NCBI RefSeq assembly: GCF_001905505.1
Contig: NZ_LIPG01000001.1
Location: 1,054,001 to 1,118,000 of the forward strand
Length of the DNA stretch: 64,000 bases
Direction: 5' to 3'
From: Streptomyces sp. CB02058
GTDB lineage: Bacteria; Actinomycetota; Actinomycetes; Streptomycetales; Streptomycetaceae
Position numbers and translations under genes: made by a program. This document shows, piece after piece, positions 1 to 64,000 of the stretch (the stretch's first letter is position 1; every line of letters begins with the position of its first letter). A model generated the notes under the pieces. That model did not search any database, was not told where the DNA came from, and saw nothing but the letters and a program-made list of their open reading frames with translations.

Positions 1-74
1 TCGCGGTGCCCGGCACGTCCGCTGCCGGAGATCTGCTGGCCCTGGCGGAGTTCGTCACCCGCAGGACGCACTGA
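1..74 (+). CDS. C-terminal end of an unidentified protein (5' truncated by window)
   Basis: An open frame enters from the left edge and stops at TGA 72-74, giving about 23 residues ending in FVTRRTH. Codon positions carry the GC pattern expected of a real reading frame. Too little is visible to name a family. The gene runs in the same direction as the acetyltransferase that follows about 95 bp downstream. Confidence 0.5.
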   Translation, partial: AVPGTSAAGDLLALAEFVTRRTH

Positions 75-168
75 CCGTGGGCGCCCGTGACCGGCCCCGG
101 CGCACAACTCTAGGATTCCCTGCGTCAGTTGGGTCAGAACCAGGGAATCGATGGGGGCGGGACCGGTC

Positions 169-765
169 ATGGGCGTACGGATACGGCAGGCGGACGAGCG
201 GGACAGGGGCCAGGTCGTAGGGATTCTGGAAGAGGCGTTCCACGATGATCCGGTGAGCAGCTGGGTGTTCCCGGACGAGGACCACCGGCGGGCGGTGCAC
301 GGCAGGTTCCTCGGTGTCTTCGCCGACGTCGCGCTGGAGGAGGGCCGTATCGACCTGCTGGAGGACGGCGTCGCCGCCGCGCTCTGGCTCTCGGTGCCCG
401 CCGGCGAACCGGAGGAGGAGGACGACACCCCCGCGCTCATGAGGGAGACCGCCGACCCCGACAACGAACGGGCGGAGCTGGTGGGCAGACTGACCGGTGC
501 CGTCCATCCCCACGACCGCGCGCACGCCTACCTGTTGATGATCGGTGTCCGTCCCGAACGCCAGGGGGAGGGCCTCGGCGAGGAGCTGATGAGAGGGGTC
601 CTCGAGCAGTGCGACAGGGAGGGGACCCCCGTCTATCTGGAGGCGAGCAGCGAGCGCAGCCGCGGTCTCTACGAGCGGCTCGGGTTCACCTTCATGGGAC
701 GGACGGTCGATCTGCCGGAGGGCCCGGCCATGTGGCCCATGTGGCGTGAGCCGAAGCCCCGCTGA
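169..765 (+). CDS. GNAT-family N-acetyltransferase
   Basis: Predicted acetyl-CoA-dependent acetyltransferase of about 198 residues; the substrate cannot be read from sequence. The N-terminus (GVRIRQADERD) is the usual first strand of the GNAT fold. The acetyl-CoA loop appears as the segment PERQGEGLGEELM, and the C-terminal strands carry VYLEASSERSRGLYERLGF, the common GNAT ending where a Tyr follows the Ser/Arg turn. ATG 169 is preferred because it begins exactly at the fold and has a G-rich Shine-Dalgarno stretch about 8 nt upstream; an in-frame ATG at 151 would add six residues. It stands alone, with about 78 bp to the next gene. Confidence 0.85.
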   Translation: MGVRIRQADERDRGQVVGILEEAFHDDPVSSWVFPDEDHRRAVHGRFLGVFADVALEEGRIDLLEDGVAAALWLSVPAGEPEEEDDTPALMRETADPDNERAELVGRLTGAVHPHDRAHAYLLMIGVRPERQGEGLGEELMRGVLEQCDREGTPVYLEASSERSRGLYERLGFTFMGRTVDLPEGPAMWPMWREPKPR

Positions 766-843
766 CCGGTATTCAGTCACCGGGCGGACAAAGGGGAGGG
801 TGCCGCCGGGAAGGGGCGGGGGCACGGGCTACAGTCCCTGCTC

Positions 844-1512
844 ATGACAGATGAGTCGTGGGCAGGCTGGTACCGGGACCGTCATGGTTCCGCGGCCGTC
901 GTTTTCACCACGGACGGGCAGCAGCTCCGTATCCGCGTCCGGGGCACGGACTTCGAGGGCGAGAGCTTCGACGCGCTCGGCCCGGTGGCCGGCGCACAGG
1001 TCCAGGACGGGGTGTTCGACCTGGTGGACGGTGTGCTCGGCGACTGTGTGCTGGAGTGGGACCTCCCGCTCCCGGTCCTCGTGTCCGGCACGGTCCGCCA
1101 GGCCACGCTCGGGTGCCTGCTGTCGCTGCGCAGGGCCGACCCGGACCTGTATCTCGCGCTCCATCTGGACGGCGCGGTCTACGAGTCCAACCGCGCCGAG
1201 GGCGACTTCGCCGCCGCGCTGGCCACGGTCCAGCGGATCCTGCCGCCGGACATGCATCTGCAGACATGCATCGCCTGCGCCTTCTCCGACTACTTCCCGG
1301 CTCCGGTCCGCGGGCTCTCGGGCGGGCTCGCCTGCTTCCGCGGTGCGAAGGACGCCTACCGCGACGTGGCGGGCGGCGAGGACGTCGCCGGGCTGTGGGA
1401 CCGGCGCACCGGGTTCGTCCAGGAGATATGGAGCTGCCGGGAGTTCGAACCGCGCCCCGCGCACGGCGCGGGCACGGGGCACCGGGGAGCCTTCCCGCTC
1501 GAACACGCCTGA
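844..1512 (+). CDS. Conserved actinobacterial hypothetical protein (DUF6304-like)
   Basis: A soluble acidic protein of 222 residues with no signal peptide or membrane span. It resembles Streptomyces proteins I recall as DUF6304, of unknown function. Visible features are a beta-rich first half (WAGWYRDRHGSAAVVFTT) and, near residue 140, the segment TCIACAFSDYFP with two cysteines, followed by a third Cys in GGLACFRGAKDAY; these could bind metal, but that is speculation. The start is the first ATG after a long gap. The codon usage is normal for the region. Confidence 0.65.
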   Translation: MTDESWAGWYRDRHGSAAVVFTTDGQQLRIRVRGTDFEGESFDALGPVAGAQVQDGVFDLVDGVLGDCVLEWDLPLPVLVSGTVRQATLGCLLSLRRADPDLYLALHLDGAVYESNRAEGDFAAALATVQRILPPDMHLQTCIACAFSDYFPAPVRGLSGGLACFRGAKDAYRDVAGGEDVAGLWDRRTGFVQEIWSCREFEPRPAHGAGTGHRGAFPLEHA

Positions 1513-1594
1513 AGGGCCCCGGGCCGGGAGTTCCCCGTTCTGCCGAGGGCGAGTTCCCGTTTCCCCCGCGCGCGGCGCGGGGCACGCTCACCGC

Positions 1595-2599
1595 ATGAAG
1601 CTCTTGATGCTGGGTGGCACGGAATTCGTCGGGCGCGCCGTCACCGAGGCCGCACTCGGCAGGGGATGGCAGGTCACGGTGTTCCACCGCGGCCGTCACG
1701 CACCACCCGCCGGGGCGCGCACGCTCACCGGTGACCGGACGGAAGGCGGGGCGGGCCTCGCCGCGCTGGCCGAGGGCACCTGGGACCTGGTCGTCGACAC
1801 CTGGAGCGGCGCGCCCTCGGCCGTGCGGGACGCCGCCCGGCTGCTGTCGGGCAGGGCGGGGCACTTCAGCTATGTCTCCAGCCGGTCCGTGCACGCGTAC
1901 CCGGCCGCGGCGGGGCTCGCGGAGGACGGGCCGCTGGTGGCCGGGGCCTCCCCGGACGACGGCCCCGACGTCCCGTACGCCCAGGCCAAGCGAGGCGGGG
2001 AGCTGGCGGTCCAGGACGCCTTCGGGGACCGGGCACTGCTGGCCCGGCCCGGGCTGATCCTCGGCCCGGGGGAGAACATCGGCCGCCTGCCCTGGTGGCT
2101 GACACGGATCGCGCGGGGCGGTGACGTGATCGCGCCGGGACCGCCCGGTGCCGGACTCCAGTACATCGACGCACGGGACCTCGCCGACTGGCTGCTGGAC
2201 GCCGCGGCGAGCGGACTCGGCGGGGCGTACAACACGGTGAGCCACCCGGGACACACCACCATGGGCGAGCTCCTGGACACCTGCGTCCGGGTCACCGGCG
2301 CCCGGGCGCGGCTGCGCTGGACGGACCCCGAGGCGCTCCTCGCGGCAGGCGTCGAGCCCTGGACGGACCTGCCGGTCTGGCTGCCCGCCGGGGAGCTCCA
2401 CGACACCCTGCACCGCGGCGACGCCACCAAGGCGCACGCCGCCGGCCTCCGGTGCAGACCCGTCGGCGAGACCGTCGCCGACACCTGGGCCTGGCTGTCC
2501 GGGAGAGGAGGCACGGCCCCGCTGCGGCCCGACCGCCCGGCCGTCGGTCTCGACGCGCGGACCGAGGCGAAGCTCCTCGCCGCGCCCGGCAGCGCTTAG
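1595..2599 (+). CDS. NAD-dependent epimerase/dehydratase-like (extended SDR) protein
   Basis: A protein of 334 residues with an N-terminal Rossmann loop GGTEFVG (residues 7-13) and the SDR catalytic pair Tyr-x3-Lys in YAQAK (about residues 128-132). The family reduces, epimerises or dehydrates nucleotide sugars or related substrates with NAD(P); the substrate here is unknown. The frame stays open far upstream, to 851, but the upstream part overlaps the preceding gene and is low-complexity; ATG 1595, just before the Rossmann strand, is the sensible start. It ends 10 bp before the DUF952 gene. Confidence 0.85.
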   Translation: MKLLMLGGTEFVGRAVTEAALGRGWQVTVFHRGRHAPPAGARTLTGDRTEGGAGLAALAEGTWDLVVDTWSGAPSAVRDAARLLSGRAGHFSYVSSRSVHAYPAAAGLAEDGPLVAGASPDDGPDVPYAQAKRGGELAVQDAFGDRALLARPGLILGPGENIGRLPWWLTRIARGGDVIAPGPPGAGLQYIDARDLADWLLDAAASGLGGAYNTVSHPGHTTMGELLDTCVRVTGARARLRWTDPEALLAAGVEPWTDLPVWLPAGELHDTLHRGDATKAHAAGLRCRPVGETVADTWAWLSGRGGTAPLRPDRPAVGLDARTEAKLLAAPGSA

Positions 2600-2608
2600 C
2601 GTGGCCCG

Positions 2609-2962
2609 ATGACCGGACAACTGCTGCACCTCACGGAAGAACCCCTGTGGGAGGCCGCCCGCAGGGCGGGGACGTACGAGATGTCGACCAGGGGCCGCAC
2701 CCTGCGCGAGGAAGGGTTCATCCACTGCTCGCTGCCCCACCAGCTCCCCGCCGTGGTCCGGGCGTTGTACGGGACCGACGACCAGGGACTGGTGGTGCTG
2801 GTCATCGACGAGGACCTGCTCCCCGCCCCCGTGCGCTACGAGGCCCTGCGGCCCGGCGGCGAGGAGTTCCCGCACATCTACGGCCCGCTGCCGACCAGCG
2901 CGGTCGTGGAGGTGCGCCCCTGGTCCGGGGCCGCGGCGCGTGAGGAGGGCGAGGCGCGATGA
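2609..2962 (+). CDS. DUF952 domain protein
   Basis: A protein of 117 residues spanning one DUF952 domain. Family hallmarks visible are the EGFIHCS motif near residue 35 and FPHIYGPL near residue 87. DUF952 proteins have a fold related to ADP-ribosyltransferases, but their reaction is not established. The stop overlaps the start of the next gene by 4 nt (ATGA), so the two are probably translationally coupled. Confidence 0.85.
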   Translation: MTGQLLHLTEEPLWEAARRAGTYEMSTRGRTLREEGFIHCSLPHQLPAVVRALYGTDDQGLVVLVIDEDLLPAPVRYEALRPGGEEFPHIYGPLPTSAVVEVRPWSGAAAREEGEAR

Positions 2963-3840
2963 CCGTCCCCCTCGTAGCGGTGACCGGCGCGAGCGGAGCG
3001 GTCGGCGGCCGGGTCGCGGCGCGGCTGGCCAGGTCCGGCGCCCCCGTACGGCTGCTGGGCCGGGACCCCTCGCGGCTGCCCCGGCTGCCCGGCGCGGACG
3101 CCGCGCCTCCCGCTCCGTACGGCGACGGTGAGGCCATGCGCCGCGCACTCGACGGCGCGCACACCCTGTTCCTCGTCTCGGCGCACGAGAGCCCCGGCCG
3201 GGTCCTCGAACACACCACGGCGGTGGACGCCGCCCTCGCGGCGGGCATCGAGCGCATCGTCTACGTGTCGTTCCTCGGCGCCGCACCCGACGCGACGTTC
3301 ACGTTCGCGCGGGACCACTGGCACACCGAAGCGCACATCCGGGTGGCGGGCGTGCGCCACACCTTCCTGCGGGACAGCTGGTATCTGGCCGCCCTTCCCG
3401 CGATGACGGGCACCGACGGCGTCCTGCGCGGGCCGGGCGGCGACGGGCGGGTCTCCGCCGTGTCCCACCAGGACATCGCGGACTCGGCGTCAGCGGTCCT
3501 GCTGGACGGCGGGACCGGCCACGACGGCACGGCGTACGACCTCACGGGCCCCGAGGCGTTCACCCTCGCGGAGGCGGCCGAGGAGCTGAGCCGGCGCACG
3601 GGCCGCACGATCCGGTACGTCCCCGAGACACGGGAGGAGGCCTACGCCTCCCGCGCCCACTACGGCGCCGAGGACTGGGAGGTGGCCGGCTGGGTCACCT
3701 CGTACGAGGCGATCGCCGCAGGCGAGCTGGAGACCGTCTCGGACGCCGTTCCCACCCTCACCGGCCGCCCGGCGCAGAGCCTGGCCGGCTACCTCCAGGA
3801 GAACCCGGACAGTTACCGCCACCTCCTGCCGGACTCCTGA
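2959..3840 (+). CDS. NmrA/QorB-like NAD(P)-binding atypical SDR
   Basis: A protein of 293 residues with the nucleotide-binding motif TGASGAVGG at the extreme N-terminus and no SDR Tyr-x3-Lys catalytic pair in the usual place, as in atypical SDRs of the NmrA/HSCARG or quinone-reductase-2 type. Such proteins act as NADPH-dependent quinone reductases or redox sensors. The C-terminal half (LTGRPAQSLAGYLQENPD) is the typical end of this group. The ATG overlaps the DUF952 stop. A strong hairpin follows 21 bp after the stop. Confidence 0.85.
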   Translation: MTVPLVAVTGASGAVGGRVAARLARSGAPVRLLGRDPSRLPRLPGADAAPPAPYGDGEAMRRALDGAHTLFLVSAHESPGRVLEHTTAVDAALAAGIERIVYVSFLGAAPDATFTFARDHWHTEAHIRVAGVRHTFLRDSWYLAALPAMTGTDGVLRGPGGDGRVSAVSHQDIADSASAVLLDGGTGHDGTAYDLTGPEAFTLAEAAEELSRRTGRTIRYVPETREEAYASRAHYGAEDWEVAGWVTSYEAIAAGELETVSDAVPTLTGRPAQSLAGYLQENPDSYRHLLPDS

Positions 3841-3861
3841 GCCTCCAGGGGCGGGAAACGA

Positions 3862-3914
3862 CCGCACCCGGCCTGCGTGGACGCCGTTCTCGGCGGCCTG
3901 CGGGCCGGGTGCGG
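3862..3914. terminator. Bidirectional rho-independent-type terminator between the SDR gene and sodN
   Basis: A perfect 12-bp stem (3862-3873 with 3903-3914, arm CCGCACCCGGCC) encloses a loop that itself contains a small GCCG/CGGC hairpin. No U-tract is present, as usual in Streptomyces. It lies between two convergent genes and can serve both; on the minus strand it would close the sodN 3' UTR. Confidence 0.75.
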
Positions 3915-3968
3915 ACAGCCGGGGCGTCCGGATCCCGCGGAGCGCGGGCCGGGTCTCCCAGGCATGGA

Positions 3969-4364
3969 TCAAGCCTTCTTGGTCTCCCAGAAGATCTTGT
4001 CGATCTCGGAGATCAGGTCCAGAGCCTTCTGGCCCGTGGCCGGGTCGTTCGAGCCCTTGGCCGCGGAGAGCGCCTTCAGGGTGTCGTTGACCAGCTGGTG
4101 CAGCTGAGGGTACTTCTCGAAGTGCGGGGGCTTGAAGTAGTCGCTCCAGAGCACCGAGACGTGGTGCTTCGCGAGCTCGGCACGCTGTTCCTTGATCAGA
4201 ACGGCGCGCGTGCGGAAGTCCGCGTCCTCATTGGCCTGGTACTTCTCCTGGACGGCCTTGACGGACTCCGCCTCGATGCGGGCCTGGGCCGGGTCGTACA
4301 CACCGCAGGGCAGGTCGCAGTGGGCGCTGACCTTCACCTTGGGGGCAAACAGGCGGGAAAGCAT
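3969..4364 (-). CDS. sodN: Nickel-containing superoxide dismutase precursor
   Basis: Dismutates superoxide in the cytoplasm with a hexameric Ni enzyme. The product is 131 residues, the normal family length. A 14-residue propeptide (MLSRLFAPKVKVSA) precedes the nickel hook HCDLPCG; after cleavage the new N-terminal His, Cys2 and Cys6 bind Ni. The ATG at 4364 is set by a good AGGAAGGA ribosome site. It is divergent from sodX, which encodes the matching maturation protease. In S. coelicolor, Ni-SOD and Fe-SOD are oppositely controlled through the Fur-family regulator Nur, and the sodN 3' UTR yields a small RNA against sodF; whether this species does the same cannot be seen here. Confidence 0.97.
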   Translation of the reverse strand: MLSRLFAPKVKVSAHCDLPCGVYDPAQARIEAESVKAVQEKYQANEDADFRTRAVLIKEQRAELAKHHVSVLWSDYFKPPHFEKYPQLHQLVNDTLKALSAAKGSNDPATGQKALDLISEIDKIFWETKKA

Positions 4365-4544
4365 GGAGCTGTCCTTCCTCGTGATCGTCTTCTCAGGTGG
4401 GACATTACTCCGTAGGGAGCCGCTTTTTGCGGCTGCCCCCTGGGGCTTAGGCCAAAAGTCCAGGGTGCGGCTGGGACCGCCGGCCGAAAAGACGGACGGT
4501 GCGCGCGGCGGTGTACTGGAGGATGGACCCGGGAGGTGCCACAC
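4365..4544. promoter_or_regulatory. Divergent sodN/sodX promoter region
   Basis: A 180-bp gap separates the divergent starts. On the sodN side the ribosome site AGGAAGGA is clear; on the sodX side GGGAGG (4531-4535 and flanks) sits about 8 nt from ATG 4545. An A/T-richer block around 4380-4450 is the likely sodN promoter. No confident Nur operator was recognised by eye. Confidence 0.5.
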
Positions 4545-4982
4545 ATGCCGGAACCGGCGCAGGGAGCAGGGAGCGGGCGTGCGGAGCGCAGGCCGTTCCA
4601 GGTGGTGGAGGTGACGGGGCCTTCGATGGTGCCCACGCTCTACCACGGGGACTGGCTGCTCGTGCAGCACGGGGCGCCGGTGCGCCCCGGGGACGTGGTG
4701 ATCCTGCGTCACCCGTTCCAGCAGGATCTTCTGGTCGTCAAGCGGGCGGCCGAGCGGCGCGGCAAGGGCTGGTGGGTGCTGGGCGACAACTCGTTCGCGG
4801 GGGGCGACAGCACGGACTACGGAACCGTCCCGGAGGAGCTGGTCCTGGCCAGGGTGCGGGCCCGCTACCGGCCTCTGAGGAAGGATCAGCGATCGGTGCT
4901 CGGGCTGCTGGGCTGGGCGGCGTCCGCGGTGCGCCGGGTCTCCCCGGAGCGGTCCGTCTCCAGGCGCTTGCGGGCCCGGTAG
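4545..4982 (+). CDS. sodX: Nickel-type superoxide dismutase maturation protease
   Basis: A signal-peptidase-like (S24/S26) protease of 145 residues that removes the SodN propeptide. The catalytic serine is in GPSMVPT (Ser27) and the general-base lysine in LLVVKRAAE (Lys66); the box LGDNSFAGGDST is also typical. It lacks the N-terminal membrane anchor of LepB, fitting a cytoplasmic substrate. ATG 4545 is preferred to an in-frame GTG at 4536 because GGGAGG lies at proper distance from the ATG. Its 3' end overlaps the convergent CGNR gene by 97 bp. Confidence 0.93.
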   Translation: MPEPAQGAGSGRAERRPFQVVEVTGPSMVPTLYHGDWLLVQHGAPVRPGDVVILRHPFQQDLLVVKRAAERRGKGWWVLGDNSFAGGDSTDYGTVPEELVLARVRARYRPLRKDQRSVLGLLGWAASAVRRVSPERSVSRRLRAR

Positions 4983-5515
4983 GCCGCCACGTTGGCCCGG
5001 GTGGCGCAGCGGTCCGAGCAGTAGCGCCGCGAGCGGTTGGTGGACGTGTCGAGGTAGGCGTTGCGGCACGGCACCGCCTCGCACAGGCCCAGCCGGTCCA
5101 CGCCGTGCGAGGTGAGATGGAAGGCCAGGCCCATCGCCGCGATCGCGGCGAACCCCGCTGTCGCGTTCGACGGGTGGTCGGTCAGATGCATGTGCCAGTC
5201 CGGTTCGCCGTCCTCGTCCCGGGTGTCGTGGCCGGAGATCTGCGGGCTCACGGGGAACTCCAGCAGCAGCGAGTTGAGCAGGTCGACCGCCAGGGTCGCC
5301 TCGCCGCCGTCGGCCGCATCGAAGACCGCGCGCAGCCGCGCCCGTACGGACCGGAAGCGGGTCACGTCCGCGTCGGTCGCACGGCGGGCCGCCTGCTGGT
5401 TGGCACCGAACAGCTCGCGCACGGACTCGACCGTCGTGAGGGAGTCCTTGCCACGGGCCGGCTCCTCGGTGTTGACCAGACGCACGGCGTAGTCCGAGTA
5501 ATGGTCCAGTTCCAC
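4886..5515 (-). CDS. CGNR zinc-finger / ABATE-domain regulator
   Basis: A protein of 209 residues with an N-terminal ABATE-like domain (YAVRLVNTEEP..) and a C-terminal CGNR zinc finger: Cys ligands occur in LCEAVPCRNAYLD and in RRYCSDRCATRANVAAYR, about residues 145-180. The family is thought to be DNA-binding, possibly stress-linked. Start is GTG 5515. Its 3' end overlaps sodX by 97 bp in convergent orientation, unusually long for this genome, so transcripts of the two may interfere. Confidence 0.85.
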   Translation of the reverse strand: MELDHYSDYAVRLVNTEEPARGKDSLTTVESVRELFGANQQAARRATDADVTRFRSVRARLRAVFDAADGGEATLAVDLLNSLLLEFPVSPQISGHDTRDEDGEPDWHMHLTDHPSNATAGFAAIAAMGLAFHLTSHGVDRLGLCEAVPCRNAYLDTSTNRSRRYCSDRCATRANVAAYRARKRLETDRSGETRRTADAAQPSSPSTDR

Positions 5516-5617
5516 TTGTAGTCCTTACGGCGTCGGTCTATGGTCGCTGTGTCGACCAGTGTAATGGTCGGTCGTGCTTAACGAGGCTTACGCATGGGGG
5601 TACAGGTGGAGGTTCGG

Positions 5618-6373
5618 ATGACGGCTACGGGCACCGACTGGCAGTCCTGGCAGGAGAGCTGGGACCGGCAGCAGGAGTGGTACATGCCGGACCGCGAGGA
5701 GCGGTTCCGGGTGATGCTGGACATGGTCGGGGCCGTCGTGGGGCCCGAACCGAGGGTGCTCGACCTCGCGTGCGGTACGGGCAGTATTACGGACCGGCTC
5801 CTCAAGAGGTTCCCGCAGGCCACCAGCACCGGTGTCGACCTCGACCCCGCGCTGCTCGCCATCGCGCGCGGCACCTTCGAGGGCGACGACCGGGTCACCT
5901 TCGTGACGGCCGACCTCAAGGACAGCGGCTGGACCGAGCGGCTCCCGCACACCTCGTACGACGCCGTGCTCACCGCCACCGCCCTGCACTGGCTGCACAC
6001 CGAACCGCTCGCGGCCCTGTACGGGCAGATCGGCGGCCTGGTCAGGGACGGCGGGGTGTTCATGAACGCGGACCACATGATCGACACCGACACCCCCCGC
6101 ATCAACGCGGCCGAACGCGCCCACCGGCACGCCGTCATGGACCGGGCGAAGGCCGGCGGTGCCGTGGACTGGGCCGAGTGGTGGGCCCTGGCCGCCGAGG
6201 ACCCGGCCCTCGCGGCGCCCACGGCCGAGCGGTTCGTCATCTACGGCGAGCACGCGGACGGCGACATGCCCTCCGTCCACTGGCACGCCCGCACCCTGCG
6301 CGAGGCGGGCTTCGCCGAGGCGCGCGCGGTCTGGTCCTCCCCCTCGGACAGCATGGTGCTCGCACTGAAGTAG
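5618..6373 (+). CDS. Class I SAM-dependent methyltransferase
   Basis: A protein of about 251 residues with the SAM-binding motif I LDLACGTGSI followed by the acidic motif GVDLDP, then TADLKD and ALHWLH, as in trans-aconitate/ubiquinone-type methyltransferases. The substrate is unknown. ATG 5618 is chosen because GGAGG (5608-5612) lies 5 nt upstream; ATG 5594 in the same frame would place that site inside the gene. A hairpin terminator follows 20 bp after the stop. Confidence 0.88.
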   Translation: MTATGTDWQSWQESWDRQQEWYMPDREERFRVMLDMVGAVVGPEPRVLDLACGTGSITDRLLKRFPQATSTGVDLDPALLAIARGTFEGDDRVTFVTADLKDSGWTERLPHTSYDAVLTATALHWLHTEPLAALYGQIGGLVRDGGVFMNADHMIDTDTPRINAAERAHRHAVMDRAKAGGAVDWAEWWALAAEDPALAAPTAERFVIYGEHADGDMPSVHWHARTLREAGFAEARAVWSSPSDSMVLALK

Positions 6374-6393
6374 GGTCCGCGCGACCAGGGGAC

Positions 6394-6417
6394 GAGGGGC
6401 GGCTCCGGCCGCCCCTC
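6394..6417 (+). terminator. Hairpin terminator after methyltransferase gene
   Basis: A perfect 10-bp GC-rich stem (GAGGGGCGGC pairing with GCCGCCCCTC) with a 4-nt loop lies 20 bp beyond the methyltransferase stop and ahead of the sigma-factor gene. No U-tract follows. Confidence 0.65.
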
Positions 6418-6509
6418 AGCCGTTTCCCCCTCCGCCGCAACCTGTTGACCGCCCCACCGCACTGGAAGGGTGAGACGGTCCGCGCCCGCGGACCCGGAGA
6501 GGGGCGCCG

Positions 6510-7001
6510 ATGACGCGGACCGACGACGACGCCGCGCTGCACGCCTTCGTGGAGAGCAGACGCACGGCGCTGTTCCGCAGCGCCTACCTGCTGTGCGGCG
6601 ACCGGCACGAGGCCGAGGACCTCGTCCAGACGACGCTGGTCAAGGTCGTACTGGGCGGCAGGAGGCACGGGCGGCTCGACAACATCGAGGCGTACGCGCG
6701 CAAGACCCTGGTCAACACACACATCGCCGCACGCCGTCGCTTCTGGCGGCGGGAGCGGCCGTACGGCGAACTGCCCGACACCGTCGGAGACCAGGCCGAC
6801 TCGGACACCGGCCTGATGATCCGGGCGGCGCTCGCCCGGCTCACGGCCCGGCAGCGGGCGGTGCTGGTGCTGCGCTACTGGGAGGACCTGAGCGTCCAGG
6901 CCACGGCCGAACTGCTCGGGATGCGGGAGAGCACGGTCAAGAGCCACACGGCACGGGGACTGGCGGCGCTGCGCGCCGAGATGGCGGAGGAACTCGTATG
7001 A
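6510..7001 (+). CDS. SigE-family ECF RNA polymerase sigma factor
   Basis: A short sigma-70 family factor of 163 residues. Region 2 shows RSAYLLCGDRHEAEDLVQTTL near residues 22-45 and region 4 shows the helix-turn-helix ETAELLGMRESTVKSH-like segment (residues 135-150). This size and the LLCGDRHEAEDL signature match the actinobacterial SigE family. Stop and next start overlap (ATGA at 6998-7001), so it is co-translated with a membrane-anchored partner that is probably its anti-sigma or effector protein. Confidence 0.92.
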   Translation: MTRTDDDAALHAFVESRRTALFRSAYLLCGDRHEAEDLVQTTLVKVVLGGRRHGRLDNIEAYARKTLVNTHIAARRRFWRRERPYGELPDTVGDQADSDTGLMIRAALARLTARQRAVLVLRYWEDLSVQATAELLGMRESTVKSHTARGLAALRAEMAEELV

Positions 7002-7780
7002 ACGACGTACGCGAACTGCTGGGGCGGGCCGCCGAAGGCGCGGGACACCCGGGGCTCACCACCGACGCGGTGTACGCCAGGGCCGGCAGGGTGCGCAGGC
7101 GCCGTCGTGCCGCCGTCTCGGGGGCGGCGCTGGCCGTCGTGGCGGCGGGAGTGGTCGCGTTCCCCGGATTCGCCGCAGGGCCGGGGACGGAACGGACCTC
7201 GGTGGCGGCACCCGCCGAGAAGAGCGGCAAGGAGGACAGGGCCGGGCGGCTGACCGCGCTGCTGCCCTCCGGTGTGGGGACCGTCGAGCAGGTGTCCCTC
7301 GCCGTCCTGATCAAGAACGCCACTCCGGAACAAGCCAAGGAGACGTACGTGGGTCCGCTGGACGGGCAGTACTCCGTCCGCAGGGACGGAGGCGTCGGCT
7401 TCCTCACCCTCTCGTACACGCACCGGGCGCAGGTCGCCAGGAAGTCCCCCGATTTCGACCCCGCGGCCGACCTCTGCGTGGTCCGGGGGAAGGAGCCGCC
7501 CCGCGTCGACTGCGTACGCGAGGAACTGCCGGACGGCCGGATCCTGACCATCTGGCACGACTCCATGGACTACGGGGACGGCACCCCGCAGTGGGGGCCC
7601 GAGTTCACCGCCCGCCTCGTCCTGAAGGACGGATCGCTGCTGGCCGCGCGCTCCAGCACCGGTTACGAGGGGGACAGGTCGCAGGGGCCGCTGCTGGAGA
7701 GCCCGCCGCTGGACCGGACGCAGCTGCGTGACCTGCTGCTGAGGCCGGAGCTGGTGCCGGCCGGGGGGACCGCGAAGTAG
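6998..7780 (+). CDS. Membrane-anchored protein, putative anti-sigma partner of the upstream ECF factor
   Basis: A protein of 260 residues: a short cytoplasmic N-terminus (MNDVRELLGRAAEGAGHPGL), an Arg-rich stretch RVRRRRRAAV, one membrane helix at about residues 40-60 (ALAVVAAGVVAFPGFAAG), then a soluble extracytoplasmic domain without a recognised family. The architecture and the 4-nt overlap with the sigma gene suggest a sensor or anti-sigma role; this is inference from position only. No ZAS zinc motif (H-x3-C-x2-C) is visible in the cytoplasmic part. A very strong terminator follows the stop. Confidence 0.75.
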   Translation: MNDVRELLGRAAEGAGHPGLTTDAVYARAGRVRRRRRAAVSGAALAVVAAGVVAFPGFAAGPGTERTSVAAPAEKSGKEDRAGRLTALLPSGVGTVEQVSLAVLIKNATPEQAKETYVGPLDGQYSVRRDGGVGFLTLSYTHRAQVARKSPDFDPAADLCVVRGKEPPRVDCVREELPDGRILTIWHDSMDYGDGTPQWGPEFTARLVLKDGSLLAARSSTGYEGDRSQGPLLESPPLDRTQLRDLLLRPELVPAGGTAK

Positions 7781-7792
7781 CGGACGGTACGG

Positions 7793-7851
7793 GGAGGACG
7801 ACGAGGAGGGCGGTACGGACCAGGTCCGTACCGCCCTCCTCGCCGTCCTCC
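7793..7851. terminator. Near-perfect 29-bp bidirectional terminator
   Basis: Arms 7793-7821 and 7823-7851 are complementary at 28 of 29 positions with a minimal loop, between two convergent genes (anti-sigma-like gene and ABC ATPase gene). It is the longest hairpin of its kind noticed in the window and should stop transcription from both sides. Confidence 0.85.
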
Positions 7852-7860
7852 GCCCAGGTG

Positions 7861-8618
<758 letters not shown>

Positions 8619-8622
<4 letters not shown>

Positions 8623-9560
8623 GCGGCGCCTCCCTTCGGGCGGCCCAGCGACAGCATGGTGGCCCTGATCTTCTGGAACGGGGTGTCCGGCAGGCTGCGG
8701 CTGGAGCCGCGTGCGTAGTGCCGCTCCAGGTAGTACTGGCCGACGCTGAGCACCGAGGTGAGCACCATGTACCAGGCCGCGGCCAGGAACAGCATCTCCA
8801 CGGTGGCACCCGAGGTCTGCGAGACGTTCTGGGTGGAACGCAGCAGTTCGGTGTACTGGACGGCGACCGCGAGCGAGGAGGTCTTCAGCATGTTGATGAC
8901 CTCGTTGCCCGTCGGCGGCACGATCACGCGCATCGCCTGCGGGACGACGATCCGGCGGAGCGTCTTGGCGTGGCTCATGCCCAGCGCGTGCGCCGCCTCG
9001 GTCTGCCCCTCGTCGACCGACTGGAGGCCGGCCCGGCAGATCTCCGCCATGTACGCGGCCTCGTTGAGCCCGAGACCGAGCAGCGCGCAGAGGAACGGCG
9101 TCATGAAGGACGACCACTCGTCCTTGTAGACCGGCCCGAGGTTGATGTACTCGAACACGATGCCGAGGTTGAACCAGACCAGCAGCTGCACATAGACCGG
9201 GGTGCCGCGGAAGAACCAGATGTAGCCCCAGGCTATGGAGGTCGTCACCGGGTTCTTGGACAGCCGCATCACGGCGAGGACGATGCCCAGCACGACGCCG
9301 ATGATCATCGCCAGGACCGTGATGATGACGGTGTTCTTGACGCCTTCGAGGATCTGGTCGTCGAAGAAGTAGTCCGGGATCGCGTTCCAGTTGATGTCGC
9401 CCTGCGCGAACGCGTAGACGAGCGAGGCCAGGAGTCCGAGGGCGACGATCGCCGAGACGTACCGTCCGTAGTGGCGCACCGGGATGGCCTTGATCGCCTC
9501 CGGCCCCGCCGACGGGGTGGGCGGGGTGGCCGCCGGGTCCGCCTTCTTGATGTCAGTCAC
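8619..9560 (-). CDS. Polar amino acid ABC transporter, permease
   Basis: A membrane protein of 313 residues. After a Pro/Ala-rich cytoplasmic N-terminus there are about six hydrophobic segments, starting with [19 protein letters not shown]. The permease EAA loop that docks with the ATPase is visible as [24 protein letters not shown]. This is the HisM/GlnP type. Only one permease gene is present, so the channel is probably a homodimer. It is transcribed between the binding-protein and ATPase genes. Confidence 0.93.
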
Positions 9561-9589
9561 AGATGATGCCTTTCAGCGCCGGGACCCGG

Positions 9590-10549
9590 TCAGGACCCGC
9601 CGTTGATCTTGGCCTCGGTGACCGCGCCGGCCTCGACGCCCCACTTGGCGATGACCTTGTCGTACTCGCCGTTCTTGATGACCGCGTTCAGGGCCGCCTC
9701 GATGGCCTTGGTGAGCTCGTCGTTGCCCTTGGCGACGGCGATGCCGTACGGGGCCGCCTCGACCTGCTCGCCGACCAGCTGGAAGTCCTTGCCGCCGCCC
9801 GAGGTCTTCACCGCGTACGCCGCGACCGGGAAGTCGGAGGAGCCGGCGTCGGCGCCGCCGCCACGCAGCCGGGTCTGGGCCTCCAGGTCGTTGTCGAACG
9901 CCTCGATGGAGATCTTGCCCTTGCTGCCGCACTTGGCGCTCTCGGCCTTGGCGAGGTCGTGGGAGACCGTGCCGCGCTGCACGACCAGCTTCTTGCCGCA
10001 GAGGTCCGACCAGGTGCTGATGCCCTTGTCGTCGCCCTTCTTCGTGTAGATGGAGACGCCCGCGGTGAAGTAGTCGATGAAGTCGACGCCCTCGCCGACC
10101 TTCTTCTTCGTCTCGGAGTCGACACCCTCCTGGCGGTCCTTGGTGTCGGTCATGGCCGACATCGCCAGGTCGTAGCGCTTCGAGCGCAGGCCCGTGAGCA
10201 GCGTGTCGAAGGTGCCGTTCTCGAAGACGAACTTCACGCCCAGCTGCTTGCCGAGGGCGTCCGCGAGGTCGGGGTCGATGCCGACCGTCTTGCCGGACTC
10301 GTCCTTGAACTCCACCGGCGGGTAGGCGATGTCCGATCCGACCTTGATCTCACCCTTGTCCTTGATGGCCTTGGGGAGCAGGTCGGCGAGCGGTGCGTCC
10401 TTCGTGGCGGCCGCGCCCGACTCCTTGGTGCTCGCGCTGTCGGTCTGGTCGCCGCACGCGGTCAGCAGCAGGGTGCCGGCGACCGCGACTGCGCAGACCG
10501 CGGCAATCCGGGACTTCGCGGCCGTACGGCAGAGGGTGCTTGCGGTCAT
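9590..10549 (-). CDS. Polar amino acid ABC transporter, substrate-binding lipoprotein
   Basis: A secreted lipoprotein of 319 residues: a positively charged start, hydrophobic core and lipobox LLTAC place the modified Cys near residue 32, so the mature protein is anchored outside the membrane. The body is an SBP-3 fold (GEIKVGSDIAYPPVEFKDE.., DLAMSAMTDTKDRQEGVD..). Opposite the ligand pocket no feature defines the amino acid exactly; neighbours suggest glutamate or a related compound. It is the first gene of a three-gene operon, 29 bp before the permease. Confidence 0.93.
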   Translation of the reverse strand: MTASTLCRTAAKSRIAAVCAVAVAGTLLLTACGDQTDSASTKESGAAATKDAPLADLLPKAIKDKGEIKVGSDIAYPPVEFKDESGKTVGIDPDLADALGKQLGVKFVFENGTFDTLLTGLRSKRYDLAMSAMTDTKDRQEGVDSETKKKVGEGVDFIDYFTAGVSIYTKKGDDKGISTWSDLCGKKLVVQRGTVSHDLAKAESAKCGSKGKISIEAFDNDLEAQTRLRGGGADAGSSDFPVAAYAVKTSGGGKDFQLVGEQVEAAPYGIAVAKGNDELTKAIEAALNAVIKNGEYDKVIAKWGVEAGAVTEAKINGGS

Positions 10550-11071
10550 GATCGGAATCCTCCGGCGGTGAGGGAATGCTGGTCAGGCGGGCAAGCACGC
10601 ACCTTCGAGTGTCGCCACCTTGTGTGATTAGGGCATCTTGCCATTCGGACTCGCCCATTCAGGGGGCCGGTCATGTCAAAATCGGGTAACGGGCGACCCC
10701 CGAACCTCAACGGCGTGGCACGGCAAGGCCGGACCATCTGCTGAAAAGCGAGCACTCCTCCGGAGAATCTCCGGTGCGTCTCAGCCTTCGGACGGCCTTT
10801 GTGGTCCTTAGTGGACTTGTCCAGATATTCGGCTATGAGTCATGTCACCGAGTCGATACCGACTCGTAAGAGGACCGGTCCGTCCGGTAAGAAAGACGTT
10901 TACACCCCTCATCCGGGGCTCAGGGCGCGTGTGCGGCGCGCCCGCGCGTATGTGTCTCCCCTGCCGGAGCGGGCCAACCGCTCGGTGCAGGGAACGTACG
11001 CGGTGCCCGCCCACCCCTCCTCAACCAGGAGTGGCCACCCTCAACTGATGAAGACTTAAGGGGTCAACACA
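10550..11071. promoter_or_regulatory. 522-bp divergent regulatory region between the ABC operon and malic enzyme
   Basis: No gene is supported here. The right half holds a perfect palindrome CGAGTCG-ATAC-CGACTCG (10849-10866), a good operator candidate for malic enzyme, and a smaller inverted repeat CCGGAG-AAT-CTCCGG (10760-10774). On the minus strand TTGACA occurs near 10678 but no convincing -10 follows at 17-18 nt. The ribosome site for malic enzyme is AAGGGG about 10 nt before ATG 11072. Confidence 0.5.
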
Positions 11072-12307
<1,236 letters not shown>

Positions 12308-12317
12308 CGCCCGGCCG

Positions 12318-12362
12318 GGGCGGGGGGTGAGGCGGTCCGTGCGGCCGCGTCACCCCCCGCCC
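12318..12362 (+). terminator. Terminator after malic enzyme
   Basis: A 13-bp stem (GGGCGGGGGGTGA at 12318-12330 with TCACCCCCCGCCC at 12350-12362) is followed by TTTCTT, one of the few terminators in this window with a T-rich tail. Confidence 0.8.
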
Positions 12363-12459
12363 TTTCTTCGTGTCGGGGCGCTGCCCCGCACGCGAGCTGG
12401 GGCGTGTGTCACACCATCGAACGGTTACGTCACGGCGCGTCACGTCCTATCGTCGTGCC

Positions 12460-13425
12460 ATGTTCGCCGCCTACGCAGCCCGCATCGACCGTGACCGGCC
12501 CCTCGAAGGGCTTGAGCTGGGGGAACGCCCCGCACCCGAGGCCCGGCCCGGGTGGACCACCGTCCGGGTCAAGGCCGCGTCCCTCAATCATCACGACCTC
12601 TGGTCCCTGCGCGGGGTGGGCCTCGCCGAGGACAAGCTGCCCATGATCCTCGGCTGCGACGCCTCGGGGATCGACCAGGACGGCAACGAGGTCGTCCTGC
12701 ACTCCGTCATCGGCCAGACGGGACACGGTGTCGGCCCGGACGAGCCGCGCTCCATCCTCACCGAGCGCTATCAGGGCACCTTCGCCGAGCAGGTCACCGT
12801 CCCCAGCTGGAACGTGCTGCCCAAGCCCAGGGAGCTCACCTTCGAGCAGGCCGCCTGTCTGCCCACGGCCTGGCTCACGGCGTACCGGATGCTCTTCACC
12901 AACGCCGGTGTCCGGCCCGGCGACTCCGTCCTCGTGCAGGGAGCGGGCGGCGGTGTCGCCACCGCCGCGATCGTGCTCGGCAAGGCCGCGGGGCTCAGGG
13001 TGTTCGCCACCAGCCGTGACGAGGGCAAGCGCAAGCGCGCGGTGGAACTGGGGGCCGTCGAGGCGTACGAGCCGGGAGCGCGGCTGCCGGGGCGCGTCGA
13101 CGCCGTCATCGAGACGGTGGGGGCCGCGACCTGGTCCCACTCGGTCAAGTCGCTGAAGCCCGGCGGCACCCTGGTCATCTCGGGTGCCACCAGCGGTGAC
13201 CGGCCTTCGCACGCCGAGCTGACCCGGATCTTCTTCCTGGAGCTCAAGGTCGTCGGTTCCACGATGGGCTCCAAGGACGAGCTGGAGGACCTGCTGTCGT
13301 TCTGCGCGGCCACCGGGGTGCGGCCCGTCATCGACGCGACCCTGCCGCTGGACCGGGCCCGCGAGGGCTTCGAGCGCCTCGCCACCGGGGACCTGTTCGG
13401 GAAGATCGTCCTCACCACGTCATGA
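12460..13425 (+). CDS. Zinc-independent quinone-oxidoreductase-like alcohol dehydrogenase (MDR family)
   Basis: A medium-chain dehydrogenase/reductase of 321 residues. N-terminal GroES-like strand VRVKAASLNHHDLW, then CLPTAWLTAYRML and the NADPH loop VQGAGGGVATAAI near residue 160. The catalytic-zinc Cys and structural Cys cluster are absent in their usual form (HHDLW in place of a C-x-TD motif), so a zinc-free reductase is more likely than an alcohol dehydrogenase. ATG 12460 starts right at the fold. Its stop overlaps the next ATG by 4 nt. Confidence 0.88.
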   Translation: MFAAYAARIDRDRPLEGLELGERPAPEARPGWTTVRVKAASLNHHDLWSLRGVGLAEDKLPMILGCDASGIDQDGNEVVLHSVIGQTGHGVGPDEPRSILTERYQGTFAEQVTVPSWNVLPKPRELTFEQAACLPTAWLTAYRMLFTNAGVRPGDSVLVQGAGGGVATAAIVLGKAAGLRVFATSRDEGKRKRAVELGAVEAYEPGARLPGRVDAVIETVGAATWSHSVKSLKPGGTLVISGATSGDRPSHAELTRIFFLELKVVGSTMGSKDELEDLLSFCAATGVRPVIDATLPLDRAREGFERLATGDLFGKIVLTTS

Positions 13426-13967
13426 GCGGGGCGGAGGAGCTGCCCACACCTCAGGGACTGCTGCTGCGGCCCTGGCGTCCCGATGACGCGCCTGCCGTCC
13501 TCCGCGCCTTCGTGCCGGAGGAGATGGCCCGCCAGGCGGGCAGGTCCGTCACGACCATGACCGAGGCCCTGGACTGGGTGGCTGCCCGGGATGAGGAGCG
13601 GGCGGCGGGCACCGCGTACACATGGGCCGTCGTCAGCGAGGACGTCCCGCTCGGGTCCGTGGCCGTGGCGGCGGTGAACCACGTCCACGACACCGGCTGG
13701 GTCTCGTACTGGACCGTCGAGTCGGCACGGGGGAGAGGCGTCGCCCTGACGGGTGTACGGGCGCTGGCCCGCTGGGCCTTCGGCGAACTGGGCCTGTACC
13801 GGCTGGAACTCGGACACCGGACGAACAACCCCGCCTCCTGCACGGTCGCCCGGCGGGCCGGCTTCGCCGTCGAGGGCGTCGACCGGCAGAAGCTCCGCTA
13901 CGGCGACGAACGCTTCGACGTGGAGCGGCACGCCCGCCTCGCCACCGATCCTGTCAACGATGATTGA
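13422..13967 (+). CDS. GNAT acetyltransferase, RimJ/RimL type
   Basis: A protein of 181 residues with the RimJ-like layout: LLLRPWRPDDAPAVL at the start, ESARGRGVALTGVRALARWAF for acetyl-CoA binding, and NPASCTVARRAGFAVEG near the end. Family members acetylate N-termini, ribosomal proteins or small molecules. It is coupled to the upstream oxidoreductase by an ATGA overlap. Its last codons lie inside the first operator of the following HTH gene. Confidence 0.9.
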   Translation: MSGAEELPTPQGLLLRPWRPDDAPAVLRAFVPEEMARQAGRSVTTMTEALDWVAARDEERAAGTAYTWAVVSEDVPLGSVAVAAVNHVHDTGWVSYWTVESARGRGVALTGVRALARWAFGELGLYRLELGHRTNNPASCTVARRAGFAVEGVDRQKLRYGDERFDVERHARLATDPVNDD

Positions 13968-13998
13968 CAGTACTTCGATGTCAACGTAAGTTGACGTC
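13951..13998 (+). promoter_or_regulatory. Leaderless promoter with two overlapping inverted-repeat operators
   Basis: A -35 TTGACA (13964-13969), 17-nt spacer and -10 TAAGTT (13987-13992) place the transcription start at about 13999, the A of the next ATG; no Shine-Dalgarno is present, so the mRNA should be leaderless. Two inverted repeats with TGTCAA/TTGACA half-sites cover this promoter: CTGTCAA-CGATGA-TTGACAG (13951-13970) and GTCAAC-GTAA-GTTGAC (13980-13995). Autorepression by the HTH product is the natural inference. Confidence 0.75.
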
Positions 13999-14208
13999 AT
14001 GACCGAAGCAACGGATCTCGCCGCCCGTGCCGGTGACCACGACCCGCGCGTCGGGCTGCGGGCCGTCGCCGCGCTGCGGCGCCTGCTGGAGCAACTCGAA
14101 GCCGTCCAGGTGAGAAGCGCCCGTGCCAAGGGATGGTCCTGGCAGGAAATCGCTGCCGAGCTGGGTGTCAGCAGGCAGGCCGTGCACAAGAAGTACGGGA
14201 GGCATTGA
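13999..14208 (+). CDS. Small helix-turn-helix DNA-binding protein
   Basis: A 69-residue protein. The C-terminal half is an HTH: SWQEIAAELGVSRQAVHKKYG, with the recognition helix SRQAVHKK; the N-terminal half is a predicted helix (LRAVAALRRLLEQLEAVQVRSARA). Translation probably starts without a leader. TGATG links it to the ClpN-domain gene. The tight pair suggests the HTH protein regulates its own operon in response to the partner or to protein stress; that is inference. Confidence 0.85.
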   Translation: MTEATDLAARAGDHDPRVGLRAVAALRRLLEQLEAVQVRSARAKGWSWQEIAAELGVSRQAVHKKYGRH

Positions 14209-14780
14209 TGTTCGAGCGATTCACCAAGGGTGCCCGCGCCACCGTGACCGGTGCGGTGACCCACGCCGAGCGGGCCGGATCGGACTCCGTCACCGAGGAA
14301 CACCTGCTGCTCTCCCTGCTGGACCAGGAGGGCGGCCGTGCCGCCTTCGCCGTCGCCGCCCTCGGGCTCACCGACCGCCGCGCCTCGATCGAGACCGCTC
14401 TGGCGGAAGCCCGCCGCCGGGGCGGTCTCACCAAGGCCGACACGGAGGCGCTGGCCGGCATCGGTATCGACGTCGGGGCGATCGTCGCCCGGGTCGAGGG
14501 GGAGCACGGGGAGGGTGTCCTGGCGGGCGACCGCCGGAGCCGCCGGCGGTGGTCCGGGCACCGTGCCTTCACCGGGGGAGCGAAGAGCATCCTGGAGAAG
14601 TCCCTGCGCATCGCCCTCGGCCGACGCGACCGCTTCATCGGCGAGGAGCATCTGCTGCTGGCCCTGACGGCCCGCCCCGGTGTCGTCGCCGACGTGCTCG
14701 CCGACCACGGCGCGACATACGCGACGGTGGAACGCGCGCTCTACGGCACAGGAGGCCAGGGCCAGGCCCTGGCCTCCTGA
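14208..14780 (+). CDS. Clp N-terminal-domain protein (ClpC/ClpA N-domain without ATPase)
   Basis: A 190-residue protein made of two Clp N repeats: MFERFTKGARATVTGAVTHAERAGSDSVTEEHLLLSLL at the start and SILEKSLRIALGRRDRFIGEEHLLLALT near residues 125-155. The AAA+ modules of ClpA/ClpC are absent. Such stand-alone N domains may modulate adaptor or substrate binding to a Clp chaperone. It overlaps the HTH gene by one base. No terminator-like stem was pinned down directly after it; GC-rich repeats follow. Confidence 0.85.
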   Translation: MFERFTKGARATVTGAVTHAERAGSDSVTEEHLLLSLLDQEGGRAAFAVAALGLTDRRASIETALAEARRRGGLTKADTEALAGIGIDVGAIVARVEGEHGEGVLAGDRRSRRRWSGHRAFTGGAKSILEKSLRIALGRRDRFIGEEHLLLALTARPGVVADVLADHGATYATVERALYGTGGQGQALAS

Positions 14781-14896
14781 TCCCGGGCCCGCTCGTCGCC
14801 GGCCGGCCGCGGCCTCCGGGCTCACCCGCGTCCCGGTCGGCCGGCCCCCGGGGGCTCGCCTGTCCCGGACCTGGCCCCAGGTCCCCCGTCCTGGCC

Positions 14897-15006
14897 GGCG
14901 GATCCGGGCCCGTCGGTCCTGGCCAACTGCTCCCCGGCGCTCACCCGTCCCGGACGGCTGCCCCCGGGGCTCACCCCGTTCCGGGCGGCGGATCCGGGCC
15001 CGTCGG
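14897..15006. repeat. Degenerate GC-rich repeats in the 14781-15036 gap
   Basis: The 256-bp gap between convergent genes holds no gene. A 20-nt direct repeat GGCGGATCCGGGCCCGTCGG occurs at 14897-14916 and 14987-15006, and shorter variants of GTCCCGGAC, GGGCTCACC and CCCGGGGGCTC recur between them. This looks like decayed tandem duplication; its hairpins could also end transcription from both sides. Confidence 0.6.
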
Positions 15007-15036
15007 CCCGGCCGCCTCCGGAGGGCCGCCCCGCCC

Positions 15037-16011
15037 TCAGGCGCTGCCGGAGGAGCCCTTCGGCCGGTCGGCCGGGTCCCGCAGCAGTCTGCCGATCTGC
15101 GTCGCGGCCGTGGCCAGATGGTGGCGGGCCTCCGTGAGCTGGGACTTGGTCAGCCCGTGGTCCCTGGCCGCGTCCCGGATGTCGTCGCGGAAGCGGTCCA
15201 GCAGGCGGTCCAGGTCCCGGGCGGGATCGCCCGTGCTCGTGGCGTCGGAAGCCCACTCGACGTCCGGCTCCTCGGGGGCCGGCCTGGTGTAGTGCCAGGC
15301 GCCGGTGCTCGCGAAACTGCCGAGCTGGCCGGTGATCTCGGCCAGGCCCTCCCGCACGCCCTTCGGCCAGTCGCCCCGCGAGAAGTGCTCCTGGACCTGG
15401 CGCGCGGCGGTCTGCATCTGTTCCCGCGCCTTCTCGTGAGCCTCCTGGGCCTGACGGCGCGCCTGCTCGGCGTCCTCACGGGCCCTGCGTGACTCGTCCT
15501 TCGCCCTGCGAGCCTGCTCCTTCCACTCCTGCTTGGCCTTGCGCAGCTCCTCCTTCGCCGTGCGCCATGCCTCGTTGTCCCCGAAGCCGGCGTCCCAGCC
15601 GCTCCCCTTGGCGCCGGAGCCCTGGCGGGACTCGGAAGCCGCCGCACGCATCTCCTTGCGGAGCCGGCCCGCAGCCCCTCGCACGTCCTCGCGTATCTCG
15701 GAAGCCAGCTCGGAGACCGACTCGCGGATCTCCAGCTCCAGATCGGCCAGCTCGCCGCCGCGGCCCGCCAGCTCGGCCCGGCCGGCGTCGGTGATGGAGT
15801 AGACCTTGCGGCCGCCCTCGGTCGCATGGGTGACCAGCCCCTCGGCCTCCAGCTTGGCCAGCCGGGGATACACGGTGCCCGCCGACGGTGCGTACAGACC
15901 CTGGAAGCGCTCCTCCAGGAGCCTGATCACCTCGTACCCATGGCGGGGGGCCTCGTCCAGCAGCTTCAGGAGGTACAGGCGCAGACGGCCGTGGGCGAAA
16001 ACGGGGGGCAT
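15037..16011 (-). CDS. PadR-family transcriptional regulator with long coiled-coil tail
   Basis: A 324-residue protein. Residues 1-75 are a PadR winged helix (RLRLYLLKLLDEAPRHGYEVIRLLEERFQGLYAPSAGTVYPRL). The rest is far longer than ordinary PadR: a charged, heptad-rich region (about residues 130-210, rich in KEELRKAKQEWKEQARRAK-type sequence) suggests a coiled coil for oligomerisation. Start ATG 16011 lies 1 nt after the upstream DUF4097 stop, so the two are one operon. Likely autoregulated through the palindrome upstream of the operon. Confidence 0.88.
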   Translation of the reverse strand: MPPVFAHGRLRLYLLKLLDEAPRHGYEVIRLLEERFQGLYAPSAGTVYPRLAKLEAEGLVTHATEGGRKVYSITDAGRAELAGRGGELADLELEIRESVSELASEIREDVRGAAGRLRKEMRAAASESRQGSGAKGSGWDAGFGDNEAWRTAKEELRKAKQEWKEQARRAKDESRRAREDAEQARRQAQEAHEKAREQMQTAARQVQEHFSRGDWPKGVREGLAEITGQLGSFASTGAWHYTRPAPEEPDVEWASDATSTGDPARDLDRLLDRFRDDIRDAARDHGLTKSQLTEARHHLATAATQIGRLLRDPADRPKGSSGSA

Positions 16012-16012
16012 G

Positions 16013-16870
16013 TCAGAGCACCTTTCCGGTCGGCTCGGCATCGTGTGCGTGGTCCTGGGCGGGTGGGCGGCGCAGCAGGGCGATCGAGCCCGAGACGGTG
16101 GTCGCCCTCAGTGTGCCCGTGCCCGCGCCCAGGGTGCCGGTGATCTTCTTCGCCCCCCACTGGCCGCCCACCCGGAGGTCCTCGAAGGCGTTGGAGACGG
16201 CGCCGCTCGCGGTGTTCGCCTCGACCTTCGCGTCGGCCGGGTGCGGCAGCCGGATGGCGATCTCGCCCGAGACCGACGTCAGCCGGATGTCCGTCGGCTC
16301 CGGCGAGGTGTCCAGATCGAGCACCATGTGGCCGCTGACGGACTCGGCCCTGACCGATGTGCCGGCGCCTTCGATGACGGTCAGATCACCCGAGACGGAC
16401 TGGAAGCGGAGGTCGCCGGTGACGGACTGGGCCTCCAGATTGCCGGACACGGTCTCGGCCCGGACCGCGCCGGGCAGGCCGACCAGGGTGCTGTCGCCGG
16501 TGACGCCACGGAGCTCGGTGCGGCCCCGGACTCCCGAGACGACCGCTTCCGCGCCGACCACTCCGACCTCCACCGTCGCGCCGGCCGGCACGGCGAGGGA
16601 CACCTCCGCGCGGTGACGGGGCTTCTTGCGCTCGAGCCAGGTGAGCAGCCCGCGCCACGGCAGGTCCTCGTAGGTGACGGTGAGGGTGCCGCCCTCCTGA
16701 GTCACGATCAGCGGAGGCCCGTCGATCCGCGACACCTCCAGCCGGGCGGTCGACTCGTCGGTGCCCACCACGTTGACCGCGCCGTCGACGATGCGCACAT
16801 GGAGCGCCGTCACGGGGTCGTCGAAGGTGAGCTTCTGCGGCTCGGCGACCGTCCACGTCGACTCGGGCAT
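16013..16870 (-). CDS. DUF4097 beta-strand repeat protein
   Basis: A 285-residue protein built of repeated short beta strands alternating T/V/S with G turns (VSGHMVLDLD.., TSVSGEIAIRLP.., TASGAVSNAF..), the DUF4097/'putative adhesin' beta-helix-like fold. No signal peptide is seen. ATG 16870 is preferred over upstream ATG 16906 since GGGAGG stands 8 nt before it. It is the first gene of a two-gene operon with the PadR regulator, a pairing found widely in Streptomyces. Function unknown; envelope stress sensing is often guessed. Confidence 0.83.
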   Translation of the reverse strand: MPESTWTVAEPQKLTFDDPVTALHVRIVDGAVNVVGTDESTARLEVSRIDGPPLIVTQEGGTLTVTYEDLPWRGLLTWLERKKPRHRAEVSLAVPAGATVEVGVVGAEAVVSGVRGRTELRGVTGDSTLVGLPGAVRAETVSGNLEAQSVTGDLRFQSVSGDLTVIEGAGTSVRAESVSGHMVLDLDTSPEPTDIRLTSVSGEIAIRLPHPADAKVEANTASGAVSNAFEDLRVGGQWGAKKITGTLGAGTGTLRATTVSGSIALLRRPPAQDHAHDAEPTGKVL

Positions 16871-16923
16871 GGATCCGACCTCCCACTGGGTGGAGCGACG
16901 CAACATATCGCGTCTCTTTCCAA

Positions 16924-16952
16924 CACGATATATCGTGGTTCGGGGAAGTCAA
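16924..16952 (-). promoter_or_regulatory. Promoter and perfect palindromic operator of the DUF4097-PadR operon
   Basis: The 14-bp perfect palindrome CACGATATATCGTG (16924-16937) is strikingly AT-rich for this genome. On the minus strand a -35 TTGACT (16952-16947) and -10 TATCGT (16930-16925) are separated by 16 nt, so the palindrome covers the -10. A PadR dimer site giving autorepression is the simplest reading. A related half-site ATATCGCG occurs nearer the gene around 16905. Confidence 0.7.
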
Positions 16953-17036
16953 GGGTGAATCCGGAGAGGGCTCAGCGGGGGTGAGGCGAGGGGGTAAATG
17001 GTTCATCAATGGGCAAATTGCCCTAGCGTGTGACGC

Positions 17037-17894
17037 ATGACCGCGACATCCGTGGGTGCCCTGCTCCTCTGCCGGGCCGAACCCGAGACCGTACGGCCCG
17101 TGGCCCACCTGCTCCAGGAGCGCATGCTGCTGATGCCCGCCGGGGACGGCTGGAGCGTGCTCGTCCCCGAGGGAAAGCCCTGGCGGACCGACGCGCACGG
17201 GAGCGGAGCGGCGGCCGGAGCAGGCGCCGAGCCCGTCGACCGGGTCGTCGGCGGCTGGGCCACAGCGCTCGCGGTGGGCTCGACCTGGCCGGTGCTAGCC
17301 CTGTGGTGGGACGGGGACCGCTCTGGCTACACCCTCGCCTCGGGATTCCGCCGCCCCGTCGGATACATCTGGCTGGCCGACGGCACCCCCGCCGCCGAGG
17401 ACGAGGCCATGCGCACGTTCGCGGCCCGGCTGGGCCTCGACCCCGTACAGGACGTCCAGGAGCTGGAGGCGCTCACCCGCGCGGACCCCGACGCGGACGC
17501 CGACGCCCGGCTGCGGGGCCTGATCGCCGTGGTCAGCCGGGCCGGAGTCGTCCTGCCCCAGGGACTCTCGCCCGGCGAGCCCGCCGACCGGCTGCGCTCG
17601 GTCGCAGGAGTCCACCCGGAGGCGGAACCCATCGAGTGGGCCGGCTGGCGCGATGCCGTACGCGTGGAGCTCGACGCCGTGGAGAGCAGCGGCCTGGGTC
17701 CCTGGATGCTCGGCCCCAGGGCCCGCGCCGTGGCGACCGCGCAGGTCGCCGCCGGTCTGCCGCTCACCCTGTGGGGCGCCCGCCGGCGCAGCGGCGGCTG
17801 GGTCGCCGCAGGCCTGGTCCTGCTCGTCCAGGGCGTTCTCGGGCTCGCCTACAACCGCTACAGGTCCCCAGGGGGAAGCGGTCCCGGAAGGTGA
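17037..17894 (+). CDS. Conserved Streptomyces hypothetical protein with C-terminal membrane segment
   Basis: A 285-residue protein without a family I recognise. The bulk is soluble, acidic and Trp-rich (VLALWWDGDRSGYTLASGFRRPVGYIWLADG); a single hydrophobic helix near the C-terminus (GGWVAAGLVLLVQGVLGLAYN, about residues 250-270) could anchor it with the N-terminus inside. It lies between the PadR operon and kgd, as in other streptomycetes I recall. Its stop directly abuts the end of the convergent 60-codon gene with no space left for a terminator. Confidence 0.7.
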   Translation: MTATSVGALLLCRAEPETVRPVAHLLQERMLLMPAGDGWSVLVPEGKPWRTDAHGSGAAAGAGAEPVDRVVGGWATALAVGSTWPVLALWWDGDRSGYTLASGFRRPVGYIWLADGTPAAEDEAMRTFAARLGLDPVQDVQELEALTRADPDADADARLRGLIAVVSRAGVVLPQGLSPGEPADRLRSVAGVHPEAEPIEWAGWRDAVRVELDAVESSGLGPWMLGPRARAVATAQVAAGLPLTLWGARRRSGGWVAAGLVLLVQGVLGLAYNRYRSPGGSGPGR

Positions 17895-18077
17895 CTACTC
17901 GTCCTCGTCCTCGTCGTCCAGCCGCGCCAGCCAGGTCGCGAGGCGCTCTACGGGCACCTCGAAGTCGGGGTTGAGGTCGACGAACGTACGGAGCTGCTCG
18001 GCGAGCCACTCGAAGGTGACCTCCTCCTCGCCGCGCCGCTTCTCCAGTTCCTCGATGCCACGGTCCGTGAAGTACAT
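17895..18077 (-). CDS. Small conserved actinobacterial protein (DUF6104-like)
   Basis: A 60-residue protein starting MYFTDRGIEELEKRRGEEEVTFEWLAEQL, acidic at the end (ARLDDEDEDE). It matches small Streptomyces proteins that I recall under DUF6104; role unknown. Conservation of the whole short sequence and its fixed place beside kgd argue that it is real. Stop and the neighbour's stop abut (17894/17895). Confidence 0.75.
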   Translation of the reverse strand: MYFTDRGIEELEKRRGEEEVTFEWLAEQLRTFVDLNPDFEVPVERLATWLARLDDEDEDE

Positions 18078-18107
18078 GGCTCAAGAATAACGAGCCCGGA
18101 CAGCCCG

Positions 18108-18146
18108 AGGGCCCGGCCCCGCGAGCATCTCGCGGGACCGGGCCCT
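18108..18146. terminator. Terminator downstream of kgd
   Basis: An 18-bp stem with one mismatch (18108-18125 with 18129-18146) and a CAT loop lies 22 bp past the kgd stop on the minus strand and just upstream of the 60-codon gene. Confidence 0.8.
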
Positions 18147-18167
18147 CCGGTGACGTACAGCCGCTGA

Positions 18168-21100
18168 TCAGGCCTCGAAGACCTCGGCGACCAGCTGGGC
18201 CTGCTCGGCCTGGTGGCGCTTGGCCGAGCCGACCGCCGGGGACGAGCCGTGCGGACGCGAGATGCGGCGCAGGCGCTCACCGTGCGGCACGTCGGCGCCG
18301 ACGGCCAGGTCCAGGTGGTCGATCAGGTTGAGCGCGATGAACGGCCACGCACCCTGGTTCGCCGGCTCCTCCTGCGCCCAGAGGTACTTCTCGGCGTTCG
18401 GGTACTTGGCGATCTCCGCCTGGATCTCGGCACCCGGCAGCGGGTACAGGCGCTCGAGACGGATGATCGCCGTCTCGGTGTCGCCCCGCTTCTCGCGCTC
18501 GGCGTCGAGGTCGTAGTAGAGCTTGCCGGAGACGAAGACGACCTTGCGGACCGCCTCGGCCTTGACCGACTCGTCGCCGATCACCGGGCGGAAGCCGCCG
18601 GTGGTGAACTCCTCCACCGACGACGCGGCCGCCTTGAGGCGGAGCATCGACTTCGGGGTGAAGACGACCAGCGGCTTGTGGTGCGGGTTGTGCACCTGCC
18701 ACCGCAGGAGGTGGAAGTAGTTCGACGGCAGGGTCGGCATCGCGACCGTCATGTTGTTCTGCGCGCAGAGCTGGAGGAAGCGCTCCGGGCGGGCGGACGA
18801 GTGGTCCGGGCCCTGGCCCTCGTAGCCGTGCGGGAGAAGCAGCGTGACGCCGGAGGTCTGGCCCCACTTCTGCTCGGCCGAGGAGATGAACTCGTCCACG
18901 ACGGTCTGGGCGCCGTTGACGAAGTCACCGAACTGGGCCTCCCAGATCACCAGCGACTCCGGGCGGGCCAGCGAGTAGCCGTACTCGAAGCCCATCGCCG
19001 CGTACTCGCTGAGGAGCGAGTCGTAGACGTTGTAGCGAGCCTGGTCGTCCGAGAGGTAGAGCAGCGGGGTGTAGTCCTCGCCGGTCTTCTGGTCGACGAG
19101 GACCGCGTGGCGCTGGCCGAAGGTGCCGCGGCGGGTGTCCTGGCCGGCGAGCCGGACCGGGGTGCCCTCCATCAGCAGCGAACCGATGGCCAGGGTCTCG
19201 CCCATGCCCCAGTCGATCGTGCCGTTCTCCACCGAGGCGGCGCGGCGCTGCATCTGCGGCAGCAGACGCGGGTGCACGGTGATGCCGTCAGGGATGTTCA
19301 CCTGCGACTCGGCGATCAGCTTCACGACCTCCGAGGAGACCGCGGTGCCCACGGCGACCGGGAACTCCGCCTGCACGTCCGGGACGTGCGGCTGGGCCGG
19401 CGCCGAGGTGGCCTCGCGGACCTCCGCGAAGACCTTCTCCAGCTGGCCCTGGAAGTCCTGGAGCGCCTGCTCCGCCTCTTCCAGCGTGATGTCGCCGCGA
19501 CCGATGAGCGACTCGGTGTAGAGCTTGCGCACCGAGCGCTTCTTGTCGATCAGGGTGTACATCTGCGGGTTGGTGAACTCCGGGTTGTCGCCCTCGTTGT
19601 GACCGCGGCGGCGGTAGCAGATGAGGTCGATCACGACGTCCTTGTTGAACGTCTGCCGGTACTCGAAGGCGAGCCGCGCGACGCGGACCACGGCCTCCGG
19701 GTCGTCGCCGTTGACGTGGATGATCGGCGCCTCGATCATGCGCGCCACGTCCGTGGCGTACATCGAGGAGCGCGAGGACTCCGGGGCGGCGGTGAAGCCG
19801 ACCTGGTTGTTGATCACCACGTGCACGGTGCCGCCGGTGCGGTAGCCGCGCAGCTGCGACATGTTGAGCGTCTCGGCGACGACGCCCTGGCCCGCGAAGG
19901 CCGCGTCGCCGTGGAGCGCGACGGGCAGGACCGTGAAGTCCGTGCCGCCCTTGTTGATGATGTCCTGCTTGGCGCGGGCGATGCCCTCCAGGACCGGGTC
20001 GACCGCCTCCAGGTGCGAGGGGTTGGCGGCCAGCGAGACCTTGATCTGCTCGCCGTCCAGACCGGTGAAGGTGCCCTCGGCGCCCAGGTGGTACTTGACG
20101 TCGCCGGAGCCGTGCATCGACCGCGGGTCGAGGTTGCCCTCGAACTCCCGGAAGATCTGCGCGTACGACTTGCCGACGATGTTCGCCAGGACGTTCAGCC
20201 GGCCGCGGTGGGCCATGCCGATGACGACCTCGTCGAGGCGGGCCTCGGCGGCGGAGTCGATGACGGCGTCGAGCAGCGGGATGACGGACTCGCCGCCCTC
20301 CAGCGAGAAGCGCTTCTGGCCGACGTACTTCGTCTGCAGGAACGTCTCGAACGCCTCGGCGGCGTTGAGGCGGCGCAGGATCCGCAGCTGCTCCTCGCGC
20401 TCCGGAGCGGGGCGCGGACGCTCCACCCGGTCCTGGAGCCACTTGCGCTCCTTCGGCTCCTGGATGTGCATGAACTCGATGCCGGTGGTGCGGCAGTACG
20501 ACTCACGCAGGACGCCGAGGATGTCACGGAGCTTCATCATCGTCTTGCCGGCGAAACCGCCGACCGCGAAGTCCCGCTCCAGGTCCCACAGGGTGAGGCC
20601 GTGCTCGGTGATGTCCAGGTCGGGGTGCTTGCGCTGGCGGTACTCCAGCGGGTCGGTGTCGGCCATGACGTGGCCGCGGACCCGGTAGGAGTGGATCAGC
20701 TCGAAGACCCGCGCGGCCTTGGTGACGTCGTCGTCGTGCGAGGCGTCGATGTCCTTGAGCCAGCGGACCGGCTCGTAGGGGATGCGCAGCGCCTTGAAGA
20801 TCTCGTCGTAGAAGTCGTTCTCGCCGAGCAGCAGCTGGGCCAGGACGCGCAGGAACTCGCCGGACGCCGCACCCTGGATGACCCGGTGGTCGTACGTCGA
20901 GGTCAGGGTCATGACCTTCGAGATGCCGAGCTTGTTCAGGGTGTCCTGCGAGGTGCCCTGGAACTCCGCCGGGTAGTCCATCGCGCCGACGCCCATGATG
21001 AGGCCCTGTCCGGGCATCAGGCGGGGCACCGAGTGCACGGTGCCGATGCCACCGGGGTTGGTCAGCGAGGCCGTGACACCGGAGAAGTCGTCCATGCCGA

Positions 21101-21971
21101 GCTTGCCGACGCGGGCGCGGCGGACGATGTCCTCGTACGCCTGCCAGAACTCGAAGAAGTTGAGCGTCTCGGCCTTCTTGATGGCCGCGACGACCAGCTG
21201 GCGGTCGCCGTTCGGCTTCACCAGGTCGATGGCCAGACCGAGGTTGACGTGCTCCGGCTTGACCAGGGTCGGCTTGCCGTCCTTCACCGCGAAGGAGTAG
21301 TTCATCGACGGCATGGCCTTGAGGGCCTGCACCATCGCGTACCCGATGAGGTGCGTGAAGGAGATCTTCCCGCCGCGGGCGCGCTTGAGGTGGTTGTTGA
21401 TGACGATGCGGTTGTCGAAGAGCAGCTTCACCGGAACGGCGCGGACGGACGTGGCCGTCGGCAGCTCCAGGGAGGCGTTCATGTTCTTCGCGACAGCGGC
21501 CGAGGGGCCGCGCAGCGTCACGAACTCGGGGCCCGCGGGGGCCTCGGCCGGGGCTTCCGCCTTCGCGGCGGCCGGGGCGGCCTTGGCGGGGGCCGCCTTC
21601 GCGGGGGCCGCGGGAGCCTTGGCGGGGGCCGCTGCCTGCGCCGGAGCGGTGGCGGCAGGCTTGGCCGGGGCGGCGGGCGCGACCGGGGCCGGCGCCGGAG
21701 CGGGGGTGTCCGCGACGGCGGCGGCCGGAGCCGGTGTCACCGCTCCCGCAGGTGCGGGTACGGGCTTGTCCGCCGTGCCGGACGTGCCCGGCTTGTAGTC
21801 GGCGAAGAAGTCCCACCAGGCGCGGTCGACCGAATTCGGGTCCTGGAGGTACTGCTGGTAGATCTCGTCGACGAGCCACTCATTGGGGCCGAAAGCGGCA
21901 GCCGGGTTCGACCCGGAGCCTGCTTCTTGATCGGTCGAGATGCTCGAGTTACTGGGGGACTGAGACGACAC
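18168..21971 (-). CDS. kgd: Multifunctional 2-oxoglutarate decarboxylase/dehydrogenase (Kgd/SucA)
   Basis: The actinobacterial fused E1/E2-like enzyme of the TCA cycle. The product is 1267 residues. Order: an N-terminal E1 leader ([20 protein letters not shown]), an Ala/Pro-rich linker, a succinyltransferase-type catalytic domain with YDHRVIQGA (about residue 330-360), then the TPP-dependent E1 with [11 protein letters not shown] and GDAAFAGQG. There is no lipoyl domain, as usual for Kgd. GTG 21971 ([10 protein letters not shown]) is preferred; earlier in-frame starts would add a basic leader of up to 17 residues. In relatives it is inhibited by the FHA protein GarA, which is not in this window. 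Confidence 0.95.
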
Positions 21972-22228
21972 GGCGGCAACCGCCCTCTTCCGCTTCACAA
22001 GGTGATGGACAGCGGAAATCAAGGCTACGCCTCCCTGGCCGTTACGTGCAGGCCGGGCCGGTCTTCGTCGTGCACATCACATCGGAAGCCGGGTTTCGGC
22101 GCATGAAATGGCGGGAAACAAGCAGGGTTCCGCTGCCCTTCGGTACGCAGGGCCGGTGCTACGGCCCCTTGGACCGTATCTCTTTCCTGGACCAGGAGAG
22201 AAGGGGGCCCAGATCTTCGAACACCAGG

Positions 22229-23305
22229 TCAACCCAGTGGTTGAGGGTTCCCCGGAAGAGTGACCTGAATCCGGCAACCACGGGCAGATTCGGCCACACC
22301 GATGCGCCCGCCGTGCAGATCCACCGCCCAGCGGGCGATCGCCAGCCCGAGTCCCGTGCCGCCGTCGCTGCCCGGACCGTGCGGGGACGGTGCCTGGCCG
22401 CGGTTGAAGCGCTCGAAGACCCGGTGGCGCTCGGCCTCCGGGATGCCGGGACCCTCGTCGACCACTTCCAGCTCCAGCGACTCGGGACGGTCCCCGCGCC
22501 GAGCCAGCACCGTGACCCTGCCGTGCGGCGGGCTGTGCTTGACGGCGTTGTCGATCAGGTTGGCGACCACCTGGTGCAGCCGCTCCGCGTCCGCGTACGC
22601 CGTCAGCTCGGGCGGCGACACGTCCAGGTGCAGATGGACGTCCGTACGGGAGTGGTTGCCCGAACCGGAGGAGAGCCTGCGCTGCGAAGCGGCGAGGTTC
22701 GCCTCCTTCAGTACGCCCGAGAGATACGGCCAGACCTCGAAGCGGCCTGCCTTGATCGTCACCACACCGTTGTCCAGCCGGGAGAGATCCAGCAGGGTCT
22801 CCACCAGCCGGCCCAGGCGCTCGGTCTGTTTCAGCGCCGTGCGCATGGTCTCCGGATCGGCGGCGGACACCCCGTCCACCACGTTCTCCAGCACGGCTCT
22901 GAGCGCGGCGATGGGAGTGCGCAGTTCGTGCGAGACGTTCGCGACCAGCTCCTTGCGGTGCAGGTCCTCGGCCTCCAGATCGTCCGCCATGCGGTTGATC
23001 GTCTGCGCCAGGTCCCCCAGCTCGTCACGCCGTCCCGCGCCGCTCACCCGGCGCGTGTAGTCGCCGTGCGAGATCGAGCGCGCGACGGCGCGCATCTCGT
23101 CCAGCGGGGCGGTCAGGCCGTGCGCCACGAACTGGGTGATCAGCAGGGTGGCGATGACCGAGAAGACCGTGATGAACCGGAACTCGGTCCTGGTCCGCAG
23201 GGCGACGATGAGCAGGCCCGTCGTGATGAACACGGAGATCACCACGAGGGTGCCCAGCTTGGCCTTGATCGAGAAGGGCCTCAGTCCCGAGCCGGGCCGG
23301 GTCAT
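22229..23305 (-). CDS. Two-component sensor histidine kinase
   Basis: A 358-residue kinase with two closely spaced membrane helices (residues 15-36 and 44-62) and almost no external loop between them, then HAMP (LTAPLDEMRAVARSISHGDYTRRV), the H box VSHELRTPIAALR with the phospho-His near residue 130, N box LIDNAVKHSPP, and G boxes DEGPGI and GGTGLGLAI. The missing sensor loop suggests intramembrane or cytoplasmic sensing. Its start overlaps the response-regulator stop by 4 nt. The stimulus is unknown. Confidence 0.93.
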   Translation of the reverse strand: MTRPGSGLRPFSIKAKLGTLVVISVFITTGLLIVALRTRTEFRFITVFSVIATLLITQFVAHGLTAPLDEMRAVARSISHGDYTRRVSGAGRRDELGDLAQTINRMADDLEAEDLHRKELVANVSHELRTPIAALRAVLENVVDGVSAADPETMRTALKQTERLGRLVETLLDLSRLDNGVVTIKAGRFEVWPYLSGVLKEANLAASQRRLSSGSGNHSRTDVHLHLDVSPPELTAYADAERLHQVVANLIDNAVKHSPPHGRVTVLARRGDRPESLELEVVDEGPGIPEAERHRVFERFNRGQAPSPHGPGSDGGTGLGLAIARWAVDLHGGRIGVAESARGCRIQVTLPGNPQPLG

Positions 23306-24039
23306 GGCGCGGGGGTCTCCAGGGCGTAGCCGACACCGTGCACGGTACGGATCCGCTCGGCGCCGATCTTCCGGCGCAGGGCCTTGATGTGGCTGTCGAC
23401 CGTACGGGTCCCGGAGGCGTCCGCCCAGTCCCAGACCTCGGCCAGCAGCTGCTCCCGGGACAGCACCGCGCGCGGCGTGTTGGCCAGGCAGACCAGCAGG
23501 TCGAACTCGGTCGGGGTGAGGTGGACGTCGTCGGCGCGCACCCGGACCCTGCGCTGCGCGTGGTCGATCTCCAGCTCGCCGAGGCGCAGGATCCCGCTGC
23601 GCGGCGTCACGGCGGCCAGCGCGGCCCGCTCGACCCTGCGCAGCAGGACGTGGACCCGCGCGGCCAGTTCCCGCATGGAGAACGGCTTGGTCATGTAGTC
23701 GTCGGCGCCGACCCCGAGCCCGACCAGCATGTCCGTCTCGTCGTCTCGTGCGGTGAGCATCAGCACCGGCACGGGGCGCTGAGCCTGCACACGACGGCAG
23801 ACCTCCAGGCCGTCGAAGCCGGGAAGCATGATGTCGAGCACCATCAGGTCGGGCTGCCAGGCCTCGGCCGCGTCCACGGCCGCGGGCCCGTCCAGTGCGG
23901 TCTGCACCAGGAAGCCCTCGGCCCGCAGCCGGGCGGAAATGGCGTCGACGATTGTCGCGTCGTCCTCTACCACCAGCACCCGGCGCTGAGCCCCGGGGGT
24001 GGCCGCGACGCCGTTGTGGGTGGTGTGTGTCTGTTCCAT
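23302..24039 (-). CDS. OmpR/PhoB-family response regulator
   Basis: A 245-residue regulator. The receiver domain has the acidic pair in VVEDD, phospho-Asp in LMVLDIMLPG (near residue 65), Thr in LTARDD and Lys in MTKPFS; the C-terminal winged helix shows HLTPTEFDLLVCLA and TVDSHIKALRRKIG. ATG 24039 (MEQTHTTH) is chosen; an upstream ATG at 24072 would add eleven residues. It is the first gene of the two-gene operon. The partner kinase follows in a 4-nt overlap. Confidence 0.93.
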   Translation of the reverse strand: MEQTHTTHNGVAATPGAQRRVLVVEDDATIVDAISARLRAEGFLVQTALDGPAAVDAAEAWQPDLMVLDIMLPGFDGLEVCRRVQAQRPVPVLMLTARDDETDMLVGLGVGADDYMTKPFSMRELAARVHVLLRRVERAALAAVTPRSGILRLGELEIDHAQRRVRVRADDVHLTPTEFDLLVCLANTPRAVLSREQLLAEVWDWADASGTRTVDSHIKALRRKIGAERIRTVHGVGYALETPAP

Positions 24040-24271
24040 CGCCCCGCCCCTGCCCGTTCTCGCGGAGGCCATTCCCCCGGAGGCACGGTTATCGCTTGTG
24101 GATTTCGTCGGTGATCCCTTGTGCCGCCAAGCAGCGTAAAGGCAGAGGACGCCTCTCGGCTACGCAGGGTGTTGTCCGTCGTGAAGGTGTTACCCACGGG
24201 ATAGTGACGGATCGGCGGACTTGCGGCCCGTGATCCTTGGCGGGAAGGGGGTGCGCATACCGGGTGGGGGT

Positions 24272-24955
24272 TCAGTCGCTCCGCAGTGCGAGATGGACCA
24301 CGTCCGGCACACCTCGGGCAACGGCTACTTCTTCAGTCCTTACCGCGTGGAATCCGGCATTCCGCAGTGCTTCCTCGAAGTCCGGAGACGGCTGCGCGGA
24401 CCATACGGCGAGGACTCCGCCGGGCGTCAGACGTGCTCGGCAGGCCGCGAGACCGGTGGCGGAATAGAGGCTTCCGTTGTCCTCCGTGACGGTCCAGTCG
24501 GGGCCGTTGTCGATGTCCAGACACAGTGCGTCGTAACGCTCCGTGGTCGCGCTGAGGTGGGCGACGAGGTCGGTGTGGAGGATCGCCGTCCGCTCGTCGG
24601 AGAGCGCCGCGCCGGAGATCCGGCCGAGCGGTCCGTCCAGGTGCCAGTCCACGATGGCCTCCTCCCGCTCCACGACCGTGATCCGGCCCCAGCGCGGTTC
24701 GGAGGCGGCCCGCACCAGCGAGAACCCGACGCCGAGCCCGCCGATCAGCACGGACGGGCCCGGTCGCCCGGTGGGAAGGGCGGCGAGCGCCGCGTCGACG
24801 AGGAGCCGCTCGGAACGCCCGTCGGAGGTGTCCATCAGGAAGCATCCGTTGGCGATGATCTCGAAGTCCTCGCCGCGCTCACGCAGGACGACTTCGCCGA
24901 ACGGTCCCTCCCGCCGGTCGAGGACGACGGGGCGGCGGGTGTCTGTGGCCGGCAT
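24272..24955 (-). CDS. Spermidine-synthase-like (class I) methyltransferase/aminopropyltransferase homologue
   Basis: A 227-residue protein of the polyamine-synthase fold: VLIGGLGVGFSL is motif I and TVVEREEAIVDWH supplies the acidic ribose-binding residue; DIDNGPDW fills the place of the catalytic Asp loop. The N-terminal beta domain of true spermidine synthases is short, and no AdoMet decarboxylase gene is near, so the real reaction is uncertain. ATG 24955 has a GGAG site 8 nt upstream. It faces away from lon across 378 bp. A 3400-bp open frame continuing opposite lon is a GC artefact. Confidence 0.75.
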   Translation of the reverse strand: MPATDTRRPVVLDRREGPFGEVVLRERGEDFEIIANGCFLMDTSDGRSERLLVDAALAALPTGRPGPSVLIGGLGVGFSLVRAASEPRWGRITVVEREEAIVDWHLDGPLGRISGAALSDERTAILHTDLVAHLSATTERYDALCLDIDNGPDWTVTEDNGSLYSATGLAACRARLTPGGVLAVWSAQPSPDFEEALRNAGFHAVRTEEVAVARGVPDVVHLALRSD

Positions 24956-25333
24956 GGCGTGTCTCCGGTCTCCGGTGGGCGGTTCCGAGTCCGCCCATTT
25001 TTCCTCGCGCGGTATCCGCGGGCCAGTGAATTCCTCGGTTCTCACCCTCCGGTCCGGGCGATCCGGCGGCCCGTCGGGAGCCCGGCCCATGGAAGGCGCG
25101 GCCAGGGACGTCCGGGCCGGACCGCGGGGGAGGGCAGGGGTGGCGGGAATGGCGGCGGCCTCCGGGGTGCTGCCGTAGAGGCAGGCGCCGCGCGGGCCCC
25201 GCCGTGAGCGGATCGTCGCAGGTGGAGCCCGGTGGTGCGGATGATCGCTCACAGCGAACACGGCAGGGGGAACATCCGGAGGCTCACAAGCATTGAGCCC
25301 ACATAGCTCAACTTGCCTGCCGAAGGGGAGATC
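24956..25333. promoter_or_regulatory. 378-bp divergent region between the spermidine-synthase-like gene and lon
   Basis: No gene is supported. Near lon lies a HAIR operator (separate entry). A bulged inverted repeat GTGAGCGGATC/GATCGCTCAC (25204-25214 and 25243-25252) lies upstream of it and could form a hairpin or bind a second factor. The lon ribosome site AAGGGGAG (25323-25330) is close to ATG 25334. Confidence 0.5.
25292..25312 (+). promoter_or_regulatory. HAIR-type operator (HspR) upstream of lon
   Basis: ATTGAGC-CCACATA-GCTCAAC matches the HspR consensus CTTGAGT-N7-ACTCAAG in arm sequence core (TTGAG/CTCAA) and in the N9 distance between the cores. HspR represses dnaK and lon in Streptomyces by such elements. 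The site lies 21 bp before ATG 25334, where binding would block initiation, so heat-shock derepression is expected. Confidence 0.85.
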
Positions 25334-27763
25334 ATGACTGCAGAGTCCAACGCGTCCAGGGCATCCACTCCGATCGACCTGCCCGTGCTGCCGCTCGACG
25401 ACGAGGTCGTACTGCCGGGCATGGTGGTCCCGCTCGATCTGTCGGACGCGGAGGTGCGTGCCGCGGTCGAGGCGGCGCAGGCCGTCGCCCGGCCCGGAGG
25501 CGGCAAGCCCGAGGTGCTGCTCGTGCCTCGCATCGACGGGAACTACACCGGGACCGGCGTCCTGGGCACCGTCGAGCAGGTCGGGCGGCTGTCGGACGGG
25601 GACCCCGGCGCTCTCATCCGCGCGCGTGCCCGGGTGCGGATCGGCGCCGGAACCAGCGGGCCCGGGAACGCGCTCTGGGTGGAAGGCACCCGGATCGACG
25701 TCTCGCTGCCCGACCCCCTTCCCGGCTCTGTCACGGAGCTGGCCAGGGAGTACAAGGCGCTGGCCACCAGCTGGCTGAAGAAGCGCGGTGCCTGGCAGGT
25801 CGTGGACCGGGTGGAGCAGATCGAGGACATCTCCGCCCTCGCCGACAATTCCGGGTACTCGCCCTTCCTGACCATGGCCCAGAAGGTCCAGCTGCTGGAG
25901 ACCACCGATCCGGTCGCCCGGCTGAAGCTCGCCGTCCAGTGGCTCGGCGAGCACCTCGCCGAGCAGGACGTCGCCGAGTCCATCGCCAAGGACGTCCAGG
26001 AGGGCGTCGACAAGCAGCAGCGCGAATTCCTGCTGCGGCGCCAGCTCGACGCCGTACGCAAGGAGCTCTCCGAGCTCAACGGCGACCCGGAGGACGAGTC
26101 CGACGACTACCGCACACGCGTCGAGGCCGCCGATCTTCCCGAGCACGTCCGTGAGGCCGCGCTCAAGGAGGTCGACAAGCTGGAGCGCGCCTCCGACCAG
26201 AGCCCCGAGGGGTCCTGGATCCGGACCTGGCTGGACACCGTCCTCGAACTCCCGTGGACCGAGCGGACCGAGGACGCGTACGACATCCGGGGCGCCCGGG
26301 CGGTCCTGGACGCCGAACACGCCGGCCTCCAGGACGTGAAGGAGCGCATCACCGAGTACCTCGCGGTGCGCAAGCGGCGCGCCGACCGTGGTCTCGGCGT
26401 GGTCGGCGGGCGGCGCGGCGGGGCCGTGCTCGCGCTGGTCGGTCCGCCCGGGGTCGGCAAGACCTCGCTCGGGGAGAGCGTCGCGCACGCCATGGGGCGC
26501 AAGTTCGTCCGGGTCGCGCTCGGCGGTGTCCGGGACGAGGCGGAGATCCGGGGCCACCGGCGTACGTACGTCGGCGCGCTCCCGGGGCGGATCGTGCGGG
26601 CGATCAAGGAGGCCGGTTCGATGAACCCGGTCGTCCTGCTCGACGAGATCGACAAGGTCGGCTCCGACTTCCGGGGCGACCCGGCCGCCGCACTGCTCGA
26701 AGTGCTCGACCCGGCGCAGAACCACACCTTCCGCGACCACTACCTGGAGGTCGAACTCGACCTCAGCGACGTCGTGTTCCTGGCGACGGCCAATGTCCTC
26801 GACGCCATCCCGGAGGCCCTGCTCGACCGCATGGAGCTGGTCACGCTGGACGGCTACACCGAGGACGAGAAGGTCGTCATCGCCCGGGACCACCTGCTCC
26901 CGCGCCAGCTGGAGCGGGCCGGTCTGGAGAAGGACGAGGTGAGCCTCGACGAGTCCGCCCTGCGCAAGCTCGCCGGCGAGTACACCAGGGAGGCCGGGGT
27001 GCGGAACCTGGAGCGGGCTGTCGCACGGCTGCTCCGCAAGGTCGCGGCCCAGCACGAACTGGGTGAGCGGGAGCTTCCGTTCACGGTGTCCGGGCAGGAC
27101 CTGCGGGGTCTGATCGGCCGGCCGCACCACGTGCCCGAGTCCGCCCAGGACCCGGCCGAGCGCCGCACCGCGGTGCCGGGTGTGGCCACCGGGCTCGCGG
27201 TGACCGGGGCCGGCGGTGACGTGCTCTTCGTCGAGGCGTCGCTGGCCGACCCGGAGACCGGGGCCTCGGGGCTGACCCTGACCGGCCAGCTCGGCGACGT
27301 CATGAAGGAGTCCGCGCAGATCGCGCTGAGCTTCCTGCGGTCGCACGGCGCGGAGCTGGAGCTCCCGGTCGCGGACCTCAAGGACCGGGGTGTGCACATC
27401 CACTTCCCCGCGGGCGCGGTCCCGAAGGACGGCCCGAGCGCCGGCATCACCCTGACGACCGCGCTGGCCTCGCTGCTCTCCGGGCGGCTGGTCCGCACGG
27501 ACGTGGCGATGACCGGTGAGGTGTCGCTGACCGGACGGGTGCTGCCGATCGGCGGTCTGAAGCAGAAGCTGCTGGCCGCGCACAGGGCGGGCATCACCAC
27601 CGTGGTGATCCCCCAGCGCAACGAGGCCGATCTGGACGACGTCCCGGCCGAGGTCCTGGAGACCCTGGAAGTGCACCCGGTGACCGATGTGCGCCAGGTC
27701 CTGGAGATCGCGCTCGCCCCGGCCTCGGCCAGGCTGGAGGAAAGGATCCCGGCCGCCGCGTAG
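25334..27763 (+). CDS. lon: ATP-dependent protease La
   Basis: An 809-residue serine-lysine protease that degrades misfolded and short-lived proteins. Order: LON N-terminal domain (LPVLPLDDEVVLPGMVVPL), a coiled middle segment, AAA+ domain with Walker A GPPGVGKTS (about residues 370-378) and Walker B VVLLDEIDKV, then the protease domain with Ser702 in KDGPSAG and Lys745 in GGLKQK. ATG 25334 follows AAGGGGAG. The HAIR element in front makes it part of the HspR regulon. A terminator shared with the convergent deacetylase gene follows. Confidence 0.97.
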   Translation: MTAESNASRASTPIDLPVLPLDDEVVLPGMVVPLDLSDAEVRAAVEAAQAVARPGGGKPEVLLVPRIDGNYTGTGVLGTVEQVGRLSDGDPGALIRARARVRIGAGTSGPGNALWVEGTRIDVSLPDPLPGSVTELAREYKALATSWLKKRGAWQVVDRVEQIEDISALADNSGYSPFLTMAQKVQLLETTDPVARLKLAVQWLGEHLAEQDVAESIAKDVQEGVDKQQREFLLRRQLDAVRKELSELNGDPEDESDDYRTRVEAADLPEHVREAALKEVDKLERASDQSPEGSWIRTWLDTVLELPWTERTEDAYDIRGARAVLDAEHAGLQDVKERITEYLAVRKRRADRGLGVVGGRRGGAVLALVGPPGVGKTSLGESVAHAMGRKFVRVALGGVRDEAEIRGHRRTYVGALPGRIVRAIKEAGSMNPVVLLDEIDKVGSDFRGDPAAALLEVLDPAQNHTFRDHYLEVELDLSDVVFLATANVLDAIPEALLDRMELVTLDGYTEDEKVVIARDHLLPRQLERAGLEKDEVSLDESALRKLAGEYTREAGVRNLERAVARLLRKVAAQHELGERELPFTVSGQDLRGLIGRPHHVPESAQDPAERRTAVPGVATGLAVTGAGGDVLFVEASLADPETGASGLTLTGQLGDVMKESAQIALSFLRSHGAELELPVADLKDRGVHIHFPAGAVPKDGPSAGITLTTALASLLSGRLVRTDVAMTGEVSLTGRVLPIGGLKQKLLAAHRAGITTVVIPQRNEADLDDVPAEVLETLEVHPVTDVRQVLEIALAPASARLEERIPAAA

Positions 27764-27810
27764 GCGCCATGCTGTGACGGGCGTGGCATCACGCCGACGG
27801 CCGGTACGGA

Positions 27811-27840
27811 CGGCCCGTCCTCCTCCGGGAGGGCGGGCCG
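27811..27840. terminator. Bidirectional terminator between lon and the deacetylase gene
   Basis: The segment CGGCCCGTCCTCC (27811 on) pairs with GGAGGGCGGGCCG (ending 27840), with one G-U pair and a short loop. It lies 48 bp after the lon stop and 19 bp from the convergent stop. Confidence 0.75.
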
Positions 27841-27858
27841 TTCCGCGTGCGGAGCGGG

Positions 27859-28632
27859 TCAGGGGCGGTAGACCGTGCCGGGCTCCGGCTCCGCCGGGGC
27901 CATCAGCTGGGGGACGGTCACGAAGGTGTACCCGTCCTCCCGCAGGGCGTCGATGATGCCCGGGACCGCGGGGACCGTGCCCTTGTAGATGTCGTGCAGC
28001 AGGATGATCCCGTCCCTGCCCGCCTGGTCGAGCGTCCGCTTCCTGATCAGGGCCGAGTCGTTCGTCGAGAAGTCCTTGGCGGTCGTGCTCCAGAGGATTT
28101 GGGACAGCCCCAGCTCCTTGCTGATCTCGGAGACCGTGTCGTCAGTGCGGCCCTGCGGCGGGCGCATCAGCCGTGGCTTCGTGCCGGTGATCGCCGCTAT
28201 CGCGTCCTGGGTCCTCTTCAGCTCGGCGCGTATCTCATCGGGCTTCCGGTCGGTCAGGATCTCGTGCGACCACGTGTGGTTGGCGACCTCGTGGCCCTCT
28301 GCCGCGATGCGCCGCACGGTGTCGGGGTGCTTGAGCACATGGTCCCTGCCCAGCAGGAAGAACGTCGCCGGCACCTTCTTCTCCTTGAGGATGTCCAGAA
28401 GCCGCGGGGTGTCCTTCCCCGGCCCGGCGTCGAACGTCAGGGCGATGCACTTGGCCTTGCGGCAGTCCACGGAACCGAACGACCCCTTGGCGTCGGACGC
28501 GGCCTCGGCACGCGCCGATCCGGGTGCCGTGGTCTGCATCCCGCACCCGCCGAGCGTCAGTGTGAGGGCCGTCACCAGAGCGGCGGCCAACCCCGCACGC
28601 GAAGAAGACATCTTTCCGGGCACAACAGACAC
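27859..28632 (-). CDS. Polysaccharide deacetylase (NodB/CE4) lipoprotein
   Basis: A 257-residue exported enzyme, probably de-N-acetylating peptidoglycan or another GlcNAc polymer. A basic start and hydrophobic core end in the lipobox LTLGGC (Cys near residue 30). CE4 motifs are visible: TFDAGPGKDT (motif 1, catalytic base), HTWSHEI (motif 2, metal His pair), RPPQGRTDD (motif 3) and LLHDIY near the end. Motif 1 reads DAGP in place of DDGP, a common variant. GTG 28632 has GGGGAG 9 nt upstream; a second start, ATG 28611, lies close by. Confidence 0.9.
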   Translation of the reverse strand: MSVVPGKMSSSRAGLAAALVTALTLTLGGCGMQTTAPGSARAEAASDAKGSFGSVDCRKAKCIALTFDAGPGKDTPRLLDILKEKKVPATFFLLGRDHVLKHPDTVRRIAAEGHEVANHTWSHEILTDRKPDEIRAELKRTQDAIAAITGTKPRLMRPPQGRTDDTVSEISKELGLSQILWSTTAKDFSTNDSALIRKRTLDQAGRDGIILLHDIYKGTVPAVPGIIDALREDGYTFVTVPQLMAPAEPEPGTVYRP

Positions 28633-28685
28633 AGCGCGTCACTCCCCAACGGCTCGGCCGCACACCGGTGGTGTGGCACGCCCCG

Positions 28686-28719
28686 ACTATACATAGCGTG
28701 TATACGCGTCATGCATAGT
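28686..28719 (-). promoter_or_regulatory. AT-rich inverted repeat / promoter of the deacetylase gene
   Basis: ACTATACAT (28686-28694) and ATGCATAGT (28711-28719) form an inverted repeat with one mismatch around a central near-palindrome GTATAC. Read on the minus strand it offers a -10 TATAGT about 50 bp before the deacetylase start. In a genome this GC-rich such a stretch is likely a promoter or operator. Confidence 0.5.
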
Positions 28720-28734
28720 GGGCCGCGGGCAGCG

Positions 28735-28773
28735 CCGAGCCCCGGTGACCTGGAGCTCGTCACCGGGGCTCGG
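28735..28773 (-). terminator. Terminator after the GH25 gene
   Basis: A perfect 15-bp stem (CCGAGCCCCGGTGAC at 28735-28749 with 28759-28773) and 9-nt loop lies 18 bp downstream of the lysozyme stop on the minus strand. Confidence 0.8.
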
Positions 28774-28790
28774 TACCGCGTCGTGCGGGG

Positions 28791-29636
28791 TCAGCCGTTG
28801 GCGAGTGCCACCACGCGGTCGAGGGCGCCGTTGAAGTGGTTGTGGTCGCCGACCGTCGGGCCGGACGAGGTGTACTGCCACATCGTGTAGAAGCCCCAGC
28901 CCGCCGGGAGTTCACCGACCGTGGTGTTGTAGCGGGCGACCCAGAGCGGGTTGGTGGCGCCGAAGCCCGCGTTGTTGCCCGTGCAGTCCTTCCACCAGCT
29001 GGTCGCCGTGTAGATCACCGCGTCACGGCCGGTGCGCGCCTTGTAGGTGTTCACGAAGTCGCGGATCCAGGCGACCATGGCGGCCTGGGTCTTGCCGTAG
29101 CACTGTGCGCCGTACGGATTCCACTCGATGTCCAGCACGCCGGGCAGGGTTTTGCCGTCCCTGGACCAGCCGCCGCCGTTGTCGACGAAGTAGTTCGCCT
29201 GGGCGGCGCCACTGGTCGTGTCCGGAGTGGCGAAGTGGTAGGTGCCGCGGATCATGCCGACGTTGTACGAGCCGGTGTACTGCTGGGTGAAGTACGTGTT
29301 CTTGTAGTACGTCCCCTCGGTGGCCTTCACGTAGGCCCACTTCACGCCGCTGTTCCACAGCGTCGACCAGGCGACGTTGCCCTGGTGGCTGCTGACGTCC
29401 ACACCTTCCGTCTGGACCGCGGCCGCGCCTATGGGGCTGCCGCCGCTCTTCTGGCCGTCGTGGGCGATCACGCCCTGGCCCATCCTCGCCGTACCCCGTT
29501 CGGGGATGACCTCGGTGTCGGCGGCGGACGCCGCACCGGGCAGCGTGAACAGCAGGGCGAGAGCGGCGAGGAACGTGCCCGCCGCTGCCATGCGGGAGCG
29601 GCGGGACGTGGGGGTTCCGGATCTGTGCACGGGCAT
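28791..29636 (-). CDS. Secreted GH25 lysozyme (muramidase)
   Basis: A 281-residue secreted N-acetylmuramidase. The signal peptide has an Arg-rich start, hydrophobic core AAAGTFLAALALLFTLPGAASA and a cleavage site after ASA near residue 38. The GH25 barrel shows GVDVSSHQGNVAW, YVKATEGTYYKN, and the catalytic pair in GVLDIEWNPYG. No wall-binding repeat is attached. ATG 29636 has GGAGG 7 nt upstream. It lies beside a polysaccharide deacetylase with separate terminators, a small peptidoglycan-turnover group. Confidence 0.93.
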   Translation of the reverse strand: MPVHRSGTPTSRRSRMAAAGTFLAALALLFTLPGAASAADTEVIPERGTARMGQGVIAHDGQKSGGSPIGAAAVQTEGVDVSSHQGNVAWSTLWNSGVKWAYVKATEGTYYKNTYFTQQYTGSYNVGMIRGTYHFATPDTTSGAAQANYFVDNGGGWSRDGKTLPGVLDIEWNPYGAQCYGKTQAAMVAWIRDFVNTYKARTGRDAVIYTATSWWKDCTGNNAGFGATNPLWVARYNTTVGELPAGWGFYTMWQYTSSGPTVGDHNHFNGALDRVVALANG

Positions 29637-29887
29637 TGCGTGCCTCCGAGGGCTCGGTGGGGGAGCTCATGGCCCAGGAGCGGGTGCGGGACGCCCCTGA
29701 GGAACGTGCGCCGTGGTGTGGACATGCCACCCTTGGCACCCATGACGCTACGCACGTAGACCCGCCCTCCGGAAGGGGGCCTGGCCGCTGCCGGAGGTCT
29801 ACGCCTGCGAAATACTGGCCCAGCTGCGGTGATGACCGGAGTTGAAAGAAAATTTCATCGGCTGGAAAGCTTGTGAGGGGTGCTGAC

Positions 29888-30370
29888 GTGCACGGGAGCG
29901 GAAGCGGCGGTGAACCGGGCGCCACGGCCGGAAGTGGTGTGGACCATGAGTTCCTCGCGCTGGAGCGCGAGTTGGCGGTCTTCCTGCGCCGGGCGCGCGC
30001 CAATTCGGGGGAGATGGCACGCGAGGTCCACCCGGACCTGGAGGCCGCGGCCTACGGGCTCCTCGTGCGGCTGGAATCCGCGGGCCGGCAGCGGGCCACG
30101 GATCTCGCCGCCTACTTCGGGGTGGGCAAGGCGACCATGAGCCGTCAGCTGCGCGCCCTGGAGTCGCTCGGCCTGGTCGCCAGGGAGACCGACCCGGCGG
30201 ACGGCCGCGCCTCCCTCGTCCACCTCACCGACGAGGGCCTCGCCCGCTTCCGCAAGGTCCGGGACGCCCGCCGCGGGCGCTACGCCCGCAAGCTGGCGGG
30301 CTGGGACCGTGGCGAGGTCGCGGAACTCGCGCGTCTGCTGCACCACTTCAACGAGCGCGCGGGGGAGTGA
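29888..30370 (+). CDS. MarR-family transcriptional regulator
   Basis: A 160-residue winged-helix regulator. The recognition helix is in TDLAAYFGVGKATMSRQLRALESLGLV, and the wing in RETDPADGRASLVHLTDEG. GTG 29888 is preferred because AGGGG lies 7 nt upstream; GTG 29873 in the same frame is spaced poorly from GGAAAG. It is divergent from the GH25 gene across about 250 bp that contains the palindrome CTACGCACGTAG (29748-29759), a possible operator. Targets are unknown. Confidence 0.88.
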   Translation: MHGSGSGGEPGATAGSGVDHEFLALERELAVFLRRARANSGEMAREVHPDLEAAAYGLLVRLESAGRQRATDLAAYFGVGKATMSRQLRALESLGLVARETDPADGRASLVHLTDEGLARFRKVRDARRGRYARKLAGWDRGEVAELARLLHHFNERAGE

Positions 30371-30418
30371 GGCGGGTCCGGCCGGCCGCCGGGGGAGCGG
30401 TGCGGGCGCCTGTCCGGC

Positions 30419-31204
30419 TCAGAGCTCCACGAGCACGGCCGTCGCGTCGTCATGCGTCTTGCCGCGGCGCAGATACGCGCGCTCGGTGTCGGCCCGCTCC
30501 AGCTCCCTGACCCGGTCGATCAGCCCCTGCGGTCCCGACTTCCGAAGAACCTCCAGGGTGGCCGTCCAGTCGCCTTCCCGGAACTTCTCCGTCCAGCGGC
30601 TCGCCCCGTCGGTCAGCGCGGCCAGCGCCCGGACCTCGTCCCGGGGGGTCTCGCCCGTCACCGCGCGTGACGCCACCGAGGGGTCGGCGGCGGCGGTGAA
30701 GAAGCCGCCCTCCTTGTTCCGTGCCCGTGCGTCCGCGATCTCCTCCGACGCGAGCGAGCCCGGAGGCAGCCGGTCGAGGCGGTCGTCGAGCAGCGGTGCG
30801 ACCGTGCCGTCGGGCGCCTCCAGCAGCAGGACGGAGTCGGAGAGCACCAGGTGCTCGACCAGGAGGCCGTCCCAGCGCGCGAGGACCACCGTCGCCTGAG
30901 GAGTACGGGGGTGAGAAAGGTCACACCGGGAACGATGCGTGTCGGCGGTGTGCCGAATGGACAGCGCGAGGATCTCCGCCAGCGTCAGATCACGCCGCGA
31001 AGCGGACAGTTCGGCCAGCGAACCCCCGAGCCTCGCGGTGAACCACGGGACCGAGTGCACACAGCCGTCGCTGCCGCTCGGTGGCGTGACTCCGTCGAGC
31101 AGAATCAGGCAGCCTCCCTGGCCGCCTGCGGGGACGGCGGCCGACGCCCAGTCCTCGTTGGGGCGTTCGGGACTCCCGGGCTCGGTGGCGAGTTCGATGC
31201 GCAT
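30419..31204 (-). CDS. PP2C-like protein phosphatase
   Basis: A 261-residue protein of the PP2C/PPM fold. Metal-binding positions appear in NEDWAS near the N-terminus, LILLDGVTPP in place of the usual DGxGG, ALTDGASRW and the final KTHDDATAVLV. DGVTPP departs from the canonical DGMGG motif, so catalytic competence should not be assumed. It is divergent from the conservon, whose CvnD is a GTPase-like switch; a shared regulatory region suggests joint use, but this is inference. No clear Shine-Dalgarno precedes ATG 31204. Confidence 0.75.
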   Translation of the reverse strand: MRIELATEPGSPERPNEDWASAAVPAGGQGGCLILLDGVTPPSGSDGCVHSVPWFTARLGGSLAELSASRRDLTLAEILALSIRHTADTHRSRCDLSHPRTPQATVVLARWDGLLVEHLVLSDSVLLLEAPDGTVAPLLDDRLDRLPPGSLASEEIADARARNKEGGFFTAAADPSVASRAVTGETPRDEVRALAALTDGASRWTEKFREGDWTATLEVLRKSGPQGLIDRVRELERADTERAYLRRGKTHDDATAVLVEL

Positions 31205-31562
31205 CCAGTCAGTCTGCACCAAGCCTTCACGGGGCCTGCACGAACCCACGGTTGGGCCGTACCAGCAGGTCAGAGTGGCCCCACAGGTGGAACGCCGGGC
31301 TCCGCGCATATGCGGGCGGGCATACTGCCAAAGGCTGGCCGGAAGTTCCACCCGGCCGCTCGTGCATGGCCGTCGGCGCCCGTGGGGAGACTTGTTCGCC
31401 AACTCCGGAGTGATGTTCACTCCTTCGAGTGGCGGAGCGGTTGATGCACGGCCCCCTCTCAAAAGCGCTGGAATGGTCGGAAGCCGTACGGCGCCCATAA
31501 GGGTGGGGTGTCCATTTAAGTGACCGTGCGTCACCTCTGCTTCAAGGGCGGACGAGTCAAGA
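31205..31562. promoter_or_regulatory. 358-bp divergent region between the phosphatase gene and the conservon
   Basis: No gene is supported. The notable element is the perfect inverted repeat GGAGTGA-TGT-TCACTCC (31407-31423), a 17-bp operator-like sequence. An A/T-richer block CCATTTAAGTGA near 31510 probably belongs to the conservon promoter. Confidence 0.5.
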
Positions 31563-34553
31563 TTGCGAGCACCGGTGCAGAAGAAGCGGCCTCGGAGCAA
31601 GGACAGCACGCGCGAGGAGTCCGGGGCGACGCCTCAGGCAGCGGGTGCCTCCAAGCGGACCGTGAGGGTACGCAGCCGGCTCGTCGCCGGCGTCGCCGTC
31701 GTAGGGATCACCGTCATAGCCGCAGGCGCCCCTGCTGCCCTCGGCGCCTCATCCGATCTCAACGAGTCCCAGAGCCTGGTGACGCTCGCCGAGCTGAACC
31801 AGCAGGCGATCACGCTCGCGCATTCCCTCGCGGACGAGCGCGACGAGGTGATCGCGCGGATCGCGGCCGGCCGCGGGACCGATGACACCGCCGAAGGCTC
31901 CACCAGCCCCGCGGTCCGCGTCGACCAGCAGGTGGGCGAGATCCGGGAGGCCGCCCCCGCGGCGCTGCGCCGGGACCTCTCCACCATCCCCTCCATCCGC
32001 CGCACCGCGCTCACCGGCAAGGGCTCGGCGATGGACGCCTATCAGGCGTACTCCGAGGTCATCGCGAAGCTCCACGGCCTCGCCGACGAGCTCGCCGGGA
32101 AGACCCCGCCCCGGGCCGCGGACGCCACCCGCGCCCCGCTCGCCCTCGGCGGAGCGGTGGAGCAGGCGGCGGCCACCCGGGGGCTGCTGCTGGCCGCGCT
32201 CGCCGTGCCCGGCACGGAGCCGCAGGAACCGCAGATCGACCCGTTCACCGGACTGCCCGTCCAGAGCCAGGACGAGGGCAGCGACGAGGACGACCGCAAC
32301 CGCGACGAACTGAGCGCCGCCGCGCAGCAGGCCCGGGTGCGCGAGCTCGCCTCCCTCGCCGAGTTCGACCAGGCGGCCGGGACGCCCGCCCGGGACAAGC
32401 TGAGCTCCACGGTCACCGGCTCCGACGTCACCCAGGCGGAGAAGTACCTCACCCGGCTCACCGACCGCCCGGAGCTGTCCGACTCGGACCGCGCGACCGA
32501 CCCCGAGAAGCTCGAAGCCGCCCTCTCCGCCCGGATCGACCGCATGCGCGGTGTCGAGTCCGCGCTGGGCACCGCGCAGGTCCAGCGCCTCGAAGGGCTG
32601 CGCGACGACGACGTCACCGCCCTGGAGCTGCGCCTCGCCCTGCTCGGCGGCTGCCTGCTGATCGCCATCGGCGTCTCCACCGCCGTCGCCCGGACCCTCA
32701 CCCAGCCGCTCGCCGTCCTGCGGATCGGCGCGGGGCGCATCGCCGCCGACCCCGAGACCGCCGAACCGGTCCGCTACACCGGACGCAACGACGAGTTCGC
32801 CCAGGTCGTACGGTCCATCAACGCCCTGCACGGCAAGCTGCACGGGCTGCACCACGGCGTCACCGGTCAGCTGGAGAGCCTGCAGACCGAGCGCGGCGAA
32901 CTCATCGCGGGCCGGGAGGCCCTCACCCTCCAGCGGGCCGAACTCCAGGTCCGGGTCGCGGAACTCGGCGGCCAGCTGGAGCGGCTGAGGAACACGGTCC
33001 ACCACACCTTCGTCAACCTCTCGCTGCGCACCCTGGGCCTCGTCGAGCGTCAGCTCGGAGTCATCGAGGGGCTGGAGGAGCGCGAGCAGGACCCGGAGCG
33101 CCTCGCCACGCTCTTCAAGCTCGACCACATGGCCACCGTCATGCGGCGGCACAGTGAGAACATGCTGGTCCTCGCGGGCACCGAGCACGGCCAGGGGCAT
33201 GCGAGCCCGATCCCCCTCGTCGACGTACTGCGCGCCGCCGTCAGTGAGATCGAGCGCTACGAGCGGGTCACCATCCAGTCCCTGCCGCCGCACGCCCAGG
33301 TCGCGGGCTTCGCCGCGGACGACCTGAGCCACCTGGTCGCCGAACTCCTCGAGAACGCCACGTCCTTCTCCCCGCCCGACTCCCATGTCGAGCTCTCCGG
33401 CTGGCTGCTGGAGACCGGGGAGGTGATGCTCTCCGTGCAGGACGAGGGCATCGGCATGTCGGCGGTCCGGATGAGCGAGCTCAATGCCAGGCTGGCGGAC
33501 CCGGCGTCCTTCGAGGCGGGCGAACAGGCCGCTGACGGGGCCGGGCTGGGTCTTCAGGTGACCTCGCTGCTGGCAGCCCGCCACGGCGTACGGGTTCAGC
33601 TGCGCGAGCAGAAGGGGAGCGGGGTGACAGCGGTCGTCGTCCTTCCGCAGGCCCTGCTGCCCAAGGCGCCGCCCGCGGCATCCCCGCCGCCCGTGCAGAT
33701 GCCCGGGGACGCGCCCACGCTGAACCTCCCGGGCTCGGTCGCCGAGGCCAACTCCAACGCCCTGCCCGCCCGTTCGTCCGGGTCCGGTGGCGATCCGCTG
33801 ATCGCCGCGGCCGAGAAGACCCTGCGCGAGGCGGGACCGGCCGCGACCGAGGCGGCCCCTGGCCCCGCGTCCGCCCCCGAAGCGCCGGAAGCGGCCCCGG
33901 CGCCGGCCGCCGGGGCCACGGCTCCCGTGGAGTCCGAGGCCGAGACCACGATGCAGGTCCGGCTGCCCCCGCAGCAGAACACCGAGCCGAGCGCCCCGCC
34001 AAAGGCGCCGAGCCCGCAGACGCAGGCCCCGGACGCCCAGGCCCCGGACGCCCAGGCCCCGGAGGCCCGGAGCACGTACCCCCAAGGACCGGACGCGCCG
34101 AGCCCGTACGCGCAGAGCCCTGACCAGCCGAGCCCGTACGCCATCGGCCCCGACCGCCATGAGCGGGCCGCCGACGCCGGCCCCGTGACGGCACCCGCCG
34201 CCCCCGCGGCCGACGCCCTGCCGGGCCCCCGGCAGCCGCTGACCGGCCTGGGCGAGGAAGTGCCCGACCCGGCGCCCTCGCCCGCGCGCCTCACCGACAA
34301 GGGGCTGCCCAAGCGCACTCCCAAGATCGTGGCGCCGCCCTCGGCCCCGGCCACCGAGCGCAAGGGGACCCTGGACAAGGAAGCCCTGCGCCGCAGGCTC
34401 GGCGGCTTCCACCAGGGCGCCAAGGACGGGCGGCGCGATGTCGAGGCGGAGATCGCCGAGAGCGCCCCACAGACCGACCAAACCGAGCTGACCGACCGTA
34501 ACGACGGTCGAATCGATGAGACGGGGGACACAGTCGAGGAGGCACGCAGTTGA
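31563..34553 (+). CDS. cvnA: Conservon histidine-kinase-like membrane protein
   Basis: A 996-residue sensor-kinase-like protein, the first gene of a conservon (Cvn). First membrane helix near residues 40-60 (VAGVAVVGITVIAAGAPAAL), an extracellular nitrate/nitrite-sensor-like helical region, second helix around 360-380 (LGGCLLIAIGVSTAVA), HAMP, and an HATPase domain with the N box ENATSFSPPDSHV near residue 598. The phospho-His box is weak, as in other CvnA. The last 300 residues are Pro/Ala-rich and disordered. Start may be TTG 31563 or GTG 31575. The TTG of cvnB overlaps the stop. Confidence 0.9.
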   Translation: MRAPVQKKRPRSKDSTREESGATPQAAGASKRTVRVRSRLVAGVAVVGITVIAAGAPAALGASSDLNESQSLVTLAELNQQAITLAHSLADERDEVIARIAAGRGTDDTAEGSTSPAVRVDQQVGEIREAAPAALRRDLSTIPSIRRTALTGKGSAMDAYQAYSEVIAKLHGLADELAGKTPPRAADATRAPLALGGAVEQAAATRGLLLAALAVPGTEPQEPQIDPFTGLPVQSQDEGSDEDDRNRDELSAAAQQARVRELASLAEFDQAAGTPARDKLSSTVTGSDVTQAEKYLTRLTDRPELSDSDRATDPEKLEAALSARIDRMRGVESALGTAQVQRLEGLRDDDVTALELRLALLGGCLLIAIGVSTAVARTLTQPLAVLRIGAGRIAADPETAEPVRYTGRNDEFAQVVRSINALHGKLHGLHHGVTGQLESLQTERGELIAGREALTLQRAELQVRVAELGGQLERLRNTVHHTFVNLSLRTLGLVERQLGVIEGLEEREQDPERLATLFKLDHMATVMRRHSENMLVLAGTEHGQGHASPIPLVDVLRAAVSEIERYERVTIQSLPPHAQVAGFAADDLSHLVAELLENATSFSPPDSHVELSGWLLETGEVMLSVQDEGIGMSAVRMSELNARLADPASFEAGEQAADGAGLGLQVTSLLAARHGVRVQLREQKGSGVTAVVVLPQALLPKAPPAASPPPVQMPGDAPTLNLPGSVAEANSNALPARSSGSGGDPLIAAAEKTLREAGPAATEAAPGPASAPEAPEAAPAPAAGATAPVESEAETTMQVRLPPQQNTEPSAPPKAPSPQTQAPDAQAPDAQAPEARSTYPQGPDAPSPYAQSPDQPSPYAIGPDRHERAADAGPVTAPAAPAADALPGPRQPLTGLGEEVPDPAPSPARLTDKGLPKRTPKIVAPPSAPATERKGTLDKEALRRRLGGFHQGAKDGRRDVEAEIAESAPQTDQTELTDRNDGRIDETGDTVEEARS
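34023..34067 (+). repeat. Three tandem 15-bp repeats in the cvnA tail
   Basis: CAGGCCCCGGACGCC occurs at 34023-34037 and 34038-34052, and with one change at 34053-34067. They encode repeated QAPDA in the disordered tail of CvnA, followed by looser SPYAQSPDQPSPYA repeats; length variation between strains is likely. Confidence 0.8.
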
Positions 34554-35029
34554 CTGCGCCCAGCACATTCGGGCTGAGCACCGAGGCCCGGAACCTTCAC
34601 TGGTTGCTGAGCAATCTCGTGGAGGAGGTGCCAGGGGTCCACTCGGTCACCGTCGTCTCGTCCGACGGACTCATGCTGCTCTCCTCGGACCCCGGTCTCG
34701 CGTCGGCCAGGGCGGCGGGAGGCGAAGGAGGCCCGAGGGGCTCCAGCGCCGACCTCGCCACCATCGTCTCCGGCATCGGGTCCCTCACGATCGGTGCCGC
34801 CAAGCTGATGGACGGCGGCGGCGTCAAGCAGACGATGGTCGCGATGGACGAGGGCAGCGTCTTCGTCATGTCGATCAGCGACGGTTCCCTGCTCGGTGTG
34901 CACGCCACCCCCGACTGCGACATGAGCGTCGTCGCCTACCACATGGCGCTCTTCGTCGGTCGTGCAGGACACGTACTCACCCCCGAACTCCGCAGTGAGC
35001 TGCGCAAATCGATGGAGAGCACCCAGTGA
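34550..35029 (+). CDS. cvnB: Conservon roadblock/LC7 protein
   Basis: A 159-residue roadblock/LC7 (MglB-like) protein that in conservons works with the CvnD GTPase-like protein at the membrane. Visible are EARNLHWLLSNLVEEVPGVHSVTVVSSDGLML at the start and LRKSMESTQ at the end. Translation starts at TTG 34550 with GAGGAGG 7 nt upstream and overlaps both neighbours by 4 nt, so the operon is tightly coupled. Confidence 0.92.
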   Translation: MTAPSTFGLSTEARNLHWLLSNLVEEVPGVHSVTVVSSDGLMLLSSDPGLASARAAGGEGGPRGSSADLATIVSGIGSLTIGAAKLMDGGGVKQTMVAMDEGSVFVMSISDGSLLGVHATPDCDMSVVAYHMALFVGRAGHVLTPELRSELRKSMESTQ

Positions 35030-35439
35030 CGTCAGCTGCTGAACCCGTACGAAAACTCCCCGTCAGGGGCGCCGACCGCAAGGCCGCACGGGTCCGTCCC
35101 TACTCCCTCACCGGCGGCCGCACCCGCTTCGGGCACGTCCTGCTCGTGGAGACCTTCGTCGCCGCGCTGGAGGCTCCCGAGGAGCGCCGCGAGCTGACGA
35201 ACGGCAATCTCGCCTCGCGCGTCATGCCGGAACTCCGCGCCATCGTCGAACTCTGCCGCCGCATGCGTACGGTCGCCGAGATCTCGGCCCTGCTCAAGAT
35301 GCCGCTCGGTGTCGTCCGGGTGCTGCTCAGCGACCTGGCCGACCAGGGAAAGATCCGCGTGTACGGAACCGGTCATGGAACCGGCCAGCCCGACCGCGCG
35401 CTGCTCGAAAGGGTGCTCAATGGACTCCGCCGTCTCTGA
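35026..35439 (+). CDS. cvnC: Conservon DUF742 protein
   Basis: A 137-residue DUF742 protein with RVRPYSLTGGRTRF near residue 23 and a C-terminal winged-helix-like segment (TVAEISALLKMPLGVVRVLLSDLADQGKI). Starts at GTG 35026 in a GTGA overlap. CvnC members are adaptor-like proteins between the kinase-like and GTPase-like components. Confidence 0.92.
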   Translation: MTSAAEPVRKLPVRGADRKAARVRPYSLTGGRTRFGHVLLVETFVAALEAPEERRELTNGNLASRVMPELRAIVELCRRMRTVAEISALLKMPLGVVRVLLSDLADQGKIRVYGTGHGTGQPDRALLERVLNGLRRL

Positions 35440-36070
35440 GGCGCCGCTCTTCACTCCGCGCCGGCGGGACGCGCAGGAAGCGCCCGCCGATGCGGTCCAG
35501 GCCTGGCAGCTCGACCACACCCGTGCGCCGATCGCGACGAAGATCGTGGTCGCGGGCGGCTTCGGCGTGGGCAAGACGACATTCGTCGGCTCGGTCTCCG
35601 AGATAACCCCGCTGCAGACCGAAGCGCTGATGACGCAGGCCAGTGAGGAGACCGACGACCTCACGGCCACTCCCGACAAGGTCACCACGACCGTCGCGAT
35701 GGACTTCGGCCGTCTCACGCTCGACGATGACCTCGTCCTGTACGTCTTCGGCACCCCCGGTCAGCAGCGCTTCTGGTTCATGTGGGACGACCTGGTGCGC
35801 GGCGCGATCGGCGCCGTCGTCCTGGCCGACACCCGGCGGCTCGCCGACTGCTTCGCCGCGCTCGACTACTTCGAGAGCTGCGGCCTGCCGTACATCGTGG
35901 CCGTCAACCACTTCGAGGGATCGCCCGGTTTCGAGGAGAGCGACGTCAGGGAGGCCCTGACGGTACCGCCGCACGTGCCTGTTGTGATCATGGATGCGCG
36001 TAAGAGGATCACGGTTGTCGAGTCGCTGCTCGCCCTGGTGGGCCACGCGCTCGACGTCGCGCCCGAATAG
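35420..36070 (+). CDS. cvnD: Conservon GTP-binding protein
   Basis: A 216-residue small GTPase-like protein (MglA-related). P loop GGFGVGKTT near residue 48, G3-like region YVFGTPGQQRFWFMW, and VNHFEG in place of the NKxD guanine motif, a change normal for CvnD. It overlaps cvnC by 20 bp. The set CvnA-D resembles a eukaryote-like G-protein relay; in S. coelicolor conservons influence development and antibiotic output. Confidence 0.92.
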   Translation: MDSAVSEAPLFTPRRRDAQEAPADAVQAWQLDHTRAPIATKIVVAGGFGVGKTTFVGSVSEITPLQTEALMTQASEETDDLTATPDKVTTTVAMDFGRLTLDDDLVLYVFGTPGQQRFWFMWDDLVRGAIGAVVLADTRRLADCFAALDYFESCGLPYIVAVNHFEGSPGFEESDVREALTVPPHVPVVIMDARKRITVVESLLALVGHALDVAPE

Positions 36071-36105
36071 ACACACGCACCCAGTACACGTAACGGAGAA
36101 CCGCG

Positions 36106-37344
36106 ATGCGGAAGATACTCATAGTCGGAGCCGGCCAGTCCGGTCTCCAGCTGGCCCTCGGACTCCAGTCCCGAGGATATGAAGTCACCCTGATGTCCAA
36201 CCGCACGGCGGACGAGATCCGGTCCGGCCGGGTCATGTCGACGCAGTGCATGTTCCACACGGCTCTCCAGCACGAGCGCGACCTCCAGCTCAACTTCTGG
36301 GAGTCGCAGGCCCCGCAGATCGAGGGCGTCGGTGTCTCGGTCGCCGGACCGGACTCCTCGCGCGTCATCGACTGGGTCGGCAAGCTGGACGGTTACGCGC
36401 AGTCCGTCGACCAGCGGGTGAAGATGGCCGGCTGGATGGAGACCTTCGCCCAGCGCGGCGGGCAGCTCGTCATCCACGGTGCCGCCGTCTCCGACCTGGA
36501 CTACTTCTCGCGCACGTACGACCTGGTGATGGTCTCGGCCGGCAAGGGCGAGCTCGTCTCCATGTTCGGCCGGGACGCCTCGCGTTCGCCGTTCGACGCC
36601 CCGCAGCGTGCATTGGCCGTCGCCTACGTGCACGGTCTGGGCCCCCGCCCGGAGCACCCGGAGTTCGACGCGGTGCGCTGCAACCTGGTCCCGGGCGTCG
36701 GCGAGCTCTTCATCATGCCGACCCTGACGACCTCGGGCCGCGCCGACATCCTCTTCTGGGAAGGCATCCCCGGCGGCCCGCTGGACGCCTTCCAGGGCAT
36801 CAAGGACCCCTCCGAGCACCTGGCGAAGACGCTGGAGCTCATGGAGCAGTTCACCCCGTGGGAGTACGCGCGGGCCACCAAGGTCGAACTGACGGACGCC
36901 AACGCCACGCTGGCGGGCCGTTACGCCCCGACCGTCCGCAAGCCCGTCGGCAGGCTGCCCGGTGGCGGTCTGGTGCTCGGTGTCGGCGACGTGGTCGTGG
37001 CCAACGACCCGATCACCGGCCAGGGTTCCAACACCGCGTCCAAGTGCGCGCACTCCTACCTGCACTCGATCCTCGAACACGGCGACCGTCCGTTCGACGA
37101 GGAGTGGATGGAGGCCACGTTCGAGCGGCACTGGGAGAACACCCAGCACGTCGTGAAGTGGACGAACGCGATGCTCGGCCCGCCGCCGGAGCACGTGCTG
37201 AACCTCATCGGCGCCTCCGGGCAGCTCCAGCCCGCCGCCGACCGGTTCGCCAACGGGTTCAACAACCCCGCGGACTTCGACAACTTCTTCTTCGAGCCCG
37301 AGAAGACGAACGCGTACCTCGCCTCGCTCACCGGCGCCGCGTAG
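36106..37344 (+). CDS. Styrene/indole monooxygenase-type flavoprotein (StyA-like)
   Basis: A 412-residue FAD monooxygenase of the StyA family. Dinucleotide motif GAGQSGLQLALGL at the N-terminus, MSTQCMFHTALQHERDLQLNFW characteristic of StyA, and GVGDVVVANDPITGQGSNTASKCA near residue 300 as the FAD ribityl contact. StyA enzymes need a StyB flavin reductase, which is not seen nearby. It starts 35 bp after cvnD in the same direction and probably belongs to the conservon operon, where other conservons carry a cytochrome P450. A perfect terminator follows. Confidence 0.88.
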   Translation: MRKILIVGAGQSGLQLALGLQSRGYEVTLMSNRTADEIRSGRVMSTQCMFHTALQHERDLQLNFWESQAPQIEGVGVSVAGPDSSRVIDWVGKLDGYAQSVDQRVKMAGWMETFAQRGGQLVIHGAAVSDLDYFSRTYDLVMVSAGKGELVSMFGRDASRSPFDAPQRALAVAYVHGLGPRPEHPEFDAVRCNLVPGVGELFIMPTLTTSGRADILFWEGIPGGPLDAFQGIKDPSEHLAKTLELMEQFTPWEYARATKVELTDANATLAGRYAPTVRKPVGRLPGGGLVLGVGDVVVANDPITGQGSNTASKCAHSYLHSILEHGDRPFDEEWMEATFERHWENTQHVVKWTNAMLGPPPEHVLNLIGASGQLQPAADRFANGFNNPADFDNFFFEPEKTNAYLASLTGAA

Positions 37345-37373
37345 GACCACGGCCCTCCGGGACACGTGGTGAT

Positions 37374-37401
37374 CCGTGGGCCGTCCTCGGACGGCCCACG
37401 G
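37374..37401. terminator. Bidirectional terminator after the conservon operon
   Basis: A perfect 13-bp stem (CCGTGGGCCGTCC with GGACGGCCCACGG) and 2-nt loop between convergent genes. Confidence 0.85.
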
Positions 37402-37413
37402 ACGGCCCGGCCC

Positions 37414-38580
37414 TCACGCCTCCGGCGCGTCGTACCCGTCGTCCGTCCCCGTGCGGGCGTCCTCGGGGAGCTCCGGCAGCGTGTACGCGCCCAGGGGTTC
37501 GGCCCCCGGGTCCGGGCGGACCGCGCCCAGCAGCGGGTTCGAGGCGAGGGGGGAGACCTTCACCTTCGCTCCGGGCCTCGGCGCCTGCACGACGAGGCCG
37601 TCGCCGATGTACAGCGCCACATGGGTCGCCTTCGGGAAGTAGACCACCAGGTCCCCGGGGCGCAGCGACCCGACCGGGACCCTCGGCAGCTCCCGCCACT
37701 GCTCCTGCGAGGTCCGCGGAATCGTGAGCCCCGCGTCCGCCCAGGCCTGTGAGGTGAGCCCGGAGCAGTCGAAGGAGTCCGGCCCCTCGGCCCCCCAGAC
37801 GTACGGCTTGCCGATCTGCTCGATCGCGTACGCGACGGCCTCCCCGCCCTCCCTCGACGGCGGCCGTACGGAGCTGAGCGCCCCCGAGGCGGTCAGCGCG
37901 TCCTGGGCCTCGCCGATGTTCTTCTCCTCCAGCGCGGCCACCGCGGCGAGCTGTTCGTCCGACAGCGAGGCCAGCATCGCCTCGATGCCCTTCAGCCGGG
38001 TCTGCACGATGTCCCGCTGCTGCTTCTGCCGTGCGGCCAGCACCCGTTGCTTCTCCCGCACGGCCCGGGACCTGGCCGCCAGCGTCTCGGCGTGCTTCTC
38101 CGCGCCGGTGAGGCGATCGACCACGGCGGCCCGGCCCGCCTGGGCGCGCTCGATGACATGGCTCTGCTCCAGGGCGCGCGACGGGTCGTCGGCGAGCAGC
38201 AGCCGCAGATAGACGGAGAAGTCGGTGCTGCCCTGGTACTGGTCGCGTGCCATCCGGCCCGCGTCCCTGCGGCCGGACTTCAGAGCGGCGCGGGCCTCGG
38301 TGAGCTCTGTGCTGAGCTTCGCGGCCTCGGCGGTCCGCTTCCTCAGCTCCTCCTCGGTGCCGTTGTGGAGCTCGCCGGCCTCCTCGGCCTGCTGGTAGAG
38401 CGTCTGCAACTGCTTCAGCAGCCCGGCGACGCTTCCCGGCGCGGCCCCGGCGAGGCTCCCCGACTCCGTCCCGGCGGCCGGTGCGGGCTCCGGGCCCGCG
38501 GGTTCGGCGACGGCCGGGCTCGCGGCGACGACCGCGGCCAGTGCCGCCGTGCAGAGGGTTCGCGCGAGTCGGCCTGACAC
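37414..38580 (-). CDS. Secreted NlpC/P60 peptidoglycan endopeptidase (RipA-like)
   Basis: A 388-residue secreted cell-wall hydrolase. Signal peptide MSGRLARTLCTAALAAVVAASPAVA; a long coiled-coil region (about residues 55-235, e.g. RKRTAEAAKLSTELTEARAAL); C-terminal NlpC/P60 with catalytic Cys in DSFDCSGL, His in THVALYIGDG, and PGDLVVYF. The coiled coil probably masks or positions the enzyme. GTG 38580 has GGAGG 8 nt upstream. A short tail rich in Asp/Pro follows the domain. Confidence 0.92.
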   Translation of the reverse strand: MSGRLARTLCTAALAAVVAASPAVAEPAGPEPAPAAGTESGSLAGAAPGSVAGLLKQLQTLYQQAEEAGELHNGTEEELRKRTAEAAKLSTELTEARAALKSGRRDAGRMARDQYQGSTDFSVYLRLLLADDPSRALEQSHVIERAQAGRAAVVDRLTGAEKHAETLAARSRAVREKQRVLAARQKQQRDIVQTRLKGIEAMLASLSDEQLAAVAALEEKNIGEAQDALTASGALSSVRPPSREGGEAVAYAIEQIGKPYVWGAEGPDSFDCSGLTSQAWADAGLTIPRTSQEQWRELPRVPVGSLRPGDLVVYFPKATHVALYIGDGLVVQAPRPGAKVKVSPLASNPLLGAVRPDPGAEPLGAYTLPELPEDARTGTDDGYDAPEA

Positions 38581-38767
38581 GACATCACCTCCGGTGACGA
38601 AGGCGATGCCGAATTAATCGGAATAGCCTACAAGTGGTCGGATGTCATCCATCCGGTCACTCGGTGCCGTGTGATGCAAGGACCGTCCGGCGCGCCGCCC
38701 GGGCCACGCCCCGAACGGCGGACGCCCGGGCGGGCCGACGTCGGCCGGGACCCGGGACCCGGGAGGG

Positions 38768-41380
38768 TCAGTCCACGGGGAGCGCGTAGAAGGCCCTCTC
38801 CCGCTGGACGACCGCGGTCTTCTTCGAGGCCAGCACCCGGTAGGGGGCGCTCACCGTGGCGCCCTTCGGGTCCTGGGCCCCGATGTCCTGGAACTTCCAC
38901 AGCCGCCGCCCGTCCTCGGCGGCGAACGCGGTCACCTGCGTGGTGTCCGCCGCGAGCAGCGTCTTCCCGCCCCCGCCGAGGGTGAGCACGGGCGCGCCGC
39001 CGCCGAGCGGCACCTCGGTGGACCGCCGCCAGAGCAGCCGTCCCGTGGCCCGCTCGACGGTGCCGACCTCCTGGTTGCGGTTCGTGATGTGCAGCAGCGT
39101 CCCGGCGGGCATCGGCGACCCGAAGACGGACGATGCGGTGCCGTTGAGCGTCCAGACGGGCTTGCCCGTGCCCGTCTCGAAGGCCTGCAGATCGTCGCCG
39201 ACCCCGGCGTAGAGCCGGCCGCCCGCGTCACCGGCGACCCCGGCGCCCGGTGCGACCGTGCCGAACTGCCGGTTCCACAGCAGCTTTCCCGTGGTGCGGT
39301 CGAAGCAGCGGAAGAACGCCCTGCCCTTGGCCGCCGTGACATCGGCGGGGGTGAGCGTGGCCGCGTCCTGGCGTACGACGAGGTCGGCGTCCCGTACGGC
39401 GATGAGCCGGTAGGCCGGGGTGCCGGGTGCCCGGCCCGCCGGGACGGCGATGCGCCAGAGTTCCTCGCGCCGCGCGATGTCGTACGCGAAGAAGTAGGCC
39501 TTGGCCACCTGTGTGTCCTTGCCGGGCTTCTTGCCCTTCTTCGGCTTCGGCGCCTTCACGGTGACGATGTGGGAGCCGGTGAACCAGAGGACGGAGCCCG
39601 ACAGTCCGGTGACCGGAGCCACCTTCATGCCGGGTACGCCGGTGAACTGGTCGGCGTAGCGCACCCGGTGCCTGATCCGCCCGTCCTCGGGAGACAGCCA
39701 GAGGAACTCGGCCGGGGTCGCCAGGAAGCAGAGTCCGTCGCTCGTCGCCAGGACGGTCTGGGCGCCCGCCGCCTCGGCGCGCTCCCAGCGCTTGCGGCCG
39801 GTCCTCAGGTCCACGGCGGTCGCGCCTTCCGCGTCCGTCACAACCAGCAGGTCGTCCCGCCACAGGCCCGCGGTGAGCGGGGCGGGCCCGGAGGCCGGGT
39901 GGGTGTAGATCCACCGGGGGTCCGGCGCCCGGCCGGGAGCGGTGAGGCGGGGCTCGGCCCCGGGCTTGTCGTCGGCGGCGGCAGCGGGCTCGTCGGACCC
40001 GACGGCGGACACGGCGGCCCCGCCCACGAGCAGCCCGGCCGCCCCGGCGGCGACGGCGGTGAGCAGCGCCCGCCTGCTGGCGGCGGGGGCGGGCTCGGGG
40101 GCGGGCTCGGTGGCCGGTGCGGCGCCCGGCAGGGGCTGGGGCAGCGGGGCCGGCGCACCCCCCGGCGCGGCGGTGGCGGGGTAGGCGTAGCCGTACGGCC
40201 CGGAGGGTGCCGGGGCCGGGGGCAGGGCGGGGGCGGGCGCCTGCGGGGGTACGGCGCCGGGGAGTTCACGGGGGAGCGCGAGCTGGGCGGTCGCCCGGTC
40301 GGACTGCGGTGGGCGCGCCCCGGTCCCCAGGAAGCGGGTCGTACGGCTGTCCTCGCCGATGTCGCCGGTGCTCTCCGAGGAGGTCTTGCCGGCCTCGGGG
40401 GAACCAGCGTGTGCGAGTTCCGCGCCGGCCGTACCGTCCCCGGGTGCCGCGTCGTCCCCGGGCACCTCGTCCTGGACCGGCTCCTGGACCGGCTCCAGGG
40501 CGTGGGCCCGCGCCGACTGGTCCGCCAAGGCCGCCGAGAGCGTCGCGGGGAGCCAGCCGCCCTTCGCGAGGCCCGCGGCGCCCTCCAGCGCCAGCTCCGC
40601 CGCGACCGCTCCCGCGCCGGGCCGGTCGGCCGGGTCCTTCGCCAGGCAGCTCGCGATCAGCGCCCGCAACTCGTCGGGTACGGCGCCTAGTTCGGCCGAG
40701 CCGTGTGCGATCCGCTCCGCCGCCCCGTCCGCGGGCCCCTCGGCGAGCGGGGTCGTCCCGGTCGCCGCGTATGCCAGGAGCAGGCCCAGGACGAACAGGT
40801 CGGACGCCGGGCCCACTTCCTTGCCCGCGACCTGCTCGGGGGTGAGATAGCCGAGCCGCACCGAGAGCTGCCCGCCCTCGCGCGCCTCGGCGTGGACCGC
40901 CGCGCCCAGCGGCCCGAACGCGGTCAGCCGGGGCCCGTCCTCGGCCAGCAGCACCGTCTCCGGCGCCAGCCCCTGGAGCACCGACCCGGTGGCGTGCACC
41001 CGGGAGAGGGTCTCCGCCAGGCCCGCGCCCAGTATCCGCACGGCACGCTCGGGCAGCGGACCGGCGAAGCCGATCGCCTCGGCGAGGGTCACCGCGGGCA
41101 CGTACGCCGCGGCCGTCCACAGGGCGTCGTCCTCGGGTGCGGCGAGCGGCGGCTGCACCCAGCCCCCGGCCAGGCGTTCCGCGATGCCCGCCTCGGACCG
41201 GAAGCGGCGCCCGAAGGCGGGTACGGCGGCGAGGGCGGGCCGCGCCGCGGTCACCACGGCGAGCTCGTCGCCCTCCGCGCCCCGGGCGAGGAAGTGCACC
41301 GCGCTCGCACTCTCGCGCAGGCGTGCCAGCGCGGTGTACGGGCCGAAGCGGCGTGGATCGTCCTGACGCAGCGCCTCCAT
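38768..41380 (-). CDS. Pseudokinase fused to membrane anchor and PQQ-type beta-propeller
   Basis: An 870-residue protein: a kinase-like fold (residues 12-265), Pro/Ala-rich juxtamembrane linker, one membrane helix (around 430-450, LLTAVAAGAAGLLVGGAAVSAVG) and an extracellular PQQ-like beta-propeller (490-870; DLRTGRKRWE, DRTTGKLLWNR, ERATGRLLWRR, EDGRRLWKF blades). The kinase part lacks the Gly-rich loop, the ATP lysine (ELAVVTA where AVK is expected), the catalytic Asp (VLQGLAP for HRDLKP) and the DFG Asp (LTAFG). It is therefore probably a pseudokinase. ATG 41380 has AAGGGGGG upstream. Confidence 0.85.
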   Translation of the reverse strand: MEALRQDDPRRFGPYTALARLRESASAVHFLARGAEGDELAVVTAARPALAAVPAFGRRFRSEAGIAERLAGGWVQPPLAAPEDDALWTAAAYVPAVTLAEAIGFAGPLPERAVRILGAGLAETLSRVHATGSVLQGLAPETVLLAEDGPRLTAFGPLGAAVHAEAREGGQLSVRLGYLTPEQVAGKEVGPASDLFVLGLLLAYAATGTTPLAEGPADGAAERIAHGSAELGAVPDELRALIASCLAKDPADRPGAGAVAAELALEGAAGLAKGGWLPATLSAALADQSARAHALEPVQEPVQDEVPGDDAAPGDGTAGAELAHAGSPEAGKTSSESTGDIGEDSRTTRFLGTGARPPQSDRATAQLALPRELPGAVPPQAPAPALPPAPAPSGPYGYAYPATAAPGGAPAPLPQPLPGAAPATEPAPEPAPAASRRALLTAVAAGAAGLLVGGAAVSAVGSDEPAAAADDKPGAEPRLTAPGRAPDPRWIYTHPASGPAPLTAGLWRDDLLVVTDAEGATAVDLRTGRKRWERAEAAGAQTVLATSDGLCFLATPAEFLWLSPEDGRIRHRVRYADQFTGVPGMKVAPVTGLSGSVLWFTGSHIVTVKAPKPKKGKKPGKDTQVAKAYFFAYDIARREELWRIAVPAGRAPGTPAYRLIAVRDADLVVRQDAATLTPADVTAAKGRAFFRCFDRTTGKLLWNRQFGTVAPGAGVAGDAGGRLYAGVGDDLQAFETGTGKPVWTLNGTASSVFGSPMPAGTLLHITNRNQEVGTVERATGRLLWRRSTEVPLGGGAPVLTLGGGGKTLLAADTTQVTAFAAEDGRRLWKFQDIGAQDPKGATVSAPYRVLASKKTAVVQRERAFYALPVD

Positions 41381-41400
41381 GGCGCACCCCCCTTGTGACC

Positions 41401-41424
41401 GTGCCCGTGCCCGTGCCCGTGCCC
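41401..41424. repeat. Four tandem GTGCCC hexamers
   Basis: Four perfect copies of GTGCCC lie 21 bp upstream of the pseudokinase start, between it and a small hypothetical gene. A simple-sequence repeat prone to copy-number change; on the minus strand it reads GGGCAC. Confidence 0.7.
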
Positions 41425-41469
41425 TCGGCATCTGACCGTCGATCTTACGGGCGGCGGCGCGCCGGCCGC

Positions 41470-41745
41470 TCAGGACTCGCTGCGGGGCTTGGTCCAGGGC
41501 CACTTGGGCGTGAAGCGCTCGCGTCCGCCGGGCACGAACTCGTAGAACCAGCCGCGCTGGATGCCGAGCCGCTTCGAATATCCCGCAGGGGTGCGCCGGT
41601 AGGCGTACACGGTGGCGGGGCCGCCGTCGGCGTCCGGCACCGGGACCTCGTACCACTTGGGGGGATGGCCCGTCGGCCCGAGCAGGACGGGCAGCACCCG
41701 GCCGTCCAGGGGGCCGCCGCGGAAGGACGTGTTCTCACTTTTCAC
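41470..41745 (-). CDS. Small conserved actinobacterial hypothetical protein
   Basis: A 91-residue basic, Trp/Tyr-rich protein (FRGGPLDGRVLPVLLGP.., PKWYEVPVPDADG.., RLGIQRGWFYEFVPGG). No membrane span or known motif. The opening FxGGPLDG is shared by a group of small actinobacterial proteins I recall, with no known function. It is transcribed alongside the TetR gene, 24 bp after it. Confidence 0.65.
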   Translation of the reverse strand: MKSENTSFRGGPLDGRVLPVLLGPTGHPPKWYEVPVPDADGGPATVYAYRRTPAGYSKRLGIQRGWFYEFVPGGRERFTPKWPWTKPRSES

Positions 41746-41769
41746 CGGGCCAGTCTGACCCAGGAGGGG

Positions 41770-42531
41770 TCAGCCGGGCGGCAACAGGTGCGCCGCCCGG
41801 CCCGCCACCGGGATGATCAGCGTCGCGAGCCGTCCGGCGGGGCCGTCGGCGGTCTCCTGGTTCAGCAGGTCCGTCACCACCACCGCCGTCTCCTCGTCCG
41901 AGGCGGCGGTGGCCGCGAGCAGGGCCATCAGATGGTCCACGAGCCAGCCCCGCAGGTCGGCGGCGGCCGGCTGCTTCTGCTCGTCCAGCCAGATCAGGGA
42001 CGCCGCCTCCACGGCGGCGATCCAGGTGCGCACCATCATCCGCAGCCTGGGCCCCGCGGGTGTCAGCTCCGGCCCGCTGCCCCGGCCGAGATGGAGCAGG
42101 ATCTGTTCGGCCGCCGACCTGCGCACACCGTCCACGATCGCCGTCGTGCGCGAGGTCTCGGCCACGCTGCCGCCGCGCAGCAGCGCGCTGAACCCGGCGT
42201 CGTGCTGGTCGACGAATCCCAGATAGCGGTCCAGGACCCGGCCCACCCGCTCCGTGGGGGGACCGGCCTCGGGCTCCGAGAAGCAGAGGGTCAGCTGCTC
42301 GGCGGCCGACCCGAGCGCCGCCTCGTACAACTGCTGCCTGCCGCCGGGGAAGTAGCGGTAGACCAGCGGCCGGGAGACCCCCGCGGCGGCGGCCACCTCG
42401 TCGATCGACACGTCGTCCGGCGCCCGGTGGGCGAAGAGCGTCAGTGCGGCGGCGAGCAGTTGCGCACGGCGTTCCTCGACACCGAGCCGACGGTAGGCGC
42501 GGGCCGGCGGTGCTGCGGGTGCGGACGTCAT
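41770..42531 (-). CDS. TetR-family transcriptional regulator
   Basis: A 253-residue regulator with an N-terminal TetR HTH: RRAQLLAAALTLFAHRAPDDVSIDEVAAAAGVSRPLVYRYFP (residues 20-62). The ligand domain is helical without recognisable ligand. It lies 35 bp after the AurF-like diiron gene in the same direction, so it is probably in that operon and controls the divergent diiron-protein promoters. Confidence 0.9.
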   Translation of the reverse strand: MTSAPAAPPARAYRRLGVEERRAQLLAAALTLFAHRAPDDVSIDEVAAAAGVSRPLVYRYFPGGRQQLYEAALGSAAEQLTLCFSEPEAGPPTERVGRVLDRYLGFVDQHDAGFSALLRGGSVAETSRTTAIVDGVRRSAAEQILLHLGRGSGPELTPAGPRLRMMVRTWIAAVEAASLIWLDEQKQPAAADLRGWLVDHLMALLAATAASDEETAVVVTDLLNQETADGPAGRLATLIIPVAGRAAHLLPPG

Positions 42532-42566
42532 ACTCCGAAGCCTAAGCGGTGCCTCCGCCAACCCCC

Positions 42567-43502
42567 TCAGGCCAGCAGTCCCGAACTCCTCCACAGCCTG
42601 CGCCCCATCCCGTTGAGCACCCCGATGTCGTCGAAGAAGTCCGTGAGCCGCTTCGCTCCCGTCTGCATGACCTCGGCGCGGTGGCCGCTCGCCTTCACCT
42701 GGGCGACGGCCTCGTGGCGGTTCAGCCCGATGTTGTCGTACACCTGCGGGTTGACGAAGCAGACGGAGAAGACGCGGGCCGCCTCCCCGGAGCTCAGCCT
42801 CGTCATCCGGCGTTCCCAGGCGGGCGCGGTCACCATCTGGCGGCGCAGCTCCTCGCGTGCGTACCGCACATGCCGTGCCTCCTCGACGACGTGGATGCGG
42901 GTCACTCCGCGTATGAGCGGCTGGACCCGCTCGTCGGGGAAGGTGAGCCGCTGCATCCAGTCGAGGATCTCCTCGCCCAGCAGCGTCGCGGCGAACGAAC
43001 CCGGGGTGGTGGAGACGGTCTTCAGCACCCGCGCCAGGTTGTGGTAGCGCGGCGGCACCGGATAGCTGGGGGCACCGCCCCACTCGATCATGCGGGCGAA
43101 CATCATCGAGTGACGGCACTCGTCCGCTATCTCCGTGAGCGCGTAGCGCACGTGCTTGCTCGTCACGGACTTGTCGTAGATGTGCCGCACCAGCAGCTGC
43201 ATCAGGATGATCTCGAACCAGATGCCCAGCGAGGCCAGGGACGCCGCCTCGTGGCGCGACAGCTCCATCCGCTGTTCCTCGGACATCTTCCGCCACAACG
43301 GGGTGCCGTAGAGCGAGACCAGCTCCGGCGGCCAGAACCACTTGCCCTCCTCGACCGGGGAGTCCCAGTCGAGGTCGGTGTCCGGGTCGAAGGAGTGCTT
43401 GGCCGAGGCTTCGAGAAGACGGACCGCGACCTGCTCGCGGTCCTTGAGGGGGCCGAGCGCGTCGCGCAGCACCTGGATGTCCTCGTCGGTCACTGGCGTC
43501 AT
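42567..43502 (-). CDS. AurF-family diiron oxygenase
   Basis: A 311-residue helical diiron protein like p-aminobenzoate N-oxygenase AurF. Iron-ligand motifs are visible: LSRHEAAS (first Glu), EIADECRHSMMF (Glu and His), GEEILDW (Glu), EEARHVRYARE (Glu and His). AurF oxidises aryl amines, but many genomic homologues have unknown substrates, and no biosynthetic cluster surrounds this one. It is divergent from a second diiron protein, and the two likely share regulation by the downstream TetR gene. Confidence 0.85.
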   Translation of the reverse strand: MTPVTDEDIQVLRDALGPLKDREQVAVRLLEASAKHSFDPDTDLDWDSPVEEGKWFWPPELVSLYGTPLWRKMSEEQRMELSRHEAASLASLGIWFEIILMQLLVRHIYDKSVTSKHVRYALTEIADECRHSMMFARMIEWGGAPSYPVPPRYHNLARVLKTVSTTPGSFAATLLGEEILDWMQRLTFPDERVQPLIRGVTRIHVVEEARHVRYAREELRRQMVTAPAWERRMTRLSSGEAARVFSVCFVNPQVYDNIGLNRHEAVAQVKASGHRAEVMQTGAKRLTDFFDDIGVLNGMGRRLWRSSGLLA

Positions 43503-43691
43503 GGCTGAGGCACCTCGCAGAAGGGGTTACCGGCGGTCAACTTCGTGCTCATGGACGATGAGACTGCCTGTCAGCAAGCCAGTCAATCCCCTGTGCGCGA
43601 CTTGTTGACTGTGCGTCTACCAACGTGTGAACCTGCCAACTGACGTCAGCACCACGGAATGCACGATCCTCGCCAGGCGAAGGAGCTGTCC
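43503..43691. promoter_or_regulatory. Divergent promoters of two diiron-protein genes
   Basis: CAGTCAA (43580-43586) and TTGACTG (43605-43611) form a perfect inverted repeat 18 nt apart; read outward they are TTGACT -35 boxes for each gene. A symmetric operator for the nearby TetR protein could lie between or over them. Weak -10 matches follow on each side (TCTCAT on minus, TGTGAA/TGAACC on plus). Confidence 0.55.
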
Positions 43692-44804
43692 GTGTCGACA
43701 CACGACCTCTACATCACCGCGCCCCCCGCGCCGACATGGCAGGTCCCTGCCTCAGGCGCCGCCCGGTTCAGCTGGGACTACGACGACGGCCGCGAACGCC
43801 TCCTTGCCCTCTACCAGAAGGGCAAGGACAAGCAGTGGGACGGCAACAAGCGCATCGACTGGAGCCTGGAGGTCGACCCCTCCGACCCGCTCGGCACCCC
43901 GGACGAGGCCCTCACGCTCCACGGGACCCCGCACTGGGCGAAGATGACCGAGCGGGACAAGGGCGAACTGCGCAAGCACTACACCTCGTGGCAGTTCAGC
44001 CAGTTCCTCCACGGTGAGCAGGGCGCGATGGTCTGCGCCGCGCGGATCGTGGAGTCGGTCCCCGACCTGGACGCGAAGTTCTACTCCGCGACCCAGACCA
44101 TGGACGAGGCGCGGCACGCGGAGATCTACGGCCGCTTCCTGCACGAGAAGGTCGGGATGCTCTACCCGATCAACGACAACCTCCAGGGCCTGCTGGGCGA
44201 CACCCTGCGCGACTCCCGCTGGGACATGCCCTACCTCGGCATGCAGGTCCTCATCGAAGGGCTCGCGCTCGCGGCCTTCGGCATGATCCGCGACACGACG
44301 ACCAAGCCGCTGCCGAAGCAGATCCTCGCCTACGTCATGCAGGACGAGGCCCGGCACGTGGCCTTCGGGCGGATGGCGCTGCGCGACTACTACAAGCAGC
44401 TGAGCGACGCGGAACTGCGCGAGCGCGAGGAGTTCGTCATCGAGGGCTGCTACCTGATGCGCGACCGGCTCAGCGGCGTCGAGGTCCTGGAGAACTTCGG
44501 CATCGGCAAGCAGGAGGCCAAGGACCTCTCCGAGCACTCCGAATACCTCCAGCTCTTCCGCAAGCTGCTGTTCAGCCGGATCGTCCCCTGCGTCAAGGAC
44601 ATCGGCCTGTGGGGCGAACGGCTCCAGAAGGCGTACGTCGACATGGGCGTCTTCGAGCTGGGCGACTCCAGCCTGGACCTGCTGATGGCCCAGGACGAGG
44701 AGATAGCCGAGCAGCTGGACCGGGACCGCTTCGCGCAGGAGGAGCAGGCCCGCGTGGCGGAGGTCGAGGAGGCGATAGCAGAGGGCGGCGCCACACAGGA
44801 CTGA
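43692..44804 (+). CDS. Ferritin-like diiron protein
   Basis: A 370-residue ferritin-superfamily protein. Four-helix iron site residues are seen in HGEQGAMVCAA, TMDEARHAEIYGRF, VLIEGLALAAFG and MQDEARHVAFGRM, i.e. two E-x-x-H pairs plus two Glu, as in R2-like and desaturase-like oxidases. The substrate is unknown. GTG 43692 (VSTHDLYITAP) has GAAGGAG 7 nt upstream and is preferred to ATG 43659. Acidic C-terminus. Divergent partner of the AurF-like gene. Confidence 0.85.
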   Translation: MSTHDLYITAPPAPTWQVPASGAARFSWDYDDGRERLLALYQKGKDKQWDGNKRIDWSLEVDPSDPLGTPDEALTLHGTPHWAKMTERDKGELRKHYTSWQFSQFLHGEQGAMVCAARIVESVPDLDAKFYSATQTMDEARHAEIYGRFLHEKVGMLYPINDNLQGLLGDTLRDSRWDMPYLGMQVLIEGLALAAFGMIRDTTTKPLPKQILAYVMQDEARHVAFGRMALRDYYKQLSDAELREREEFVIEGCYLMRDRLSGVEVLENFGIGKQEAKDLSEHSEYLQLFRKLLFSRIVPCVKDIGLWGERLQKAYVDMGVFELGDSSLDLLMAQDEEIAEQLDRDRFAQEEQARVAEVEEAIAEGGATQD

Positions 44805-44867
44805 GCGCGGTGGCCGGCCCGGGGAAAAGGAGATGTACGTCCCCGGCGGCGCGGACAGGATGGGGGC

Positions 44868-45758
44868 ATGAACTCGACCACCGGCACAGGGGATCGCACG
44901 GCGGCGCGGCGCAGCCTCGAAGCGCTCGCGCTCGGGGACGCCTTCGGGGAGCGGTGGTTCCCGCTGTTCAGGCCGCCTCGCCAGGCGTACGCCGAGGTGC
45001 GGGCGCGCCGCACCCCGCACGAACCCGTGTGGCACTGGACCGACGACACCGCCCTGGCGCTGGCCCTGCAGCGGGTCCTCGACGAGTACGGGCAGGTGGA
45101 GCAGGACCGGCTCGCCCTGTACTACGCCCTGGCCTACGACGCGGACCAGGCCCGGGGATACGGGCACGGCATGCACATGCTGCTGCCCGCGCTGCTGTCC
45201 TCGCCGGCGGACTGGCGCACCCTGGCGCCCGGACTGTTCGACGGCGGCAGCCTCGGCAACGGCGCCGCGATGCGCGTCGCGCCGCTCGGGGCCCGCTTCC
45301 ACGCCGACCTCGGTCATGCCGCAGAGCAGGCCACGCTCTCGGCGGTCGTCACCCACTCCCATCCCGAGGGCGTGGCCGGGGCGGTGGCGGTCGCGGTGGC
45401 GGCGGCGCTCTCGGTGCGCGGCGAACTGGAGCTCGGGGCGGTCGCCGAGCGCACGCCCGAGGGGGCGGTGCGCGACGGGCTGCTGCGCGCCGCGGAGGTG
45501 CCGTTCGCCACGGAGCCCTGGAAGGCCGCCGACCTCCTGGGCAACGGGCAGCGGATCAGGGCCGACGACACGGTGCCGTTCGCGCTGTGGACCGCCGCCC
45601 GGCACCCCGGCGACCTGGAGGCCGCCCTCTGGGCGACCGCGGAGGGCTTCGGGGACGTGGACACGACGTGTGCCATCACCGGGGGCGTCGTCGGGGCCGC
45701 CACGGGGGTGGACGGCGTACCGGCCGAGTGGCGCGCACGGAGGGAACCACTGGACTGA
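44868..45758 (+). CDS. ADP-ribosylglycohydrolase family protein
   Basis: A 296-residue DraG-like protein that would remove ADP-ribose from a protein or small molecule using two Mg ions. Motifs: ALALGDAFGERW, the metal site WTDDTALAL, GNGAAMRVAPLG, THSHPEG and DVDTTCAITGG. All expected Asp/Thr ligands are present. A monocistronic gene between the ferritin-like gene and a convergent amidase gene. Confidence 0.92.
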   Translation: MNSTTGTGDRTAARRSLEALALGDAFGERWFPLFRPPRQAYAEVRARRTPHEPVWHWTDDTALALALQRVLDEYGQVEQDRLALYYALAYDADQARGYGHGMHMLLPALLSSPADWRTLAPGLFDGGSLGNGAAMRVAPLGARFHADLGHAAEQATLSAVVTHSHPEGVAGAVAVAVAAALSVRGELELGAVAERTPEGAVRDGLLRAAEVPFATEPWKAADLLGNGQRIRADDTVPFALWTAARHPGDLEAALWATAEGFGDVDTTCAITGGVVGAATGVDGVPAEWRARREPLD

Positions 45759-45782
45759 GCCGGGCGGGCGCACGAAGGCCGG

Positions 45783-46853
45783 TCAGCCGGCCCCGCGCGG
45801 GCGTGGCGCCGGAAGGACGCGCTCCATCGCGCGGGCCATGCCGAGCAGCGCCGCGTCCGTGCCCCGGCGGGTCACCAGCTGGAGGCCGGCGGGGCAGCCG
45901 TCCGGTGTGAAGCCGGCGGGCAGGCTCGCCGCCGGATGGCCGCTGAGGTTGAACGCCCAGGTGAGGGCGGTGGAGTAGACGTCACCCGGCCCCTCGTGGC
46001 CGTGCGGCGGGGTGGGCGCGACCGGGCTGAGCAGCAGGGGCACCCGGGCGAGGAGGGCGTCCAGCGCCCGCCCGTCGGCGCCGTCGCGCCACTGCGCCGA
46101 GGCCGTCCGCCCCGCGCGCACCGCCTCCCAGGCCCGCGCCGGGTCCGTCAGCGCGCAGGAGCCGGGCAGCAGACGCACCGTTCCCGCGGCCACCAGCCGG
46201 TCCACCGCCTCCCGCGTCACCCGGGCGACGTCCGGGTCGACGGTGGCGAAACCCAGGTCCGGGCTGTAGACGGCCGGAACCGGGAGCCGTGCGGGCCGTG
46301 GCTCGTATCCGTCCAGGACATGGCGGAGGAAGGACTCCGCCCGTGCGGCCGAGCTCGCCAGCACACCGGGGGAGGCGAGGCCCGTGCGGTCGGGGGAGGG
46401 CAGCAGTCCCGTCGTCGTCTTCAGGCCGAACACCCCGCACCAGGCCGCCGGGATGCGTACCGACCCCGCGCCGTCGCTGCCCGTCGCCAGCCCCACCATG
46501 CCCGCGGCGACCGCCACCGCCGATCCGGCCGACGAGCCGCCCGGAGTCCTGTCGGGCCGCCAGGGGTTGACCGTACGGCCGTGTGCGCCCTGCCCCCAGG
46601 TCTGCCATGCCGTACCCGGGCCGGGCACCGAGGTCGCGCCGACGGGGATGCCGCCCGCCGCGATCAGCCGTCCGGCGGCGTACGAGCGGATGCCGGCACG
46701 GCCCTTCACGGCGAACGGCAGTCCCGCGAGCGGCAGTCGGGACGCTCCCTCCGCCCGGCGCCGCGCCTCCTCGTGCCAGACCTCCGTGAAGGCGCGCAGC
46801 TCCGGGTCGAGCGTGTCGATCCGGGTGAGGGACGTTTCCAGAGCCGATGTCAT
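45783..46853 (-). CDS. Amidase-signature family amidase (short form)
   Basis: A 356-residue amidase with the Ser-cisSer-Lys triad: Lys in LPFAVKGRAG, Ser in TPGGSSAGSAVAVAAG and Ser in TGSDGAGSVRIPAAWCG. Family members usually have 450-500 residues; the C-terminal region is shortened here, but the core is intact. Substrate unknown (amides or carbamates). Its 3' end faces the ADP-ribosylglycohydrolase gene; its start is 46 bp from the PBP stop. Confidence 0.88.
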   Translation of the reverse strand: MTSALETSLTRIDTLDPELRAFTEVWHEEARRRAEGASRLPLAGLPFAVKGRAGIRSYAAGRLIAAGGIPVGATSVPGPGTAWQTWGQGAHGRTVNPWRPDRTPGGSSAGSAVAVAAGMVGLATGSDGAGSVRIPAAWCGVFGLKTTTGLLPSPDRTGLASPGVLASSAARAESFLRHVLDGYEPRPARLPVPAVYSPDLGFATVDPDVARVTREAVDRLVAAGTVRLLPGSCALTDPARAWEAVRAGRTASAQWRDGADGRALDALLARVPLLLSPVAPTPPHGHEGPGDVYSTALTWAFNLSGHPAASLPAGFTPDGCPAGLQLVTRRGTDAALLGMARAMERVLPAPRPRGAG

Positions 46854-46899
46854 GGGACCCAGTCTCGGCTGCCCCGGCGGCGGCGCCCGGGGACCGGTC

Positions 46900-48357
46900 T
46901 CAGTCCGCCAGCGCCGCCTCCATCACCGCCCTGGCGATCGGGGCCGCGTTGCCGCCCCCGCTGATGTCCGCCCGGTTCGCCGACGCGTCCTCCACGACCA
47001 CCGCGACGGCGACCGCCGGGCGGCCGGTGTCCGGCGCCTGCGCCCAGGAGATGAACCAGGCGTACGGCGTACCGGAGTTGTCGACCCCGTGCTGGGCGGT
47101 GCCCGTCTTGCCGCCGACGGTCACGCCGTCGATCGCCGCGTTCGTGCCGGTGCCGCTCTCCACGACCTCGACCATCATCCGCTGGAGCTGCTGCGCCGTC
47201 GCCGGGTTCATCGCCCGGTCGTACGAGTCGGGGCCCGGGCTGCGGACCGTGTCGCCGTCGTCGGTGGTCACCCGGTCCACCAGCTGGGGGCGCTTGAGAT
47301 CGCCGCCGTTCGCCACCGCCGAGGCCACCATCGCCATCTGGAGCGGGGTCGCCGTCGTGTCGAACTGCCCGATCGAGGACTGCGCCAGCTGGTCGTCGCT
47401 CATGTCCGAGTCGAAGTTGCTGCGGGCCACCCGGGACGGGATCTTCAGGTCGTTGTCGTTGAAGCCGAACCTGCCGACCGCCTCCAGCATCCCGTCCAGC
47501 CCCACCTGGACGCCGAGATGGGCCATCACCGTGTTGCAGGAGACCCGGATCGCCTCCGCCAGGGACGCCTTCTCGCACCCCCTCGCCTCGTTGGGCAGTG
47601 TCGTCGAGGTGCCCGGCAGGACGTACGGGGACGGGGTGTCCGTGTCCGCGTCCGGGTCGTTGACCACCCCGGCGTCCAGCGCCGCCGCCGCCGTCACGAT
47701 CTTGAAGGCGGAACCGGGCGGATAGGTCTGCCGGATGGCCCGGTTGAGCATCGGCTGACTCGCCGAACGGTTGAGCCGTGCCCATGCGTCGGTCACGGCG
47801 GAACCGGTCCCCGAGAGGACCTCCGGGTCGTACGAGGGTGAGGAGACCAGCGCCAGGACGCGCCCGGTGGCCGGGTCCAGGGCGGCGACCGCGCCACGCC
47901 TGCCGTCCAGGCCCTCGTACGCCGCGCGCTGCACCGAGTCGTCGATGGTGGTGACGACGTTCCCGCCGGGCTGGCGGCTCCGGGTGATGTCGCCCCAGAG
48001 CGGCAGCGGGGCCAGGATCGGGTCCGTGCCCGAGAGGATGCCGTCCTCGGCGTTCTCCAGCAGCGTGGTGCCGTACGTCTGCGAGGCGTAACCCGTCACC
48101 GGCGCGTACAGCGGGCCGTGCCGGTAGGTGCGTTCGTACGCCAGCTGCTCGCCGGTGTCCTTCGAGCCGGTGACGGACTCGTCGCCGACCACGATGTTGC
48201 CGCGCGGCTGGTCGTAACGGTCGATCGTGGTGCGGCGGTTGGCTGAGTTCGAGTTGAGCTCGTCGGCCTCGAAGAGCTGGACGCGGGCGGCGTTCGCCAG
48301 CAGGGCGACGAGCAGCAGCAGGCAGAAACCGGCGGCGCGCCGGATGTAGGGGATCAC
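46900..48357 (-). CDS. Penicillin-binding protein, class B-type transpeptidase (PbpA-like)
   Basis: A 485-residue membrane-anchored peptidoglycan transpeptidase. One N-terminal helix (AGFCLLLLVALLANAA), then transpeptidase motifs SAFK (SxxK nucleophile in TYPPGSAFK), SCN (RVSCNTV) and KTGTAQ. It pairs with the FtsW/RodA-type glycosyltransferase, whose stop overlaps its GTG start by 4 nt, as in SEDS-bPBP couples. Unlike the main pbpA/rodA locus of actinobacteria, no Ser/Thr kinase genes adjoin, so this is a second couple, perhaps for sporulation or aerial growth. Confidence 0.92.
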   Translation of the reverse strand: MIPYIRRAAGFCLLLLVALLANAARVQLFEADELNSNSANRRTTIDRYDQPRGNIVVGDESVTGSKDTGEQLAYERTYRHGPLYAPVTGYASQTYGTTLLENAEDGILSGTDPILAPLPLWGDITRSRQPGGNVVTTIDDSVQRAAYEGLDGRRGAVAALDPATGRVLALVSSPSYDPEVLSGTGSAVTDAWARLNRSASQPMLNRAIRQTYPPGSAFKIVTAAAALDAGVVNDPDADTDTPSPYVLPGTSTTLPNEARGCEKASLAEAIRVSCNTVMAHLGVQVGLDGMLEAVGRFGFNDNDLKIPSRVARSNFDSDMSDDQLAQSSIGQFDTTATPLQMAMVASAVANGGDLKRPQLVDRVTTDDGDTVRSPGPDSYDRAMNPATAQQLQRMMVEVVESGTGTNAAIDGVTVGGKTGTAQHGVDNSGTPYAWFISWAQAPDTGRPAVAVAVVVEDASANRADISGGGNAAPIARAVMEAALAD

Positions 48358-49742
48358 CGCGCCTCCTCGGCGGCCGTCTCCCCGGCGGGCGGGCCGGGGG
48401 AGGGACCGGCCGGGGGATCGGGGGTGCGGGCGACGTCGCTGACGCGGATGAGCAGGGCCACGATGATCCAGTTGGTGACGACGGACGAACCGCCCTGGGC
48501 GAGGAACGGCATCGCCATCCCGGTCAGCGGGATCAGCCCCATCACGCCGCCCGCGATCACGAAGACCTGGAGCGCCAGGATCGAGGCGAGGCCGATGGAC
48601 AGCAGCCGCCCGAACGGGTCCCGCAGCGCCAGGCCGGCACGGAAGCCGCGGGCCACGAGCAGGGCGTACAGCAGGAAGATCGCGGTGAGCCCGGCGAGGC
48701 CGAGCTCCTCGCCCGCCGTGGCCAGGATGAAGTCGGACTTGGCGGCGAAGCCGATCAGGATCGAGTGGCCGAGCCCGAGGCCCGTGCCGAGCATCCCGCC
48801 CGCCGCGAAGGCGAAGAGCGACTGGGCGAGCTGGCTCGGCCCCTCGCCCGCGTCGATGGTGGCGTACGGGTCGAGCCAGTCCTCCACCCTGCTGTGCACA
48901 TGGGGTTCGAACGAGCCGACGGCGAAGGCGCCCGCGGCGGCGAGGAGCAGCCCGACGGCGATCCATCCGGTCCGCCCGGTGGCCACGTACAGCATGATCA
49001 CGAAGAGGCCGAAGAAGAGGAGCGAGGTGCCGAGGTCACGTTCGAGGACGAGGACGCCGACGCTGAGCAGCCAGATCGCGACGATCGGCCCCAGCACCCG
49101 GCCGGTGGGGAGCTGGAGCTTCCAGATCCTGCGGCCGGTGTAGGCGAGGGCGTTGCGGTTCGCGGCGAGGTACGCGGCGAAGAAGACGGCCAGCAGGATC
49201 TTGGCGAACTCGCCGGGCTGGAAGGAGAGGCCGCCGATCCTGATCCAGATCTTCGCCCCGTTCACCGCGGGGAAGAAGATCGGCACGATCATCAGCACGA
49301 GCGCGGCGGCGACCGAGAGGTAGGCGTAGCGCTGGAGCACCCGGTGGTCGCGCAGCATGACGACGACGGCGATGAAGAAGGCGACCCCGAGGGTGGACCA
49401 GATCAGCTGCGTCGTCGCCGCCTGGTCCCTCGGGGTCTCCAGGTCGAGGCGGTAGATCAGCACCAGCCCCAGCCCGTTGAGCAGCACGGCGATGGGCAGC
49501 AGCAGCGGGTCGGCGAAGGGCGCGCGGAAGCGCACCGCGAGATGGGCGAGCAGGGCGAGGAGGCCGAGCCCCGCGCCGTAGCCCGCGACATCGGGAGGAA
49601 CGGCGTTGTTCCGGGCGAGGCCGACGGCGGCGTAGCCGTAGACGGAGATGAGCACGGCCCCGATCAGGAGCGAGAGCTCCACCCCGCGCCGCTTGGGCAG
49701 GCGTAGCGCGGGCGGGCGTGCGTCCGCCGTCGTTGCGGTCAT
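48354..49742 (-). CDS. FtsW/RodA/SpoVE (SEDS) peptidoglycan polymerase
   Basis: A 462-residue protein with about ten to twelve hydrophobic helices. SEDS hallmarks include the loop LRIGGLSFQPGEFAKI-like segment and PLTGMAMPFLAQGGSS near the C-terminus. It polymerises lipid II and works with the co-transcribed PBP. ATG 49742 (MTATTADARPP) is preferred to a TTG three codons upstream. First gene of the pair; 82 bp separate it from the zinc-ribbon gene end. Confidence 0.92.
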   Translation of the reverse strand: MTATTADARPPALRLPKRRGVELSLLIGAVLISVYGYAAVGLARNNAVPPDVAGYGAGLGLLALLAHLAVRFRAPFADPLLLPIAVLLNGLGLVLIYRLDLETPRDQAATTQLIWSTLGVAFFIAVVVMLRDHRVLQRYAYLSVAAALVLMIVPIFFPAVNGAKIWIRIGGLSFQPGEFAKILLAVFFAAYLAANRNALAYTGRRIWKLQLPTGRVLGPIVAIWLLSVGVLVLERDLGTSLLFFGLFVIMLYVATGRTGWIAVGLLLAAAGAFAVGSFEPHVHSRVEDWLDPYATIDAGEGPSQLAQSLFAFAAGGMLGTGLGLGHSILIGFAAKSDFILATAGEELGLAGLTAIFLLYALLVARGFRAGLALRDPFGRLLSIGLASILALQVFVIAGGVMGLIPLTGMAMPFLAQGGSSVVTNWIIVALLIRVSDVARTPDPPAGPSPGPPAGETAAEEAR

Positions 49743-49825
49743 GCCCCGCAACGTAGCAAGAGGCGGGTGTTATTTCCCTTATGTCAGCTTCGTGGCACTC
49801 CTCGGCCGGTGATCCCGGGTGAGGG

Positions 49826-50143
49826 TCAGCGCTGGTAGGGGTTCTGGCCGGGCGGCGCGTAGCCGGGCTGCTGCTGACCGGTGCCGTACGGATTGCCGTC
49901 CTGCCCGCCCTGGGCTTGCGCCAGGAGCTGGTCGGCCTCCTCCTTCTGTATCTTCCGCTCCCCGCCGCAGAAGGTGCACTGGGTCGTGTACGTCGTGGAG
50001 AACGGGAACAGCGGCACGAAGAACAGCGTGAACTTGGTGACCCGCTTGCGCAGGGTGTGCGCGGCGGGGTTGCCGCACCAGCCGCACACCATCGTCAGGA
50101 CCGCCAGCTGATGGATGTATCCCCGCGTACCGAAAATGATCAT
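49826..50143 (-). CDS. Zinc-ribbon protein
   Basis: A 105-residue protein with two Cys pairs, CGWCG near residue 20 and CTFCG near residue 56, that would bind one zinc, around a hydrophobic stretch (FTLFFVPLFPFSTTY). The C-terminal tail is Gln/Gly/Pro-rich (TGQQQPGYAPPGQNPYQR). Such zinc-ribbon family proteins are common in actinobacteria without known role. Its start overlaps the stop of the HEAT-repeat gene by 4 nt, so the two are translationally coupled. Confidence 0.83.
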   Translation of the reverse strand: MIIFGTRGYIHQLAVLTMVCGWCGNPAAHTLRKRVTKFTLFFVPLFPFSTTYTTQCTFCGGERKIQKEEADQLLAQAQGGQDGNPYGTGQQQPGYAPPGQNPYQR

Positions 50144-52266
50144 GATGTGGTTCCTCTCCCCGTCTCTCCCGGAAGTGCCCGCCGGCAGAGCGCCAGCAGC
50201 TTCTCGTCCTCATAAGTGTCGTGACTGCCGTATCCGCCGTCCATCGCGTTGTGACGGCGTACGGAGAGGAGCTCGGCGCGCAGCACCCGTTGCGCCTCCG
50301 GGCCCGCGCCGGCCGCGCCCATCCGTGCCAGGCACTCCGCGACCCTGACCCTGACGTGACGGTTCTGCTCCCACGCCGCGAGGAGCACCGGCACCGCCTC
50401 GGCGGTCCGGCCCGAGACCTCCCACAGGGCGCTCGCCGCCTCGACCCGGAGCCACAGCTCCTCGTGCTCCAGCAGCGCCAGCAGCCGGGGCGCCGTGGCA
50501 CCCGCGCGCGGGCCCAGCGCGCCCAGCGCGCTCGCCGCCGCCCGGCAGTCGCGCACCTGCTCGGCCCGCAGGCCCTCGGCGAGCACCGGCAGCACCACTC
50601 CGGCGTCCCCGGTGACCGCCCACAGAGCCTCCGCCGCCTCGGTCGCCGCCGCGGTCCCCGGCCGCCGGATCAGCCGCCGGAGTTCCGGAACCGCGCACTC
50701 CGCGGCCGGCCCGAACGCGCCCAGCGCCCGCAGCGCCGCGGTGCGCAGCCACTCGCCCCGGTACTCGGGAGCCCCCCGCAGCACCCGCAGCACCTCGGGA
50801 GCGGCCTCGCCCGCGCGCAGCGCCGTCAGCCCGCAGAGCAGCGGACTCGCCCGGTCGTACGCCCCCTCGTCGAGGCCGACCTCACCCAGCCTGCGGCGCA
50901 GCACCCCGGCGAGCGGGGCCGCCCCGTCGCCCAGGCAGGTGATCGCGAAGCCCACGTCGTGCGGGACCTCGGGCCTCTCCAGGGCCGCCGCCAGCGCCGG
51001 AAGCGCCCGTACGTCCCCCAGCCTGGCCAGCGCCTTCACCGCCGAGCCCAGCCCGGGAGGCCCGCTCGCCCACTCCTTCACCCACGACCCGGGATCCGCC
51101 GCCACCCGCCCGGCCAGGGCGTCGGCGGCGGGAGCGGCCAGGCCGAACAGCTCCTCCAGGACGTGCGAGGCGGCCTCCGCCAGCCGGGGTTCCGGATCGG
51201 TGAGCTGTACGCCGATCAGCCGCACCAGCTCCTCGTACGCACCGCGCCAGGCCCGGATCAGCCCGCTGCTCATCCGTACGGCGTCGATGCGCTGCCAGGG
51301 GTCGGGGCTGCTCAGCTGGTCCGTCAGCAGCGCCGTGCGGTCCGCCACGCGGTCGTCCAGGCCGACGTGCAGGGTCCGCAGCAGATCCGCGGCCCACGGG
51401 GCACTGCGTCCGGCGGACTCCTCGGCGGACAGCTCACGCAACTGCCCCACCAGCGTCGGAGCGGCGACCCGGTCCGCCGCGGCCTCGTCGCCGCCGGGCG
51501 GCTGTGCGGCGGACGGCTCCGGACGGGCGGGTCCGGAGCGCAGCTCCCGCAGCAGGCCGGACACCACCCGCACGACGTCCCCGGGCAGCGCGTCGGGGGC
51601 GCAACGGGCGAGCTGGGCGAGGGCCGCGAGCCGCAGTCCGGGCGGATAGGCCTCGGCGGCCAGCCGGCTCAGCCAGTCCGCCGCCTGCCCCGCCAGCCCG
51701 CGGTGGCGCAGGGCGATCCGGCCGGCGGCCTCGACGAGGGCGAGCCGCACCTCGTCGTCCGCCTCGGAGGGCAGCCGCTCCCGCAGCAGCGTGAGCACCC
51801 TGGCCGGCCGGGTGTGCAGCGTGGCCAGCGCCAGCGGGGCGGCGAGACGCACCCCCGGGTCCTCGTCCGCGACGAGCTCGAAGAAGACCGGCGAACCCGC
51901 GGACACGGCGGCGGCCGCCATCGCGTAGTTCGCCACGCCCTCGATCTCGTCCTCGTCCAGCTCGTCGAGCCCGTCCTCCTCCTCGTCCAGATCGATGCCC
52001 CCGATGCTGGTCAGCAGCTCCACGATGCCGCCCCGGTCGCGTATGCCCGGGTCCACGGCCAGCTCGAAGAGGAACGGGATGCAGGCGAGCGTGCACGCGT
52101 ACACGTTGCCCTGGTGGTGGACCGCGCCGTACATCCCGTCGAGCGCGCTCTCCCGCTCCGCCGGATCGGCGGACGCGAGTCCGTACAGGAGGCCCGGCAC
52201 GTCGTCGGCCGGACCGTAGGCATGCTTCATCGAGGCCCAGTCGACCTCGTCGATCCCCGTGAACAC
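50140..52266 (-). CDS. HEAT-repeat protein
   Basis: A 708-residue all-helical solenoid. Repeating pairs such as EAAEALWAVTGDAGVVLPVLAEGL and RVEAASALWEVSGRTAEAVPVLLAAW mark PBS-lyase-type HEAT repeats over nearly the whole length; an acidic insert (DLDEEEDGLDELDEDEIEG) lies near residue 95. It is likely a protein-interaction scaffold. GTG 52266 has GGGGAGGG upstream. Upstream reading frames run on toward ligD but are not gene-like. Confidence 0.83.
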   Translation of the reverse strand: MFTGIDEVDWASMKHAYGPADDVPGLLYGLASADPAERESALDGMYGAVHHQGNVYACTLACIPFLFELAVDPGIRDRGGIVELLTSIGGIDLDEEEDGLDELDEDEIEGVANYAMAAAAVSAGSPVFFELVADEDPGVRLAAPLALATLHTRPARVLTLLRERLPSEADDEVRLALVEAAGRIALRHRGLAGQAADWLSRLAAEAYPPGLRLAALAQLARCAPDALPGDVVRVVSGLLRELRSGPARPEPSAAQPPGGDEAAADRVAAPTLVGQLRELSAEESAGRSAPWAADLLRTLHVGLDDRVADRTALLTDQLSSPDPWQRIDAVRMSSGLIRAWRGAYEELVRLIGVQLTDPEPRLAEAASHVLEELFGLAAPAADALAGRVAADPGSWVKEWASGPPGLGSAVKALARLGDVRALPALAAALERPEVPHDVGFAITCLGDGAAPLAGVLRRRLGEVGLDEGAYDRASPLLCGLTALRAGEAAPEVLRVLRGAPEYRGEWLRTAALRALGAFGPAAECAVPELRRLIRRPGTAAATEAAEALWAVTGDAGVVLPVLAEGLRAEQVRDCRAAASALGALGPRAGATAPRLLALLEHEELWLRVEAASALWEVSGRTAEAVPVLLAAWEQNRHVRVRVAECLARMGAAGAGPEAQRVLRAELLSVRRHNAMDGGYGSHDTYEDEKLLALCRRALPGETGRGTTS

Positions 52267-52438
52267 GCCACGCCCTCCCCGTGTCTTTCCTCTGCGCCCC
52301 GGACCTGGCGGAAAACCATGTCCACGAAGCAGCGTCTGCGCAGAGTGTGCACCACGGCCAGGACAATCCACCCTCCACTTGCGGCCTTTCCTCGGCGTGC
52401 CCCGGTGCCTGTGAAGAGGCTGTGCGCATCCCGTCCGC

Positions 52439-53332
52439 TCAGTGCCCGGGAAGGGGCCTCGCCTGCCCGGGATCGGTCAGCGGCCCGAGCAGATCCCCGT
52501 GCCTCTCCAGCCGCGCGGCCATGTCGCCGGCCACGAAGACCAGCTCCTCCGGCGCTCCGCAGGCCTCGATCTCGTCCCAGGTGACGGGCGCGGAGACGGT
52601 GGGACTGCCCTTCGCCCGCAGGGTGTACGGGGCGGCCGTCGTCTTGGCGGCGGCGTTCTGGCTGAAATCGACGAACACCTTCCCGGGCCGCAGCGCGCGC
52701 GTCATCCGGTGCACGGCCAGTTCGGGCAGCGCTCCCTGCGCCTGGACCGCCAGCTCCCTGGCGTACGCCGTCACCTCGTCGGAGGGGGTGGGCACCAGGG
52801 GGACCAGCAGATGCAGCCCCTTGGAGCCGGAGGTCTTCCCGTACGCGGAGAGGCCGTCCGCCGCGAGCCGCTCGCGCAGCCAGAGGGCCACCACGCAGCA
52901 CTCGACCGCGCTCGCGGGTGGCCCGGGGTCCAGGTCGAAGACCATCCGGTCGGCGACGGCGGGGGAGTCCTGCCGCCACTGATGGGTGTGGAACTCGACC
53001 ACCAGATTCGCCGCCCACATCAGCGAGGGGAGGTCCTGCGCGAGCACCTGACGGGCGCCCGGGTCGTCGCTGCGCGGCACCGGGGCGGTCCGCACCCAGT
53101 CGGGCGTACCGGGCGGCGGGTTCTTGGTGAAGAAGCGCAGCCCTTCCGGGCCGTCCGGATAACGCAGGAAGGAGAGCGGGCGGTCCCGCAGGTGCGGCAG
53201 CATCACGTCCGCCGCCGTGGCCGCGTAGTAGTGCAGCACCTCGCCCTTGGTGGTCCCGGTGGCCGGGTAGAGCACCTTGTCGAGATTGCTGAGCGCCAGG
53301 CGCCGCCCCTCCACCTCCGTGATCGGCGTCAT
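52439..53332 (-). CDS. LigD polymerase-domain protein (NHEJ primase-polymerase)
   Basis: A 297-residue stand-alone LigD POL domain that fills gaps and adds nucleotides at double-strand breaks. Motifs: LSNLDKVLYPATGTTKGEVLHYY, FDLDPGP with the catalytic Asp pair (residues about 132-136), KTSGSKGLHL for nucleotide binding and VDFSQN. The ligase and phosphoesterase modules of full LigD are absent and must be elsewhere. Divergent from ku across 59 bp with a shared inverted repeat. Confidence 0.93.
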   Translation of the reverse strand: MTPITEVEGRRLALSNLDKVLYPATGTTKGEVLHYYAATAADVMLPHLRDRPLSFLRYPDGPEGLRFFTKNPPPGTPDWVRTAPVPRSDDPGARQVLAQDLPSLMWAANLVVEFHTHQWRQDSPAVADRMVFDLDPGPPASAVECCVVALWLRERLAADGLSAYGKTSGSKGLHLLVPLVPTPSDEVTAYARELAVQAQGALPELAVHRMTRALRPGKVFVDFSQNAAAKTTAAPYTLRAKGSPTVSAPVTWDEIEACGAPEELVFVAGDMAARLERHGDLLGPLTDPGQARPLPGH

Positions 53333-53391
53333 ACGATAAGAATCACACGAAATCGTACGGATGCAGTCATGGCGGGCGTAAGGGGTGAACG
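53333..53391. promoter_or_regulatory. Compact divergent promoter of ligD-POL and ku
   Basis: The 59-bp gap carries TACGAT (53332-53337) and ATCGTA (53352-53357), an inverted repeat with a 14-nt spacer, in an A/T-rich block that must hold both promoters. The left arm touches the ligD-POL start codon. AAGGGG precedes GTG 53392 of ku. Confidence 0.6.
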
Positions 53392-54462
53392 GTGAGGTCC
53401 ATCTGGAACGGCTCCATCTCGTTCGGACTGGTCAGCATCCCGGTCAAGCTCATGAACGCCACGGAGAACCACTCGATCTCCTTCCGGCAGATCCATGTCG
53501 CCGACGGGGGCCGTATCCGCTACCACAAGGTCTGTGAGCTGGACGAGGAGGAGATCCCCGCCTGCGAGACCGTCAAGGCCTACGAGGACGCCGACGGCAC
53601 CGTGATCCCGGTGACGGACGAGGACCTCGCCTCGCTGCCGCTGCCCACGGCCAAGACGATCGAGATCGAGGGATTCGTGCCCCCGTCGGCGATCGACCCC
53701 CTCCAGCTGGACTCGGCGTACTACCTCTCGGCCAACGGCGTGCCGGCGGCGAAACCGTACGCCCTGCTGCGTGAGGCCCTGAGGCGCAGCGGGAAGGTCG
53801 CCGTCGCCAAGTACGCGCTGCGCGGGCGGGAACGGCTCGGCATGCTGCGGGTCGTCGACGACGTCATCGCCATGCACGGCCTGCTGTGGCCGGACGAGAT
53901 CCGCGCCCCGGAAGGCGTCGCCCCCGATTCCGGCGTCAAGATCCGCGACGCCGAACTCGACCTGGCGGACGCGCTGATGAACACCCTGGGCGACGCCGAC
54001 CTGGACGCGCTCCGCGACGACTACCGCGAGGCCGTCGAGGAACTCGTCACGGCGAAGGCGGCCGGTGAACCCGTCGGTGAGGCGGAGGGCGAGGAGCCCG
54101 AGGGCAAGGTCATCGACCTGATGGCGGCGCTGGAGAGCAGCGTGCGGGCGGCGCGGGAGTCCCACGGGGAGGGCGAGGGACACGAGGGCGAGGTGGCGGA
54201 CGTCCACCCCATCGGGTCCCGCCGGGGCGGCGCCGCGAAGAAGTCAGGGGCTTCGGCGAAGCGGGCGGCACCGAAGAAGACGGCGGCGAAGAAGACCGCA
54301 CCGAAGAAGGCAGCCGCGAAGAAGACGACCGCGAAGAAGGCCACGGCCAAGAGGACGACGGCGAAGGAGAAGGCGGGCAGCCCGGCGGCCACGGGGGGCG
54401 CCGCGAAGAAGGGGGCCGCGAAGAAGACCGCCGGGGGCGCGCGGAAGCGCACCTCGGCCTGA
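53392..54462 (+). CDS. ku: DNA end-binding protein Ku
   Basis: A 356-residue Ku that binds DNA ends and recruits LigD. The Ku core (MRSIWNGSISFGLVSIPVKL through about residue 255) is complete. Residues 280-356 form a long Lys/Ala tail built of AAKKT/APKKA repeats, like histone H1 tails, which in actinobacteria helps DNA binding or bridging. GTG 53392 with AAGGGG upstream. Divergent to the LigD polymerase gene, forming an NHEJ unit. Confidence 0.96.
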   Translation: MRSIWNGSISFGLVSIPVKLMNATENHSISFRQIHVADGGRIRYHKVCELDEEEIPACETVKAYEDADGTVIPVTDEDLASLPLPTAKTIEIEGFVPPSAIDPLQLDSAYYLSANGVPAAKPYALLREALRRSGKVAVAKYALRGRERLGMLRVVDDVIAMHGLLWPDEIRAPEGVAPDSGVKIRDAELDLADALMNTLGDADLDALRDDYREAVEELVTAKAAGEPVGEAEGEEPEGKVIDLMAALESSVRAARESHGEGEGHEGEVADVHPIGSRRGGAAKKSGASAKRAAPKKTAAKKTAPKKAAAKKTTAKKATAKRTTAKEKAGSPAATGGAAKKGAAKKTAGGARKRTSA

Positions 54463-54492
54463 CGCGCGCCCGCGCAGGCCGAGGCGCGTGCC

Positions 54493-56151
54493 TCAGGAAG
54501 CGGACGTGGGCTTCAGCAGGTCCGGCAGCGTGGGCAGGTCCAGTCCGAACTCGTCCCGCTCCACGACATACGTGCAGCTCGTGTACGTGTAGCCGGGAGC
54601 GACCTTCGAACCCGAGGTGTAGTTGTCCACGGCCGTCGTCGCGTCCGTACCGCGCTTGTACAGGAAGTGGTAGTCGCCCGCCGGGAGCCGCAGCTTCGCC
54701 CTGGGGTACGACGTGCCGCTCGCCTTGCAGGCACGTGCGGCGCCGGCGGCCTCGCTGCTGTACCGCTCGCAGCCGCCGCAGGCCTTCAGCTTCACCGTGC
54801 CCGTGACCGGCCCCGTGTAGAGCACCTCGACGTCGTTGGGCGCGTCGTTGCTGATGACGAGCTCCATGCGCGCCCCGCCCGGCCTGCCGCTCGGGGGCAG
54901 CCGCTTGCCCGCCGCGGGACGGTCCTCGGCTATCTCGGCCGCTATGGCGATGTTCCGCGCCTGCTGACGGCGCCCGTCGTCCTTGTAGGTGTCCGCGAAG
55001 TCCGTCAGGGTCGTCCGCGCCTCGGTGAACTCCTTCTCCTTGAACTCGTCCACGCCGCAGGCGAACACACCGTCCCGCACCCCGGCCTCGGCCTGCCGCT
55101 CCAGGGTGGGCACTGAGGTCTCGGGGAGCTCCGCGACGAGGGTGCGCGTCCCGCGCAACTGCTCGGTCACGGTGCAGGGTTCCGCGTCCTTCAGGCCCGC
55201 GACCTGCTGCCGTATCGTCGCGCTGACGGCCGGGCCCACCTGCCCGGCCTGCGAGGACTCGGGGAAGGTGCGCAGCAGCGTGCCCAGCTCCTCGCCGCCC
55301 GAACTCGTGCCCGTACCGCCGAGGCGGGAGACACCGCAGCCGTACAGCGACTCCGCGAGCGGGGTGTCCGGGTAGCCGGCGAGATCACCGAGCAGCTTCC
55401 GGTCCACGGTGCGCGGCAGCGTCCGCAGATAGGTCAGGGGATCGATCGCCTCGCAGTGCTGCTTCGCGCTGTACGGCGTGGCCACGGCGGCGTAGTACGC
55501 CTCCAGGCGCTCGGGCACGAGCGCGGCGGCACGCGAGCCGGGATGGTCCTCGCCCAGCCCCCGGTAGAGCGTGAGCGCGTGGCCGTAGTCCGCCTTGGAG
55601 AGCGCGAACGGGCTCTTCGCCGCCTTCGCGACCAGATCGTCCCCCTCCTTCAGCCGGTCGAGCAACTCCTGCTCCACCGCCTCGTCCCGCGCGGAACCGT
55701 AGGCGAAGGTGCCGGCGACCGGGACGGCCAGGAGCAGCAGTCCGAGCGCCCCCGCCAGGACCGGCCGGAGCCACCGGACGGTGTCCGCGCGCCAGGCGAT
55801 GCGGGCCGCGTCGGCGGCGACGAGGACGAGCAGCAGGAGATAGACGGCGACCAGCGCTGCGGGCACGCCGTCCGGGTCGGCGGGCAGGGCGACGAGCAGG
55901 AAGACCGCCGTGGCCGCCCAGCTCACCGCGGCCCTGCGCCAGTTGCTCACCAGGACATGGCCGAGCCCCAGTCCCGAGAGGTTCAGCAGACCGGCGGCGA
56001 CGGCGCGCGTCGCGGCCCCGGGCGGCGGCGGGCCCGCCGCCGGAGGTGCGGCAGGGGGTGGCTGGAAACCGCCCCAGGTGTACTCGACTCCGGGCTCCTG
56101 CCCGGACCCGGGTCTGGACTCGGGCATCCCCGGCTGATCACGTGACTCCAT
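54493..56151 (-). CDS. Multi-pass membrane protein with large extracellular domain, unknown function
   Basis: A 552-residue protein. Pro-rich cytoplasmic start (GGFQPPPAAPPAAGPPPPG), about four hydrophobic helices between residues 50 and 150 (LNLSGLGLGHVLVSNWRRAAVSWAATAVFLLVALP; LRPVLAGALGLLLLAVPVAG), then a soluble domain with several Cys (LYGCGVSRL, EPCTVTE, VFACGVDEF, LKACGGCERY, TSCTYVV) that could form disulfides. TPR-like helical stretches occur in the middle. No family recognised. Divergent from the riboswitch-glyA unit. Confidence 0.75.
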   Translation of the reverse strand: MESRDQPGMPESRPGSGQEPGVEYTWGGFQPPPAAPPAAGPPPPGAATRAVAAGLLNLSGLGLGHVLVSNWRRAAVSWAATAVFLLVALPADPDGVPAALVAVYLLLLVLVAADAARIAWRADTVRWLRPVLAGALGLLLLAVPVAGTFAYGSARDEAVEQELLDRLKEGDDLVAKAAKSPFALSKADYGHALTLYRGLGEDHPGSRAAALVPERLEAYYAAVATPYSAKQHCEAIDPLTYLRTLPRTVDRKLLGDLAGYPDTPLAESLYGCGVSRLGGTGTSSGGEELGTLLRTFPESSQAGQVGPAVSATIRQQVAGLKDAEPCTVTEQLRGTRTLVAELPETSVPTLERQAEAGVRDGVFACGVDEFKEKEFTEARTTLTDFADTYKDDGRRQQARNIAIAAEIAEDRPAAGKRLPPSGRPGGARMELVISNDAPNDVEVLYTGPVTGTVKLKACGGCERYSSEAAGAARACKASGTSYPRAKLRLPAGDYHFLYKRGTDATTAVDNYTSGSKVAPGYTYTSCTYVVERDEFGLDLPTLPDLLKPTSAS

Positions 56152-56320
56152 CACGGCCCCCCCACCGCCGAACCTCGTCAGGTCGCCGGGAAACTGCCCA
56201 GTTTCGTACCCGTTCACTCTTCCTTGCGGATGTCCGGTCGGATTGGCGGGAAAGATCCCCTGGGCGCTCCGCCCCGAACGGCCCACGGCACGCTGTCGGA
56301 TCGGCCCGCCGCGCAGTAAG

Positions 56321-56441
56321 GTGCCGAATGCCGCGACTGGCGCGCACCCCGCGGGGTGCTCCGTGGAACCGACCACGAGGGAGCGGCACACTCCGGGCAC
56401 GCCCGGGGCGTCATCGCCGGAGGGCCGTCCGCCTGGGCATT
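56321..56441 (+). promoter_or_regulatory. ZTP (pfl) riboswitch upstream of glyA
   Basis: The segment matches the pfl motif by its conserved pieces: GCGACTGGCG (56333-56342), ACCACGAGGGAGCGGC (56372-56387) and CCGCCTGGGCA (56429-56439). A perfect pairing GTGCCG (56321-56326) with CGGCAC (56384-56389) closes the first domain, and CCGCC..GGGC supplies the pseudoknot. It binds ZTP/ZMP, signals of 10-formyl-THF shortage, and typically turns on folate one-carbon genes such as glyA. The ribosome site at 56474 lies 33 nt further on. Confidence 0.88.
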
Positions 56442-56485
56442 CCGGGTCCATGTCGCCCCCGTGCGACCGACCCGGGAGGAACCCC

Positions 56486-57766
56486 GTGGCCGTACAGCCG
56501 TCCGATGCCCGCCGCCCCGCTCTGAAAGCCGCCGATCCGGAGCTCGCCGCTCTCGTGAACGCCGAGGAGCGGCTCCAGGCGGACACCCTGCGCCTGATCC
56601 CCAGCGAGAACTACGTCTCCGCCGCCGTGCTGGAGGCGTCCGGCACCGTTCTCCAGAACAAGTACTCCGAGGGCTACCCCGGAAAGCGCTACTACGAGGG
56701 CCAGCAGGTCATCGACCAGGTCGAGACGCTCGCCGTCGAGCGCGCGAAGGCGCTGTTCCGCATGGAACACGCCAATGTGCAGCCGTACTCGGGCTCCCCG
56801 GCCAACCTCGCCGTCTACATGGCGTTCCTGGAGCCCGGCGACACCGTGCTCGGGATGTCCCTGCCGATGGGCGGCCACCTGACGCACGGCTGGGGTGTCT
56901 CGGCGACGGGCAGCTGGTTCCGGGGCGTGCGGTACGGGGTGCGCCGGGACACGGGGCGCATCGACCTGGACGAGGTGCGCGACCTGGCGCGCGCCGAGCG
57001 CCCCAAGCTGATCTTCTGCGGCGGTACGGCCGTGCCCCGCGTCATCGACTTCGCCGGGTTCGCCGAGATCGCCCGCGAGGTGGGCGCCGTGCTGGTCGCC
57101 GACGTCGCCCACATCGCGGGGCTGATCGCCGGTGGCGCGCACCCCTCGCCCGCCCCGTACGCCGACGTGGTGTCCACCACCACCCACAAGACCCTGCGCG
57201 GGCCGCGCGGGGCGATGCTCCTGACCACGGCCGAGCACGCCAGGGCGGTGGACCGGGCCGTGTTCCCCGGGCTCCAGGGCGGCCCGCACAACCAGACGAC
57301 GGCCGCCATCGCGGTCGCGCTGAAGGAGGCGGCGGGGGAGGACTTCGCGGCGTACGCCCACCAGGTCGTCGCCAACGCCCGTGCGCTGGGCGAGGAACTG
57401 GCGGCACGCGGCTTCGACCTCGTGTCCGGCGGCACGGACAACCACCTGCTGCTGGCCGACCTCACGGGCAAGGGCGTCTCCGGGAAGATCGCCGCCAAGG
57501 CGCTCGACCGGGCCGGGATCGTCGTCAACTACAACACCGTTCCCTACGACCCCCGTAAGCCCTTCGACCCGTCCGGCATCCGCATCGGCACCCCCGCCCT
57601 GACGTCCCGGGGCATCCCCGTCTCCGAGATGGGCGCGGTCGCACAGTGGATCGATCTTGTGGTCGATGCCGCTCGTACAGGTGACGAAGCGACCGTTTCC
57701 AAGGTCCGCGACGAAGTCAGGACGATGATGGACGCCTATCCGGCGCCGGGTCTCCCCCTCGTCTGA
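56486..57766 (+). CDS. glyA: Serine hydroxymethyltransferase
   Basis: Converts serine and THF to glycine and methylene-THF (PLP enzyme). The 426-residue length is normal. PLP Lys235 lies in STTTHKTLRGPRG; LRLIPSENYVS at the N-terminus and GKRYYEGQQVID are family signatures. GTG 56486 follows GGGAGGA at 5-6 nt. An upstream in-frame extension to 56243 would run through the riboswitch and is rejected. A hairpin terminator follows the stop. Confidence 0.95.
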   Translation: MAVQPSDARRPALKAADPELAALVNAEERLQADTLRLIPSENYVSAAVLEASGTVLQNKYSEGYPGKRYYEGQQVIDQVETLAVERAKALFRMEHANVQPYSGSPANLAVYMAFLEPGDTVLGMSLPMGGHLTHGWGVSATGSWFRGVRYGVRRDTGRIDLDEVRDLARAERPKLIFCGGTAVPRVIDFAGFAEIAREVGAVLVADVAHIAGLIAGGAHPSPAPYADVVSTTTHKTLRGPRGAMLLTTAEHARAVDRAVFPGLQGGPHNQTTAAIAVALKEAAGEDFAAYAHQVVANARALGEELAARGFDLVSGGTDNHLLLADLTGKGVSGKIAAKALDRAGIVVNYNTVPYDPRKPFDPSGIRIGTPALTSRGIPVSEMGAVAQWIDLVVDAARTGDEATVSKVRDEVRTMMDAYPAPGLPLV

Positions 57767-57788
57767 CGGAGCGCGTCCGACGGGGGCG

Positions 57789-57833
57789 CCGGAGCAGTCC
57801 GGTCCGGGGCACACCGGGCCCGGACTGCTCCGG
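57789..57833 (+). terminator. Terminator after glyA
   Basis: A perfect 14-bp stem (CCGGAGCAGTCCGG at 57789-57802 with 57820-57833), extended inward by a second short stem, lies 22 bp after the glyA stop. Confidence 0.8.
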
Positions 57834-57941
57834 AACGCCGGGTTCCCGATTCCACGCGCCCGCTCTGCGCCCTGTGCGGCGGCCGGACCGCCGTACAGGC
57901 TGGGGGAGACGGACGCCGGAGCTGTGAACAGAGGGGGCACG

Positions 57942-59210
57942 ATGCAGGATCTCAAGGTCACGTCATGGCAGCTCTTCGGGCACGACCGGCTCTATGTGAA
58001 CCTGCCGGACGGCACCGCGATCGGATGGGCGGACCGGGGCAGCGGCACGATCACGGTGCTGCACCCGCGCTACCGCGACGCCGTGACCGACGCGCTGGCG
58101 CGCCAGGTTCCGGACCTGCCGGCGCTCGTGGGCGAGGATGCGCCGCCCGTGCCGCAGGCGCCGCGCACCCCGCCGTCGGCCCCGAGGATTCCGCCGCTGA
58201 GGGGGATGCGGAAGCGGGGCGCCCTCGTGGACAAGGTGCCGACGCAGAAGCCGCCGCCCGCGGCGGAGGCGATGCCGGCGCAGGCCCCGGTGGGGGAGGC
58301 GCCGGAGGCCGAGGTGGTGCCTTCGGGTGAGGCGCCGGAGGCAGAGGCGGCACCGGTGGAGGAGGCGGCACCGGTGGTGGCGGCGGTGGGGGAGACCGCC
58401 CCCGGGCACACGGCTGGGGAGACCGCCCCCCGGCACACGGCTGTCCTTTCAGCTGTCCCCGAGCCCACGGCTGCTCCTGTGCCCGAGCCCGCGGCCGGGC
58501 ACACTCCCGCACCCGCCTCCGCTCCCGCTCCCGCCTCCGAGCCAGGGACGCCGTCCACCGGCTCCCGCAGGCCGCCCGTCCTGCCCGCGCTGACACCCGG
58601 GAGCGACCTCGCGACGCGCCGGCCGGGCGCCGCGCTGCGCGAGCAGCTCGGCGAGTCCGCGACCGGGGCGCTCGTACGGGCTGCCACCGGAGCCCTCCGG
58701 CGGCACAAGGACGGGGACCCGCGCAGGGGAGCCCTGGCGGGGGAGCGGCGGGTGGGTGCCGAGCTCAAGCGGCTCACCCGGCACGGCTGGCGGGTCCTGC
58801 ACTCCGTGCCCCTGCCGGACGGCACCGAGATCGGGCATCTGCTCATCGGGCCCGGCGGGGTGTTCGCCGTCAGCACCGAACACCACCCCGGGGCGTCGGT
58901 ACGGATCGCCGACGGCACCCTGCGGACCGGCGACGGCCCCCCGCAGCCGTACGAGCTCGACGACCGGCCGGGGACGCGGTGGGCGCGGACCGTGCTGGAG
59001 ACGCACTGCGCCTTCGACGTCCCCGTCCGGACCGTGCTGGTCTTCACCGGAGTCACCGAGCTGGAGGTCGTCATGACCCCGGCGGACGTCCGCGTCCTCC
59101 GCGAACGCCAGCTGTCCGCCCTCGCCCCGCTGACCGGCGTACTCACCCCCACCCAGGTGGAACGGGTCTACGACGTCGCGCGGAACAGGGAGGCATGGCC
59201 GGGGGCATGA
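57942..59210 (+). CDS. NERD-like protein with apparently lost nuclease residues
   Basis: A 422-residue protein: a short N-terminal beta segment (VTSWQLFGHDRLYVNLPDG), a long Pro/Ala/Glu-rich repetitive linker (about residues 60-210) and a C-terminal NERD-like domain (GERRVGAELKRLTRHGWRVLHSVPLPDGTEIGHLLIGPGGVFAVS). NERD nucleases carry D..E-x-K around IDHLxIGPGGVFxIETK; here the positions read EIGH and STEHH, so catalysis is probably lost. ATG 57942 follows GAGGGGG; GTG 57924 is an alternative. Confidence 0.75.
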   Translation: MQDLKVTSWQLFGHDRLYVNLPDGTAIGWADRGSGTITVLHPRYRDAVTDALARQVPDLPALVGEDAPPVPQAPRTPPSAPRIPPLRGMRKRGALVDKVPTQKPPPAAEAMPAQAPVGEAPEAEVVPSGEAPEAEAAPVEEAAPVVAAVGETAPGHTAGETAPRHTAVLSAVPEPTAAPVPEPAAGHTPAPASAPAPASEPGTPSTGSRRPPVLPALTPGSDLATRRPGAALREQLGESATGALVRAATGALRRHKDGDPRRGALAGERRVGAELKRLTRHGWRVLHSVPLPDGTEIGHLLIGPGGVFAVSTEHHPGASVRIADGTLRTGDGPPQPYELDDRPGTRWARTVLETHCAFDVPVRTVLVFTGVTELEVVMTPADVRVLRERQLSALAPLTGVLTPTQVERVYDVARNREAWPGA

Positions 59211-59292
59211 TCCCGGGAAGCGGCCGGTAGATTTCCCGGTGCTGCCGCAGGGCCGACGCCGTGCCGTCGCCGCCGCCGAAGGGGAAGACGCC

Positions 59293-60252
59293 ATGAAACT
59301 CCGCTGTGCCGTGCTCGACGACTACCAGTCCGTGGCCCTCACCGCCGCCGACTGGTCGCCGGTCGCCGACGACGTCGAGGTGGTCTCCTTCGCCGGTCAT
59401 TGCGCCACGGAGGACGAACTGGCCGCGCGGCTGGCGGAGTTCGACATCGTCGTCACGCTCAGGGAGCGAGTGCCGTTCCCGGCGACGCTGATCGACCGGC
59501 TGCCGCGCCTGCGGCTGATCGTCGCCTCCGGCATGCGCAACACGTCCATCGACTACGCCGCCGCCGAACGCCGGGGGATCACCGTCTGCGGCACCGCGAG
59601 CACGGCCACCCCACCCGTCGAGCTCACTTGGGCCCTGCTCCTCGGACTGGCGCGCGGGATCGTGACCGAGGCCAACGCACTGCGGGACGGCGGCCCCTGG
59701 CAGTCCACCGTCGGCGCCGACCTGCACGGGCGCAGGCTCGGCGTCCTCGGGCTGGGCAAGATCGGCACCAGGGTCGCCGCGGTCGGCCGCGCCTTCGGCA
59801 TGGATGTCGTGGCCTGGAGCCGGAACCTCACCCCGGAGCGCGCCGAGGAAGCCGGGGTGGCCTTCGCCGCGTCCAAGGAAGAGCTGCTGGAGACCAGCGA
59901 CTTCGTCTCCGTACACCTGGTGCTGAGCGAGCGTACGCGTGGCCTGCTGGGGGCCCGGGAGCTCGGGCTGATGCGGCCGGGCAGCTTTCTGGTCAACACC
60001 TCGCGGGCCGCGATCGTCGACCAGGACGCGCTGCTCGACGTCCTGCGCAGGGGAGCCATCGCGGGTGCGGGCGTCGACGTGTTCGACGTCGAACCCCTCC
60101 CCGCCGGCCACCCGATGCGCACCGCACCGCGCCTGCTGGCCACACCGCACCTGGGCTATGTCTCGCAGGCCAACTACGCGGCGTACTACGGCGACGCCGT
60201 CGAGGACATCCGCGCCCATCTCGACGGGAAGCCGGTCCGGCTGCTGGGCTGA
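59293..60252 (+). CDS. D-isomer 2-hydroxyacid dehydrogenase
   Basis: A 319-residue NAD-dependent dehydrogenase of the D-3-phosphoglycerate/glycerate type. Coenzyme motif GLGKIGTRVA (about residues 152-161); catalytic Arg in NTSRAAIVD, Glu in VFDVEPLP and His in ATPHLGYVS. No ACT domain, so the substrate is likely a small 2-keto acid such as hydroxypyruvate or glyoxylate. ATG 59293 begins right at the fold. Its setting after glyA would fit serine/glycine metabolism, but that is inference. Confidence 0.9.
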   Translation: MKLRCAVLDDYQSVALTAADWSPVADDVEVVSFAGHCATEDELAARLAEFDIVVTLRERVPFPATLIDRLPRLRLIVASGMRNTSIDYAAAERRGITVCGTASTATPPVELTWALLLGLARGIVTEANALRDGGPWQSTVGADLHGRRLGVLGLGKIGTRVAAVGRAFGMDVVAWSRNLTPERAEEAGVAFAASKEELLETSDFVSVHLVLSERTRGLLGARELGLMRPGSFLVNTSRAAIVDQDALLDVLRRGAIAGAGVDVFDVEPLPAGHPMRTAPRLLATPHLGYVSQANYAAYYGDAVEDIRAHLDGKPVRLLG

Positions 60253-60353
60253 GGCGGAGGCGTCGCAGGGGCCGGGTTCACCGGCGGCCGGGCGCAGGCC
60301 GAAGTAGCCTGGGCGCGGGGGCACTTCGGCTCTCCGGACAGGGAGGGCGCCGC

Positions 60354-61088
60354 GTGAGCCTGCTCGACGACGAGACGGCGGCAGGCATGGTCCCGATACC
60401 GGCCGGCACCGTCGACCTCCGCGACGACCGCCGCGGAGAACAGTGGCAGGAGACCGTCGGGCCCTTCCGGCTCGCCCGTCTCCCCGTCACCCTCGGCCAG
60501 TACTGGGCCCTCACGGACACGACTCCCGATCCCGCCGTGTCCCACGCCCTGCCGGTGACGAGCATCAGCTGGCTCGACGCCGTCGACCTGTGCAACCGCT
60601 TCTCGGCCCGCGTCGGACTGGACCCGGTCTACTCCCGCGCGGAGGGGAGCGGCGAGGTCGTCCGCGACCCGGCCGCCGACGGCTACCGCCTGCCCACGGA
60701 GGCGGAGTGGCAGTACGCGTGCAAGGCGGGCACCACCGGCTACCGCTACGGCGAACTCGACAGCATCGCCTGGTACGAGGGCAACTCGGACGGCAGGCTC
60801 CACGACGTCGGCGGCAGGCGCCCGAACGCCTGGGGTCTGTACGACATGCTGGGCAACGTCTGGGAGTGGTGCTGGGACCTCTACGACGAGGAGGTCTACG
60901 GCGCCTACCGCACCTTCCGCGGCGGTGGCTGGGCCGAGGCGGAGCGCGGCTGTGGCGCCACGGTGCGCCGCCGCAGCCACCCCACGTTCGCGATCGACGA
61001 CCTCGGATTCCGGATGGCCCGCGGGCGCACGAGCGCGCCCGACGGAAAATCGCGCGACCGATCGAAAACGGGTGCGGTACCTTCCTGA
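60354..61088 (+). CDS. Formylglycine-generating-enzyme-like (SUMF1 fold) protein
   Basis: A 244-residue protein of the FGE/SUMF1 fold: YRLPTEAEWQYACKAGTTGYRYGE, NAWGLYDMLGNVWEWCWD and RTFRGGGWAEAERGCGATVRRR, ending GFRMARG. True FGE uses two active-site cysteines near the end; only one (RGCG) is seen here, so sulfatase maturation is doubtful, and oxidase or binding roles of other fold members are possible. GTG 60354 has GGGAGGG 7 nt upstream. The next gene follows after 18 bp. Confidence 0.85.
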   Translation: MSLLDDETAAGMVPIPAGTVDLRDDRRGEQWQETVGPFRLARLPVTLGQYWALTDTTPDPAVSHALPVTSISWLDAVDLCNRFSARVGLDPVYSRAEGSGEVVRDPAADGYRLPTEAEWQYACKAGTTGYRYGELDSIAWYEGNSDGRLHDVGGRRPNAWGLYDMLGNVWEWCWDLYDEEVYGAYRTFRGGGWAEAERGCGATVRRRSHPTFAIDDLGFRMARGRTSAPDGKSRDRSKTGAVPS

Positions 61089-61106
61089 TCACTCGAAGGG
61101 GGCGAA

Positions 61107-61838
61107 GTGACGAAGCTCAACCAGATCATCGCCGTGGAGAAGGGTGTCAAGAGCAAGTCGCTCCAGGACATCACCGCGGCCCACCACAAGGTGCAGAAGC
61201 CGGCGCTGCTGGCAGGCATCTCGCGTACGTACCAGCCGAAGGACGAGGAGGGCGAGCAGCTTCCGCCCGAGTCCGCGCGGGTACAGGTCAAGGCCGAGGA
61301 GGCGCTGCGTGAGATGTCCGCGTCGCTGACCCGGCTGTTCGACGTGACCGCGACGAAGGACTGGGCGAACTGCTCGGCCCGCGCCGACGTCGTCGTCGAC
61401 GGACGCACCGTCGTCGCCGAAGTCCCGGTCAGCTACCTGCTCTTCCTGGAGAAGCAGCTCACCGACCTGCACACCTTCGTGAAGAAGCTTCCGGTCCTGG
61501 ACGCCTCGGAGTCCTGGTCGCTGGACCCGTCGACGGACTGGTGGAAGACGGACCCGGTCCGCACCATCCGCACGAAGAAGGTCCCCCGCAACCACGTCAA
61601 GGCCGAGGCGACGGAGAAGCACCCGGCCCAGGTCGACGTGTACTACGAGGACGTGCCGATCGGGTACTGGACGACCGTGAAGTTCTCCGGAGCGCTTCCG
61701 GCGCGCCGGGTGAACGAACTGCTGGAGCGGGTCGAGAAGCTCCAGCACGCGGTGAAGTTCGCCCGCGAGGAGGCCAACGGCGCCGAGGTCACCGACCGGC
61801 GCGTCGGAGACGCGGTGTTCGGCTACCTGTTCGGCTAG
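61107..61838 (+). CDS. Conserved hypothetical protein (DUF7873-like)
   Basis: A 243-residue soluble protein starting MTKLNQIIAVEKGVKSKSLQDITAAHHKVQKPALLAGISRTYQP. It resembles Streptomyces proteins I recall as DUF7873; no function is known. The segment LFDVTATKDWANCSARADVVVDGRTVVAEVPVSYLLFLEKQL near residues 75-115 is the most distinctive. GTG 61107 follows GAAGGGGGCG. It is probably co-transcribed with the FGE-like gene. A hairpin at 61881 separates it from the tRNA-like locus. Confidence 0.7.
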   Translation: MTKLNQIIAVEKGVKSKSLQDITAAHHKVQKPALLAGISRTYQPKDEEGEQLPPESARVQVKAEEALREMSASLTRLFDVTATKDWANCSARADVVVDGRTVVAEVPVSYLLFLEKQLTDLHTFVKKLPVLDASESWSLDPSTDWWKTDPVRTIRTKKVPRNHVKAEATEKHPAQVDVYYEDVPIGYWTTVKFSGALPARRVNELLERVEKLQHAVKFAREEANGAEVTDRRVGDAVFGYLFG

Positions 61839-61880
61839 GGTCGGACGCGGATCGGACACGAGGCGGCACACCCCGAGAAC

Positions 61881-61905
61881 GCCCCCGCGCCAATGCCGTG
61901 GGGGC
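61881..61905 (+). terminator. Terminator after the DUF7873-like gene
   Basis: GCCCCC (61881-61886) and GGGGGC (61900-61905) form a stem with a 13-nt loop, 42 bp after the stop and ahead of the structured RNA locus. Confidence 0.55.
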
Positions 61906-61984
61906 TGCGCACCCTGCACGAGTCGGAATTGAGGTCCGTCCCGTGTGACGAGCGCAAGCTGAAACTGAACGTTCAGCCTGAAGA

Positions 61985-62061
61985 CGCGGTAACGGTGGAG
62001 GTTCGAGTCCTCCCCCCGGCACCACCTGCCGGGGTGGCCCAACATGGCAGAGGCAGCCGCG
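61985..62061 (+). tRNA. Permuted tRNA-like module 1 (Leu-like acceptor and D-arm)
   Basis: The 3' half comes first: variable AACGGT, T-arm GGAGG-TTCGAGT-CCTCC (61997-62013), acceptor CCCCGGC, discriminator A and encoded CCA (62014-62024). After only CCT the 5' half follows: acceptor GCCGGGG (62028-62034), TG, D-arm GCC..GG..GGC (62037-62054). The 7-bp acceptor is perfect. U8-A14, A15-U48, G18G19 and the T-loop consensus are kept. The anticodon helix pairs GCCGCG (62056-62061) with CGCGGT (61985-61990). D-arm style and discriminator A suggest tRNA-Leu ancestry; a canonical anticodon loop is not seen. Confidence 0.7.
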
Positions 62062-62131
62062 ATCAATCTCAGACTCTCGCTCCAGCTTCAGTATCGCCGC
62101 CGATTGCCAGATCGACCGAGTGCGGACGAAC

Positions 62132-62205
62132 ACCGTTGAATGCTGGTTCGAATCCGGCCTGCGCCTCTGCCGCGGCGCGGTAGTTCAAAGGAAGAACGCG
62201 ACGGT
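62132..62205 (+). tRNA. Permuted tRNA-like module 2 (Gly-like acceptor and D-arm)
   Basis: Again 3' half first: T-arm GCTGG-TTCGAAT-CCGGC (62142-62158), acceptor CTGCGCC (62159-62165) and discriminator T. After 8 nt the 5' half begins: GGCGCGG (62174-62180), TA, D-arm GTTC-AAAGGAA-GAAC (62183-62197). The acceptor pairs over 7 bp with one G-U. U8-A14, A15-U48, G18G19 and T-loop residues are kept. The anticodon helix is CGACGGT (62199-62205) with ACCGTTG (62132-62138). D-arm and U discriminator resemble tRNA-Gly. CCA is not encoded; no canonical anticodon. Confidence 0.68.
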
Positions 62206-62264
62206 ATGACGACTGATCCGCACTCTTAAACGGCGCTGGCAAGCGCAATTGGGTGGCAACCCCA

Positions 62265-62298
62265 GGGGCCCGGGAGCTGGATACGACTCCCGGGCCCC
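62265..62298 (+). terminator. Terminator of the tRNA-like locus
   Basis: A perfect 12-bp stem (GGGGCCCGGGAG 62265-62276 with CTCCCGGGCCCC 62287-62298) and 10-nt loop closes the structured RNA locus. Confidence 0.8.
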
Positions 62299-62463
62299 GC
62301 CACGTCCGGAGCGGTGGCCGTCCGAGGCGCGTCGAGACCGTCCTCGTGGGCCACCGCCGCCTTTCGCGTCCACCAACCCCGAGGTTCCTCCCGCGCTTCA
62401 ACCCCGCGCGTGGAATGACCGGTTGGAGGGATGCGGGTCACCTGTCCGGAGTACGTTCGCGGC

Positions 62464-63336
62464 ATGGCTACCAACAAGCTGATCGAAAACCCGGGGGCGA
62501 GCTTCGCCACGCTTCTCCTCCGCTCCGCACGCCTTCCCGGTGTGCGCGTCGAGCGGGAGGCATACCTCCGGACCGCGCTGGCCCGCCACTGCTCGGAGTA
62601 CGAGGTCGCCATGGCGGTGGCCGGGACTCCGGCGGCGGCCGGCATCTCTCTCGACGTGCTGAACAGGCTGGCCGATGAATCCATCCGCTACGAGACGGCC
62701 AAGGTCAGCGCCCTCTCGGCAGCTGCCGGCCTGCCCGGAGCGCTGGCCGCGGTGGCGACGGTGCCTGCCGACCTCGCCCAGTACATCGGTCACATGCTGC
62801 GTATCGCGCAGAAGCTCGCCTACCTCTACAGCTGGCCCGATCTGTTCCCCGACGACGGCGACGTCGACGGGGAACAGATCGACGACGCCACCAGGAGCAT
62901 CCTCACCCTCTTCTTCGGGGTGATGTACGGAACCCATTCCGCCAACGTCGCCGTGGGGCAGGTGGCGAAGGCGATGTCCGAACAGGTCATCAAGAAGCTT
63001 CCTCAGAGGGCGCTGACCCAGGGAGTCGTCTATCCGATCGTGAAGAGGGTCGCCGCATCCCTCGGCGTGGAGATGACGAAGCAGACCTTCGCGAAGTCCG
63101 TCTCGAAGGCCATCCCCCTGGTCGGGGCCGCCGTGTCCGGCACGCTCACCTTCGCCACCTATCGCCCCATGGCGAAGCGGCTGAAGACGCACCTCGCCGG
63201 CCTGGAACTCGCCGAGCCCGCCCCTCACGTCATTCCGGGGGAGGTCGTGCAGGACCAGGACGCCGACTCCCCGGCCGCTGCGGAGGCGGACGTCCCGAAG
63301 CAGGGCCGCGACTGGCGCATCGTCAAGCGGAAGTAG
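62464..63336 (+). CDS. EcsC-like helical protein
   Basis: A 290-residue protein with amphipathic and hydrophobic helices (LSAAAGLPGALAAVATVPADLAQYIGHMLRIAQKLAYLYSWPDL; KAIPLVGAAVSGTLTFATYRPMAKRLKTHL), reminiscent of EcsC-domain proteins. Function not established. ATG 62464 (MATNKLIENPG) begins the conserved part; an earlier ATG at 62431 has no better signal. It starts 165 bp after the terminator of the tRNA-like locus. The C-terminal 50 residues are charged and probably disordered. Confidence 0.65.
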   Translation: MATNKLIENPGASFATLLLRSARLPGVRVEREAYLRTALARHCSEYEVAMAVAGTPAAAGISLDVLNRLADESIRYETAKVSALSAAAGLPGALAAVATVPADLAQYIGHMLRIAQKLAYLYSWPDLFPDDGDVDGEQIDDATRSILTLFFGVMYGTHSANVAVGQVAKAMSEQVIKKLPQRALTQGVVYPIVKRVAASLGVEMTKQTFAKSVSKAIPLVGAAVSGTLTFATYRPMAKRLKTHLAGLELAEPAPHVIPGEVVQDQDADSPAAAEADVPKQGRDWRIVKRK

Positions 63337-63697
63337 TCCCGCCCCCGCTCGCTGCCGAGCACCGTGCCACCCCTCCGCCGCCACGCTGTCCGCCGCGTCG
63401 GCGCTCGGCGCTCGGATCTCGACGTCCGAGTGCCGGCGTCCCGCCCGTGGAGACACCCGAGGGCGATGTGACGGAAGAGTCCGTACGAGACGTTCCCGCA
63501 CTCGTCGCCGGCCTCCGCAACCTGATGCGCACCTCCTGAACCGTCACGACCTGAACCCTTGGGACGCGTTGCCGTCCGCGGCGAGCGGCAGATGGCAGAG
63601 AGGCCACTTCCTGAGCGCCGCGCCCTGTGGCAGGGTTCCGGTGTCTGCGGACTGACCGTCAGTTCGTCCCGGGGAAGGCACGGAGGCCAGCATCCAC
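63337..63697. other. 361-bp gap without a supported gene
   Basis: No recognisable gene. A short open stretch from GTG 63447 to TGA 63539 (30 codons, ending GLRNLMRTS) has gene-like wording but no ribosome site and no recognised homology; it may be a remnant. The right end (CGGAGG near 63682) supplies the ribosome site and presumably promoter of the next gene. Confidence 0.5.
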
Positions 63698-64000
63698 ATG
63701 TCGCCGATCCAATCGCTCTGGTCCACGCTGGAAGGTCAACTCCTGCCGGTGTTCGCGGACTACAGGTCGCGGCTGGCCGACCTGCCCGTCGAGGTCAAGG
63801 ACGACCGGACACTGCTCACGCAGGCCGACATCGCGGTGCAGGAGCTGGTGGTCGCGGCGATCCGTGACTTCGACGGTCCGGACGCCGTGGTGATCGCGGA
63901 GGAGGACGAGCGGTCCGGGACCCGGGCGGACGTGGCCTCGTCCAGTGGACGCGTCTGGGTGGTGGACCCCATCGACGGCACCGCCGAATTCGTCCGGGGG
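63698..64000 (+). CDS. Inositol monophosphatase family protein (3' truncated by window)
   Basis: The first 101 codons of a Mg-dependent phosphatase. Visible motifs: LTQADIAVQELVVAAI, the first metal Glu in VIAEEDERSG, and VVDPIDGTAEFVRG, the DPIDGT metal-binding signature with the family's following Gly. Substrate (inositol phosphate, histidinol phosphate or a nucleotide) cannot be chosen from this part. ATG 63698 has GGAGG about 11 nt upstream. The frame is open to the right edge. Confidence 0.9.
   Translation, partial: MSPIQSLWSTLEGQLLPVFADYRSRLADLPVEVKDDRTLLTQADIAVQELVVAAIRDFDGPDAVVIAEEDERSGTRADVASSSGRVWVVDPIDGTAEFVRG

Follow-up and report, generated by a model that had tools for sequence, protein, structure and literature searches.

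The DUF7873 gene and the tandem RNA downstream of it

Near the end of the window (the whole stretch of 64,000 nucleotides analysed here), a gene of the DUF7873 family is followed by a sequence predicted to encode a noncoding RNA in which a tRNA-shaped head of permuted order occurs twice. In the list below, a module denotes such a head, and a unit the head together with the helices that continue it; percentages and double changes are those of the covariation tests described in the next section.

61107..61838, +, DUF7873 (PF25283) gene, 243 aa, the predicted protein partner (Pfam E 2e-122)
61935..62300, +, predicted two-unit noncoding RNA including the 3' hairpin (51-sequence alignment, consensus fold)
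61959..61981, +, unit 1 outer duplex, leader strand; pairs with 62069-62091 (73.9% of cells paired vs 70.9% in shuffles)
61985..61989, +, module 1 anticodon-stem equivalent, 5' strand; pairs with 62057-62061 (double changes in 5/5 pairs, 72.9% of cells paired)
61997..62013, +, module 1 T-arm, GGAGG/TTCGAGT/CCTCC (99.2% of cells paired in 51 sequences, pairing being partly an entry condition)
62014..62020, +, module 1 3' acceptor; pairs with 62028-62034 (double changes in 7/7 pairs, 99.4% paired, partly an entry condition)
62021..62027, +, module 1 linker, ACCA + CCT, of variable length among relatives
62028..62034, +, module 1 5' acceptor (sequence reading, alignment)
62037..62054, +, module 1 D-arm, 3 pairs, 2 of them invariant
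62057..62091, +, unit 1 3' strands: anticodon-stem equivalent (62057-62061) and outer duplex, with conserved CTCGCTCCAG motif; outer-duplex covariation weak
62104..62136, +, unit 2 stem, 5' strands (62104-62110, 62120-62126, 62133-62136), with conserved ATCGACC internal loop
62142..62158, +, module 2 T-arm (99.6% paired, double changes in 5/5 pairs)
62159..62165, +, module 2 3' acceptor; pairs with 62174-62180 (double changes in 7/7 pairs, 99.4% paired)
62166..62173, +, module 2 linker, of variable length among relatives
62174..62180, +, module 2 5' acceptor (sequence reading, alignment)
62183..62197, +, module 2 D-arm (97.5% paired, double changes in 3/4 pairs)
62201..62242, +, unit 2 stem, 3' strands (62201-62204, 62217-62223, 62236-62242), with conserved CTTAAACG internal loop at 62225-62232
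62265..62298, +, strong 3' hairpin with GGATA-type loop, terminator-like, here without a T tail

Each module (61997-62054 and 62142-62197) consists of a T-arm and 3' acceptor strand, followed by the matching 5' acceptor strand and D-arm. This twofold permuted order had been described at the same positions in the first-pass annotation, and re-reading gave the same acceptor pairing (7/7 in both modules, with one G-U in module 2). Of the linker lengths given there, the 8 nt of module 2 stood, while the 3 nt of module 1 counted ACCA as the 3' end, the whole linker being 62021-62027. The residues then listed as kept (U8-A14, A15-U48, G18G19 and those of the T-loop) are present in both modules as U8, A14, A15, U48, the D-loop GG and TTC/A58. 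No anticodon loop closes either module; the strands continue into helices over tens of nucleotides. At the position of the anticodon arm, unit 1 has a short stem formed by leader and middle strands, together with a repetitive imperfect duplex, and unit 2 has a long stem, in which a conserved internal loop places AUCGAC opposite CUUAAACG. Folding of 61940-62305 as a single sequence gave a z of -2.5, equalled by one of 100 shuffles. A terminator scan returned none at the 62265-62298 hairpin.

A rule-based search of the window recovered the two modules as the only ones with 7/7 acceptors. Three additional matches to the same rules, in two places (24266 and 31161), had 6/7 acceptors and linkers of 45-74 nt and were taken as chance. 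After 60 dinucleotide shuffles of the window, no module with 7/7 acceptors and a linker of at most 10 nt was found on either strand, and ARAGORN called no tRNA gene in the window itself. It had been argued that ordinary neighbouring tRNAs would not give such a match twice. The shuffles support the pair of modules as beyond chance. A pair of tandem ordinary tRNA-Asn genes in the same genome (C7:669763; L005 1477-1628), in which the 3' acceptor of one gene likewise matches the 5' acceptor of the next, imitates one permuted module, so that a single module alone would not be convincing. ARAGORN calls these tRNA-Asn genes, whose anticodon arms are complete, but not the modules. The two permuted heads at the locus are regarded as real. 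The tRNA-Asn pair also scores as YrlA (38.4 bits), which is a warning for automated searches.

Conservation and covariation

Both modules were found in 162 of 223 loci. Of these, 84 had complete flanks, no linker longer than 12 nt and a middle of 84-97 nt; 51 remained for alignment after those more than 92% alike were dropped, and a further alignment comprised these minus 5. Entry required both modules, with at least 4/5 T-arm, 6/7 acceptor and 3/4 D-stem pairs, so that pairing in these elements was partly selected; helices 1-3 and 7-9 were not selected for.

Given the 51 sequences and no structure, RNAalifold returned 52 pairs, 46 of them with compensated double changes, and its consensus includes both T-arms, both acceptor stems across the linkers, both D-arms and the three long helices of unit 2. 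The named structure comprises 70 pairs, 59 with double changes. It pairs 88.3% of alignment cells (shuffles 71.7%, slid versions no more than 45.5%) and contains 596 double-change cells versus 190 in shuffles, none of 500 shuffles being as high. The acceptor stems are 99.4% paired, which was partly an entry condition, and show double changes at 14/14 pairs. The stem helices of unit 2 (7-9), to which no entry condition applied, are 90.3, 87.2 and 73.1% paired, with double changes at 18/18 pairs. The outer duplex of unit 1 covaries weakly and exceeds its shuffles only by the small difference listed above. Decayed fragments of ordinary tRNAs, named early on as an observation that would overturn the reading, were considered as well; the strong covariation contradicts them, and ARAGORN called none.

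Mutual information, computed with no structure model from 142 of 148 non-identical sequence sets, ranked at the top mostly the same helices, along with a helix between the middle and the tail. In the same 142 sets, a short closing stem of at least 5 bp was present in 79% for module 1, compared with 38% after random re-pairing of strands, and in 81 versus 51% for module 2. The corresponding figures for a module 2 outer stem of at least 6 bp were 87 and 84%, the test being loose and without discrimination there.

U8, TTC, A58 and the D-loop GG occur in both modules in 148/148 sets (own locus counted), although the finder that chose the sets demands U8, TTY, R58, an A near position 14 and GG, so that among the kept features U48 alone is independent of it, and C56, A58 and A14 partly so. 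U48 is a T in 130/148 sets for module 1 and 124/148 for module 2. In the linker of module 1, the discriminator is A73 in 124/148, C74 is present in 130/148 and NCCA in 44/148; in module 2, position 73 is T in 111/148 and G in 33, with C74 in 142/148 and NCCA in 32/148. Linker length has medians of 7 and 8 nt, respectively, and reaches 76 nt. A C at -3 of the 5' acceptor was seen in 132/148 and 125/148. To judge from sequence, the near-fixed C74, the biased position 73 and the C at -3 are compatible with features of RNase P substrates. The 3' hairpin, with at least 8 bp, is present in 141/146 relatives and 66/146 base-shuffled controls; its loop reads GG-N0-2-TA in 102/146, and a T-rich tail follows in 54/146.

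Association of the RNA with DUF7873

The best named relatives of the DUF7873 protein are Streptomyces proteins with 96-98% identity, and the family is large (7611 relatives among 7999 candidates scored). We found no paper naming DUF7873 in the open-access literature.

A covariance model of unit 2, hereafter R1, was built from 46 sequences including the own locus (138 positions). On that locus it scored 133.5 bits at 62104-62242, this sequence being one of the 46. R1 was then run on 61 genomes, with 54 candidates scored per genome, so that weak copies could be missed; scores are inflated, as the model derives partly from these genomes. Matches of at least 60 bits numbered 33 and occurred in exactly the 32 genomes that carry DUF7873 (33 genes), one genome having two DUF7873 genes and two strong RNA matches. 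All 33 strong RNAs lie 145-272 nt downstream of DUF7873 on the same strand. None of the 29 genomes without DUF7873 had a match of 60 bits or more (best 56 bits). Weaker matches were present in 19 of these 29; by coordinates, many of them fall within about 1.5 kb of a TROVE match, and others span model positions 19-117, similar to the own genome's tandem tRNA-Asn pair (20-116).

Conservation in related genomes, which the first-pass annotation had made a touchstone, was also evident by a strict regular-expression search. In 30 DUF7873 loci drawn from the 61 genomes and their 33 matches (own locus included), two modules were found in 27 and one in 3. Among 23 further full-length DUF7873 loci from a 296-genome draw of the class, 16 had two modules, 6 had one and 1 had none. 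One class member (G247; L063, L064) has only two partial DUF7873 matches, which lie in one open frame of 358 residues.

As for other genes, 70 of 118 flanking ORFs from 32 loci were scanned, and no Pfam family was seen in more than two of them, among the 25 of 71 families listed; hence no third gene appears to be consistently linked. The DUF7873 protein contains no TROVE domain (PF05731), the Pfam scan at E 0.001 giving DUF7873 only. Open-access titles on bacterial Y RNAs such as YrlA, on permuted tRNA and on tRNA-like RNA of phages named no such pair of RNA and protein; the main Y RNA papers may mention one.

Occurrence in phages, plasmids and other phyla

DUF7873 was matched in 73 of 50,697 phage records and in 4 of 72,556 plasmid records. 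Of ten phage loci, six contain two modules (Arthrobacter phage Mimi, Gordonia phages Phendrix and Ziko, Rhodococcus phage NiceHouse, Pseudanabaena phage Pam2 and Klebsiella phage KpLz-2_45). Only one module, its linker 24-30 nt long, was present in Vibrio phage K479 and Rhizobium phages RHph_TM21B and RHph_TM16 (L160, L161, L162); R1 gave 15.2 bits on the Vibrio phage locus, which is not significant. In Microcoleus phage My-WqHQDG (L078 3950-4159), a HEARO RNA lies 3' of DUF7873 instead of clear modules. DUF7873 and its RNA are inside tRNA arrays in five of the ten loci; in two others, one or two tRNA genes lie no more than 3 kb away, and for the remaining three no tRNA is annotated in that range. 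The tRNA array of phage Phendrix also includes a tmRNA above the gathering score (L074 1072-1600).

Two sets of 80 loci were scored with R1 at E 1e-4 or better: in IMG/VR (the best 80 of at least 233 relatives) it matched 75, and in named genomes (80 of 303 relatives) 78. Among the genome loci are those of the cyanobacteria Nostoc, Anabaena and Calothrix and of metagenome-assembled Planctomycetia, Blastocatellia and Ktedonobacterales. No match at this threshold was obtained in five viral loci (L095, L096, L102, L118, L136), two of which have modules by regular-expression search, and in two genome loci (L165, L172). By regular expression, the viral loci (again the best 80 of at least 233) contained two or more modules in 44 cases, one in 30 and none in 6, with 10 matches in the upstream flanks (often tRNA-bearing) and 3 in shuffles as controls; for the genome loci, the counts were 67, 10 and 3 of 80. 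The arrangement varies in two viral loci: in L140 the RNA lies 5' of DUF7873, and in L143 it is on the opposite strand, 1.2 kb away.

Comparison with Y RNAs and Ro60

The nearest known kind is the tRNA-like head of bacterial Y RNAs; neither this nor the link to DUF7873 was named in the first-pass annotation. In a permissive Rfam scan of a 601-base stretch, the sole matches below E 0.01 were to YrlA (RF02553), one per module (E 4.3e-5, 32.1 bits and E 8.5e-4, 27.6 bits; gathering score 69), and at gathering thresholds nothing matched at the RNA. Since these scores are far below the gathering score, and 13 of 14 control genomes also gave YrlA matches at E 10 or better, the Rfam match alone is weak. 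Among the same 14 control genomes, Deinobacterium chartae was the sole one with DUF7873 and also the sole one with TROVE.

The window lies on contig C1, and the only TROVE/Ro60 match of the genome is on contig C7. Just upstream of that TROVE gene is a YrlA-like RNA (C7:1312545) which, at 59 bits, is under the threshold of 69 as well; the threshold is thus not decisive. With Ro60 and its own YrlA-like RNA on C7, the tandem RNA represents a second set that is not linked to Ro60. Within the genus, DUF7873 and Ro60 showed no association (13 genomes with both, 7 with DUF7873 only, 10 with Ro60 only, 7 with neither; p 0.74). Over all 61 genomes an association was seen (23 both, 9 DUF7873 only, 11 Ro60 only, 18 neither; p 0.01), which may reflect phylogeny. 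The RNA is also present in the 9 of 32 DUF7873 genomes that have no TROVE match.

Four Ro60 loci of related genomes (L253-L256), chosen for paired R1 matches, contain two Y RNAs each, close to the TROVE gene and separated by a few hundred nt (4/4 by R1, 3/4 by Rfam), so that tandem duplication is common to true Y RNAs too. In the four R1 alignments shown for Ro60-linked RNAs, the head fits well, whereas the stem aligns poorly if at all.

YrlA shares the order of the head (T-arm, acceptor-like stem, D-arm), with a stem in place of the anticodon arm (our alignments; PMC8394870). The long stem that closes a head of the YrlA type has its counterpart in helices 7-9 of unit 2, the duplex of unit 1 being weak. 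Unlike YrlA, the RNA described here has two heads per locus, a conserved unit 2 stem and a 3' hairpin, adjoins DUF7873 and not ro60/rsr, and falls short of the family threshold. A test for linkage to Ro60 was negative, and for this reason the RNA should not be classed as YrlA proper. According to PMC8394870, the YrlA head imitates tRNA in its D, T and acceptor arms, carries modifications made by DusA and TruB, and binds PNPase, and the Y RNA stem binds Ro60. Possible roles of Rsr/YrlA in tRNA decay or in inhibition of an anticodon nuclease are raised in PMC7790460, and a review of jumbo phages (PMC7824862) presents TROVE proteins, with a tRNA-like partner, as a platform for RNA repair.

A model for the tandem RNA and its alternatives

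The locus has two heads, covarying acceptor, T and D helices and a long covarying stem in unit 2, and in 61 genomes the RNA is coupled one-to-one and on the same strand to DUF7873, within the genus independently of Ro60. The observation is real, and the predicted RNA, widespread, strongly covarying and tied to DUF7873, is a tRNA mimic of the Y RNA kind. We consider it probable that this tandem RNA and the DUF7873 protein together form a particle, and that the heads of the RNA engage tRNA-handling enzymes. The most economical form of this proposal would be a parallel RNP in which DUF7873 replaces Ro60 and a two-headed RNA replaces one Y RNA.

According to the model, the DUF7873-adjacent RNA would be transcribed and would fold into two tandem units, in each of which a permuted tRNA-like head of T-arm, acceptor stem and D-arm sits on a stem. 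The DUF7873 protein would bind the stems or the conserved internal loops, as Ro60 binds Y RNA; such binding is predicted solely from the strict coupling. The tRNA-shaped heads might be recognised by modification enzymes, RNase P or an exonuclease such as PNPase, and the particle might tether or sequester such an enzyme in RNA quality control, repair or phage-host conflict. By analogy with Rsr/YrlA and TROVE, the RNP could act on damaged or structured RNA, or protect tRNAs, under stress or in infection. The presence in phages, often amid tRNA genes, would favour handling of damaged or structured RNA in infection, and this is the least certain part of the model. A more elaborate version is conceivable, although we hold it doubtful: a Ro60-free class of RNPs of phages and bacteria, in which the linkers would be cut by RNase P and 3' processing to leave a three-piece RNA held together by its helices, with the two heads gripping two tRNA-handling enzymes so as to repair, degrade or shield tRNAs in phage-host conflict. 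If the model is correct, a large protein family of no assigned function would be tied to a specific structured RNA as its predicted partner, tRNA mimicry of the Y RNA kind would no longer be confined to Ro60 but would include a second protein and many phages, and there would be a new handle on the reason why phages carry tRNA-like RNAs.

Several other explanations were considered. The heads, which have no anticodon loop, might act as decoys or competitive inhibitors that soak up tRNA-binding nucleases or toxins and so protect phage or host tRNAs. This reading overlaps with the proposed particle, and an inhibitor role of the YrlA head has been raised as a possibility (PMC7790460). It agrees with the five phage loci in tRNA arrays and the two with tRNA genes nearby, less so with the three lacking an annotated tRNA within 3 kb; moreover, no target or partner nuclease is consistently linked among the scanned flanking ORFs (the same 70, with 25 of 71 families listed), and conserved stems would be superfluous in a pure decoy. 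On balance we consider a decoy function by itself unlikely.

It is likewise improbable that the tandem RNAs are orphan Y RNAs which still serve Ro60 while being encoded apart from ro60. Such an origin would account for the tRNA-like head, for its occurrence in a genome that has Ro60 with a YrlA-like RNA of its own, for the paired RNAs of the four Ro60 loci and for the association over all 61 genomes. Against it, the strong RNA accompanies DUF7873 and not Ro60, including in the nine genomes without a TROVE match; the association vanishes within the genus; and in the four R1 alignments shown for Ro60-linked RNAs the stem has little or no counterpart.

Alternatively, the RNA could be a cis element in the 3' UTR of the DUF7873 mRNA that serves autoregulation or processing, its heads bringing in RNase P or DUF7873 itself. 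The close same-strand position 3' of DUF7873 in 33/33 cases of the 61-genome set would fit, as would the lack of any sigma-70-type promoter match in 61820-62440, but Streptomyces promoters are often invisible to such scans. Two complex domains seem to surpass the needs of known 3' elements, and the RNA is upstream of the gene in L140 and on the opposite strand in L143. We therefore give this explanation a low probability.

The two known kinds suggested by the first-pass annotation did not hold and are most improbable here. Permuted tRNA genes of algae and archaea also have the 3' half before the 5' half and pairing acceptors joined by a linker, and functional genes of this kind, with halves joined after linker removal, would agree with the permuted order, the near-complete acceptor stems and the NCCA at the start of some linkers; their outer ends, however, form an anticodon loop, in place of which extended helices are found here, NCCA is in the minority and ARAGORN detected none. 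A permuted two-piece tmRNA (cyano_tmRNA, beta_tmRNA) or a derivative of it shares the order of T-arm and 3' acceptor, linker and 5' acceptor, but the cyano_tmRNA matches are weak (16.5 and 14.6 bits against a gathering score of 70), the D-arms are canonical and the modules come in two tandem copies, a full tmRNA is encoded elsewhere in the genome (180 bits, C7:64429), and no conserved tag frame or stop was seen in the sequences, which were inspected by eye only.

Other features of the window

Pfam gave no match at E 0.001 for the ORF just 3' of the RNA (62431-63336, +, 301 aa), and its PADLOC match is to the candidate phage-defence family PDC-S30 (E 7.4e-102). An ORF with a NERD nuclease-related domain is located at 57924-59210 (+), and an NLPC-P60 cis-regulatory RNA, above its Rfam gathering score, at 38587-38685 (-).
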